Positions 1 to 39,218 of a stretch of DNA of 39,218 bases are shown piece by piece. The stretch's first letter is position 1. Every line of letters starts with the position of its first letter. The position numbers were made by a program, and so were the translations under genes. The notes beneath the pieces were generated by a model. It ran no database searches. It was not told the DNA's origin and was given only the letters and a program-made list of their open reading frames with translations. Origin of the DNA: an uncultured Bacteroidales bacterium (GTDB taxonomy: Bacteria > Bacteroidota > Bacteroidia > Bacteroidales > Bacteroidaceae); contig CACZJU010000019.1 in the NCBI GenBank assembly GCA_902781515.1, positions 1 to 39,218 of the forward strand. Reading direction: 5' to 3'.

Positions 1-190
1 CCCAGTATTCATCGGGCTTGGAATGGAGGTACCTGTATCAGTAACAGGTACCTGACAGGTACCTCAAACCTCACACTCCAAGTTACCTGATAAGGTACCT
101 GTTAGTTACCTGTTGGGTTGACAGGTACCTGTTGACGAGGCCTTTATTCATCGGGGCTTAAAGACGGTAGAGGTACCTGGGTACCTGTTT
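1..190. repeat. Cluster of AGGTACCT palindromes (two head-to-head element ends)
   Basis: AGGTACCT palindromes lie at 27-34, 46-53, 57-64, 93-100, 123-130 and 171-178, with GGTACC at 180-185 and a one-base variant AGTTACCT at 103-110. Centres 30.5/49.5/60.5 are 19 and 11 bp apart; centres 96.5/107.5/126.5 are 11 and 19 bp apart, so the second triplet is the reverse complement of the first. A TATTCATCGGG word follows or precedes the groups (7-17 and 144-154). The same layout recurs at 38848-38941. No gene is seen here. The role is unknown. Confidence 0.8.
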
Positions 191-230
191 TCACACATTT
201 CTTCATTTTCAGGCATAAACACATGTCAAA

Positions 231-446
231 GGTTAACTTAACTTATGGCCTAAGGTTGGTGAACCTTTGCGCTTAGGTTGGCGAACCTATTGCCATAGGT
301 ATAGTAGTGTTAAGCACGGATCATTACTATCGCTTTACGCTTAGGAATACTATTCCTTCCCTCATAGGGATACTATCTCTCCGATGGAAGGTACTAGAAC
401 TTAAGGTCAAAGGTACTAGAACCTATTTCGATAAGGACTAGTACCT
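231..446. repeat. Array of ten different dyads phased at 22-23 bp
   Basis: Successive short dyads are centred near 237, 259.5, 281.5, 304, 327, 350, 373, 395.5, 417.5 and 439.5. Examples are GGTTAACTTAACT, AAGGTTGGTGAACCTT, AGGTTGGCGAACCT, GGAATACTATTCC, GGTACTAGAACC and GGACTAGTACC. Those at 304 and 327 are degenerate but keep the phase. Odd-length dyads add 23 bp and even ones 22 bp, so the linker of about 8 bp is what stays constant. It is not a CRISPR array, because no sequence is repeated exactly. A homologous array lies at 38624-38840 in the opposite orientation. Confidence 0.85.
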
Positions 447-447
447 T

Positions 448-540
448 GTGATCACCCGAGCGCAAATTTGCGCCCGGCTACTTCGCTGAGGGAAAAATTT
501 CCCTGGGCTATAACAAGAGCTGAAATTTCAGCCCTTGTCC
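448..540. repeat. Hairpins built on AAATTT cores
   Basis: After a GTGATCAC palindrome at 448-455, three longer dyads share an AAATTT-like core but differ in their arms: GCGCAAATTTGCGC (centre 466.5), AGGGAAAAATTTCCCT (496.5) and GCTGAAATTTCAGC (525.5). Spacing is 29-30 bp, unlike the 22 bp phase upstream. Each could form a stable hairpin in RNA or a cruciform in DNA. None is followed by a clear T-run, so they are not obvious terminators. Confidence 0.7.
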
Positions 541-600
541 CTTTGCCGTTTCAAAAACAATTTGTAACTCTGACCTTCGGTCGAAGGTAGGCTGCATCTC

Positions 601-649
601 AGAAAAACTCAAATAAATTTGTTTTTTCATTCGATTTGCACTACCTTTA
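601..649 (+). promoter_or_regulatory. Upstream copy of a duplicated promoter element
   Basis: CAAATAAATTTG (610-621) supplies a TTTG -33 box at 618-621. Exactly 20 bp later comes TACCTTTA (642-649), one base from the Bacteroidetes -7 consensus TAnnTTTG. The stretch aligns closely with 674-725, which has the intact promoter, so it is a diverged tandem copy. Short inverted repeats AAGGTAG (584-590) and CTACCTT (641-647) flank its left part. Activity is uncertain. Confidence 0.5.
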
Positions 650-692
650 ACCTACGGTTTTAGATACTCACGCTCGGAAATACTCAAATTAA

Positions 693-724
693 TTTGGTAT
701 TTCGCTCACTTAATCGTATCTTTG
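693..724 (+). promoter_or_regulatory. Promoter of the thiamine uptake operon
   Basis: A TTTG -33 box at 693-696, a 20 bp spacer and TATCTTTG at 717-724 match the Bacteroidetes sigma factor consensus. The -33 box is the right half of a perfect 12 bp palindrome, CAAATTAATTTG (685-696). Transcription should start a few bases downstream, just before the TPP aptamer. Confidence 0.75.
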
Positions 725-733
725 CAGACGTTA

Positions 734-810
734 ATCAGGGGTGCTGCGCCGTTGGCGTGGCTGAGAACAGACCCTAAGAAGCTGAACCGGGTAATGCCGG
801 CGTAGTAAGT
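734..810 (+). promoter_or_regulatory. TPP riboswitch (thi box)
   Basis: The stretch carries the conserved TPP aptamer blocks in order: AGGGGTGC at 737-744, GGCTGAGA around 759-766, ACCCT at 771-775, GAACCGGGTAAT at 784-795 and GCCGGCGTAG at 796-805. It lies directly downstream of a promoter and directly upstream of a TonB-dependent receptor and PnuT, the usual target of this riboswitch in Bacteroidetes. The 3' end touches a possible ATG at 811, and no terminator hairpin follows, so control is probably at translation initiation (inference). Confidence 0.95.
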
Positions 811-837
811 ATGAACAAATTTATTACAAGGAATGAC

Positions 838-3177
838 ATGAAAAGATTGTGTTTTGCGATACTCGCATTGAGTATGGCGAGTTTGAGCAGTGCTCAAAAG
901 ACCCCTCTCCTGATCTCCCCCGAGGGGAAGGGAGATTCAGTGAAGATGGAGCAGTTGCAGGAAGTGACGGTGAAGGCCACTCGTGCTGGTAAACGTACAC
1001 CAATGGCAGTTTTAGAGTTGAAAAGTGAGGAAATAAAGGCCTCGAATCATGGTAAGGATGTACCTTCACTCTTCTCGATGATGCCAAGTGTGACAACAAC
1101 CAGCGATGCTGGAGCCGGTATTGGCTACACCTCGTTCCGTGTACGTGGTACTGATCCTTCACGTATCAACATCACAGCCAACGGTGTGCCTCTGAATGAC
1201 GGAGAGAGTTCGCTTGTGTATTTTTCAAACATGGGCGACTTCGCCAGCAGTGTGAAATCGATACAGATGCAGCGAGGCGTGGGTACCAGCACCAACGGTG
1301 CGGGAGCCTTCGGCGCTACGGTGAACATGCTTACCGAACCAGTTGCCTCGAAGCCTTTTGTATCTTTTGATGCTGCAGTTGGATCGTACGCAACACATCG
1401 CGAAACGGTGCGCTTCGGTACAGGGCTTATCGGTGAGCATTTCGGCATTCAGGGACGTCTCTCGAATATCGGAAGCAACGGATATATCGACCGTGCTACG
1501 TCGTCGCTCAATTCGTATTTCCTTCAGGCGGGATGGTTTGGCGACAATACGGTAGTGAAGTTTATAACCTTCAACGGTAAGGAACGCACGTATATGGCTT
1601 GGAACTATACTTCTAAGTATGAGCAAAGTCTCTACGGACGTACATACAATTCTTGTGGACTTTATTATGACAAGAATGGGAACATGCGTTTCTATGAAGA
1701 TCAGTACGACAACTATCACCAGCAACACTATCAGCTACACTGGAACCAGCATGTCGGTAAACAGTGGACTACTAACCTTGCCCTTCACTACACTCGAGAC
1801 GGATATGACTACGACCAGATGAAGACGGGAAAGAAACTGTACCAGTGGCTGTTGACAGACGATACTGCGATGCGTGGAGACCTTGTGCAACGCAAGGGTG
1901 GTACGAAGGACTTCTATGGGGTAGTGGCGTCCGCCAACTATAAGAACTCCAAAGGCTTGGAGGTGAACATGGGAGGAGCTGTAAACCGCTTCTACTCAAA
2001 GCACGACGGTAACGTGATATGGGTGGGAACGCCATATTACAAGGGTGCCGAGAATGTCGCCCTCCCCCTGTCAGGTCTTACGCCCAATAACCCCTATTAC
2101 AACACCACTTCGCATAAGACGGATGCTAACATGTATGCCAAGGCTACATGGGAAGTGACACGTGGACTGGCGCTCTTCGGCGATTTGCAGTACCGCTTCA
2201 TCAACTACGAATTGTATGGAGTGCTTGACGATTGGGACAATAACAACAAACAACTGAATATCGACATTGACAAGAATTTCCACTTCCTGAATCCGAAGGT
2301 CGGTGTGAACTATGAGTTCCTGCGCCACCACCGTCTTTATGCTTCGTACGGCATTGCCCATCGCGAGCCAACGCGCGACCACTACCAAGAGCATTTCGGC
2401 GAGGATGTGCGAGCTGAGCGACTGGGCGACGTGGAGGTGGGCTACAAGTTCCAACACAAGCGCTTCAGTGCCGGCATCAACCTCTATCACATGCACTACA
2501 AAGACCAGTTCGTGCTGACGGGCGAACTCGACGACGAGGGAGTTGCCATTACAAAGAACATCCCCAAAAGCTACAGAATGGGAATGGAAATTGAGGCTGG
2601 CTGGCAACCCGTAGAATGGTTCAGTTGGGATGCCAACGCTACGTTGAGCCGCAACCGTGCCAAGGATATGATAGTGACGCTCGACGACTACACCACTAAG
2701 GTGAACATAGGCGAGACGCCGCTTTCCTTCTCACCAGGTTTTATCTTCAACAACCGCTTTACGTTTAAATACAAGGGAATGCGTGCCGAAATTACAAGCA
2801 AATACGTGGGCGAACAGTATCTCACCAACTACGGCGTGAAGAAGATGACATGCTGGAACTCGTGGACACAGACAGATGCCACAAAGACCAGTGAGACGTT
2901 GATGCTGGGAGCATTCTTCACGACAGACGTTGACCTCAGCTACACCTTCTCGATTCCAAAGGCAAAATGGCTGAAGGACATCACGGCAGGTGTTGCCCTC
3001 TACAACATTTTCAACTCAAAGTACGACAACAACGGATGGGCAGCTCCGCAGTTCCGACAGTATGCCGACGGCTCTGTTTATGCCGTGAATACATGGGGCT
3101 TGCGCGACTCTGAGGCTGTGGGCTTCGCTCCATCTGCTCTTTTCAATGTACTTGGATACGTTTCTATAAACTTTTAA
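838..3177 (+). CDS. TonB-dependent receptor, probable outer-membrane thiamine transporter
   Basis: The 779-residue product should be a TonB-gated outer-membrane barrel importing thiamine or a related compound. A signal peptide (MKRLCFAILALSMASLSSAQ) is followed by a TonB-box-like LQEVTVKATR and a plug domain to about residue 150 with VRGTDPSRINITANGVPLND. The remainder is a beta barrel ending in the terminal phenylalanine typical of outer-membrane proteins. It lacks the carboxypeptidase-like domain and SusD partner of glycan systems. The thiamine assignment rests on the TPP riboswitch and the pnuT gene 8 bp downstream. The ATG at 838 is preferred over 811 because it is preceded by AAGGA and starts the signal peptide cleanly. 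Residues about 21-35 are encoded by a C/G-rich repeat (899-937). Confidence 0.85.
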   Translation: MKRLCFAILALSMASLSSAQKTPLLISPEGKGDSVKMEQLQEVTVKATRAGKRTPMAVLELKSEEIKASNHGKDVPSLFSMMPSVTTTSDAGAGIGYTSFRVRGTDPSRINITANGVPLNDGESSLVYFSNMGDFASSVKSIQMQRGVGTSTNGAGAFGATVNMLTEPVASKPFVSFDAAVGSYATHRETVRFGTGLIGEHFGIQGRLSNIGSNGYIDRATSSLNSYFLQAGWFGDNTVVKFITFNGKERTYMAWNYTSKYEQSLYGRTYNSCGLYYDKNGNMRFYEDQYDNYHQQHYQLHWNQHVGKQWTTNLALHYTRDGYDYDQMKTGKKLYQWLLTDDTAMRGDLVQRKGGTKDFYGVVASANYKNSKGLEVNMGGAVNRFYSKHDGNVIWVGTPYYKGAENVALPLSGLTPNNPYYNTTSHKTDANMYAKATWEVTRGLALFGDLQYRFINYELYGVLDDWDNNNKQLNIDIDKNFHFLNPKVGVNYEFLRHHRLYASYGIAHREPTRDHYQEHFGEDVRAERLGDVEVGYKFQHKRFSAGINLYHMHYKDQFVLTGELDDEGVAITKNIPKSYRMGMEIEAGWQPVEWFSWDANATLSRNRAKDMIVTLDDYTTKVNIGETPLSFSPGFIFNNRFTFKYKGMRAEITSKYVGEQYLTNYGVKKMTCWNSWTQTDATKTSETLMLGAFFTTDVDLSYTFSIPKAKWLKDITAGVALYNIFNSKYDNNGWAAPQFRQYADGSVYAVNTWGLRDSEAVGFAPSALFNVLGYVSINF
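899..937 (+). repeat. C/G-rich palindromic element inside the receptor gene
   Basis: Within the reading frame, a C-run then G-run stretch (core TCTCCCCCGAGGGGAAGGGA) forms an imperfect hairpin and begins with AGACCCCTC. It resembles the elements at 3407-3460 and, in reverse complement, 35399-35426. It encodes the linker just after the signal peptide, where an insertion would be tolerated. Confidence 0.5.
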
Positions 3178-3185
3178 TAAGGAAT

Positions 3186-3794
3186 ATGGGAGCGTTCCTG
3201 CTTGCTCATTGGCTCGACCTGCTGACCACCGTGTTGGGCTTGGCATACATACTGCTGGAGTACAGAGCCAGCATCTGGCTGTGGGCTGTAGGCTTTGCGA
3301 TGCAGAGTCTTGGCATCGTGCTCTACTATCAGAAGGGACTCTATGCCGACTGCGGAATGGAGTTCTACTATCTGGCAATGACTATCTATGGTTGGTGGAA
3401 CTGGCAGACCCCCCAGCCCACTTTAGAGAAGACCCCCCAACCTCCTTTAGGGGGAGAAGGGATTAGGCACTTTCCAGTGCGATTAGCGGTACTATGGACG
3501 GGAATCACCCTTGCCATTTGGGGAGCGCTGTATCTGTTTTTGGTGACCTGTACCGACTCGCGGGTTCCTGTTGCCGACTCGTTCACTACCGCTTTGTCCT
3601 TCGTGGGAATATGGGCGTTGGCTCGTAAGTACTTGGAACAGTGGCTTATATGGATAGTTGTTGATGTAGTAACTTCAGTGCTGTATTTCTATAAAGATAT
3701 ACCGTTTAAGGCCTCGCTCTATGCTCTCTATGTTGTCATAGCCATCCTCGGCTATCGTCGTTGGCGTAGCCTTATGAAAGCCGGACAGAATTAG
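3186..3794 (+). CDS. pnuT: PnuC-family thiamine transporter PnuT
   Basis: This 202-residue inner-membrane protein belongs to the PnuC family; PnuT members carry thiamine by facilitated diffusion, and it is trapped by phosphorylation. The PnuC signature is clear around residues 35-75: hydrophobic helices, then YYQKGLYADC and IYGWWNWQ. The start has AATAAGGAAT just upstream and lies 8 bp after the receptor stop, so the two genes share the TPP-controlled message. Residues about 75-94 (TPQPTLEK, then TPQPPLGGEG) are a loop encoded by two 24-bp C/G-rich repeat units, absent from a normal family member as I know it. The thiamine pyrophosphokinase gene often found next in this operon is not here. 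Confidence 0.88.
   Translation: MGAFLLAHWLDLLTTVLGLAYILLEYRASIWLWAVGFAMQSLGIVLYYQKGLYADCGMEFYYLAMTIYGWWNWQTPQPTLEKTPQPPLGGEGIRHFPVRLAVLWTGITLAIWGALYLFLVTCTDSRVPVADSFTTALSFVGIWALARKYLEQWLIWIVVDVVTSVLYFYKDIPFKASLYALYVVIAILGYRRWRSLMKAGQN
3407..3460 (+). repeat. Tandem 24-bp C/G-rich element in frame within pnuT
   Basis: Two 24-bp units, 3407-3430 and 3431-3454, both begin GACCCCCCA and have CTTTAG near the end. The second completes a hairpin, CCTCCTTTAGGGGGAG. Because 24 is a multiple of three, each unit adds eight residues (TPQPTLEK, TPQPPLGG) without a frameshift, in a loop between membrane segments. Confidence 0.7.
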
Positions 3795-3836
3795 CCGTTT
3801 GTGACAAAGAGACTGAATATCACATTAAAAATGCAT

Positions 3837-3874
3837 AAAATCGGTAAACAAGGTAACACGTTTGCCGATTTTTT
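3837..3874 (+). terminator. Rho-independent terminator of the thiamine operon
   Basis: Left arm 3837-3849 (AAAATCGGTAAAC) pairs with 3860-3872 over 13 bp including one G-U, with a 10-nt loop, and runs into T residues to 3874. It sits 42 bp after the pnuT stop. Confidence 0.85.
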
Positions 3875-3876
3875 GC

Positions 3877-3884
3877 TATCTTTG
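3877..3884 (+). promoter_or_regulatory. Promoter -7 box for nhaD
   Basis: TATCTTTG matches the Bacteroidetes -7 consensus. It starts two bases after the upstream terminator, so the two signals are packed together. A -33 box at normal spacing is not obvious. The start codon of nhaD is 25 bp downstream. Confidence 0.55.
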
Positions 3885-3909
3885 GAGCCGATTAATCATA
3901 ATTAGGCAC

Positions 3910-5241
3910 ATGACTATTGCTATTATTGCGCTGATGTTGCTGGCTTACTTCCTGATAGCCACCGAACATCTGACTCATATCAACAAGGCTACAACGGCGA
4001 TGTTTGCTGGCGTGGTGGGATGGATATTATATATAATATATGTAGGAAACGACAAGGCTGTGATTGCAGACAGCGTGTTCCCACAGCATTCAGCCTACTT
4101 CTGCTCCGTCGTTCTGTACTTGTTGAGCACTATGGCAATAGTGGAGGTGTTGAGCAACAACGGATGTTTCGATTTCATCCAGAACTTTCTGCGCACACGT
4201 TCCATGCGCCGTTTTCTATGGGGAATGGTGTTCATCACGTTTATACTGAGTGCCAATTTTGATAATCTCACTACGGTGGTGCTGATGCTGATAATCATGC
4301 GTCGCCTGCTTACAAACCGAAGACAAAGACTTTACGTAGGGTCGGCAATAGTGCTGGCAGCCTGCTGTGGAGGTTGCTTTACGGTGATAGGCGACGTTAC
4401 TACGCTGATGATATGGACGCGTGGAGCAGTCACTCCAACGGCCTTTGCATACGCAATGTTGCCTGCTGCATTGGTGGGAATGCTGATGCCAACCCTTTTA
4501 ATCAGTTTTGAACTGCCAGAGACGTTGGACCTTAACCGTCCGCATATCGTGTATCGTGGCGACGACTCGTCAATGCCTTTGTGGCAGCGTATGGTGATGC
4601 TGATATTGGGAATAGGCGGATTGTGGTTCGTCCCCACATTCCACCGACTGACAATGTTGCCCCCATTCCTCGGCTCCCTTTGTGTGCTTGGTGTGATTTG
4701 GGTGTTGAACGAGGTGTTCAACCGTAGCAGTTTGCGTACAGAACAACCCACCTTGTTGCCGGGCAGTGACCGCCGATTACAGTATGAGGTGCTGCAGGTA
4801 ATAATGTTCTTCATCGGTGTGGCACTTTCTGTTAGCGCGTTGGTGGAGATTGGGGCTATGCAGAGCGTTGGACGCTGGCTCGACCATTATGTACACGATA
4901 TCTACGTCATAAGCATCTTCCTTGGTGCTCTGTCGGCAGTATTGGATAATGTATGTCTGGTGCTGTCTGCTGTCAGCATCTACGATGTGTTGCCCGATGC
5001 TCAGGCCACAACTTCTTATCAGCAGTTCTTCATTCAGAACGGACAATATTGGCATTTGGTAATCCTTTCAGCCGGAATCGGCGGTTGTCTGTTGCCAATC
5101 GGTAGTACTGCAGGCTATGCCCTGATGAAGAGCGAGGATTCCAGTATGTGGTGGTACTTCCGTCACATCTCCGGCAAGGTTCTGTTGGGATGGATAGCAG
5201 CCCTCATCACATATTTTGCCGTTGACTATTTCCTACGCTAA
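3910..5241 (+). CDS. nhaD: NhaD-family Na+/H+ antiporter
   Basis: A 443-residue, highly hydrophobic protein with about twelve membrane segments exchanges Na+ for H+ across the inner membrane. NhaD hallmarks are visible: FILSANFDNLTTVVLML (matching the family's LSAxLDNLTT) and CCGGCFTVIGDVTTLMIW (matching GGAWSPIGDVTT), with a C-terminal GGCLLPIGSTAGYALMK repeating the GxxxPIGS pattern. The second motif has FT in place of the usual WS. The ATG at 3910 is chosen over an upstream TTG at 3862, which would fall inside the terminator and promoter. It is followed after 19 bp by the endonuclease gene. Confidence 0.85.
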   Translation: MTIAIIALMLLAYFLIATEHLTHINKATTAMFAGVVGWILYIIYVGNDKAVIADSVFPQHSAYFCSVVLYLLSTMAIVEVLSNNGCFDFIQNFLRTRSMRRFLWGMVFITFILSANFDNLTTVVLMLIIMRRLLTNRRQRLYVGSAIVLAACCGGCFTVIGDVTTLMIWTRGAVTPTAFAYAMLPAALVGMLMPTLLISFELPETLDLNRPHIVYRGDDSSMPLWQRMVMLILGIGGLWFVPTFHRLTMLPPFLGSLCVLGVIWVLNEVFNRSSLRTEQPTLLPGSDRRLQYEVLQVIMFFIGVALSVSALVEIGAMQSVGRWLDHYVHDIYVISIFLGALSAVLDNVCLVLSAVSIYDVLPDAQATTSYQQFFIQNGQYWHLVILSAGIGGCLLPIGSTAGYALMKSEDSSMWWYFRHISGKVLLGWIAALITYFAVDYFLR

Positions 5242-5260
5242 ATCTAATACATACAAAGCA

Positions 5261-6772
5261 ATGATAAATAAACTGAAATTCACTGTGTCGTGTCTGCTGC
5301 TCCTGTTGGCAGTGTCGTTACATGCTTATGATCGTGCGACCTATTACCGTAATGCCAATGGAAAGTCGGCAGCATCCCTGAAGACAGCTTTATATAGCAT
5401 CATCAAGAACCCTAGTGTAACGAGCTATGATGGCTTGTACGAAGGCTATAAGAAGACAGACACACGTCCTGACGGATATGTACGTGATTGGTATTCCAAG
5501 ACTACCAACTACCGTCATGTAACTGATAAGGCTGGTTCATATAATAAAGAAGGCGACTGTTATAATCGTGAGCATTCTGTTCCTCAATCGTGGTTTGATA
5601 TAAATGCTATGAAGAGCGATATTGTGCATGTTCTTCCCACTGATGGATATGTAAATAATCGTCGTTCCAACTACCCGTTTGGTGAAGTGGGTTCTGCCAC
5701 TTATACTTCGAATGGAGGATATTGTAAGCTTGGTTCATGTAAGACACAAGGTTATTCTGGCACAGTGTTCGAGCCAGGTGATGATATTAAAGGCGATATT
5801 GCGCGTATTTACTTTTATGTAGTCACTTGTTACGAGGAGAAAGCCAAAGGATGGGGGCACAGTGTGTTCAGCACATCCACCTATCCAGGACTGGAAAAGT
5901 GGACGCTTGATATGTTCATACGTTGGGCCAAGAATGACCCTGTAGATAGTGTGGAGACAGCACGCAACAATGCCGTGATGGAGGTTCAGGGCAACCGCAA
6001 TCCCTATGTTGATTTTCCAGGTCTGGAACAATATGTTTGGGGGCTATACACAGAGGTGCCCTTGAATGTAGATGAATATGTCGACCCATTTACTGGTGAT
6101 ATTCCAGACAATCCAGATAACCCTGACAATCCTCCAGTCAATCCTCCTGTTGATTCCATTATCCCCACACATGCTGACGGCAGTTACTATGCGCGTGTTA
6201 AAACGACACCAGAAGATTGGTCTGGTACATATTTGATTGTCAACGAGAAGAATAGTGTTGCCTTAAATGGTACGCTTATAGAAATCGATATGGCCAATAA
6301 CTTTATCACCGTAACGATAGAGAACGACACAATTGCAGTCAACGAAGAAACGGAGAAGGCAGAGTTTGAGGTGACTTCTTACGGACAAGGCTATGTATTC
6401 CTGGGTAAAAGCGGACGATTCATGGGTACGTTGACTGCAGACAACAAGATAACGACATCAGGCGAAGACAGTCCTATTGTAAACTACATCACGCTTACCG
6501 ACGATGGCGTTAACATCAAGTCTGAGTATAATACCTATCTTCGTTACAATGAAAGTGGCAAACGCTTCAGATATTACAAGAAGTCGTCCCAGCAGCCCAT
6601 TGCCCTGTATCGTCGTTCGGTCAATGAAGAACCTATTGTAGATGGCATAGAAGGGTTAAAGGCTAAAGATAAAGGTCAAAAGGATATTTATGACCTTGCC
6701 GGTCGCCGCTTGAATGTCGTCACTCGTCCAGGTTTGTATATCGTGGGTGGTAAGAAACAATATATTAAATGA
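5261..6772 (+). CDS. Exported endonuclease I family nuclease with C-terminal sorting-like domain
   Basis: The 503-residue product begins with a signal peptide (MINKLKFTVSCLLLLLAVSLHA). Residues about 20-255 form the endonuclease I domain, with the catalytic NREHSVPQSWF motif near residue 105 and VHVLPTDGYVNNRRSNYPFG following. A proline/asparagine-rich linker (DNPDNPDNPPVNPPVD) separates it from a second beta-rich domain of unknown role. The C-terminal stretch (IYDLAGRR then GLYIVGGKK) resembles the T9SS type A sorting domains common in Prevotella. The enzyme probably degrades DNA or RNA outside the cell. The gene overlaps nrnA by 4 nt (ATGA), suggesting coupled translation. Confidence 0.85.
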   Translation: MINKLKFTVSCLLLLLAVSLHAYDRATYYRNANGKSAASLKTALYSIIKNPSVTSYDGLYEGYKKTDTRPDGYVRDWYSKTTNYRHVTDKAGSYNKEGDCYNREHSVPQSWFDINAMKSDIVHVLPTDGYVNNRRSNYPFGEVGSATYTSNGGYCKLGSCKTQGYSGTVFEPGDDIKGDIARIYFYVVTCYEEKAKGWGHSVFSTSTYPGLEKWTLDMFIRWAKNDPVDSVETARNNAVMEVQGNRNPYVDFPGLEQYVWGLYTEVPLNVDEYVDPFTGDIPDNPDNPDNPPVNPPVDSIIPTHADGSYYARVKTTPEDWSGTYLIVNEKNSVALNGTLIEIDMANNFITVTIENDTIAVNEETEKAEFEVTSYGQGYVFLGKSGRFMGTLTADNKITTSGEDSPIVNYITLTDDGVNIKSEYNTYLRYNESGKRFRYYKKSSQQPIALYRRSVNEEPIVDGIEGLKAKDKGQKDIYDLAGRRLNVVTRPGLYIVGGKKQYIK

Positions 6773-7815
6773 CATTTCTTCCCAGCATATTATCCGACAA
6801 CGAACGACTGACGCTCCAGCGGCTCGTGGCTGAAGCAAAGAATGTTGTGCTGTTGTGTCACCAGAATCCTGACGGTGATGCTATCGGCAGCATGACAGCC
6901 GCAACATTGTTGATGCGTCGCTTAGGCAAGACAGCCACACCTATAGTTCCTAATAATTACCCCGATTTCCTGTCGTGGTTGCCAGTGAACAGCGATATTC
7001 TTCTGGGCGACAGGCAGCATAGGCGAGTGGATAATGCTTTTGCAAATGCCGACCTCGTGCTGATGCTCGATTTCAACGGACTCAGTCGTGCCGGTCAACT
7101 TCTGGCAGACAAGCTCGCAGCTTGCAGTGCTCCACGAATAATGATAGACCATCATTTGAATCCAGAAGACTGCTGCCAGTTGACTATCTCACATCCGGAG
7201 ATGTGTAGCACCTGTGAGGTGTTGCTGCGAGTGATGCTCGACATGGGATGGACGGAAGGACTGACTGCCGACGAGGCCCGTGCCCTTTATACAGGCATCA
7301 TGACAGATACTGGTAATTTTGCATACGCATCTAACCGTCCAGAAGTGTTCCAGGCTGTCAGCATACTGTTGACTACGGGGATTGACAAGGATAAGATATA
7401 TCGTAATGTATTCTTCTCCCACACCGAAGGACGTTTCCGTCTAATGGGATATCTGCTATACGAGAAGATGGAGATAATGCATGAACTGCACACGACCCTG
7501 ATAACAATGACCAATGAAGAGCGAATGCGCTTCAATACAAAGAATGGTTCAACAGAGGGCTTTGTGAACATACCTTTGGAGATGTCGGGCATGAAGTTGA
7601 GCATATTCCTGCGTGAAGATACGGAGCAGGAAGGACTGATACGAGTTTCAACCCGCAGTGTTGATGATTTCCCATGCAACGAGATGTGTTCCCGTTTCTT
7701 CAACGGCGGCGGTCATAAGAATGCAGCAGGCGGCTCGCTGAAAATGACAATGGAGGAGGCTGTTCAGGTTGTTCATAGCGCAGTGTTGGCTTATCGTGAG
7801 GTTTTGCGGTTATGA
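6769..7815 (+). CDS. nrnA: DHH-family phosphoesterase, NrnA-like oligoribonuclease / pAp phosphatase
   Basis: A 348-residue cytoplasmic enzyme of the NrnA type hydrolyses very short oligoribonucleotides and 3'-phosphoadenosine 5'-phosphate. The DHH domain shows NPDGDAIGS (residues 33-41), DFNG (101-104), IDHHLNP with His128-His129, and DTGNFAYAS near 185. The DHHA1 domain ends in GGGHKNAAGG near 315, which binds substrate. Length is normal for the family. It starts inside the stop of the exported endonuclease gene, so both nucleases are probably made from one message. Its last codons are part of an 8-bp tandem repeat. Confidence 0.9.
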   Translation: MTFLPSILSDNERLTLQRLVAEAKNVVLLCHQNPDGDAIGSMTAATLLMRRLGKTATPIVPNNYPDFLSWLPVNSDILLGDRQHRRVDNAFANADLVLMLDFNGLSRAGQLLADKLAACSAPRIMIDHHLNPEDCCQLTISHPEMCSTCEVLLRVMLDMGWTEGLTADEARALYTGIMTDTGNFAYASNRPEVFQAVSILLTTGIDKDKIYRNVFFSHTEGRFRLMGYLLYEKMEIMHELHTTLITMTNEERMRFNTKNGSTEGFVNIPLEMSGMKLSIFLREDTEQEGLIRVSTRSVDDFPCNEMCSRFFNGGGHKNAAGGSLKMTMEEAVQVVHSAVLAYREVLRL

Positions 7816-7848
7816 GGTTATACGGTTTTAAGGTTATAAGGTTTTGAA
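7801..7848. repeat. Period-8 tandem repeat at the end of nrnA
   Basis: Six degenerate 8-bp units of the form GTTWTRMG (GTTTTGCG, GTTATGAG, GTTATACG, GTTTTAAG, GTTATAAG, GTTTTGAA) run without interruption. The first two carry the last codons and stop of nrnA; the rest fill the gap to the next gene. Confidence 0.75.
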
Positions 7849-7850
7849 TT

Positions 7851-8564
7851 ATGATAAAGACAATGAAATATCTATGTGCTCTCTGCTTGCTTTGTGTGGT
7901 GTGCGTGAGTTGTAAGGACGACGAGACTTATGCAGACCAGAAAAAGAAGGAACGTAAGGCTGTGGAGGCTTTCCTGGCTCGTGATCCATTGATTTTGAAG
8001 GACTCTGAGGGCAATGTTCTATTGAGCACTTCGCGTATAAATGTAATCTCTGAGGAGCAGTTTGAGGCTCAGGGAGAGATGACGGATACGGCGAAGAACG
8101 AGTATGTGATGTTCAAGAAGACGGGCATTTATATGCAGATTGTGCGTCAGGGTGTTGGCGAGAAGTTGAAGAGCGGCGACAATAAGCGCATCATCAGTCG
8201 CTATTGGGAATACAGTCTTATGGGCGACAGCTTGCAGAGCACCGATAAAACGTATTTCTGGATGACCAATCCCGAAATAATGGATGTTAGCATGAACTCC
8301 GGTACTATTACTGCCAGTTTCAACATTGATGATGAAATAGCAAATGGCGGTGGAGCAATGTATATGCTTTATGGCAACGGCAGTAAGTCTGTGCCTTCGG
8401 GATGGATTGTACCGATGTCATATATCAAGGTAGGACGTCAGACAAGTGAGGACGGAATAGCCTTGGTGCGTGTTCTTATTCCTCATAGTCAGGGTACTCA
8501 AACAGCTACAAATACAGTTACTCCCTATTTCTATGAAATAAGTTACCAACAAATGCGCGATTAA
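7851..8564 (+). CDS. DUF4827 family lipoprotein
   Basis: A 237-residue exported lipoprotein. The signal MKYLCALCLLCVVCVSC ends in a lipobox cysteine followed by KDDETYAD. The body (EAFLARDPLILKDSEGN, then IYMQIVRQGVGEKLKSGD, ISRYWEYSLMGDSL) matches the Bacteroidetes DUF4827 family as I recall it, which resembles FKBP-type domains and often sits beside the DHH phosphoesterase. The function is unknown. An in-frame ATG at 7863 would give a shorter, more typical signal peptide and may be the true start. Confidence 0.75.
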   Translation: MIKTMKYLCALCLLCVVCVSCKDDETYADQKKKERKAVEAFLARDPLILKDSEGNVLLSTSRINVISEEQFEAQGEMTDTAKNEYVMFKKTGIYMQIVRQGVGEKLKSGDNKRIISRYWEYSLMGDSLQSTDKTYFWMTNPEIMDVSMNSGTITASFNIDDEIANGGGAMYMLYGNGSKSVPSGWIVPMSYIKVGRQTSEDGIALVRVLIPHSQGTQTATNTVTPYFYEISYQQMRD

Positions 8565-8574
8565 AAAAGCGGTA

Positions 8575-9711
8575 TTAAAGCATCAGGTCACGGATGATGC
8601 TGTCGCTGACAAACAAACCGCGGCGGGTGAGGCAGAGAGCTTCGTCCGCCGTTTTTCTTAAGTTCCCGTTATTGATGTGTGGTTGAGCCATTCGAAGGCA
8701 GTAGTCAAGCCTTTCTTGTCCAAACTCGCCAAGTAGTCTTGATAAGGACAAGCCTTCAACAGTGCGTAATGATAGCATTATTAGCTCGTTGTAGCGTTCC
8801 TCCTCATTCAGGTGCTCTTCTGTTGAAGGTAATTCGCCGCGAGAAATGCTATCTATATACTGCTTTATATCTTCGCAGTTGGAACTGCGAACACAGGACT
8901 TGGGGTTATAACTGTGAGCCCCAGCTCCAAGACCTATGTAGGGTTGGTTGGTCCAGTATGAAGAATTGTGGCGCGAGCGGTAACCGGGCATTGCGAAGTT
9001 AGATATCTCATAGTGTTCCATTCCGGCTTCGGCAGTTATGTCTATGAGAGAGTTGTAGCAAGCCAGACTAAGTTCTTCGTCGGCTTCATTTATCTCTTCA
9101 CGCTCCAGCATAGAGTAGAGTGGTGTGCCCATCTCAAACTGTAAGGCATAGGCTGACAGGTGTGTTATGCCAAGCGATAAAGCCGTTCGGACATCATTTG
9201 TGAACTGTTCATGAGTCTGTCTGGGCAAACCATAGATGAGGTCGAGACTGAGGTTTGAGTAACCAGCCTTTTGTAGAAGTCGCACAACCTCAATGGCCTG
9301 TTTGGCAGAGTGTCGCCGCCTAAGTAGTTGCAGTGTTCCGTCGTTAAAACTCTGTACGCCCATACTGATACGGTTGACGGGTGTTTCTTTCAGCAGAGCA
9401 ATCCAGTCCTGGTTGACATCATCGGGATTTGCCTCGATGGTTATTTCTGCATCTGGTGCCAGCGTCACTTGCTTGCAAACAGAACTGAAGAGGCGACGGA
9501 GTGCTTCACCAGTTAGTTGAGAAGGCGTTCCGCCGCCAATATACATAGAGGTTAAGGGTTTGTCGTTTGCATTCTTAATCCTTAGCTGTAGTTCTTTTTC
9601 CAGTGCTTCGACGTAGGGCAGTTGCCACGTTGAGGACAGGGTAGTAGAGTAGAAGTCGCAGTAAATACAGCGACTTCTACAGAAAGGAATATGAATGTAA
9701 ATTCCTGTCAC
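8575..9711 (-). CDS. hemW: HemW, radical SAM haem chaperone
   Basis: This 378-residue protein has the radical SAM cluster motif Cys11-x3-Cys15-x2-Cys18 (IPFCRSRCIYCDFY) at the very N-terminus, then MYIGGGTPSQL, EANPDD, RISMGVQSF and LSLDLIYGLPRQT, the HemW / oxygen-independent coproporphyrinogen oxidase-like signature. HemW is thought to deliver haem rather than to oxidise coproporphyrinogen. It is the last gene of a minus-strand unit, starting 9 bp after the DUF4878-like gene ends. Confidence 0.9.
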   Translation of the reverse strand: MTGIYIHIPFCRSRCIYCDFYSTTLSSTWQLPYVEALEKELQLRIKNANDKPLTSMYIGGGTPSQLTGEALRRLFSSVCKQVTLAPDAEITIEANPDDVNQDWIALLKETPVNRISMGVQSFNDGTLQLLRRRHSAKQAIEVVRLLQKAGYSNLSLDLIYGLPRQTHEQFTNDVRTALSLGITHLSAYALQFEMGTPLYSMLEREEINEADEELSLACYNSLIDITAEAGMEHYEISNFAMPGYRSRHNSSYWTNQPYIGLGAGAHSYNPKSCVRSSNCEDIKQYIDSISRGELPSTEEHLNEEERYNELIMLSLRTVEGLSLSRLLGEFGQERLDYCLRMAQPHINNGNLRKTADEALCLTRRGLFVSDSIIRDLML

Positions 9712-9720
9712 CGGTCGAGG

Positions 9721-10122
9721 TTATTTCTCGCCGTCAACCATCCACTTGCCGTCCTCGGTCTTAATCATCTTGGAGCGCTCCTCCTTCGTATTGCCATTAG
9801 CATAGGTGACATTGGCAACAACAGTAGCGTGAGTCTCGTCCTCATCAAACTCCTCGCTTATGACCTCGAACTTTGTCATTTGCTTGTCCTCGGGCAGTCC
9901 GTCTTTGACTTTGTTTTCCACCATCTGCAGGTAGAATTCCTTCTTTTTCTGTACCTCTTCGGGCTCGCCCTTCATATATACATACTCAAGAGCTGTCTTG
10001 TAGTCGCCCTTTATGATTGCCTTTGAATAGGCTTCTGCTGCTGCCTTGGGACTGTTGCTGCTACATGCTGCCATGAAGATGGCTGCGAGAACCACGAATG
10101 TTGAAAAAATCAGTTTTCTCAT
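9721..10122 (-). CDS. DUF4878-like lipoprotein
   Basis: A 133-residue lipoprotein. The signal MRKLIFSTFVVLAAIFMAAC carries a lipobox ending at Cys20. The mature part (SPKAAAEAYSKAIIKGDYKTALEYVY, ending DGKWMVDGEK) has the cystatin/NTF2-like layout of DUF4878 proteins: one long helix, then strands with a final GxWxV. The role is unknown. It lies between a YiiX-like gene (12 bp away) and hemW (9 bp away) on the same strand. Confidence 0.7.
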   Translation of the reverse strand: MRKLIFSTFVVLAAIFMAACSSNSPKAAAEAYSKAIIKGDYKTALEYVYMKGEPEEVQKKKEFYLQMVENKVKDGLPEDKQMTKFEVISEEFDEDETHATVVANVTYANGNTKEERSKMIKTEDGKWMVDGEK

Positions 10123-10134
10123 AGTTGTAATGAT

Positions 10135-10752
10135 TTAAGAGTGAAACATAAATATTGTTTGTAGTTGTGTTGAATGTTCCAGTTGTGAAGGTAGTATGCA
10201 ACGATAGTAGATACCAGGTAAGTCCACTACATGACGCTGGCTGTCCACCAGTTCAACGCCTGCGTGACGATAGGCGTGCACTATCAGCTCGGTGCAGTAG
10301 AGTTCAGTAGTATCAGCATCATCAAAATGGTGGTCAAAGAGAACATGCTGACGATATTTCTCGGCGGCACAGCGTGCGGCACTGGCTGCCACTTCTGCAT
10401 CCGGGTGGCGCAGGACTGCTGCGGCTATGGCGTGTGCAGAGGAGAAGAATCGTGCCGGCGTGTCCATCTTCACACGGTCTGGGTCTCCTGCATAATCTGG
10501 CTCATCGGGAACTGCATGAACTATCATGGGAATGCCTGCAGAATCTACAACAATACCTGTGTGTGAGAATGCTCCATCCGTATCGGTCCAGGTTACCATT
10601 CTGCTGCTCAAACTGGTGCAGCGTCGCATCACCACATCTCCCTCTTGCAGCGTCACAGAGTCAGGCAACAGACTGTTGTATTCAGTCTTTGTTTTACAAC
10701 ACGCCGTAAGCATGGTTAAGAGTATGATAATAAATGGGAAAGTGGTCTTCAC
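10135..10752 (-). CDS. YiiX/YebB-like permuted papain-fold amidase, lipoprotein
   Basis: About 205 residues. The signal KTTFPFIIILLTMLTAC ends in a lipobox. The mature part has GDVVMRRC, then FSHTGIVVD with the likely catalytic His, and LYCTELIVHAYRHAG with the likely catalytic Cys, the His-before-Cys order of circularly permuted NlpC/P60 (YaeF/YiiX, C92) enzymes. The substrate is unknown; family members act on acyl or amide bonds. Translation probably starts at GTG 10752, because the frame continues open upstream but a -7 box at 10781-10788 leaves only this start after the expected transcript start. Confidence 0.75.
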   Translation of the reverse strand: MKTTFPFIIILLTMLTACCKTKTEYNSLLPDSVTLQEGDVVMRRCTSLSSRMVTWTDTDGAFSHTGIVVDSAGIPMIVHAVPDEPDYAGDPDRVKMDTPARFFSSAHAIAAAVLRHPDAEVAASAARCAAEKYRQHVLFDHHFDDADTTELYCTELIVHAYRHAGVELVDSQRHVVDLPGIYYRCILPSQLEHSTQLQTIFMFHS

Positions 10753-10780
10753 GCGCGTATTATATAATAGGTATATGGCA

Positions 10781-10811
10781 CAAAGGTAGTGAAATTTTAT
10801 ATACATGCAAA
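10781..10811 (-). promoter_or_regulatory. Promoter for the yiiX-like/hemW unit
   Basis: On the minus strand TACCTTTG (10788-10781) is preceded by TTTG (10811-10808) with a 19 bp spacer. It points at the GTG start at 10752 and is divergent from the EF-G2 promoter. Confidence 0.7.
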
Positions 10812-10839
10812 GGTTACAAAGAAAAAATGACATTAAACA

Positions 10840-10871
10840 TTTGGTCAGGTCGTAGGTTTTCGCTAAATTGC
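10840..10871 (+). promoter_or_regulatory. Possible promoter for EF-G2
   Basis: TTTG at 10840-10843, a 20 bp spacer and TAAATTGC at 10864-10871 approximate the Bacteroidetes consensus. The leader would be about 55 nt and contains a small TCGC/GCGA hairpin near 10881-10896. Confidence 0.4.
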
Positions 10872-10932
10872 AAACCGAATCGCGCAAAAAGCGACGAAAA
10901 TGGCATAAAATAATCTTAATAATACTAACACT

Positions 10933-13086
10933 ATGAAAGTTTATCAGACCCATGAGATTAAGAACATTGCCTTGCTTGGCAATGATGGTGCAGGTAAAAC
11001 AACCCTGACAGAAAGCCTGCTTTACGAAGCAGGCATCATCAAGCGTCGTGGACGCATCACACAGAAGAATACCGTAAGTGACTACTTCCCTGTAGAGCAG
11101 GAGTATGGCTATTCGGTATTCAGCACAGTTTTCCACACAGAGTGGAATGGCAAGAAGCTGAACATCATTGACTGTCCGGGTTCGGATGACTTCGTCGGTG
11201 GTGCCATCACAGCTTTGAATGTAACAGACACAGCTATCCTGTTGCTGAAGGGTGCCAATGGTGTTGAGGTGGGCACACAGAACCACTTCCGCTATACCGA
11301 AAAGCTGGGCAAGCCCGTCATCTTCCTCGTAAACCAGTTGGACGATGAGAATTGTGACTACGACCGTATCGTTGAGCAGTTGACAGAGATCTACGGTTCT
11401 AAGGTAGTGCCCATTCAGTATCCTCTGCAGACAGGTCCCAACTTCAACTCCCTCATCGATGTATTGTTGATGAAGAAGTATTCATGGGGTCCTGAAGGTG
11501 GTGCTCCCACTATTGAGGAGATTCCTGCCGACCAGTTGGAGAAGGCTACCGAGATGCACAAGGCACTTGTTGAGGCTGCTGCCGAGAACGACGAGGGCTT
11601 GATGGAGAAGTTCTTTGAGAGTGAGACTCTGACTGAGGACGAGATGCGCGAAGGTATCCGCAAGGGTTTGGCTATGCGCGGTATGTTCCCAGTATTCTGC
11701 GTATGTGCAGGTAAGGATATGGGTGTTCGTCGTCTGATGGAGTTCCTGGGTAATGTTGTTCCTTTCGTTGACGAGATGCCCAAGGTATTCAACACCCGTG
11801 GTGCAGAGGTTGCTCCCGATCCAAATGGTCCTACCAGTTTGTTCTTCTTCAAGACCTCTATGGAGCCCCACATTGGTGAGGTTCAGTACTTCAAGGTTAT
11901 GAGCGGTAAGGTTCGCGAGGGCGATGACCTGACTAATGCTGACCGTGGTTCTAAGGAGCGTATGGCTCAGCTCTTCTGCTGCGCTGGTCAGAACCGTATC
12001 AAGGTTGAGGAACTGGTTGCTGGCGATATCGGCTGTACCGTTAAGTTGAAGGATGTGAAGACTGGTAACACTCTGAATGACAAGAACTCAGAGAACCGTT
12101 TCAACTTCATCAAATATCCTAACTCAAAGTATTCACGTGCCATCCGTGCCGTCAATGAGAGTGAAACCGAAAAGATGATGAATGCTCTGCAGAAGATGCG
12201 CGAAGAGGATCCCACATGGATAATCGAGCAGTCTAAGGAGCTGAAGCAGATTCTGGTTCACGGTCAGGGTGAGTTCCACCTGCGCACTCTGAAGTGGCGT
12301 ATGGAGAACAACGAGAAGATTCAGATTGTATTTGACGAGCCAAAGATTCCTTATCGCGAGACTATCACTAAAGCCGCACGTGCAGACTATCGTCACAAGA
12401 AACAGTCGGGTGGTGCAGGTCAGTTTGGTGAGGTTCACCTCATTGTGGAGCCTTACTATGACGGTATGCCCGCTCCTGAGGTATATAAGTTCGGAGGTCA
12501 GGAATTCCGCATCAATGCCAAGAGCGAGGAAACCATTGATCTTGAATGGGGTGGTAAGCTCGTATTCATCAACTCCGTTGTTGGTGGTGCCATTGATGCT
12601 CGCTTCATGCCCGCTATTCTGAAGGGTGTAATGCAGCGTATGGAACAGGGACCGTTGACAGGTTGCTATGCCCGCGACGTACGCGTTATTGTTTACGATG
12701 GTAAGATGCATCCAGTTGACTCCAATGAATTGTCGTTCATGCTGGCTGGTCGTCAGGCATTTGCTCAGGCATTCCGTGAGGCTGGTCCAAAGATTCTGGA
12801 GCCCATCTACGATGTTGAGGTATTCGTACCAAGTGACAAGCTGGGTGACGTGATGAGCGACCTGCAAGGCCGTCGTGCCATGATTATGGGTATGACCAGT
12901 GAGGCTGGTTACGAGAAGCTGACCGCTAAGGCTCCGTTGAAGGAGATGAGCTCTTACAGCACAGCATTGAGCAGTCTTACAGGTGGTCGTGCAAGCTTCA
13001 TCATGAGCTTTGCAAGTTATGAACTTGTTCCTGCCGATGTTCAGCAGAAACTTATCAAGGAACACGAGGCTGAACAGGCTGAATAA
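10933..13086 (+). CDS. EF-G2, elongation factor G paralogue with degenerate GTPase site
   Basis: The 717-residue protein has the whole EF-G domain order and moves tRNA-mRNA on the ribosome in the related Bacteroides EF-G2. The P-loop GNDGAGKT (16-23) is intact. Switch I reads EYGYSVFS instead of ERGITITS. The G3 motif reads DCPGSDDF (80-87) instead of DTPGHVDF, so the catalytic His is Ser84. The G4 motif is NQLD (134-137) instead of NKMD. These changes predict little or no GTP hydrolysis, as reported for Bacteroides EF-G2, a paralogue needed in carbon starvation and gut colonisation. It stands alone with its own terminator. The canonical fusA is not in this window. Confidence 0.9.
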   Translation: MKVYQTHEIKNIALLGNDGAGKTTLTESLLYEAGIIKRRGRITQKNTVSDYFPVEQEYGYSVFSTVFHTEWNGKKLNIIDCPGSDDFVGGAITALNVTDTAILLLKGANGVEVGTQNHFRYTEKLGKPVIFLVNQLDDENCDYDRIVEQLTEIYGSKVVPIQYPLQTGPNFNSLIDVLLMKKYSWGPEGGAPTIEEIPADQLEKATEMHKALVEAAAENDEGLMEKFFESETLTEDEMREGIRKGLAMRGMFPVFCVCAGKDMGVRRLMEFLGNVVPFVDEMPKVFNTRGAEVAPDPNGPTSLFFFKTSMEPHIGEVQYFKVMSGKVREGDDLTNADRGSKERMAQLFCCAGQNRIKVEELVAGDIGCTVKLKDVKTGNTLNDKNSENRFNFIKYPNSKYSRAIRAVNESETEKMMNALQKMREEDPTWIIEQSKELKQILVHGQGEFHLRTLKWRMENNEKIQIVFDEPKIPYRETITKAARADYRHKKQSGGAGQFGEVHLIVEPYYDGMPAPEVYKFGGQEFRINAKSEETIDLEWGGKLVFINSVVGGAIDARFMPAILKGVMQRMEQGPLTGCYARDVRVIVYDGKMHPVDSNELSFMLAGRQAFAQAFREAGPKILEPIYDVEVFVPSDKLGDVMSDLQGRRAMIMGMTSEAGYEKLTAKAPLKEMSSYSTALSSLTGGRASFIMSFASYELVPADVQQKLIKEHEAEQAE

Positions 13087-13144
13087 TGACGTTCCCCAAA
13101 TGCTAAAAAGTGCATAAATAGGGGGCTAAACGTTAAGAATGTTA

Positions 13145-13179
13145 AAAAGGGAGCGTGATTTTCATGCTCCCTTTCTTTG
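13145..13179 (+). terminator. Terminator after EF-G2
   Basis: AAAGGGAGCGTGA (13146-13158) pairs with TCATGCTCCCTTT (13162-13174) over 13 bp with one G-U, a tight TTT loop and a T-rich tail. Confidence 0.85.
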
Positions 13180-13227
13180 TTTTAACATTTTTCATTAACT
13201 TCGCAGTACCATTTGTTAAAAGATAGG

Positions 13228-14745
13228 ATGAAACGTTCCATCGTCTGGATAATAAGCATAGGCATCGGTGTCAGTTTTGTGGTTCTGCTGATATTGCAGA
13301 GTCAGTACACCGGACTGATGGTGAAGATGCGTACCGACCAGTTTGATGAGAGCGTAAAACGCAGTCTTGACCAGGCTTCACATGACTTGGAACGCAACGA
13401 GACGTTTAATTATCTTGAGGGCATCGTTTCCAACTATGTTGAGGCTTTGGCAGAAATTGACGATACCATAAGTTCTCCCCATTCAACACACATTCTTGGC
13501 AATCCTATTTTAATGGGAGTGCAACGGTTCGATACCATCAGCACTATGCCACGCTTGTCATTGGGACTTCATCAACGTCCATCGGTGGGCATTACAACAC
13601 AGCAGTTTCGTATGGCTGTCCGCAATGCCTACCTCTATCAGAAGGGAATACTCGATGAGGTCATATACAGTGTTCTCTATAGTGCAAGCGAGAACTCGTT
13701 TGAGGAACGTGTCAATCCCAAGTTCCTTGATGCTTGTATGCGTCAGGCTTTGGAGCAGAACGGAGTGACGCTGCCGTTCCATTTTGTTATCACAACAAGC
13801 GACGGACGTGAGGTATATCGTTGCACAGATTATGACAGTCGTGGTGAGGAATACTGCTATACTCAGGTGCTCTTCCGTAACGACCCTGCTAATAATATGG
13901 GTATTGTGCGTGTACACTTCCCAGGCCGTAACAGGTATGTGCGTGGTGTAGCCCGTTTGATGGCTCCGGCTATGATATTCACATTGCTGCTCTTCGTCAC
14001 CTTCATGTTTACCATCTATCTTTTTGCACGTCAGCGCAGGATTAATGAGATGAAGAATGACTTTGTCAACAATATGACGCATGAGTTCAAGACACCCATA
14101 GCCAGTCTTTCTCTCGCTGCACAGATGCTTGGCGATAACAGCCTGAAGAAGACACCTGCTATGTACGAGAATCTCGGAAAGGTGATAGACACAGAGACCA
14201 AGCGCCTGCGCTATCAGGTGGAGAAGGTGCTGCAGATGTCGCTCTATGACCACGACAACATTGCCTTGAAACCTGTTGAAATGAATGCCGACGAGCTTAT
14301 TGAGAATATCATCGGTACATCGTTTGCCTTGAAAGTGGAACGCATGGGAGGTGATATAGAGGCAATGTTTGAGGCAGAGAATCCCAACATATATTTCGAC
14401 GAGATGCATTTCACCAACGTCATCAGCACTCTGATGGACAATGCTGTGAAGTACCGTCGCGATGATGTTCCCCTCCATCTTGTAGTGCGCAGTTGGAATC
14501 AGTCGGACAAGTACTGCTTCTCTATTCAGGACAACGGCATCGGCATTAAGCGTGAGGACTTGAAGCGCATATTCGTGAAGTTCTATCGTGTACATACCGG
14601 TAACCAGCACAATGTAAAAGGTTTCGGTCTCGGCCTTGCCTATGTGAAGAATATGGTTCGCCAGCATAAGGGCACAGTCCGTGTTGAGAGCGAACCGGGG
14701 CAGGGGACGACATTTACTATAATATTACCAATACTAAAATCATAA
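13228..14745 (+). CDS. rprX: Sensor histidine kinase RprX
   Basis: A 505-residue membrane sensor. A membrane helix at about 3-25 is followed by a periplasmic domain to about 245, a second helix, then the HisKA domain with NNMTHEFKTPIAS (phosphate-accepting His about 285) and the ATPase domain with LMDNAVKYR (N box), DNGIGI (G1), FVKFYRV (F box) and GFGLGLAYVK (G2). All catalytic boxes are intact. The next gene, 5 bp downstream, is a close match to Bacteroides RprY, which supports naming this RprX. The ATG at 13228 gives a normal membrane start; an in-frame TTG at 13213 is less likely. Confidence 0.88.
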   Translation: MKRSIVWIISIGIGVSFVVLLILQSQYTGLMVKMRTDQFDESVKRSLDQASHDLERNETFNYLEGIVSNYVEALAEIDDTISSPHSTHILGNPILMGVQRFDTISTMPRLSLGLHQRPSVGITTQQFRMAVRNAYLYQKGILDEVIYSVLYSASENSFEERVNPKFLDACMRQALEQNGVTLPFHFVITTSDGREVYRCTDYDSRGEEYCYTQVLFRNDPANNMGIVRVHFPGRNRYVRGVARLMAPAMIFTLLLFVTFMFTIYLFARQRRINEMKNDFVNNMTHEFKTPIASLSLAAQMLGDNSLKKTPAMYENLGKVIDTETKRLRYQVEKVLQMSLYDHDNIALKPVEMNADELIENIIGTSFALKVERMGGDIEAMFEAENPNIYFDEMHFTNVISTLMDNAVKYRRDDVPLHLVVRSWNQSDKYCFSIQDNGIGIKREDLKRIFVKFYRVHTGNQHNVKGFGLGLAYVKNMVRQHKGTVRVESEPGQGTTFTIILPILKS

Positions 14746-14750
14746 ACATT

Positions 14751-15467
14751 ATGGACTTGAAAAAACGCATTCTGCTTTGTGAGGACGATGAGAGCCTGGG
14801 TATGCTGCTTCGCGACTACCTTGATGCCAAGGATTATGAAACCGTGCTTTGTCTTGACGGTCAGGCCGGATATGAGGCATTCCAGGAGGGCTTCTTTGAT
14901 ATGTGTGTGCTTGATGTGATGATGCCTAAGAAGGACGGTTTCACTTTGGCACAGGAAATCCGTGATATTGATGCCGAAGTACCCATCATTTTCCTTACGG
15001 CAAAGAACCTGAAGGAAGATATCTTTGAGGGATTCAAGATAGGTGCCGACGACTACATCACCAAACCCTTCTCAATGGATGAACTGGTGTATCGTATGGA
15101 AGCCATATTGCGTCGTGTAAAGACTCGGGAACCGGTGGTTGCTCTCTATAAGCTCGGAAAGTTCCTTTTTGACACCCAGCGCCAGATTCTATCCATTGGC
15201 AGTCAGCAGACCAAACTCACCACCAAGGAAAGTGAGTTGTTGGGACTTCTGTGCTCGCACGCCAATGATGTACTGCTGCGCGAACTGGCTCTGAAGAGGA
15301 TATGGATTGACGACAACTACTTCAACGCCCGTTCAATGGATGTCTATATCACTAAGCTTCGCAAGCACCTGAAGGCCGACCCAACCATTGAAATCAACAA
15401 TGTTCACGGCAAGGGCTACAAGCTCATAGTTCCCTCTGGCATCGAGGTCAAGGAATACTTGGAGTAA
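14751..15467 (+). CDS. rprY: Response regulator RprY (OmpR family)
   Basis: A 238-residue regulator: receiver domain 1-120 with acidic pocket Glu11-Asp12-Asp13, phospho-acceptor Asp55 (CVLDVMMPKKDG), FLTAKN and ADDYITKPFSMDEL with the invariant Lys, then a winged-helix DNA-binding domain ending in RSMDVYITKLRKHLK and NVHGKGYKL. It agrees strongly with Bacteroides RprY as I recall that sequence. RprX phosphorylates it; RprXY has been tied to envelope and stress responses, but the signal and targets in this organism are not visible here. Confidence 0.9.
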   Translation: MDLKKRILLCEDDESLGMLLRDYLDAKDYETVLCLDGQAGYEAFQEGFFDMCVLDVMMPKKDGFTLAQEIRDIDAEVPIIFLTAKNLKEDIFEGFKIGADDYITKPFSMDELVYRMEAILRRVKTREPVVALYKLGKFLFDTQRQILSIGSQQTKLTTKESELLGLLCSHANDVLLRELALKRIWIDDNYFNARSMDVYITKLRKHLKADPTIEINNVHGKGYKLIVPSGIEVKEYLE

Positions 15468-15490
15468 AGCCAGGAACTTAGGTGTGGGAG

Positions 15491-15556
15491 TTTTTCCCAT
15501 ACGTGGGAAAAGCGTTTCCCATATTTGGGAAAACCTCTTCCCATAGGTGGGAAAAA
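15491..15556. repeat. Three-unit 22-bp palindrome array downstream of rprY
   Basis: CCCATACGTGGG (15496-15507), CCCATATTTGGG (15518-15529) and CCCATAGGTGGG (15540-15551) start exactly 22 bp apart. Each is flanked by TT before and AAAA after. Only the central dinucleotide (CG, TT, GG) and the middle of the 10-bp spacer vary. A partial unit (GTGGGAG) precedes it. The 22 bp phase equals that of the arrays at both window ends, but the words differ. Confidence 0.85.
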
Positions 15557-15572
15557 CCATAAGACCATATAA

Positions 15573-15609
15573 AAGAAGAGGATGCGCCTTTTTCACGTAT
15601 CCTCTTCTT
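15573..15609. terminator. Bidirectional terminator between rprY and the small membrane gene
   Basis: AAGAAGAGGATGCG (15573-15586) pairs with 15596-15609 over 14 bp with one G-U. On the minus strand the stem is followed by TTTT, so it suits the minus-strand gene best; it may also end rprXY transcripts. Confidence 0.7.
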
Positions 15610-15632
15610 GTGTGATTAGTTTGGGTTGCTGA

Positions 15633-15797
15633 CTACTTCGTCTTCTTAGTGATGAAGATGTGAGCAATGAGGCCGGCAATGATGAGAGCCAGACCAAAGA
15701 ACTGTACTGGGTTGTAGTCAACCAACTCAAAGAAATAGCTCACCAGAAGCACCAAGGCTCCTAGAACGATAAGCAGTATGCCTAAATACTTTTTCAT
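15633..15797 (-). CDS. Small membrane protein, 54 residues
   Basis: This short open frame encodes MKKYLGILLIVLGALVLLVS, a YFFELVDYNPVQ turn, a second helix FFGLALIIAGLIAHIFI and a basic tail TKKTK. Two membrane helices joined by a short loop make it a plausible real protein; I recall very similar small proteins annotated across Bacteroidetes. It lies opposite to rprY and rpsF, with its own terminator (15573-15609) downstream. The function is unknown. Confidence 0.75.
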   Translation of the reverse strand: MKKYLGILLIVLGALVLLVSYFFELVDYNPVQFFGLALIIAGLIAHIFITKKTK

Positions 15798-15906
15798 AGT
15801 TTTATGATATTTTTGTTATTTACTACACATTATCGTTGCAAAGTAAAATAAAAATTTCCATTCTGCGAAACTTTTCCGCGATAATTATCACTTATGTAGG
15901 AATTTG

Positions 15907-15938
15907 TTTGGTCATTTCGGCGAAAAGCACTATCTTTG
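15907..15938 (+). promoter_or_regulatory. Promoter of the rpsF-rpsR-rplI operon
   Basis: TTTG (15907-15910), a 20 bp spacer and TATCTTTG (15931-15938) form a full-consensus Bacteroidetes promoter, leaving a leader of about 45 nt before rpsF. Confidence 0.85.
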
Positions 15939-15987
15939 CAACCGCTTTTAGCAAAATATACATCTATTAATTAATTAAAAACGTATT

Positions 15988-16332
15988 ATGAACCAGTACG
16001 AAACCGTTTTCATTTTAACTCCCGTTTTGTCTGATGATCAGATGAAGGAAACGGTAAACAAGTTCAAGGGTCTGCTCACCGATAATGGTGCAGAGATGCT
16101 CAACGAAGAGCTGTGGGGCCTGAAGAAGTTGGCTTATCCTATCCAGAAGAAGTCTACGGGTTTCTATGTAATGTTCGAGTTCAAGGCACAGCCCGAACTC
16201 ATCAAGAAGCTGGAAGTTAACTTCCGTCGCGACGAGCGCGTCATCCGCTTCCTGACTATCAAGAATGAGAAGTATGCCGCTGAGTATGCTGAAAAGCGTC
16301 GTAACAAACAATCTAACAAGGAGGAGGCTTAA
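15988..16332 (+). CDS. rpsF: 30S ribosomal protein S6
   Basis: A 114-residue protein beginning [20 protein letters not shown], with [19 protein letters not shown] and [15 protein letters not shown] as in S6 proteins. It binds S18 and the platform of the small ribosomal subunit. The C-terminus is a lysine/glutamate-rich tail. It is first in the conserved S6-S18-L9 operon, 2 bp before rpsR. Confidence 0.97.
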
Positions 16333-16334
16333 TC

Positions 16335-16601
16335 ATGACACAGCAATCTGAAATCCGTTATCTCAACGCTCCCGCTATTGACACAAAGCGTAAGAAGTAT
16401 TGCCGTTTCAAGAAGAGCGGTATTAAGTATATCGACTACAAGGATCCTGAATTCCTGAAGAAGTTCCTCAACGAGCAGGGTAAGATTCTTCCCCGTCGCA
16501 TCACAGGTACTTCTCTGAAGTTCCAGCGCCGTGTTGCTCAGGCCGTTAAGCGTGCCCGTCACTTGGCTTTGCTGCCCTTCGTAACTGATATGATGAAGTA
16601 A
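16335..16601 (+). CDS. rpsR: 30S ribosomal protein S18
   Basis: An 88-residue protein with [40 protein letters not shown] and [12 protein letters not shown], the S18 signature. It forms a heterodimer with S6. It has the family's normal length, lies between rpsF and rplI, and an AATAAGGAGG just after it serves as the ribosome binding site for rplI. Confidence 0.97.
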
Positions 16602-16620
16602 TTAATAAGGAGGTAAGATT

Positions 16621-17145
16621 ATGGAAATTATTCTGAAAGAAGATGTTCTGGGCTTAGGCTACAAGAACGACATCGTGAATGTGAAGTCTGGTTACGGACG
16701 TAACTATCTTATCCCCACAGGTAAGGCTGTCATCGCTAGCGAAAGCGCCAAGAAGGTACTTGCTGAGAACCTGCGCCAGCAGGCTGTTAAGCTTGCCAAA
16801 ATTAAGGCTGACGCTCAGGCTGTTGCTGATAAGCTGGCAGGTGTTGCCCTGACCATTGCCACCAAGGTTAGCGCCACAGGTGTTATCTACGGTTCTGTAA
16901 ATTCTCTGCAGATTGCCGACGAGCTCCAGAAGCTTGGTTTCGACATTGACCGCAAGAAGATTGTCGTTAAGGACGTTAAGACCGTTGGTGACTTCGTTGC
17001 AGTTGTTAAGCTTCACAAGGAGGTTAGCGCTGAGGTTCCCTTCAAGGTAATCGCTGAAGGTGCTCCCGTTGTTGAGGAAACTCCTGCCGTTGAGGAGGCT
17101 CCCGCTGTAGAAGAGGCTCCTGCTGAGGAGGCTGCTGCTGAGTAA
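16621..17145 (+). CDS. rplI: 50S ribosomal protein L9
   Basis: A 174-residue protein. The N-terminal rRNA-binding domain shows MEIILKEDVLGLGYKND and VKSGYGRNYLIPTGKA; a long connecting helix and a C-terminal domain follow to about residue 148. The last 25 residues are an acidic repeat (VEETPAVEEAPAVEEAPAEE) beyond the usual end of L9. It is preceded by a strong AGGAGG at 16609-16614. A terminator follows at 17169. Confidence 0.96.
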   Translation: MEIILKEDVLGLGYKNDIVNVKSGYGRNYLIPTGKAVIASESAKKVLAENLRQQAVKLAKIKADAQAVADKLAGVALTIATKVSATGVIYGSVNSLQIADELQKLGFDIDRKKIVVKDVKTVGDFVAVVKLHKEVSAEVPFKVIAEGAPVVEETPAVEEAPAVEEAPAEEAAAE

Positions 17146-17168
17146 TAGCAAGCAAATAAGACTAAATA

Positions 17169-17210
17169 AATAAGGCCCGATTTCTTTATGGAGTCGGGTC
17201 TTATTGTATT
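17169..17210 (+). terminator. Terminator of the ribosomal protein operon
   Basis: AATAAGGCCCGA (17169-17180) pairs with 17194-17205 over 12 bp including one G-U; the tail is T-rich but weak. Confidence 0.7.
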
Positions 17211-17292
17211 TGTCTATAAGTTTAATGGCTTTGGTGTAATAGACTGGTAATTTGCTGATTATAAATTTAGCATAAAGTCTAAAAGATAGATG

Positions 17293-18108
17293 CTAAAGGG
17301 AAGATGTGAAGGTAAAGTGAGGCTCAAAGGAGGCTATGAACTCTGGCGTTGGAGCCTTAGCGAAAAGACCAAACACTGCACTTCCGCTTCCACTCATTGC
17401 TGCATAAAGAGCACCATTGTCAATGAGTCTTTGCTTGATATCGGCAATGGTTGGATGGTTGGGAAAAACGCTCTGCTCAAAATCATTTGCAATAAGTTGT
17501 TGCCACTCGCTGATAGGGCGCTGTATGCTTTCAAGGAGTGAGTGCTTAGGCTGCTGGGGGTGGACAAGTGAATAAGCCTCGCGAGTAGAAACATGGTCAG
17601 AAGGTTTCACTAATAGCAGGTGCAGTCCTGAGAGGTCAATGGAAGCTGGTTGGAACTTATCGCCAATACCTGTGGCAAAGACTGGCTTGCAACGCACAAA
17701 GAACGGACAGTCTGCACCAAGCTTGGCAAGCATACGTTCCATTTCGTCCTCAGAAAGTCCCAACTGGAACATTTGGTTGAGCATAGTCATGGTATGAGCT
17801 GCATCGCTGCTACCACCACCAAGGCCAGCTCCCATAGGAGTAATCTTGCGCAAACGGATTGATACGGGAGGAACGGAATGTCCAAGTTCTCGCAACTGTT
17901 TTACTACGCGCCAAACTAAGTTGTCGTGCCAGTCGCCATCAACACTCAGCCCTTCTACCGTCAGGCAATCACTATCTGACGGAGTGACTTCCAACTCGTC
18001 GCAGAGTGGGATAGGGTAGAAGATGGTTTCCAGATTATGATAACCGTCAGGTCTGCGTTCAACAACATACAGTCCTAAGTTAATTTTCGCACAAGGAAAT
18101 GTTCTCAT
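17293..18108 (-). CDS. ispE: 4-diphosphocytidyl-2-C-methyl-D-erythritol kinase
   Basis: A 271-residue GHMP kinase of the non-mevalonate isoprenoid pathway; it phosphorylates CDP-methylerythritol using ATP. Visible motifs are CAKINLGLYVVERRPDGYHN at the start, PMGAGLGGGSSDAA (ATP-binding glycine loop) and AAMSGSGSAVFGLF near the end. The ATG at 18108 is preferred to a GTG at 18126, because that GTG lies in the promoter (18124-18131). The upstream gene is divergent. Confidence 0.93.
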   Translation of the reverse strand: MRTFPCAKINLGLYVVERRPDGYHNLETIFYPIPLCDELEVTPSDSDCLTVEGLSVDGDWHDNLVWRVVKQLRELGHSVPPVSIRLRKITPMGAGLGGGSSDAAHTMTMLNQMFQLGLSEDEMERMLAKLGADCPFFVRCKPVFATGIGDKFQPASIDLSGLHLLLVKPSDHVSTREAYSLVHPQQPKHSLLESIQRPISEWQQLIANDFEQSVFPNHPTIADIKQRLIDNGALYAAMSGSGSAVFGLFAKAPTPEFIASFEPHFTFTSSL

Positions 18109-18123
18109 AATGATTATTTTGCA

Positions 18124-18131
18124 CAAAGGTA
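18124..18131 (-). promoter_or_regulatory. Promoter -7 box for ispE
   Basis: TACCTTTG on the minus strand, ending 15 bases before the ispE ATG, so the leader is under about 12 nt. No clear -33 box. Confidence 0.55.
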
Positions 18132-18176
18132 AGAATATTTTTTCACTTTTCCTTTTCCACTTTTAATTAATTGTTG

Positions 18177-18184
18177 TATATTTG
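18177..18184 (+). promoter_or_regulatory. Promoter -7 box for the acidic protein gene
   Basis: TATATTTG with TTTT about 20 bp upstream (18153-18156). It is followed by AAAAAAGGA just before the ATG at 18214. Confidence 0.55.
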
Positions 18185-18213
18185 CCCCACGGTACATATA
18201 TAAAAAAGGAATA

Positions 18214-18993
18214 ATGGGTAAAGAAAAGAAGGAAACCGAGATAATGTTAGAGTCTATTTTGGACCTTAACAGCAATAACGTTTGGAACCTTAACGAAACA
18301 CAGATTGCAGCCCTCTGGGACCAGGAACGCCAGGAGGAGGGCTTCTCATCATCAGAGGAGAAACTGCTGAACATTGTGCGTCTGTGCTTCGAGGTGGTTC
18401 ACTATAAGCCAGAGGATGAGCGCGAGCGTGTGAAATACGAGAAGGGAGATTGGGTTACTTTTGCACGTGCCAATAGCAAAAAAGGTTGGGTGGCAATACG
18501 TCGCAAGCACATACAGCGCATTACAGACCTCAGCTACGAGAATGTAAAGCACATCACCGCTGCCACCCTGCTGGAACTCATCGACCGTAACTTTGGAGGT
18601 GGATGGGACAGCATACCACTCAGCATTAAGGACATCATTGAGTCAGCTTTTGATATCAGCACCACACAGCTTCCCACAAGCCGTATGCACGCTCCGGGTG
18701 GAACTCTGGAACGCAAGGTTGCACAGGGCTTTGAGGTACTTGAAGTAGAAAAAGGCACATGGACAGAGGCCATCTTTGCCAAGAAAAAGGAGCCAGTGAT
18801 GAAGCTGCGCTGCAACGTTGATGTTCAGTACGACGAGGATGGTAACATCATCCAGAAGGAGGACGAGGACCTTGATGAAGACCGCGACATAGATCGCGAT
18901 GATGATTCTTCAGATGACACATTCTACTCATCCTATGCCGCCGAGGCTGAGGTGAAGGAAGAAGACGAAGAAGGCTTCCCCGTTGAAGAATAA
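18214..18993 (+). CDS. Unrecognised cytoplasmic protein with acidic tail
   Basis: I do not recognise this 259-residue protein. It has no signal peptide or membrane helix. Residues about 1-195 are mixed and folded-looking (VWNLNETQIAALWDQERQEE, YEKGDWVTFARANSKKGWVA, DRNFGGGWDSIPLSIKDII). From about 205 the sequence is dominated by Asp and Glu (EDEDLDEDRDIDRDDDSSDD, ending EDEEGFPVEE), a disordered acidic tail as seen in proteins that contact nucleic acid or basic partners. It has its own promoter. Whether it is cotranscribed with the exported-protein cluster 58 bp downstream is unclear. Confidence 0.75.
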   Translation: MGKEKKETEIMLESILDLNSNNVWNLNETQIAALWDQERQEEGFSSSEEKLLNIVRLCFEVVHYKPEDERERVKYEKGDWVTFARANSKKGWVAIRRKHIQRITDLSYENVKHITAATLLELIDRNFGGGWDSIPLSIKDIIESAFDISTTQLPTSRMHAPGGTLERKVAQGFEVLEVEKGTWTEAIFAKKKEPVMKLRCNVDVQYDEDGNIIQKEDEDLDEDRDIDRDDDSSDDTFYSSYAAEAEVKEEDEEGFPVEE

Positions 18994-19051
18994 TTGATTA
19001 TATCATTTTACACTGATATTAATATAAGGATATACCATAAACCTTAAAACC

Positions 19052-19885
19052 ATGAAAAAGATTTTTATTTTTGCTTTTATGTTTGTTGCGACATGCTTTG
19101 TGTCATGTAACAAACAAACTCAAGCTGGTGACTCTGCTGCAGACAGCACATCAGTAGAGGTGTTACAGGAGGAGGAAATTGACAGGATGTCCTCACTCAT
19201 TAATGAAGTTTCTTCTTGCATCGATTCCATCCAGATACAGGAGAACTTAATATTCAATGCCAAGGAGGGCACAACGGATAGGGAGAAGATGCTGATACAA
19301 CTCCGTAGTCTGAAGGACCTGCTTGCTCGTAAGCAGAGCCAGATTAATGCTCTGACTGCTGAAAAAGACAACATCTCTGCTTCTTCTAAGAAGACCATAC
19401 AGAATCTGCAGAAGATGGTTGACTTCATCAGTGCACAGCTTGCAGAAAAAACAAAGCAAGTTGAATCTCTTGAGTTGGCAGTTCAGAATAAGGATGCCAA
19501 GATAGATGAACTCCGCTATGGTCTCAATGAATTGTCCAAGGAATCGGAGTATCTGAAAGAGCAGAACTATCAGCAGGATAGAGAGATGAACAGAGTTTAC
19601 TATATTGTAGCATCGAAAAATGAACTCAAGGATTTAGGTCTGCTCAAGACAAAAGCCCTCAGTAAGAAGGTGTTGAGCGAGAATATCGATAAGAACCTCT
19701 TCAAGGTTGCAGACAAACGTAGCTTGAAGACTATTGCTATTGACGACAAGGATGCTAAGGTGCTCACCAACAATCCAGAGAGTTCATACACGATTACAAA
19801 GAACGGTGATGGTACAGCAACTCTTGAAATCACTGATGCAGAGAAGTTCTGGGCTATCTCACCATATCTTATAATACAAAAGTAA
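19052..19885 (+). CDS. Cbp1-like coiled-coil lipoprotein
   Basis: A 277-residue lipoprotein: MKKIFIFAFMFVATCFVSC is a lipoprotein signal with the cysteine at 19. Residues about 35-180 are coiled coil (LRSLKDLLARKQSQINALTA, AEKTKQVESLELAVQNKDAK). The C-terminal domain (YYIVASKNELKDLGLL, ending SPYLIIQK) matches the proteins I know as the Bacteroides Cbp1 collagen-binding adhesin family. Adhesion is inferred from the family name only. It is the first of seven consecutive exported-protein genes on this strand. Confidence 0.65.
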   Translation: MKKIFIFAFMFVATCFVSCNKQTQAGDSAADSTSVEVLQEEEIDRMSSLINEVSSCIDSIQIQENLIFNAKEGTTDREKMLIQLRSLKDLLARKQSQINALTAEKDNISASSKKTIQNLQKMVDFISAQLAEKTKQVESLELAVQNKDAKIDELRYGLNELSKESEYLKEQNYQQDREMNRVYYIVASKNELKDLGLLKTKALSKKVLSENIDKNLFKVADKRSLKTIAIDDKDAKVLTNNPESSYTITKNGDGTATLEITDAEKFWAISPYLIIQK

Positions 19886-19922
19886 TAACACAATTAACTA
19901 TATCTATTAAAAACACTTTATT

Positions 19923-21290
19923 ATGAAGAAAGTATTTTTATTGCTTGCTGGTGCGTTGAGTTTAAACACAGCAGTTATGGCACAGAGTAATGACGAATCA
20001 AAGTACATTCGTAACTCACTTTACATGCTGAAGCTGGACAAGGCTGCAGAAAATTCAGAGTATGCTCATGCTTTCGAAGTCATGAACAAGACTTTTGACG
20101 GAATTGACTTTGCTAAGCGTTATGAGCGTTACAACGATTTCTCTCTTGCTGAAGGTCGTCATATTGACTGGACAAAGGTTCCTACTGCTACAGCAGAAGA
20201 AATGGATGCTATTGAGAAGGAGTCAAAGAAGGATGTGCTGATTAAGGAGCAACTTAAGAAAATGGGTATTAAGGTTGACCCTATCGCAGAACGTGAATAT
20301 GCTGCGCGTCTTCTGAAATACTTCAACGAAAACAAATTTGGTAACCAACTGGTTGCTAAATGGCATCTCCCTGCTGGTGCTGATACAAAGAAAGTTTCTA
20401 AATGGGATGATCAACTGGCAGTGATTATGGAACTTGGTATGAAGGGCCTAAGTGAAGAAGATCGTGCAAATGCAAAGGCTAGTGAAAATCTCATTAATGC
20501 CTGCGCAAATTCAGAGAGCAAGCTGCTTAATACAAGTTATGTTTGTGTTAACGACTACCGTATGTTGACTGCTCAGGAAAGAAGTGCAACTGCAATTGCT
20601 ATTGCAGAAGTTACCGTACAGTTCCTGCCCGGTCCTGCAAAGCTTGCTGGTCAGGCTGCTGTAACAGCTGCAAAGATTGCCGCTGATAAGATTAAGGGTT
20701 ATTTCGTAAAGACAAATGCTTATTTGTTCAAGTTGGATTGGGATGATGCAAAGCGTGACCAATTCTATGCTGATTATTGGAGTGGTAAGGAAGCTAAGTT
20801 TAATTCTGATGCTAACTATCAGTTGAAGTATGTTGGTAAGTCTTCAAAAACTGCTGGTGCTGGTATGACAATGAAGGCAGCAAAGGTTGACGAGTTGACT
20901 GCCCGTGGTGCAATCCGTGCTACAGATGCAGCTATAGCAGCCCTTCAGCGTGACCATGAGGATTTCCGTCCTATGTGCTCACTCCATGAGGAGGATGGTC
21001 AACTCGTTGCCTATATTGGTAAGAAGGAAGGTGTCAAGGACGGTGATAAGTTTGACGTCTTCAATCCAGTGGAAGAAAAGGACAAGAGCATCACTTGGAA
21101 GAAGGTTGGTACCATCAAGGTTATGAAGAAGAGTGTATGGGATAACAGAGAAGGTGCTGGTCAGACTATCGAGGGTGAAGCTCAGGATGATGAAGCAAAA
21201 GAAGATGCACCAGCTCTTAAGTACACAATCTTCGACGGCAAGCCCAGTAAGAAGATTTATGAGGGATGCATGATTCGTCTTGCAAAGTAA
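19923..21290 (+). CDS. Exported protein of unknown function with FlgT-C-like end
   Basis: A 455-residue protein with signal peptide MKKVFLLLAGALSLNTAVMA. The middle is mostly helical, with an alanine-rich amphipathic region (AGQAAVTAAKIAADKIKGYF, about 235-255). The last 110 residues are beta-rich with a pattern (DGQLVAYIGKKEGVKDGDKFDV) like the C-terminal domain of FlgT and similar SH3-like modules, where G, G, G-x-K-x-G-D recur. That resemblance is by eye only. A hairpin at 21312-21351 follows the gene. The function is unknown. Confidence 0.75.
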   Translation: MKKVFLLLAGALSLNTAVMAQSNDESKYIRNSLYMLKLDKAAENSEYAHAFEVMNKTFDGIDFAKRYERYNDFSLAEGRHIDWTKVPTATAEEMDAIEKESKKDVLIKEQLKKMGIKVDPIAEREYAARLLKYFNENKFGNQLVAKWHLPAGADTKKVSKWDDQLAVIMELGMKGLSEEDRANAKASENLINACANSESKLLNTSYVCVNDYRMLTAQERSATAIAIAEVTVQFLPGPAKLAGQAAVTAAKIAADKIKGYFVKTNAYLFKLDWDDAKRDQFYADYWSGKEAKFNSDANYQLKYVGKSSKTAGAGMTMKAAKVDELTARGAIRATDAAIAALQRDHEDFRPMCSLHEEDGQLVAYIGKKEGVKDGDKFDVFNPVEEKDKSITWKKVGTIKVMKKSVWDNREGAGQTIEGEAQDDEAKEDAPALKYTIFDGKPSKKIYEGCMIRLAK

Positions 21291-21311
21291 TATTATTAAT
21301 TCATTAGTTAT

Positions 21312-21351
21312 AAGCATAAGGGACTTTAGTATTTAATGGTTCCTTATGCTT
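21312..21351 (+). terminator. Hairpin in the exported-protein cluster, possible partial terminator
   Basis: AAGCATAAGG (21312-21321) pairs with CCTTATGCTT (21342-21351), extendable by two pairs, and TTCAACTCTTTT follows. The interrupted T-run suggests partial termination that would set the ratio of upstream to downstream genes. Confidence 0.5.
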
Positions 21352-21376
21352 TCAACTCTTTTAATTGAAGAATGTT

Positions 21377-21886
21377 ATGAAAAAGTATTTTTTTGCATTT
21401 TTAATGCTATTCACTTTCACGGTTGCCGCCAATGCTCAGAAGAAAGCAGTTGTTGGCTACGACTATGAACTGAGCCTAGCACAAGAAAATGTTGCGGCTA
21501 CATCTGGCTTCAAGGTTTTCAAGGTATGGAGCTATGGCAAGAAGAGAGAGTTGCTTACAAAGGATATCTGCATGCGTAATGCAGTTCATGGTTTGTTATT
21601 CAAGGGCCTGGCAGCAGCAGATGTTGGTACTCAGGGTAACTTCCCGGCTTTGTGTCCAGAAGGCTATGATGCTCATCAGGAGTATTTTGATGGCTTCTTT
21701 GAGTCTGGTGACTACAGACAGTTTGTTCAGATGACGAGCAAAGGTGCTATGCAAGCTGGAGATGTCGTGAAAGCTAACAAGCAGTGGAAGGTTGGTCTGT
21801 TGGTTCAGGTCAACGTAAATGCCCTTCGCAAGCGTCTTGAAGCTGATGGTATTCTACAAGGTGCAAGAGGCATTTTCTCTCGCTAA
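21377..21886 (+). CDS. Exported protein, LPP20/FlgT-N-like, paralogue of the gene at 24319
   Basis: A 169-residue protein with signal peptide MKKYFFAFLMLFTFTVAANA. The mature part has an ICMRNAVHGLLFKGL helix, YFDGFFESGDYRQFV, and a final strand-helix WKVGLLVQVNVNALRKRLE. This layout (repeated small residues in a helix, then a central strand and a C-terminal helix) recalls the LPP20 and FlgT N-terminal folds. The product of 24319-24786 shares the order helix AMKNAVY-LFEGV, YFDRFFVDGGDYQEYV and L-RLRQDNIL. ATG 21377 is preferred over TTG 21365. The function is unknown. Confidence 0.7.
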   Translation: MKKYFFAFLMLFTFTVAANAQKKAVVGYDYELSLAQENVAATSGFKVFKVWSYGKKRELLTKDICMRNAVHGLLFKGLAAADVGTQGNFPALCPEGYDAHQEYFDGFFESGDYRQFVQMTSKGAMQAGDVVKANKQWKVGLLVQVNVNALRKRLEADGILQGARGIFSR

Positions 21887-21920
21887 GAGAATGATTTACA
21901 AACTAATTATTGATTGAAAG

Positions 21921-22874
21921 ATGAAAAAAATTATTTTCAGTATTCTGGCATTCACTTTTATAAGTCTTGCATCATTTGCTCAGCAGGCAGCAATGCCTAC
22001 AATTATCGTATTCCCCTCAGACGCGTGGATGAACGATCACGGATATATGCGTACTTTTGATAATGATGGTGAAACGGAATATATTCCCAGATATAATGAT
22101 GCATTCGTGCAGACACATGAAATGGGAACTGTTATTCAGGCACTACAAAAAGTTTTTGAAGAACGCAAGTTTGAACATGAGGACCTCCAAAGTCTTCTTA
22201 AGGACATGAAACGCGAACGTGCAGAAGAACTTGCCAATGCGGCTGACGGTGACGCAGCTGAGAAGGGTGCGATGGATGAGCTGATGCAGCAGGCGCGTCC
22301 TGATATCCGTGTAGATGTATTTTACGCAGTACAACCTGTTGGTCCGAGAAAGAACATTAGTTTTACACTAAAGGCTGTTGATGCATACACTTCGGAGCAG
22401 GTAGCTGCAACGGAAGGTTCTATACAGATGACAATGGATCCTATTGACCTTGCAATGCGTAAGGCTGTTGCTGGCAATTGTGATGATTTCTGTCAGCAGA
22501 TGATTGATTACTTCCTTGACCTTCGTGACAACGGACGTAAAATTAATGTTATATTCCGTGCCGCAAAAGGTTCTGGCATCAATTTCATCAAAGATGAGAT
22601 TGGCGACGATGAAGATACTTATGATGAATTCCTCTATGGCTGGATGAAAAAGCATGCAGTAAACAGTGCTTGCAAGAAAGGACGTAAGTCTGCCAATATG
22701 GTGGAATTCAAGGCCGTGCGCATACCATTCTTCGATGCTGAAGGTGAACCTATTGAGGCTGAAGACTGGGCTAAGGGAATTAGAAAGGCTTTCAAGGCTG
22801 AAACCGGCATTAAAGTCGCTAAAGGTCAGGGCAATACACTCGGACGTGTGAATTTCTTGGTTGGTCAGGAATAA
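21921..22874 (+). CDS. DUF6175 family exported protein
   Basis: A 317-residue exported protein with signal peptide MKKIIFSILAFTFISLASFA. The mature start (MPTIIVFPSDAWMNDHGYMR), RPDIRVDVFYAVQPVGPRKN, SFTLKAVDAYTSEQVA and the end GQGNTLGRVNFLVG match the Bacteroidetes DUF6175 family as I recall it. That family has no known function; its segments resemble CsgG/TolB-like domains of envelope assembly factors. It lies between an LPP20-like and a CsgG-like gene on the same strand, 34-35 bp from each. Confidence 0.75.
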   Translation: MKKIIFSILAFTFISLASFAQQAAMPTIIVFPSDAWMNDHGYMRTFDNDGETEYIPRYNDAFVQTHEMGTVIQALQKVFEERKFEHEDLQSLLKDMKRERAEELANAADGDAAEKGAMDELMQQARPDIRVDVFYAVQPVGPRKNISFTLKAVDAYTSEQVAATEGSIQMTMDPIDLAMRKAVAGNCDDFCQQMIDYFLDLRDNGRKINVIFRAAKGSGINFIKDEIGDDEDTYDEFLYGWMKKHAVNSACKKGRKSANMVEFKAVRIPFFDAEGEPIEAEDWAKGIRKAFKAETGIKVAKGQGNTLGRVNFLVGQE

Positions 22875-22907
22875 GGAGAGTATTAATTAACGTACAAGAC
22901 TACAATT

Positions 22908-23843
22908 ATGAAAATCAAACAATTTCTTATAGCAGTTTCGTTGTTATTGGGCTCATTAACTGCTTCTGCGCAGATTATGATTTCACCAGTATATGATGCT
23001 GCGATTGACGGATTGAATGAAAATAACGTATCCATTCTGAATGGTCGTCTGCAGAGTTTGATTTCTTCCATGGGCATGGTAAGTGGCTATGGTGGTCGCT
23101 TTGTACTTGCCTGCAAAGTTGCTGCTCTGCAACGCGAGGTTTCCGGAACAAAGTTGATACAGCATCTTGAGGTATCATTTGCTATCGGAGATAACATGAG
23201 CGATATTTGCTTTGGTTCTACAACAACCGAATGCATAGGTATCGGAAATACTGAGCAGCAGGCAATGACCAGCGCACTGAAGAACATCAAGGCTAACAAG
23301 CAATTGAAGGACCTTGTTGCTACAAGCAAGGAGCGCATCATTGACTATTATAACCAGAATGGTCCTGCTATCATCCAGAAAGCAAAGGGACTTGTGACCG
23401 CTCATAAGTGGGAGGAAGCTCTTTACGAACTTTCAGCAATTCCACAGGAATGCGCTTGCTATCCCGAGGCATTGGCTATGATGGAGGCAACCTATAGCAA
23501 CCACATCAACCACGATGCTATGCAGGTGCTGAATGAGGCTCAAGCCATTTGGAGCGCAGATCCAAATCCAGGTCCAGCAGCAGAGCAGGCAATGTCAATC
23601 CTTTCCACTATTGACACATCTGCCCAGTGCTACCCACAGGCAAAGGCTCTGATGGATAAGATTTCTAAGCGCGTACAAAGTGTCACTGACCAGGAGCGTC
23701 GCAACGAACAGGAAATGGAGCGTGCACGTCTGAAAGTAGCTGAATCGGTTGCTAAGGCACGTATCAATGCTTGTCGTGATGTGGCTGTGGCATATGCTCG
23801 TCGTACTGTAGTTGTTCATAATCATTATCGTACTTGGTGGTAA
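22908..23843 (+). CDS. Exported CsgG-like protein with helical C-terminus
   Basis: A 311-residue protein with signal peptide MKIKQFLIAVSLLLGSLTASA. Residues about 40-130 (NGRLQSLISSMGMV, RFVLACKVAALQREV, then FGSTTTECIGIGNTEQQAM) suggest a CsgG-like alternating strand-helix domain. Residues 155-260 contain helix pairs like TPR units (HKWEEALYELSAIP, CYPEALAMMEATY). The C-terminus is charged helix ending in VVVHNHYRTWW. The assignment is by eye. Its stop shares one base with the next start (TAATG), so translation is coupled. Confidence 0.65.
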   Translation: MKIKQFLIAVSLLLGSLTASAQIMISPVYDAAIDGLNENNVSILNGRLQSLISSMGMVSGYGGRFVLACKVAALQREVSGTKLIQHLEVSFAIGDNMSDICFGSTTTECIGIGNTEQQAMTSALKNIKANKQLKDLVATSKERIIDYYNQNGPAIIQKAKGLVTAHKWEEALYELSAIPQECACYPEALAMMEATYSNHINHDAMQVLNEAQAIWSADPNPGPAAEQAMSILSTIDTSAQCYPQAKALMDKISKRVQSVTDQERRNEQEMERARLKVAESVAKARINACRDVAVAYARRTVVVHNHYRTWW

Positions 23844-24322
23844 TGAAAAGGTTGGCAATAAGCATGTTTATGTTACTATCCTGTGCGTATCAAGTGTATG
23901 CACAGGATAGTTTCGCCAATCCTTTGACCTTTACTTATGAGATAGAATATTCTTCAGAATATACAGATTCCATAGTATCTCCGTCAACAACAAGGGTTGA
24001 AGTGAAGTATGACATAAACACGCGAACCTCAATTTGTCGCATATTATATAATGGAGAACTGAAATATTCAGGGAGAATCCTTGACAGTCGTCTTGAACGT
24101 GACAGACAGACGTTTGTGCTTGAAAAGTATTTTTCCAACAAATACAACGCCTGCCTTCTCATTGCTAAGGAGTCAACGGAGATTAGCGACACTAAAGTGG
24201 GGATGATTTATTATGCCAATCAGAATGAAGACCCAGCATCCGAGAAAACTTGCTATTGCCTGTTTCTTAAGGATGTAGATGAGATTAATAGGGTTGTGAA
24301 TTTTAAAGAATTACAATTATGA
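23843..24322 (+). CDS. Exported small protein of unknown function
   Basis: A 159-residue protein with signal peptide MKRLAISMFMLLSCAYQVYA. The mature part is mostly beta (PLTFTYEIEYSSEYTD, TTRVEVKYDINTRTSICRIL) and I do not recognise the family. The ATG at 23843 overlaps the preceding stop by one base; the 3' end overlaps the next gene by 4 nt (ATGA). Tight overlap on both sides implies a joint role with its neighbours. Confidence 0.7.
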   Translation: MKRLAISMFMLLSCAYQVYAQDSFANPLTFTYEIEYSSEYTDSIVSPSTTRVEVKYDINTRTSICRILYNGELKYSGRILDSRLERDRQTFVLEKYFSNKYNACLLIAKESTEISDTKVGMIYYANQNEDPASEKTCYCLFLKDVDEINRVVNFKELQL

Positions 24323-24786
24323 GAAGAATTGCTTTATTAATGTTGGCTTTTATCGCTCTTGCGATGCCTGCCAACGCTCAGCAAAAAGTATTGTATAAGA
24401 ATACTGTAAGACTCTTGAATGTTGAGCACGATGGTTCAGTGACACTGCGCGTTACAGGATTTGGCCGTAATCGCAAGGATGCAAAGGAACAGGCAATGAA
24501 GAATGCTGTATATACTGTACTCTTCGAAGGCGTTAAGGATGGCTACAAAGGTGGCAATCCTAAACCTATGATAGAAGAAAAGGATGCCCGTAAAAAGTAT
24601 GAGAGCTATTTTGACAGATTCTTTGTAGATGGTGGCGATTATCAAGAATATGTATCTCTTGATGATACGAGAAAACGTTCTGCCAATAAGAATACAACAA
24701 AGATTGGTAAGGGCTATGAAATGACAATCCGTGTATTGTCTCCACAACTGAAGAGTAGGCTCAGGCAAGATAATATCTTACATTGA
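24319..24786 (+). CDS. Exported LPP20/FlgT-N-like protein, last gene of the cluster
   Basis: A 155-residue protein with signal peptide MRRIALLMLAFIALAMPANA. It shows VTLRVTGFGRNRKDAKEQAM-KNAV, typical of LPP20 and FlgT N-terminal domains, in which a strand leads into a helix of repeated Ala. It shares its layout with the 21377-21886 product, so the cluster contains a diverged pair. It starts inside the preceding stop codon. A hairpin at 24829-24857 follows. Confidence 0.7.
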   Translation: MRRIALLMLAFIALAMPANAQQKVLYKNTVRLLNVEHDGSVTLRVTGFGRNRKDAKEQAMKNAVYTVLFEGVKDGYKGGNPKPMIEEKDARKKYESYFDRFFVDGGDYQEYVSLDDTRKRSANKNTTKIGKGYEMTIRVLSPQLKSRLRQDNILH

Positions 24787-24828
24787 TTTTATTGGTTTTG
24801 CAGGTTTGTTCCTGCAAGTATTTATAGG

Positions 24829-24860
24829 AAGAGGGTGCTCAGGAGGGGCATCCTCTTCTT
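24829..24860 (+). terminator. Terminator shared by convergent genes
   Basis: A stem of 24829-24840 with 24846-24857 (12 bp including two G-U) is followed by CTTCT. It lies over the end of the convergent trmH-like gene, so the last codons of that gene are part of the hairpin. Confidence 0.5.
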
Positions 24861-25600
24861 CTGAATTCGGAGCAGGTGATGGCGGTGGCAATGGCAACGT
24901 TCAGGCTCTCTACAGTCTGGCTGTCGGCAGGGTAGGGAGGGATGTATAGTCGGCGATTGACCAGTCGGGCTACTTCTGCAGATACTCCTTTCCCTTCATT
25001 GCCCATTATGATGATTCCTGATGACGAGAGTTGCTGATTGTAAATATTGTCACCGTCGAGGAATGTTCCATAGATGGTAACATCGGTGTGCTGTAGTTCT
25101 TCAGCAAGGTTGATGTAGTGGACATTTACTCGTGCCAGTGCTCCCATTGTTGCCTGTGTGGCTTTGGGATTGAAGATGTCGGCACTGTCAAGAGAACAAA
25201 AAACATGATGGATGCCAAACCAATCTGCCAGTCGCACTATGGTGCCCATATTGCCAGGGTCCTGCACACCGTCGAGAGCAAGTGTGAGCTCGTTTTTTGC
25301 CACGTCGGCAAGTGTTGCCTCTGCTTTGGGCAAAGGGAACAGTGCAAGCACAGATTGCGGATGTTGCAGCAAACTGGCGCGTCGCAGTTCCTCTTCATCC
25401 ACAGTGTCATAGGAAATGTTTCCTAAGAGGTGGGAATGTGCCTTCAGCCATTCGCTTGTGGCAGCGATATAAGTAGGTTGCATGGTAGTGAGAAGTTCGC
25501 CCACCAACTTGTGTCCCTCTGCCACAAAGAGACCTTCTTCCAGTCTGTTTTTTTTGCGTTCCAGACCGTGTATTTGCTTTATGCGTGCCTTGCTAATCAT
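24839..25600 (-). CDS. TrmH/SpoU family RNA 2'-O-methyltransferase
   Basis: A 253-residue enzyme that methylates a ribose 2'-OH in tRNA or rRNA using S-adenosylmethionine. Residues 1-95 form the substrate-binding domain (RKKNRLEEGLFVAEGHKLV). The SpoU knot domain shows DPGNMGTIVRLADWFG (motif 1), IIMGNEGKGVS (motif 2) and YIPPYPADSQTVESLNVAIA (motif 3). The target base cannot be told from sequence. Confidence 0.9.
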   Translation of the reverse strand: MISKARIKQIHGLERKKNRLEEGLFVAEGHKLVGELLTTMQPTYIAATSEWLKAHSHLLGNISYDTVDEEELRRASLLQHPQSVLALFPLPKAEATLADVAKNELTLALDGVQDPGNMGTIVRLADWFGIHHVFCSLDSADIFNPKATQATMGALARVNVHYINLAEELQHTDVTIYGTFLDGDNIYNQQLSSSGIIIMGNEGKGVSAEVARLVNRRLYIPPYPADSQTVESLNVAIATAITCSEFRRRGCPS

Positions 25601-25622
25601 ATTCTCGGCAAAATTACAAAAT

Positions 25623-25655
25623 AAATGGTAAATGGTAAATGGTAAATAGTAAATT
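25623..25655. repeat. Period-7 tandem repeat before tamL
   Basis: AAATGGT three times, then AAATAGT and AAATTA, in the gap between the divergent trmH-like gene and tamL, directly next to the tamL -7 box. Confidence 0.75.
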
Positions 25656-25661
25656 ATTTTT

Positions 25662-25669
25662 TATCTTTG
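25662..25669 (+). promoter_or_regulatory. Promoter -7 box for tamL
   Basis: TATCTTTG ends only 4 bases before the GTG start at 25674, so the message would be leaderless or nearly so. No -33 TTTG is seen; that position falls in the AAATGGT repeats. Confidence 0.55.
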
Positions 25670-25673
25670 TCAT

Positions 25674-27926
25674 GTGAAATGCCGTCGTGCTCTTCTACAC
25701 GTAGTGTTATTGCTGTCTTTATTGCTTGAGATGGCAAGTTGTAGTGTGTCCCGATTCATACCAGAGAATGAGCATTTGCTTAATGATGTCAAGATACATT
25801 CTACCGATAAGGCAGTGTCAACATCGCAGATGCAAGGCTATGTGTTGCAGCACCCCAATTCACGATGGTTCAGTCTTGTTAAGGTTCCTATGGGACCGTA
25901 CCTTATGAGCGGTCGTGATACAACAAAGCGTATCAACCGTTTCCTGCAGCGTGTGGGACAGGCTCCTGTAATCTACGATCAGACTAAGGCAATGAAGACG
26001 CGCAGCAATATGGAGGCTGCTGTCCGTAATATGGGATTCCTTGGGGCTCATGTTGATTTGCTTGAGCGCAAGAAGAGTTTCAAACTGAATGCTTTGTATG
26101 ATATTCAGACAGGTCCACGCTATCATGTACGCGACCTTGAATTCATTATCCCCGATAGTGCCCTGCAGGTGTATCTTGACAGTGCCTCTGCCGAATCAAA
26201 TCTTTATCGTGGAATGCCCTTTGACCTTAATGTGCTTGATGCAGAGCGCAGTCGTATCAACCGTCTGCTACGCAACAAAGGCTATTATAGATTTAATAAG
26301 GAATACATCCGTTTTGAGGCAGACACCACACTTGGCAACAATCTGGTTTCGCTTGCAATGATAATAGATAATGCCATAGTGCCAGGTGGGGCCAGTCGTG
26401 CACCGCATCAGCAATACCATTTTGATGATGTTAATTTCCAGCAGGATAGTACCAGTAGAAATCTGTTGCGTAAGAATGTGCTGAGGGTTAAGAATGCTAT
26501 TCGGGAAGGCTCATTATATAGCGACCAGCAGGTGCAACAGACATACAGCAACCTCTCCTCTTTGGGAGCTGTGATGAATTCAAATGTTGCAATAACACCA
26601 GATGAGAAAGATAGCACAAAACTTGATGCACTGGTGTCTGTGACCACCAACAAGCCCCATGCCTTCAACTTAGAGGTGGAGGGTACGAACTCAGCTGGTG
26701 ACCTTGGTGCAGCAGTGGTATTGTCTTACCAGAACAGGAACCTGTTCCGAGGTTCAGAATTGCTGAATGTAAAGCTGCGTGGTGCATTTGAGGCCATCAA
26801 GGGATTGGAAGGCTATGAGAACCAGAACTATTTGGAGTTTGGTGCAGAGGTATCACTGGCATTCCCCGATTTCAAGTTGCCAGGCATCAGTCGTGATTTC
26901 CGTCGCAGCAGCAATGCCACGAGTGAGATTTCTGTGATGTATGACAACCAGAACCGTCCAGAGTTCCATCGCCGATTAGTGTCAGCAACATGGCGTTACC
27001 GCTGGAGTCAACAGAATCGCCAGCGTCAGCACAGAATAGACCTGCTTGATTTGAACTATGTGTTCATGCCCTGGATATCAAGGACTTTCCGTGCCGACTA
27101 TCTTGACAATGCCACATCCCGTAATGCCATTCTCCGCTACAACTATGAGGACCTCTTCATTATGAAGTGGGGCTACACGTTCAGCTATACCTCTCAGCCG
27201 CTTTCAGGAGCCACTGGTAACTATGGCACAAATGCCTACAGCATACGTCTGAATGTGGAGACAGCAGGTAATCTGCTTTATGGACTGACGACATTGATGC
27301 ATACCAACAGGAATAGTCAGAACCAGTACACACTCTTCAATATTGCCTATGCTCAGTATGCCAAGGGAGACTTTGACTTCTCCAAGAGTTTCCGCATAAC
27401 CCCAGACCATTCCTTGTCGTTGCACTTCGGTTTGGGCTTGGCAATCCCTTATGGCAACAGCAGTATCTTACCTTATGAAAAGCGATATTTCAGTGGTGGT
27501 GCCAACAGTGTCCGTGGTTGGTCTGTACGCGGCTTAGGTCCTGGCTCGTTTAAGGGACAGGATGGACGTATAGACTTCATCAACCAGACTGGTGACATCA
27601 AATTGGATATGAACTTGGAGTACCGCTCACATCTGTTCTGGAAGATTGACGGAGCAGCATTTATTGATGCTGGTAACATCTGGACTATCCGTGACTATGC
27701 CGACCAACCTGGAGGACAGTTCCGCTTTGACAAGTTCTGGCGGCAGATAGCAGCTTCTTACGGATTGGGTATCAGACTCAACTTCAACTTCTTTATCCTC
27801 CGTCTTGATGGAGGTATGAAGGCCGTGAATCCTGCTTATAGTGATGCACGTCACCATTTCCCCATTATTCATCCACGCTTCAAGCGCGACTTCTCTCTGC
27901 ACTTTGCTGTGGGACTGCCGTTCTGA
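25674..27926 (+). CDS. tamL: TamL, BamA/TamA-family outer-membrane lipoprotein
   Basis: The 750-residue protein is an Omp85-family barrel with POTRA domains; with TamB it helps to build or transport material to the outer membrane. The lipoprotein signal (LLLSLLLEMASC) with SVSRFIPENEHLLNDVKI is typical of Bacteroidetes TamL. POTRA-like segments follow to about 300, and the barrel shows FSGGANSVRGWSVRGLGPGS, the Omp85 VRGY/F-type motif, and GLGIRLNF, ending in Phe. Translation must start at GTG 25674, since the next ATG (25732) would remove the signal. tamB is not adjacent in this window. Confidence 0.87.
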   Translation: MKCRRALLHVVLLLSLLLEMASCSVSRFIPENEHLLNDVKIHSTDKAVSTSQMQGYVLQHPNSRWFSLVKVPMGPYLMSGRDTTKRINRFLQRVGQAPVIYDQTKAMKTRSNMEAAVRNMGFLGAHVDLLERKKSFKLNALYDIQTGPRYHVRDLEFIIPDSALQVYLDSASAESNLYRGMPFDLNVLDAERSRINRLLRNKGYYRFNKEYIRFEADTTLGNNLVSLAMIIDNAIVPGGASRAPHQQYHFDDVNFQQDSTSRNLLRKNVLRVKNAIREGSLYSDQQVQQTYSNLSSLGAVMNSNVAITPDEKDSTKLDALVSVTTNKPHAFNLEVEGTNSAGDLGAAVVLSYQNRNLFRGSELLNVKLRGAFEAIKGLEGYENQNYLEFGAEVSLAFPDFKLPGISRDFRRSSNATSEISVMYDNQNRPEFHRRLVSATWRYRWSQQNRQRQHRIDLLDLNYVFMPWISRTFRADYLDNATSRNAILRYNYEDLFIMKWGYTFSYTSQPLSGATGNYGTNAYSIRLNVETAGNLLYGLTTLMHTNRNSQNQYTLFNIAYAQYAKGDFDFSKSFRITPDHSLSLHFGLGLAIPYGNSSILPYEKRYFSGGANSVRGWSVRGLGPGSFKGQDGRIDFINQTGDIKLDMNLEYRSHLFWKIDGAAFIDAGNIWTIRDYADQPGGQFRFDKFWRQIAASYGLGIRLNFNFFILRLDGGMKAVNPAYSDARHHFPIIHPRFKRDFSLHFAVGLPF

Positions 27927-27934
27927 TTCTGGTT

Positions 27935-28006
27935 TAGTAGCTTAGTAGTTTAATAGCTTAGTAGCTTAATAGCTTAGTAGTTTAATGGTTTAAGGGTTTA
28001 AGAGTT
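27935..28006. repeat. Period-8 tandem repeat after tamL
   Basis: Nine consecutive 8-bp units of the form TARTRGYT (TAGTAGCT, TAGTAGTT, TAATAGCT and later TAATGGTT, TAAGGGTT, TAAGAGTT). Several units contain in-frame stop codons. Confidence 0.85.
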
Positions 28007-28019
28007 AGGGTGGGTGATG

Positions 28020-28049
28020 AAAAAACCCCTTCATCGTATGATGAAGAGG
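28020..28049 (-). terminator. Terminator of tRNA-Lys
   Basis: On the minus strand CCTCTTCATC and GATGAAGGGG pair over 10 bp with a 4-nt loop, followed by six T. It starts 10 bp after the tRNA 3' end. Confidence 0.85.
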
Positions 28050-28058
28050 TCTCTCTTG

Positions 28059-28131
28059 TACGCCCTCAGGGGCTCGAACCCTGGACCCATTGATTAAGAG
28101 TCAATTGCTCTACCAACTGAGCTAAGGACGC
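28059..28131 (-). tRNA. tRNA-Lys (anticodon CTT)
   Basis: Minus-strand cloverleaf of 73 nt: acceptor GCGTCCT pairs with AGGGCGT, D arm AGCTCAGTTGGTAGAGC, anticodon stem ATTGA/TCAAT with loop CTCTTAA (anticodon CTT), and T arm CAGGG-TTCGAGC-CCCTG. The CCA end is not encoded. A T-rich terminator follows. Confidence 0.95.
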
Positions 28132-28246
28132 ATCGTTTCTTGTTTGCGAGTGCAAAGGTAATGCAATTTTGGTAATCCACCAAACGTTTTCGGAAAAAAG
28201 TTAGTTTAAATGCCGTTTTTTCTATATCATAGGTGGGCAAACCATT

Positions 28247-28633
28247 CTATTTGTAGTCCTCTGGCACGAAAGTGCAGTCAATTAGTGGCTTTTTTGTTGC
28301 CTCAGAATAGTAAACGTAGTGAAAGTTGATATTGTGGTCTTTATGAGGCTTCAGTGTGAGTGAGTTACGCAGGTTCTCCAGCAGTTTCTGTTTGAACTCA
28401 TCAGCAGGGAGAATCTGCTCGTCAATCTCATTGCTCATGGTATAGAAATAGGTGAGCACTTGTGTGTCCCTGTCGTAGCTCATGCTGTCAAATGATGTGT
28501 AATAATCAAGTCTCTTTGGTGCTTCCTTCGTGTTGAAATGCTCAGTTTCAGCTATCAGCCTCTCGTCGAAAGTCTGCTTGTGACATGCCGTGAAAAGAAC
28601 AGTCGCAACGATGAATAAGAATGCCTTTTTCAT
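28247..28633 (-). CDS. Small lipoprotein of unknown function
   Basis: A 128-residue lipoprotein: MKKAFLFIVATVLFTAC ends in a lipobox cysteine at 17. The mature sequence (EAPKRLDYYTSFDSMSYDRD, TYFYTMSNEIDEQILPADEF, ending CTFVPEDYK) resembles small Bacteroidales periplasmic proteins, but I cannot name the family. It has a clear promoter and is divergent from the winged-helix gene. Confidence 0.75.
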   Translation of the reverse strand: MKKAFLFIVATVLFTACHKQTFDERLIAETEHFNTKEAPKRLDYYTSFDSMSYDRDTQVLTYFYTMSNEIDEQILPADEFKQKLLENLRNSLTLKPHKDHNINFHYVYYSEATKKPLIDCTFVPEDYK

Positions 28634-28664
28634 TTTATTTCAGAATGTTATATTTTAGCGGGTG

Positions 28665-28672
28665 CAAAGATA
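28665..28672 (-). promoter_or_regulatory. Promoter -7 box for the small lipoprotein gene
   Basis: TATCTTTG on the minus strand, leaving a leader of about 25 nt before the ATG at 28633. Confidence 0.6.
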
Positions 28673-28680
28673 AGTATTAT

Positions 28681-28696
28681 CTTGATATAAATCAAG
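28681..28696. promoter_or_regulatory. Inverted repeat between divergent promoters
   Basis: CTTGAT-ATAA-ATCAAG, a perfect 6-bp inverted repeat with a 4-bp centre, sits between the -7 boxes at 28665 and 28756. It could be an operator for one or both genes. No direct evidence. Confidence 0.35.
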
Positions 28697-28755
28697 AAAA
28701 CTGCGAGGGATTATTATATTGTTCATTTTAGGAATGATATTTATTATAAAATATG

Positions 28756-28763
28756 TAATTTTG
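28756..28763 (+). promoter_or_regulatory. Promoter -7 box for the winged-helix gene
   Basis: TAATTTTG fits TAnnTTTG, with a weak TTTTAG upstream (28726-28731), leaving a leader of about 55 nt. Confidence 0.45.
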
Positions 28764-28824
28764 TACTGTCAAATTAAGACAAAGAATAGAACTTTATACA
28801 AATTTAATTTTAAGGTAAAAGATT

Positions 28825-29025
28825 ATGAACGAAAAAGTAGGTACAATCGCAGGCCAGATCTGGAATGCATTGAACGAGAACGGTGCTCTGAACACCAAGG
28901 ACCTGAAGAAGGCCGCTAAGGTTAAGAACGACAAGGACCTTTTCCTGGGTCTCGGTTGGTTGCTCCGCGAGGACAAGGTTGCCCTCACAGAGGTTGAGAA
29001 GGACATCGTTGTAGCTCTGAACTAA
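28825..29025 (+). CDS. Small winged helix-turn-helix protein
   Basis: A 66-residue protein (MNEKVGTIAGQIWNALNENG, then LNTKDLKKAAKVKNDKDLFL and GLGWLLREDKVAL) matching the short winged-helix family (DUF2582-like) common in Bacteroidetes. The helices and wing are all present, with no other domain. It may bind DNA or act in a protein complex. Synonymous codon choice is strongly biased towards common codons, suggesting high expression. It has its own terminator. Confidence 0.85.
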   Translation: MNEKVGTIAGQIWNALNENGALNTKDLKKAAKVKNDKDLFLGLGWLLREDKVALTEVEKDIVVALN

Positions 29026-29051
29026 TATTCCTACATTAGTTTATTTCCAAT

Positions 29052-29088
29052 AAACGTCTCGGATTTCATGGTCCGAGGCGTTTTTTTT
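29052..29088 (+). terminator. Terminator of the winged-helix gene
   Basis: CGTCTCGGA (29055-29063) pairs with TCCGAGGCG (29072-29080), with one G-U, followed by eight T. Confidence 0.9.
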
Positions 29089-29103
29089 GTGTTCTCTTCC
29101 CAT

Positions 29104-29134
29104 TTTTCAATTCCCAATTTTCAATTTTCAATTT
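29104..29134. repeat. Period-7 tandem repeat before lepA
   Basis: TTTTCAA, TTCCCAA, TTTTCAA, TTTTCAA, TTTA: four 7-bp units directly upstream of the lepA promoter. Confidence 0.7.
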
Positions 29135-29141
29135 ATTTTAA

Positions 29142-29149
29142 TATATTTG
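29142..29149 (+). promoter_or_regulatory. Promoter -7 box for lepA
   Basis: TATATTTG ends 15 bases before the ATG at 29165; the -33 position falls in the TTTTCAA repeats. Confidence 0.55.
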
Positions 29150-29164
29150 CACAAATTTTAGTAC

Positions 29165-30949
29165 ATGCAAAGGAATATCCGCAACTTCTGCATCATTGCA
29201 CATATTGACCATGGAAAATCTACCTTGGCCGACCGCTTGTTGGAATATACAAATACCATCAAAGTGACGGAAGGGCAGATGCTTGACGATATGGACCTTG
29301 AGAAGGAGCGCGGCATCACCATCAAGAGTCACGCCATCCAGATGGAATACAAGCGTGACGGACAGACATACATTCTGAACCTTATTGACACACCGGGACA
29401 CGTTGACTTCTCTTATGAGGTCAGTCGTTCCATTGCTGCCTGTGAGGGAGCCTTGCTAGTGGTGGATGCTACTCAGGGAGTACAGGCACAGACCATTTCC
29501 AATCTTTACATGGCTATTGATCACGACCTGGAGATAATCCCTGTTGTGAACAAGTGCGATATGCCCAATGCCATGCCGGAGGAGGTTGAGGACGAAATTG
29601 TGGACCTCATAGGTTGCAAGCATGAGGATATCATCCGTGCCAGTGCCAGAACAGGGCAGGGCGTAGAGGAGATATTGAATGCCGTTGTTGACCGTATTGC
29701 TCCACCCAGTGGTGATGAGAATGCACCGTTGCAGGCCCTCATCTTTGACTCTGTGTTCAATCCCTTCCGAGGCATTATTGCATATTTCAAGATTGTGAAC
29801 GGAAGCATCAAGAGCGGAGAGCAGGTGCAGTTCATCAATACCGGCAAGGAATATAAGGCCGATGAGATAGGAATCCTGAAGATGGACATGGTGCCTAAAC
29901 AGGTGCTCCATTGTGGAAATGTGGGATATATTGTGTCAGGAATCAAGACTGCTACAGAAGTCAAGGTGGGCGATACTATCACCTCTCTTGCCAACCCCAC
30001 AAAAGAAGCCATAGCAGGTTTCGAGGAAGTGAAGCCAATGGTGTTTGCCGGTGTCTATCCCATTGAGACGGAGGACTTTGAAAACCTGCGTGCCTCATTG
30101 GAGAAGTTGCAGCTCAACGATGCCTCACTGACATTCCAACCAGAATCATCAGTAGCTCTGGGCTTTGGTTTCCGTTGTGGCTTCCTCGGATTGCTACACA
30201 TGGAAATTGTGCAGGAGAGACTCGACCGTGAGTTCAATATGGATGTCATCACCACTGTGCCCAATGTGTCATATATGGTTTACGACAAGCAGGGTGAGGT
30301 GAAGGAAGTCCATAATCCAGCGGGAATGCCAGAGCCAACACTCATCGACCACATTGAAGAACCATACATCCATGCTTCTGTCATCACCACCGCCAACTTC
30401 ATCGGACCCATCATGACCCTGTGTCTGGGCAAACGTGGTGAGTTGCTGAAGCAGGACTTCATCAGCGGCAACCGTGTGGAATTGCAATACGCAATGCCGC
30501 TTGGTGAGATAGTGATAGACTTCTATGACAAACTGAAATCCATATCCAAGGGTTACGCTTCATTTGACTATCATCAGGACGGTTTCCGTCCCTCAAAGTT
30601 GGTGAAGTTGGACATCCTGTTGAATGGAGAACCTGTTGATGCACTCAGTACGCTGACACATGTTGACAACTCCGTTGACTTTGGTCGCCGTATGTGTGAA
30701 AAGCTCAAGGACCTGTTGCCTCGTCAGCAGTTTGACATTGCCATACAGGCAGCCATCGGTGCCAAGATTATAGCACGCGAAACAGTAAAGCAGGTGCGCA
30801 AGGATGTGCTGGCAAAGTGCTATGGTGGTGATGTCAGCCGTAAGCGCAAGTTGTTGGAGAAGCAGAAGAAGGGAAAGAAACGCATGAAGCAGATAGGCAA
30901 TGTGCAAGTGCCTCAGAAAGCCTTCCTTGCCGTGCTGAAACTAGACTGA
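29165..30949 (+). CDS. lepA: Elongation factor 4 (LepA)
   Basis: A 594-residue ribosome-associated GTPase. All G motifs are canonical, in contrast to EF-G2 in this window: AHIDHGKST (P-loop), ERGITIKS (switch I), DTPGHVDF (G3 with catalytic His) and NKCD (G4). The LepA-specific C-terminus is present ([35 protein letters not shown], ending [10 protein letters not shown]). Length is normal. LepA back-translocates or assists ribosome assembly. The regulator gene follows after 13 bp. Confidence 0.96.
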
Positions 30950-30962
30950 TAATGTTATACCC

Positions 30963-31553
30963 ATGATAAACACCACGCGAGACGTAGCAAGAGAGATTGC
31001 CCGCCTTTATTGCAAGATGAGTCCAATGGGCGTTGATGTACTTTCGCAGATACTTGTACCAATCAAGCTGCAGAAGGGAGACATTGTTTTGCCCGAGGGT
31101 GAAATCTGCCGCGCGATGTATTTTGTTGACAAGGGTATGGTGCGCCAGTTCTATTATAAGAACGGTAAGGATGTCACCGAGCATTTCTCTTTTGAAGGTC
31201 GCATAGTCTTCTGCATTGAAAGTTTTCTGAAGCAGGAACCCAGCCGACTTATAGTTGAGGCTTTGGAGAATACCGTTCTCTATGCCATTCCCTATGAAGC
31301 ATGGCACATATCCATGTTGCAGAATCAGGAGATGGAGATGCTTTATCGTAAGATTTTGGAGCACGCTCTCATCAGCAGTCAGGAACATGCCGACTCACAG
31401 CGCTTTGAGAATGCTGCTGAGCGCTATGCCCGTTTGTTGGAGACCAAGCCTGAAATCATCCTCCGAGCCCCAATGCTCCATATAGCATCCTTCTTGCAGA
31501 TGACACCTGAAACACTCAGCCGAGTCCGTTCAGCAGAATACAAAAAAGGTTGA
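30963..31553 (+). CDS. Crp/Fnr-family transcription regulator
   Basis: A 196-residue protein with a cyclic-nucleotide-binding-like beta barrel in residues about 25-125 (LQKGDIVLPEGEICRAMYFV, KGMVRQFYYKNGKDVTEHFS), a connecting helix, and a short C-terminal helix-turn-helix (HIASFLQMTPETLSRVRS). It has neither an Fnr-type cysteine cluster nor the Crp cAMP contact pattern I would expect, so the ligand is unknown. Probably cotranscribed with lepA. Its stop codon lies inside the terminator stem. Confidence 0.88.
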   Translation: MINTTRDVAREIARLYCKMSPMGVDVLSQILVPIKLQKGDIVLPEGEICRAMYFVDKGMVRQFYYKNGKDVTEHFSFEGRIVFCIESFLKQEPSRLIVEALENTVLYAIPYEAWHISMLQNQEMEMLYRKILEHALISSQEHADSQRFENAAERYARLLETKPEIILRAPMLHIASFLQMTPETLSRVRSAEYKKG

Positions 31554-31577
31554 CCTTCCCGTCAACCTTTATTATTT
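31545..31577. terminator. Bidirectional terminator between the Crp/Fnr gene and ompH
   Basis: AAAGGTTGAC (31545-31554) pairs with GTCAACCTTT (31561-31570) over 10 bp. Six T follow the stem on the minus strand and ATTATTT on the plus strand, so it can serve both convergent genes. Confidence 0.8.
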
Positions 31578-31605
31578 ATTATCTATTATTTATTATCTAT
31601 TATTT
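31571..31605. repeat. Period-7 tandem repeat at the end of the ompH-like gene
   Basis: ATTATTT and ATTATCT alternate for five units. The last one carries the stop codon of the minus-strand gene. Confidence 0.75.
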
Positions 31606-32223
31606 CTTCTTCTTTTCATCAGATTTCTTTATTTTCTCTGCCACTTCAGGCTTAATCTTGTAGCGCTTGTTCAGAGCCTTCACCACTTCAGCCGTAATGT
31701 CATACTTGGGATTTGCCAGTAGTATATTGTCGCCAGCCTTAGCCATAATGAAGTCGTACTTCTTAGTCTTGTTGTACTGCTTCAGGAACTTCTGAATAGA
31801 GTCGCGCATCTCCTCGTTGTACTTAGCCTGCTCTTCCATGAAAGAAGCTTGCAAACGTTCCGACAACTCCTGCATGGCCTGCTGCTCAGTTTGCAGCGAC
31901 TGTTGTGCACGAGTCAGCTCTTCCTGACTTGTGAAGCCGTTTGACTCATATTTCTTCTGCATTGCTGCTGCGTGCTGCTCCAGAGTGCGCTGTTTGCCAG
32001 TCAGGGTGCGCTGAATGTTCTCACCCTCCACGTTTGCCAGCTCGGTATAGTCCTTGCAGAACTGGTACTGCGACATCAGAGTGTCAATCTCCACGTAAGC
32101 AATCTTCAGTTCCTTCGGCTCTTCCTGTTCTGTGACAACCTTTGTTTCCTCTTCAGCTTTTTTGTCACAACTGGTTAAACCCACAAACCCTGCAACGAGG
32201 GCCATCAAATAAATCTTTTTCAT
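31600..32223 (-). CDS. OmpH/Skp-family chaperone, lipoprotein form
   Basis: A 207-residue protein: MKKIYLMALVAGFVGLTSC is a lipoprotein signal with the cysteine at 19. The mature part has the Skp/OmpH order: a short strand (ELKIAYVEIDTLMSQYQFCK), a long coiled-coil hairpin (residues 65-150, rich in Gln, Glu and Lys), then DFIMAKAGDNILLANPKYDITAEVVKALN. Skp-type proteins hold unfolded outer-membrane proteins. The C-terminus is a lysine run (SDEKKKK). A 7-bp repeat lies on both sides of the gene. Confidence 0.87.
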   Translation of the reverse strand: MKKIYLMALVAGFVGLTSCDKKAEEETKVVTEQEEPKELKIAYVEIDTLMSQYQFCKDYTELANVEGENIQRTLTGKQRTLEQHAAAMQKKYESNGFTSQEELTRAQQSLQTEQQAMQELSERLQASFMEEQAKYNEEMRDSIQKFLKQYNKTKKYDFIMAKAGDNILLANPKYDITAEVVKALNKRYKIKPEVAEKIKKSDEKKKK

Positions 32224-32224
32224 C

Positions 32225-32315
32225 TTTATCTATTATCTATTATCTATCATTTATCATTTATCATCTCTCACCTCTTACCTCTTACCTCTTACCTCTCACC
32301 TCTTACTTCTCTTCT
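32225..32315. repeat. Drifting period-7 tandem repeat between ompH and the small membrane gene
   Basis: Thirteen consecutive 7-bp units change gradually along the run: TTTATCT, ATTATCT (twice), ATCATTT (twice), ATCATCT, CTCACCT, CTTACCT (three times), CTCACCT, CTTACTT, CTCTTCT. The last units encode the basic C-terminus (RKKRSKR) of the upstream minus-strand gene. Confidence 0.85.
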
Positions 32316-32487
32316 TCCTCTCCATCGCATCCATGCTCTGAACACAATGAATGCCACGGCGGCGCATTTCCTTGCTTTGTCCTATGTGCTGACTGCGGAA
32401 TTCACCACCACGAAGCCATATATTCACCGTCAGCAGCAACATAGCCACTGCCAGCAGTACAAATATTATGAGAGCGAGTTTCAGCAT
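32296..32487 (-). CDS. Small membrane protein of unknown function
   Basis: A 63-residue protein: one membrane helix (MLKLALIIFVLLAVAMLLLT), then a cytoplasmic segment (GGEFRSQHIGQSKEMRRRGI, HCVQSMDA) that resembles a small family I recall upstream of ompH in Bacteroidales. ATG 32487 is preferred to TTG 32499, which is in the promoter box. The tail RKKRSKR is encoded by the 7-bp repeat. Probably cotranscribed with the ompH-like gene. Confidence 0.7.
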   Translation of the reverse strand: MLKLALIIFVLLAVAMLLLTVNIWLRGGEFRSQHIGQSKEMRRRGIHCVQSMDAMERKKRSKR

Positions 32488-32496
32488 ATCGGAGGA

Positions 32497-32504
32497 CAAA
32501 GGTA
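32497..32504 (-). promoter_or_regulatory. Promoter -7 box for the small membrane gene and ompH
   Basis: TACCTTTG on the minus strand with 9 bases between its end and the ATG at 32487, so the leader is only a few nucleotides. Confidence 0.55.
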
Positions 32505-32548
32505 CAAAGTAAAGTAAAAAGTAAAAAAGTAAAAAGTAAAAATTGTAT
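32505..32548. repeat. AAAAAGT-type simple repeat
   Basis: Units CAAAGT, AAAGT, AAAAAGT, AAAAAAGT, AAAAAGT, AAAAATT, a loose 7-bp repeat next to the promoter at 32497. Confidence 0.6.
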
Positions 32549-32628
32549 TAGTTTTATGCTTTTTTAACGGCTTGCAGATATACGAAAAAGCTTTCGCGCG
32601 CGTTATATAATAAAGTAAGCAGAAAAAG

Positions 32629-33792
32629 ATGAAACATTTCGGTCTCCTTCCTCGCATTCTTTTAGCCATTGTGCTGGGCATCGTCTTTGGTCAGTTCCTG
32701 CCGATGGGTGGTGTGCGCATATTTGCAACCTTCAATTCCATCTTTGGTCAGTTTCTGTCATTCCTCATTTCCCTGATTATTCTGGGACTGGTGACTCCAG
32801 CCATAGCCGATGTGGGACGCACTGCAGGCCGTTTGTTGCTCGCCACAGTGTCCATTGCCTATCTCGATACATTCCTTGCAGCCATGTTGGGCTATGGTGT
32901 GGGCATTCTTACATTCCCTTCGCTGATAGGGCAGGGGCTTATGGATGCTCCCATGGAACAGGCGGAGACCATTGCTCCGTACTTCATCATCAACATACCT
33001 GTTCTCATCGATGTGGTGACTGCCCTTGTGCTTTCCTTGCTGCTTGGTCTGGGCATTGCTTTCGACCAGGAGGGACTTACAACACTGAAGAGTGCAATGT
33101 CAGAGTTCCGTTCCATCATCGGACGTGTAATCAAGAATGTCATCATCCCCTTGCTTCCTCTCTACATCTTCGGCATCTTCCTCATGATGACAGTGACAGG
33201 CGAGGCCTATCACATCATTTCAGTCTTTGCAAAGATAATAGTTGTCATCTTCATCCTGCACCTGCTGATTCTGCTCTATGAGTTCTTCATTGCAGGAGCC
33301 ATTGTGAAGAAGAATCCCTTCCGTCTTTTGTGGAATATGCTGCCGGCATACATGACAGCCTTGGGCACATCGTCCAGTGCAGCCACCATTCCCGTTACCT
33401 TTAAGCAGACACAGCAAAATGGTGTTTCCGACGATATTGCAGGTTTCACTGTTCCCCTGTGTGCCACCATCCACATGTCTGGCTCGGCAATGAAGATTAC
33501 CACATGTGCCCTCACCATCTGTCTGATGACTGGCATGCCTCACGATGCAGCCACTTTCATCCATTTCACATTGATGCTGGGCATTGTCATGGTGGCAGCT
33601 CCTGGAGTACCTGGAGGCAGCATCATGGCAGCTCTTGGAGTACTGGCAAGCATACTGCATTTCGATGCCGACCAGCAGGCCCTCATGATTGCCCTCTACA
33701 TTGCTATGGACTCTTTCGGCACTGCCTGCAATGTCACTGGCGACGGTGCCATAGCCCTCATTGTAGATAAATACTATCGCAAAAAGGAGTAA
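32629..33792 (+). CDS. DAACS-family dicarboxylate/amino acid:cation symporter
   Basis: A 387-residue membrane transporter that imports a dicarboxylate or amino acid such as glutamate with Na+ or H+. Family marks are the serine-rich re-entrant loop ALGTSSSAATIPVTF, FTVPLCATIHMSGSAMKIT, APGVPGGSIMAALG (second hairpin loop) and DSFGTACNVTGDGAIALIVD (family form NxxGD, binding the substrate amino group). Length is a little short for the family. The upstream region lacks a TAnnTTTG box but has CGCGCGCGTTATATAATA at 32597-32612. The substrate is undetermined. Confidence 0.87.
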   Translation: MKHFGLLPRILLAIVLGIVFGQFLPMGGVRIFATFNSIFGQFLSFLISLIILGLVTPAIADVGRTAGRLLLATVSIAYLDTFLAAMLGYGVGILTFPSLIGQGLMDAPMEQAETIAPYFIINIPVLIDVVTALVLSLLLGLGIAFDQEGLTTLKSAMSEFRSIIGRVIKNVIIPLLPLYIFGIFLMMTVTGEAYHIISVFAKIIVVIFILHLLILLYEFFIAGAIVKKNPFRLLWNMLPAYMTALGTSSSAATIPVTFKQTQQNGVSDDIAGFTVPLCATIHMSGSAMKITTCALTICLMTGMPHDAATFIHFTLMLGIVMVAAPGVPGGSIMAALGVLASILHFDADQQALMIALYIAMDSFGTACNVTGDGAIALIVDKYYRKKE

Positions 33793-33830
33793 TTTCCCCT
33801 CTCGGTATTTCATTTTTAAGGCCGATTTTA

Positions 33831-33838
33831 TACCTTTG
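33831..33838 (+). promoter_or_regulatory. Promoter -7 box for pepD
   Basis: TACCTTTG with a leader of about 24 nt before ATG 33867; no clear -33 box. Confidence 0.55.
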
Positions 33839-33866
33839 TACAGAATTAACATAAAAACAAAAGAAT

Positions 33867-35315
33867 ATGAGCGAAACAATGCTGAAACCCAAGAGTGTGT
33901 TTGACTGCTTTGCACAGGTCAACAAAGTGCCTCGTCCCTCAAAGCGCGAGGAAAAGATGATAGACTTCCTGCTCGATTATGGTAAGAGTCTGGGACTGGA
34001 AACCCGTCGTGATGAGGCTGGCAATGTCATCATCCGCAAGCCAGCCACAGCAGGTATGGAAGATAAGCCCACAGTAATTCTTCAAAGCCACATGGATATG
34101 GTGTGTGAGAAAAATGCCGACCGTGAGTTTGACTTTGACCGTGATGCCATAGAGACATATATTGATGGTGAATGGATGAAGGCCAAGGGCACTACACTGG
34201 GAGCCGACGATGGTATTGGTGTGGCTATGGAGATGGCTATTCTGGCCGACAACAGCATCAAGCACGGTCCTCTGGAGTGTGTCTTTACTCGTGACGAGGA
34301 GACTGGTCTGACAGGTGCTGAAGGCATGGGCTCAGACTTCATGACAGGCAAGTACCTCATCAACCTCGACTCTGAGGATGAAGGTGAAATCTTTGTGTCA
34401 TGTGCTGGTGGATGCCGTACCACTGCCACCTTCCACTACGAGGAACAGCCTGCTCCCAATGGTCAGTTCTTTGTATCGCTTTGCATAAAGGGCCTTACTG
34501 GCGGTCATTCTGGTGACGACATTGATAAGAAACGTGCCAATGCCAACAAACTGCTGGCTCGCTTCCTGTATATGGAGCTGAAGAAGATGCCAGTGCTGAT
34601 TGCCGACATTCAGGCTGGTGGTCTTCACAATGCCATTCCTCGTGAGGCTCGTGCCACCATTGCCATTCCTGTTGCCATGAAGGAGACCATCCGTGTTGAC
34701 TGGAATCTCTTTGCTGCCGATGTTGAGGAGGAATACCGTGTTACTGAGCCCACCATAGAGTTCCTGCTTGAGACTGCCGATGCCACTCCAGTGGTTGTTG
34801 ACCGTCAGACAAGTCAGCGCCTGATAACAGCCCTGCAGGGTGTTGTCAATGGTGTCTTTGCTATGTCTCAGGATATTGCCCTCGTGGAGACAAGTACCAA
34901 TCTTGCCAGCATACACATGGTGCCTGAGCGCAAGACCATAGAGATAAACAGCAGTCAGCGCAGCTCTCTGCTCTCTGCCCGTCACAATGTAGCAAATACC
35001 TTTGAGGCCATCTTCCAGTTGGCAGGTGCCGACACAGAGACTGGTGAGGGCTATCCTGGTTGGAAACCCAATCCCGACAGTCACCTCCTGAAGGTCGCTG
35101 TGGCTGAATACAAGCGTCTGTTTGGCAAGGAACCTATTGTGCGTGGCATACATGCCGGTCTTGAGTGTGGTCTCTTCAGCGAGAAGTATCCTGGCCTTGA
35201 TATGGTCAGCTTCGGTCCCACTCTCCGTGGTGTCCATTCTCCTGACGAAAAGCTCCTCATCCCCACCGTCCAAATGGTTTGGGATCACCTGCTCGCAATC
35301 CTGGCAAACATCTAA
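33867..35315 (+). CDS. pepD: Aminoacyl-histidine dipeptidase PepD (M20 family)
   Basis: A 482-residue cytosolic zinc dipeptidase that cleaves Xaa-His and other dipeptides. Metal and catalytic motifs are intact: LQSHMDMVCEKN (His ligand and Asp), TTLGADDGIGVAM (bridging Asp), FTRDEETGLTGAEGM (Glu-Glu), INLDSEDEGE (Asp ligand), KGLTGGHSGDDI (dimerisation-domain His) and RGIHAGLECGLF with the final His ligand. Length is normal for PepD. It has its own promoter. Confidence 0.95.
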   Translation: MSETMLKPKSVFDCFAQVNKVPRPSKREEKMIDFLLDYGKSLGLETRRDEAGNVIIRKPATAGMEDKPTVILQSHMDMVCEKNADREFDFDRDAIETYIDGEWMKAKGTTLGADDGIGVAMEMAILADNSIKHGPLECVFTRDEETGLTGAEGMGSDFMTGKYLINLDSEDEGEIFVSCAGGCRTTATFHYEEQPAPNGQFFVSLCIKGLTGGHSGDDIDKKRANANKLLARFLYMELKKMPVLIADIQAGGLHNAIPREARATIAIPVAMKETIRVDWNLFAADVEEEYRVTEPTIEFLLETADATPVVVDRQTSQRLITALQGVVNGVFAMSQDIALVETSTNLASIHMVPERKTIEINSSQRSSLLSARHNVANTFEAIFQLAGADTETGEGYPGWKPNPDSHLLKVAVAEYKRLFGKEPIVRGIHAGLECGLFSEKYPGLDMVSFGPTLRGVHSPDEKLLIPTVQMVWDHLLAILANI

Positions 35316-35327
35316 GGCCTACCCTGT

Positions 35328-35345
35328 CCCTCCCAATGGGAGGGG
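35328..35345. repeat. C/G-rich hairpin after pepD
   Basis: CCCTCCCA-A-TGGGAGGG, an 8-bp perfect inverted repeat, 12 bp after the pepD stop. No T-run follows. It resembles the C/G-rich elements inside coding regions at 899, 3407 and 35399. Confidence 0.65.
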
Positions 35346-35354
35346 AAGCATATA

Positions 35355-36836
35355 ATGATAATGACATTTAGGAATATAGTATATCGGTTGTTGATAATCC
35401 TCCTTCCCTTTGGGGGAGGTTTGGTGGGGGCTTCCTGTGATGATTATGATAGCTGGACGACAAGCCCTGCGGCACACTTGACATTGTCGGCAGACACTGT
35501 AGCCTTTGACACCATAATCACCAAGCAAGGCTCGGCAACAAAGACACTGATAGCCTTCAACCACAATGACAAAGGTCTCCGCATCAGTCGTGTGGCTCTG
35601 GCTCAGGGTGCAGCATCACATTTCCGTGTGAATGTTGACGGACAGTATCTTTCAGGAGGAGTAGGGGAGGACTTTGAGGTGCGTCGCAAGGACAGCATCT
35701 ATGTCCGCATAGAAGTCACTCTGCCCGATGAAGACAGTGATGACATCCGTGAGTTCAAGGATGAACTGCAATTCACTCTTGAAAGTGGAGTACAGCAGAA
35801 GGTGGTGCTCACAGCCTCTGGTCTTGATGTCATCATCCTGAAGGGAGAAACAATAACATCTGACCGCACTCTCGATGCCAAACGTCCTTATGTCATCTAT
35901 GACTCTCTGGTGGTGGCTCCTGGTGTCAAGCTCACACTGCCCGAGGGCTGCACACTCATGTTCCACGACCAGACGTCCCTGCTTGTTCATGGCACTCTGG
36001 TGGCTAATGGCACTCTTGCCAAACCTGTGACATTCCGTGGTGACCGCACAGACCGTATGTTCCCTTATCTGCCCTATGACAATACTCCCAACCGCTGGGG
36101 AGGCATACACTTCTTTGCCGACAGCAAGGATAATGAACTGACACAGTGCGACATACACAGTGGTGCCTATGGTGTGATTTGTGACAGCACAGCCCTCAAC
36201 GAGGACAGCGATGCTCTGCTCCTGATGTACGACTGTGTGGTGCATAATATTGGTGGACCTGGTCTCACATTCACTCATTGCCGCACACAGGTCACTGGCA
36301 CTCAGATTAGCAACACTCTGGGTCGCTGTGTTGACATAGAAGGTGGAGCACATACCTTCATCCACTGCACCATTGCTCAGTTCTATCCCCTCTCTGCCCA
36401 GCGTGGCGATGCCTTGTATATGGCTGACATGGAGGGCACAGACATCTATCGTCCGCTCCTCTGGTGCTACTTCATCAACTGTGTCATCACTGGATATGCC
36501 GATGATGTCATAATGGGAAACCTCTCCGAGAACACCTTCCCAGATGCTGATTTCCTGTTCCAGAACTCCCTGCTGCGTACTGTCTTTACAGATGACAGTC
36601 GATTCCAAGGCATCATCTATGACAACCCAGACAGTCTGGAGGTGAGCGGTAAGGATCACTTCATGCTCTTTGATACAGAGAACTTCCTCTATGATTTCAC
36701 CCCTGACTCGCTGTCTGCAATTCGCGGTTTGGCCGATTCCGAGTACAGCAAACTCTTCCCAATAGACCGTAAGGGCATTTCCCGCCTTGCCGATGGAGAG
36801 CCTGATGCCGGAGCCTATGAGTATGTCAAACCCTAA
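35355..36836 (+). CDS. Right-handed beta-helix lipoprotein
   Basis: A 493-residue lipoprotein. The signal (FRNIVYRLLIILLPFGGGLVGASC) has a lipobox at Cys28. An N-terminal beta domain (LTLSADTVAFDTIITKQGSA, KGLRISRVAL) is followed by VKLTLPEGCTLMFHDQTSLL and VHGTLVANGTLAKPVTFRGD, then parallel beta-helix rungs (about 230-440). Similar Bacteroidales proteins are common and of unknown function; a carbohydrate or surface-binding role is a guess. The signal peptide is partly encoded by a C/G-rich repeat (35399-35426). ATG 35361 is an alternative start. Confidence 0.8.
   Translation: MIMTFRNIVYRLLIILLPFGGGLVGASCDDYDSWTTSPAAHLTLSADTVAFDTIITKQGSATKTLIAFNHNDKGLRISRVALAQGAASHFRVNVDGQYLSGGVGEDFEVRRKDSIYVRIEVTLPDEDSDDIREFKDELQFTLESGVQQKVVLTASGLDVIILKGETITSDRTLDAKRPYVIYDSLVVAPGVKLTLPEGCTLMFHDQTSLLVHGTLVANGTLAKPVTFRGDRTDRMFPYLPYDNTPNRWGGIHFFADSKDNELTQCDIHSGAYGVICDSTALNEDSDALLLMYDCVVHNIGGPGLTFTHCRTQVTGTQISNTLGRCVDIEGGAHTFIHCTIAQFYPLSAQRGDALYMADMEGTDIYRPLLWCYFINCVITGYADDVIMGNLSENTFPDADFLFQNSLLRTVFTDDSRFQGIIYDNPDSLEVSGKDHFMLFDTENFLYDFTPDSLSAIRGLADSEYSKLFPIDRKGISRLADGEPDAGAYEYVKP
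35399..35426. repeat. C/G-rich element inside the lipoprotein signal sequence
   Basis: CCTCCTTCCCTTTGGGGGAG then GTTTGGTGGGGG. This is close to the reverse complement of the element in pnuT (3431-3460). Here it encodes LLPFGGGLVGA, part of the signal peptide. Confidence 0.6.
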
Positions 36837-36848
36837 TATTTTGCTGCA

Positions 36849-37193
36849 ATGATTCGTCAGTGCTTCATCATTTTCGGTTGCTTGGCCCTGGGCGAACTGG
36901 TGGTATGGCTCACGGGCATCACCATTCCCAGCAGCATCATCGGAATGCTCCTGTTGGCGGCTCTGTTGCAGATGAAGGTAATAAAACTGGAGTGGGTGAA
37001 GGGTATGTCCGACTTCCTCATCTCCAACATGGGTTTCTTCTTTGTGCCGCCAGGTGTGGCTCTGATGCTCTACCTCGACCTTATAAAGGCTGAGTTCCTG
37101 CCCATAGCAGTGGCAACGGTGGTCAGCACAGTCCTCGTCCTCATTGTCACCGGCTGGACTCACCAGAAGATAAAAGTGAAAGATGATAAATGA
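36849..37193 (+). CDS. lrgA: LrgA/CidA-family membrane protein
   Basis: A 114-residue protein with four membrane helices. It shows LGELVVWLTGITIPSSIIGM and FLISNMGFFFVPPGVALML, the CidA/LrgA signature. LrgA-LrgB pairs are linked to holin-like control of autolysis and, in some organisms, to pyruvate or glycolate movement. It lies 12 bp after the beta-helix gene and 17-29 bp before lrgB. Confidence 0.9.
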   Translation: MIRQCFIIFGCLALGELVVWLTGITIPSSIIGMLLLAALLQMKVIKLEWVKGMSDFLISNMGFFFVPPGVALMLYLDLIKAEFLPIAVATVVSTVLVLIVTGWTHQKIKVKDDK

Positions 37194-37218
37194 TAGATAA
37201 TAAATGATAAATGATAAA
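37184..37218. repeat. Period-7 tandem repeat between lrgA and lrgB
   Basis: TGATAAA, TGATAGA, TAATAAA, TGATAAA, TGATAAA. It holds the lrgA stop and the first possible lrgB start. Confidence 0.75.
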
Positions 37219-37915
37219 TAAAATGGAACTCCTCCAGAACCACATAATCCTCTTGGCACTGACGTTCGGCATATTCTATGCTGCCCGCCAGTTGCAGAAG
37301 TGGACAGGCTGGATAGTGCTCAACCCCATTCTCGTCACCATCATCTTGCTCATTGCCCTGCTGAAACTCACAGGCATCAGCTACGAGACCTATCAGCACG
37401 CTGGCAGTTACATCGAGTTCTGGCTCAAACCAGCTATTGTGGCACTGGGAGTACCTCTCTATCAGCACCTTGGACAGATACGCCGTCAGTTCCTTCCCAT
37501 CTTCCTCTCGCAACTTGCAGGTTGTCTTGTGGGACTTGTCAGTGTGGTTCTCATTGCAAAGGTGATGGGGGCTTCTCGCGAGACCATCATTTCCCTTGCT
37601 CCAAAGTCTGTCACCACCCCAATTGCTATGGAGGTCTGTCAGGCTATGGGGGGCATTCCATCACTCACGGCAGCCATTGTGGTCACTGTGGGACTCTTTG
37701 GTGCTGTATTCGGCTTCAAGGTGCTGGAGGTGTGGCACATCCGCAACCCCTATTCTCAGGGCCTTAGCATAGGCACTGCCTCACATGCTGTAGGTACCTC
37801 ACGTGCTATGGAGAAGGGTGAGACCTATGGAGCCTATGCCTCTCTTGGGCTCATTCTAAATGGTCTTCTCACAGCCCTCCTTGCACCCATTGTCCTCAAA
37901 ATCATTGGCATCTGA
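37211..37915 (+). CDS. lrgB: LrgB-family membrane protein
   Basis: A 234-residue membrane protein with ALGVPLYQHLGQIRRQFLPI, SLAPKSVTTPIAMEVCQAMG and GIPSLTAAIVVTVGLFGAVF, and GTASHAVGTSRAMEKGETYG, the LrgB signature (LAPKSVTTPIA and SHAxGTSRA). It partners LrgA. ATG 37223 (MELLQNHI) is the likelier start, since ATG 37211 lies in a 7-bp repeat. Confidence 0.92.
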   Translation: MINKMELLQNHIILLALTFGIFYAARQLQKWTGWIVLNPILVTIILLIALLKLTGISYETYQHAGSYIEFWLKPAIVALGVPLYQHLGQIRRQFLPIFLSQLAGCLVGLVSVVLIAKVMGASRETIISLAPKSVTTPIAMEVCQAMGGIPSLTAAIVVTVGLFGAVFGFKVLEVWHIRNPYSQGLSIGTASHAVGTSRAMEKGETYGAYASLGLILNGLLTALLAPIVLKIIGI

Positions 37916-37939
37916 ATCCCCAATAATATCCCATCCGCT

Positions 37940-38611
37940 ATGTCTATCTTTTCAGTAATAAAGAAAGTCAACCTCTGGAAAACGCTATATTTCAATTTCC
38001 GTTATCTCCCCTTCACGAAAGCCATCCATCTGCCAGTTTATATTTACTGGCGCTCCGACCTTTCCAAAATGAGGGGAAAACTCATCATTGATGCTCCTGT
38101 TACGGCTGGAATGATAAAGTTTGGAGTTCACAGCTTGGGACATCAAGACTCTTTTTTCAATAGGACCAAGTGGGATGTCAGGGGCACTGTTGTCTTTAAA
38201 GGGGAGGCAAGGATAGGAAGAGGCAGCAAAATCTGCGTTGGGAAAGGTGCAACCCTGACCATTGGTGATGGTTTTGACCTCACTGGGGCATCAGAAATCA
38301 TTTGCCAGAAAGAGATAACCTTTGGCAGTCAATGCCTCTTGTCGTGGGATATCCTCATTATGGATACAGATTTCCACCATGTTCTCAATGGCGAAGACCA
38401 GATAATAAACTCCCCCAAGCCCATCACTATCGGCAACCACGTATGGATAGGCTGCAGAAACACTATTCTGAAAGGCGTCTCTGTGGCTGATGACACCATC
38501 ATTTCTGCCAACTCCACCATCACCCGCAGCATCACTGAGCCCCACTGTGCTGTTGCTGGTCATGGCCGCCACCTCGACATCCTCAAGTCCCCCGTCACCT
38601 GGACGCTGTAA
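37940..38611 (+). CDS. Hexapeptide-repeat acyltransferase
   Basis: A 223-residue left-handed beta-helix enzyme, probably an O-acetyltransferase acting on a sugar of a surface polysaccharide. Residues about 70-195 contain the hexapeptide turns (EARIGRGSKICVGKGATLTI, NHVWIGCRNTILKGVSVADD, TIISANSTITRSI). A conserved His lies in DTDFHHV near the predicted active site. No other polysaccharide genes are nearby, so the substrate is unknown. It follows lrgB by 24 bp. Confidence 0.85.
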   Translation: MSIFSVIKKVNLWKTLYFNFRYLPFTKAIHLPVYIYWRSDLSKMRGKLIIDAPVTAGMIKFGVHSLGHQDSFFNRTKWDVRGTVVFKGEARIGRGSKICVGKGATLTIGDGFDLTGASEIICQKEITFGSQCLLSWDILIMDTDFHHVLNGEDQIINSPKPITIGNHVWIGCRNTILKGVSVADDTIISANSTITRSITEPHCAVAGHGRHLDILKSPVTWTL

Positions 38612-38623
38612 AGCCTTCTTCGC

Positions 38624-38840
38624 AAGCTCACCGTCTTATCGTCATAAGACCTAGACCTTATCGCCACAAGACCTGCGTCTTATGCTCATAGGTTAACTTA
38701 ATTTATCGCCAAAGGTTAAGTTAACCTATGGCAACAAGTTCTAGAACCTATCGCCATAGGTCCTAGAACCTTTCTACGGAGGGATAGTATCCCTTGGCAT
38801 GGAGGATTACTAATCCTTCGTGGGATGCGATAGTAACGCG
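38624..38840. repeat. Second array of ten dyads phased at 22-23 bp
   Basis: Dyad centres lie at 38630.5, 38652.5, 38674.5, 38697, 38720, 38742.5, 38764.5, 38787, 38810 and 38833. Examples are AAGACCTGCGTCTT, AGGTTAAGTTAACCT, AAGTTCTAGAACCT, AGGTCCTAGAACCT, AGGGATAGTATCCCT and AGGATTACTAATCCT. Linkers are mostly TATCGCCA or TATGGCAA type. Read on the minus strand, five successive dyads (38833 to 38742.5) line up with the left-array dyads at 327 to 417.5. Confidence 0.87.
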
Positions 38841-38846
38841 TGAAAA

Positions 38847-38955
38847 CAGGTACCTTACTACCTCAACACCCTTCCAGCCCCGATGAATAAAGGGCTGAAC
38901 GGGAGGTACCTGCTGCTCAAACAGGTACCTAACAGGTACCTCATAACCTCACTGT
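38847..38955. repeat. AGGTACCT palindrome cluster, copy of the left window end
   Basis: AGGTACCT at 38848-38855, 38904-38911, 38923-38930 and 38934-38941. The last three centres are 19 and 11 bp apart, as at 27-64. A CAGCCC/GGGCTG hairpin (38875-38897) encloses CGATGAATAAA, the reverse complement of the word at 142-154. The TGAAAACAGGTACC at 38841-38854 mirrors GGTACCTGTTTTCA at 180-193. Confidence 0.8.
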
Positions 38956-39218
38956 CTCTTTAAATGCCTTCAGTTGACACTTAACTTATGAATTATCAAT
39001 TCATTACAATTTTGATTTCCGAAATGTTTCGGCTTCTTTAAAAATTTTTTGGAAAAGATTCGTGAAGCGCATTGTTGATATTATATCTTTGCAGCGAGAA
39101 AAGATAGAGTTGAATAAACCACTAAACATTTATATAAAATCTATAGTAAGGAAAGGGCGAATTGGCATGGTGTTTGTAATATTAAAGATGACGAAGCAAG
39201 CCTGAAGAACACGTTTTA
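38956..39218 (+). other. Gene-free end with palindrome and an outward promoter
   Basis: CCGAAATGTTTCGG (39019-39032) is a perfect 14-bp palindrome. TATCTTTG at 39084-39091 is a -7 box pointing out of the window. The 120 bp after it contain only very short open frames (longest 12 codons from 39164), so the gene it serves probably starts beyond 39218. No other structure is seen. Confidence 0.5.

Follow-up and report, generated by a model that had tools for sequence, protein, structure and literature searches.

The window, the whole stretch of 39,218 nucleotides analysed in this study, is contig C19 of the 2.46-Mb, 46-contig assembly of an uncultured Bacteroidales bacterium (Bacteroidaceae; GCA_902781515.1). 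Close to its left end, an array of short palindromes is located upstream of two promoter-like blocks, a TPP riboswitch and the gene for a TonB-dependent receptor. Two further arrays are present in the window, one of which (15493-15555) sits between the stop codon of an OmpR-type response regulator gene and a terminator-like hairpin recognised by eye. The features are the following:

27-190, no strand assigned: upstream module with abundant AGGTACCT and a TTCATCGGGG motif
206-214, plus strand: left end of the array element, TTTTCAGGC
231-446, no strand assigned: ten imperfect palindromes of 14/15 bp in a heterogeneous array, with linkers of about 8 bp (units of 22-23 bp)
436-454, plus strand: right end of the array element, GACTAGTACCTTGTGATCA
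455-540: long AAATTT-centred palindromes downstream of the array, centres 466.5, 496.5 and 525.5
727-825: TPP riboswitch (Rfam match)
811-3177: TonB-dependent receptor gene
14751-15467: OmpR-type response regulator gene
15493-15555, no strand assigned: third array, with 2.9 repeats of 22 bp, the units resembling TTTCCCA-NNNN-TGGGAAA
38645-38840, no strand assigned: second array of like kind, nine dyads, adjoining a GGTACC module

The promoter-like blocks lie in tandem at 589-726, with an inverted AAATAC-CAAAT-ATTTG-GTATTT and a TATCTTTG box. A wider query of 561 bp matches 60 of the 81 genus genomes (own included), the genus matches listed being mostly to the promoter-like block; used by itself as the query, this block is found in 9 of 61 family-sample genomes, frequently at multiple places.

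The ten dyads of array 231-446 are centred at 237, 259.5, 281.5, 304, 327, 350, 373, 395.5, 417.5 and 439.5 and pair, in that order, 6, 5, 6, 3, 4, 7, 6, 5, 6 and 5 of seven arm positions. Only the dyad at 350 is perfect; eight are clear and two (304 and 327) are weak. Jointly they pair 53 of 70 arm positions, a value reached by none of 3000 dinucleotide shuffles of window 190-460, in which the best chain scores 45. This confirms the phased-palindrome pattern of the initial annotation, ten dyads with centres 22-23 bp apart. The half-integer spacings, ascribed there to odd or even dyad length, are explained in the same way here: each unit consists of an imperfect palindrome of 14 or 15 bp and an 8-bp linker, which gives the alternation between 22 and 23 bp. 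The mean step is 22.5 bp. The weak dyads at 304 and 327 match units on contigs C10 and C17, AGGAATAGTAATGTT and AGCATTACTATYGCY. These are neighbouring 15-mers that are, by eye, near reverse complements of each other, so that the dyad at this place spans the linker instead of lying within each unit.

The DNA of this genome was sampled twice, in a first, contiguous part and in a second part aimed at known matches. With a 226-bp query for the array, at least 21 matching pieces are found in the genome, the array itself included. Both ends recur. The fuller TTTTCAGGCAWAACAGAT-type left end has eight copies in the sampled part of the genome, seven of which precede an array, and the right end GACTAGTACCTTGTGATCA has seven matches there, six of them (the window copy included) terminating an array; the remaining copy of each end has no array beside it. 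Left ends like TTTTCAGGC-AAAACAGAT precede arrays on contigs C2, C14, C8, C7, C10, C25 and C9, and right ends like GACTAGTACCTTGTGATTA close arrays in the window and on C2 (twice), C8, C25 and C9. The order of units is broadly common to separate loci as well, running from AGAT-type through GGTTAA-type and CTAG-type to an end unit. Array 231-446 is shown by these copies to be one representative of a dispersed, ordered intergenic element with conserved ends. Its surroundings are also found elsewhere: the module at 27-190 is repeated beside other arrays, with 97% identity on C10 and 94-100% at the end of C2 over the matching parts, and DNA similar to 455-540 follows the array copies on C8 and C25. 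Within the window, AGGTACCT-rich modules flank arrays at 27-190 and 38842-38960. The copy at the end of C2 does not contain the part that matches window 33-118, and both the window contig and C10 begin inside a AGGTACCT-rich repeat.

Applied to a total of 433,845 bp from this genome (the window, C1 1-160 kb, C2 and C14 1-80 kb), a detector of dyad chains that takes no account of sequence finds 13 chains scoring 6 or more, a few of them being two-dyad or A+T-only chains, against 0.2 chains per shuffled set. Chains of three or more dyads, with A+T-only chains mostly dropped, provide 136 units: 35 without a mismatch, 51 with a single one, 40 with two and 10 with a larger number. Pairing rates at arm positions 1-7 are 0.68-1.0 across the 64 first-sample units, values inflated by the scoring of these very positions. 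The unscored arm position 8 pairs at the chance level of 0.27-0.29 in the same units, and the dyads accordingly end at 7 bp per arm. The two central positions, excluded from the choice of phase, pair at 0.50 and 0.65 in this genome and at 0.31-0.40 and 0.50 in relatives; such weak central pairing is compatible with the loop of a DNA or RNA hairpin or with the spacer of a protein site.

By eye, the units of this genome are CTAG-centred, TTAA-N-TTAA, ATASTAT-centred or AGAT-N7-ATCT, and their outer bases are mostly AGG/AAG...CCT/CTT. The initial annotation had stated that symmetry and phase are kept and sequence is not. This holds within the genome and between species, with the correction that the units fall into a few classes. 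In the linkers, the column majorities of 105 exact examples from this genome approximate AT[GC]GCCAT. The pattern WTNGCNAW is matched exactly in just 12 of these 105; among consensus units it is present in 8 of 55 from this genome, 9 of 34 from the genus and 1 of 23 from other genera and named relatives, with shuffled means of 1.5, 0.8 and 0.5, respectively. As the pattern was derived partly from data in which it was then counted, a conserved WTNGCNAW linker would be a lead only. A separate observation concerns the less perfect units: of the 50 with at least two mismatches, five can be composed exactly from two half-palindromes that are known from other places, a count that has no chance control. 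Unit L099 of this genome, AGGGATAGTAATCCT, is an example. Such joins may be hinting at exchange at palindrome centres.

At the level of sequence, the array is nearly confined to its genome. Among 80 further genomes of the genus, three (G001, G017 and G026) contain short pieces of the 226-bp query (32-61 bp, 74-91%); 59 further genomes from the order sample and 60 from the phylum sample give no match. An origin from a phage or plasmid was rejected, since phage and plasmid collections contain no match to the array and viral contigs no exact match of two patterns.

The picture is different at the level of architecture, for which non-overlapping tandem arrays were counted by period. Among periods 18-26, the most frequent in the genus is 22 bp, with 25 of 125 arrays, and 22-bp arrays are present in 15 of 20 stretches (381 kb). 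This period also ranks first in the family's other genera, with 16 of 68 arrays, and 8 of their 20 stretches carry 22-bp arrays (354 kb, one stretch being all-N). Outside the family, a period of 22 bp accounts for 2 of 41 arrays in the order sample, which includes one same-family stretch (L127), six stretches shorter than 15 kb and three that are all-N, and for 1 of 43 in the phylum sample (3 of 84 together; Fisher p 1e-4 for genus and other genera against order and phylum samples). Some stretches, 14 of 20 from the genus and 3 of 20 from the family, were preselected in that they lie on contigs found via another repeat; leaving out preselected contigs and L127 gives 19 of 87 against 3 of 82 (p 4e-4). 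When periods 22 and 23 are pooled, the contrast weakens to 42 of 193 (genus and family) against 10 of 84 (order and phylum; p 0.065), or to 20 of 87 against 10 of 82 for unselected stretches (p 0.07). The order and phylum samples hold seven arrays of period 23, and the peak of the own genome is divided over 21 bp (9 arrays), 22 bp (10) and 23 bp (13). Per Mb, arrays of 22 or 23 bp number 68 in the genus, 45 in the family, 23 in the order and 8 in the phylum. The class thins out across the phylum with no sharp family limit, and it is the exact 22 bp that marks the family.

The palindromic character extends to these relatives. Units are palindromic in 41 of 55 cases in the own genome (column-shuffled mean 16.3), 20 of 34 in the genus (9.1) and 17 of 23 in the family and named relatives (4.5), each time above the maximum of 50 controls; many individual arrays among relatives are weak dyads, though the set as a whole exceeds its controls. 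Examples of relatives' units are CGCACCGTGGTGCG, ACATACATGTATGT, TCCGAGCGCTCGGA and AAACAATATTGTTT. All 10 outside arrays of 22 or 23 bp pass the dyad threshold, with a control mean of 2.9 and maximum of 7. L119, a genome from a different family of the order, carries two arrays of 23 bp (8231-8298 and 9647-9736) with a ACAAGCTTGT-like palindrome, by which the class extends beyond the family. Palindromic minisatellites with lineage-specific sequences are thus shown to be dense in the sampled genus and family stretches, for the most part at exactly 22 bp, and thinner, at 22 or 23 bp, in the rest of the phylum. The comparison with shuffled DNA and related genomes suggested in the initial annotation comes out in its favour, with chains far above shuffled sets and relatives that carry such arrays.

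Bacterial repeat families are usually recognised by sequence. Here, what persists between species is unit length and symmetry, whereas the sequence itself is exchanged, and the class is therefore hidden from similarity searches (three of 80 genus-mates found by sequence against 15 of 20 stretches by period). The similar rhythm with other palindromes in sister species hints at a shared rule for making or using the arrays. If a protein or copying mechanism does impose the 22-bp step, comparison across species would offer a route to that factor in a group of bacteria that is common in gut and rumen.

Orthologous gaps allow a view on turnover. For the gap behind the response regulator, the best matches from 81 genomes (own included) gave 30 loci. 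Four of these (own, G017, G025 and G062) have 22-bp arrays of unrelated sequence, 24 have no array of period 20-24, and two (L188 and L189) have arrays within this range of a period other than 22. In front of the orthologous receptor, two of ten named relatives carry a 22-bp array whose sequence is a different one (L033, -363 to -307; L034, -853 to -706); five of the ten have no period-22 array in the at least 700 bases examined in each, and three are represented by under 300 bases of upstream sequence. Arrays thus occur irregularly across orthologous sites, and strict conservation of their position is not supported, although conceivable. Frequent random insertion could yield arrays in the same orthologous gaps, and a site preference is possible.

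Nearly all arrays (52 of 53 tandem arrays, own and genus samples) lie outside genes as called by a simple purpose-made caller. Of 46 arrays with both neighbours known, 28 are in co-directional, 9 in convergent and 9 in divergent gaps, the length shares of these gap types being about 0.66-0.71, 0.12-0.13 and 0.17-0.22. The palindromic arrays of the own genome are found in convergent gaps in 8 of 19 cases against a share of 0.15 (p 0.004). This enrichment fits a role at 3' ends, and the explanation that we prefer below does not account for it.

Known repeat systems resemble the arrays in part. REP/BIME elements are, in the part of the published account used here, intergenic, palindromic, high-copy and species-specific sequences driven by RAYT transposases (PMC3733652). 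Compared with that description, the arrays share intergenic palindromes, high copy number, species specificity and a steadier linker beside variable palindromes, but differ by their tandem 22-bp lattice and by the lack of any Y1 transposase found in the genome. The RAYT/Y1 family PF01797 has no match in the own assembly (G000), and RAYT-driven REPs were rejected on this ground, although at 86% completeness the missing match does not prove that the gene is lacking. The same family matches 13 of 41 genus genomes, 10 of them above the cut-off, and 5 of 14 named control genomes, E. coli among them. By eye, no GTAG or CGTC tag was recognised, and the linker majorities given above do not read as one. 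As to a MITE, the two conserved ends show by eye no terminal inverted repeat between them, and the relatives have diverged too far for an empty site, and with it a target-site duplication, to be placed to the base. A CRISPR array was rejected, the palindromes and the 8-bp linkers both being varied in place of identical repeats with unique spacers. The neisserial dRS3/NIME elements are short palindromes with a constant outer and a variable inner part that form intergenic mosaics; unlike the present array, they are not known to form a fixed 22-bp tandem lattice. In the open-licence literature, we found no account of 22-bp palindromic arrays in this family. The statement of the initial annotation that the array fits no common repeat class is roughly right, REP/BIME and BrickBuilt of Porphyromonas gingivalis being the nearest systems known to us, and BrickBuilt the closest among published minisatellites that we found.

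With a confidence that falls slightly short of even, we favour a REP/BIME-like, fast-turnover repeat class that acts at the DNA level, is densest in this family and has a driver other than a RAYT transposase. The arrays would be non-autonomous repeats without coding function; they would reach new intergenic sites by being copied there and lengthen by tandem duplication. Their symmetry would act or arise in DNA and not as an RNA stem-loop, as a symmetric protein site, or as a hairpin or cruciform formed when the DNA is single-stranded or supercoiled, and a fixed geometric step in amplification or binding may hold the unit near 22 bp. That one conserved machine, a protein filament or a hairpin-copying system, reads the dyad geometry at this step while each species has its own palindromes is conceivable, if rather unlikely. 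Neutral minisatellites without function, whose copies are made by replication slippage and whose symmetry is restored by template switching in quasi-palindromes, so that the sequences drift without losing their symmetry, are an unlikely source that nevertheless agrees with several of our counts: just 35 of 136 units are perfect and 51 have one mismatch, 24 of 30 response-regulator loci are arrayless (period 20-24), arrays occur in all gene orientations, and the half-palindrome joins (five of 50, again without chance control) point in the same direction. They leave unexplained, however, why 22 bp is common to unrelated sequences across genera, why linkers are related in the own genome and the genus, and why the unit order is common to separate loci. 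A nucleoprotein scaffold would have a homodimer on each palindrome, with adjacent dimers in contact at the 22-bp step, and the resulting filament or loop would shape the intergenic DNA. In its favour are the roughly constant step and the 7-bp arms of the dyads, which correspond approximately to a dimer site in size. Yet at 10.5 bp per turn the array centres wind round the helix (R 0.38; mean R 0.23 across the 15 arrays with at least five dyads) and they align just near 11.25 bp per turn, so that the proposal of the initial annotation that all dyads share one face is contradicted and one-face phasing was rejected for relaxed B-DNA at 10.5 bp per turn. A single specific binder could also not accommodate sequences this varied among units and species, except by recognising shape, and we regard such a scaffold as quite improbable.

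The multi-hairpin RNA also proposed in the initial annotation, for instance a transcribed 3'-end stabiliser or processing signal, was examined in a strand test, which starts from the premise that selected RNA stems show G-U rather than A-C mismatches on the sense strand. Arrays between co-directional genes have 54 such mismatches, 24 G-U against 30 A-C (own arrays, all positions: 13 and 10; arrays of other genomes, arm positions 3-7: 11 and 20, with 12 and 12 at inner positions). An assumed 3:1 bias towards G-U is rejected at 2e-6, and neither selection for an RNA stem-loop nor the proposed RNA role is supported. The RNA fold of the array does beat its shuffles (z -4.6), as is expected of any dyad array; array 15493-15555 lies between stop codon and terminator-like hairpin, those of G017 and G025 are likewise placed, and the convergent enrichment in the own genome fits as well. 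Against these points, 9 of 46 arrays are in divergent gaps and Rfam gives no match over the array at gathering score, its only matches in the window being tRNA and TPP. Such an RNA is, in our judgement, highly unlikely. Descent from, or membership in, a BrickBuilt-type MITE we consider very doubtful. BrickBuilt is described, in the portion of the account relied on here, as a MITE/minisatellite with a 23-nt tandem unit, dispersed, always intergenic, and with ATARTAT in its consensus (PMC4596501). Tandem, dispersed and intergenic organisation in the Bacteroidales is shared, the heptamer is by eye that of one unit class here, and period 23 accounts for 5 of 41 arrays in other families of the order. 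As far as that portion goes, however, BrickBuilt repeats variants of one unit, whereas the present palindromes differ along the array and between species, are mostly at 22 bp and fall into several classes of 22- or 23-bp units instead of one 23-nt consensus. In a comparison limited to the repeat unit, the BrickBuilt consensus pairs 6 of 8 positions, which 962 of 5000 shuffles equal or exceed; a dyad symmetry beyond chance was rejected for it.

Besides the palindromic arrays, this genome has many short tandem repeats with unit lengths of 7, 8, 14 or 16 bp, among them those at 7797-7847, 27932-28006 and 31568-31605 of the window, and period 7 makes up 58 of the 211 tandem-repeat rows in the own sample.
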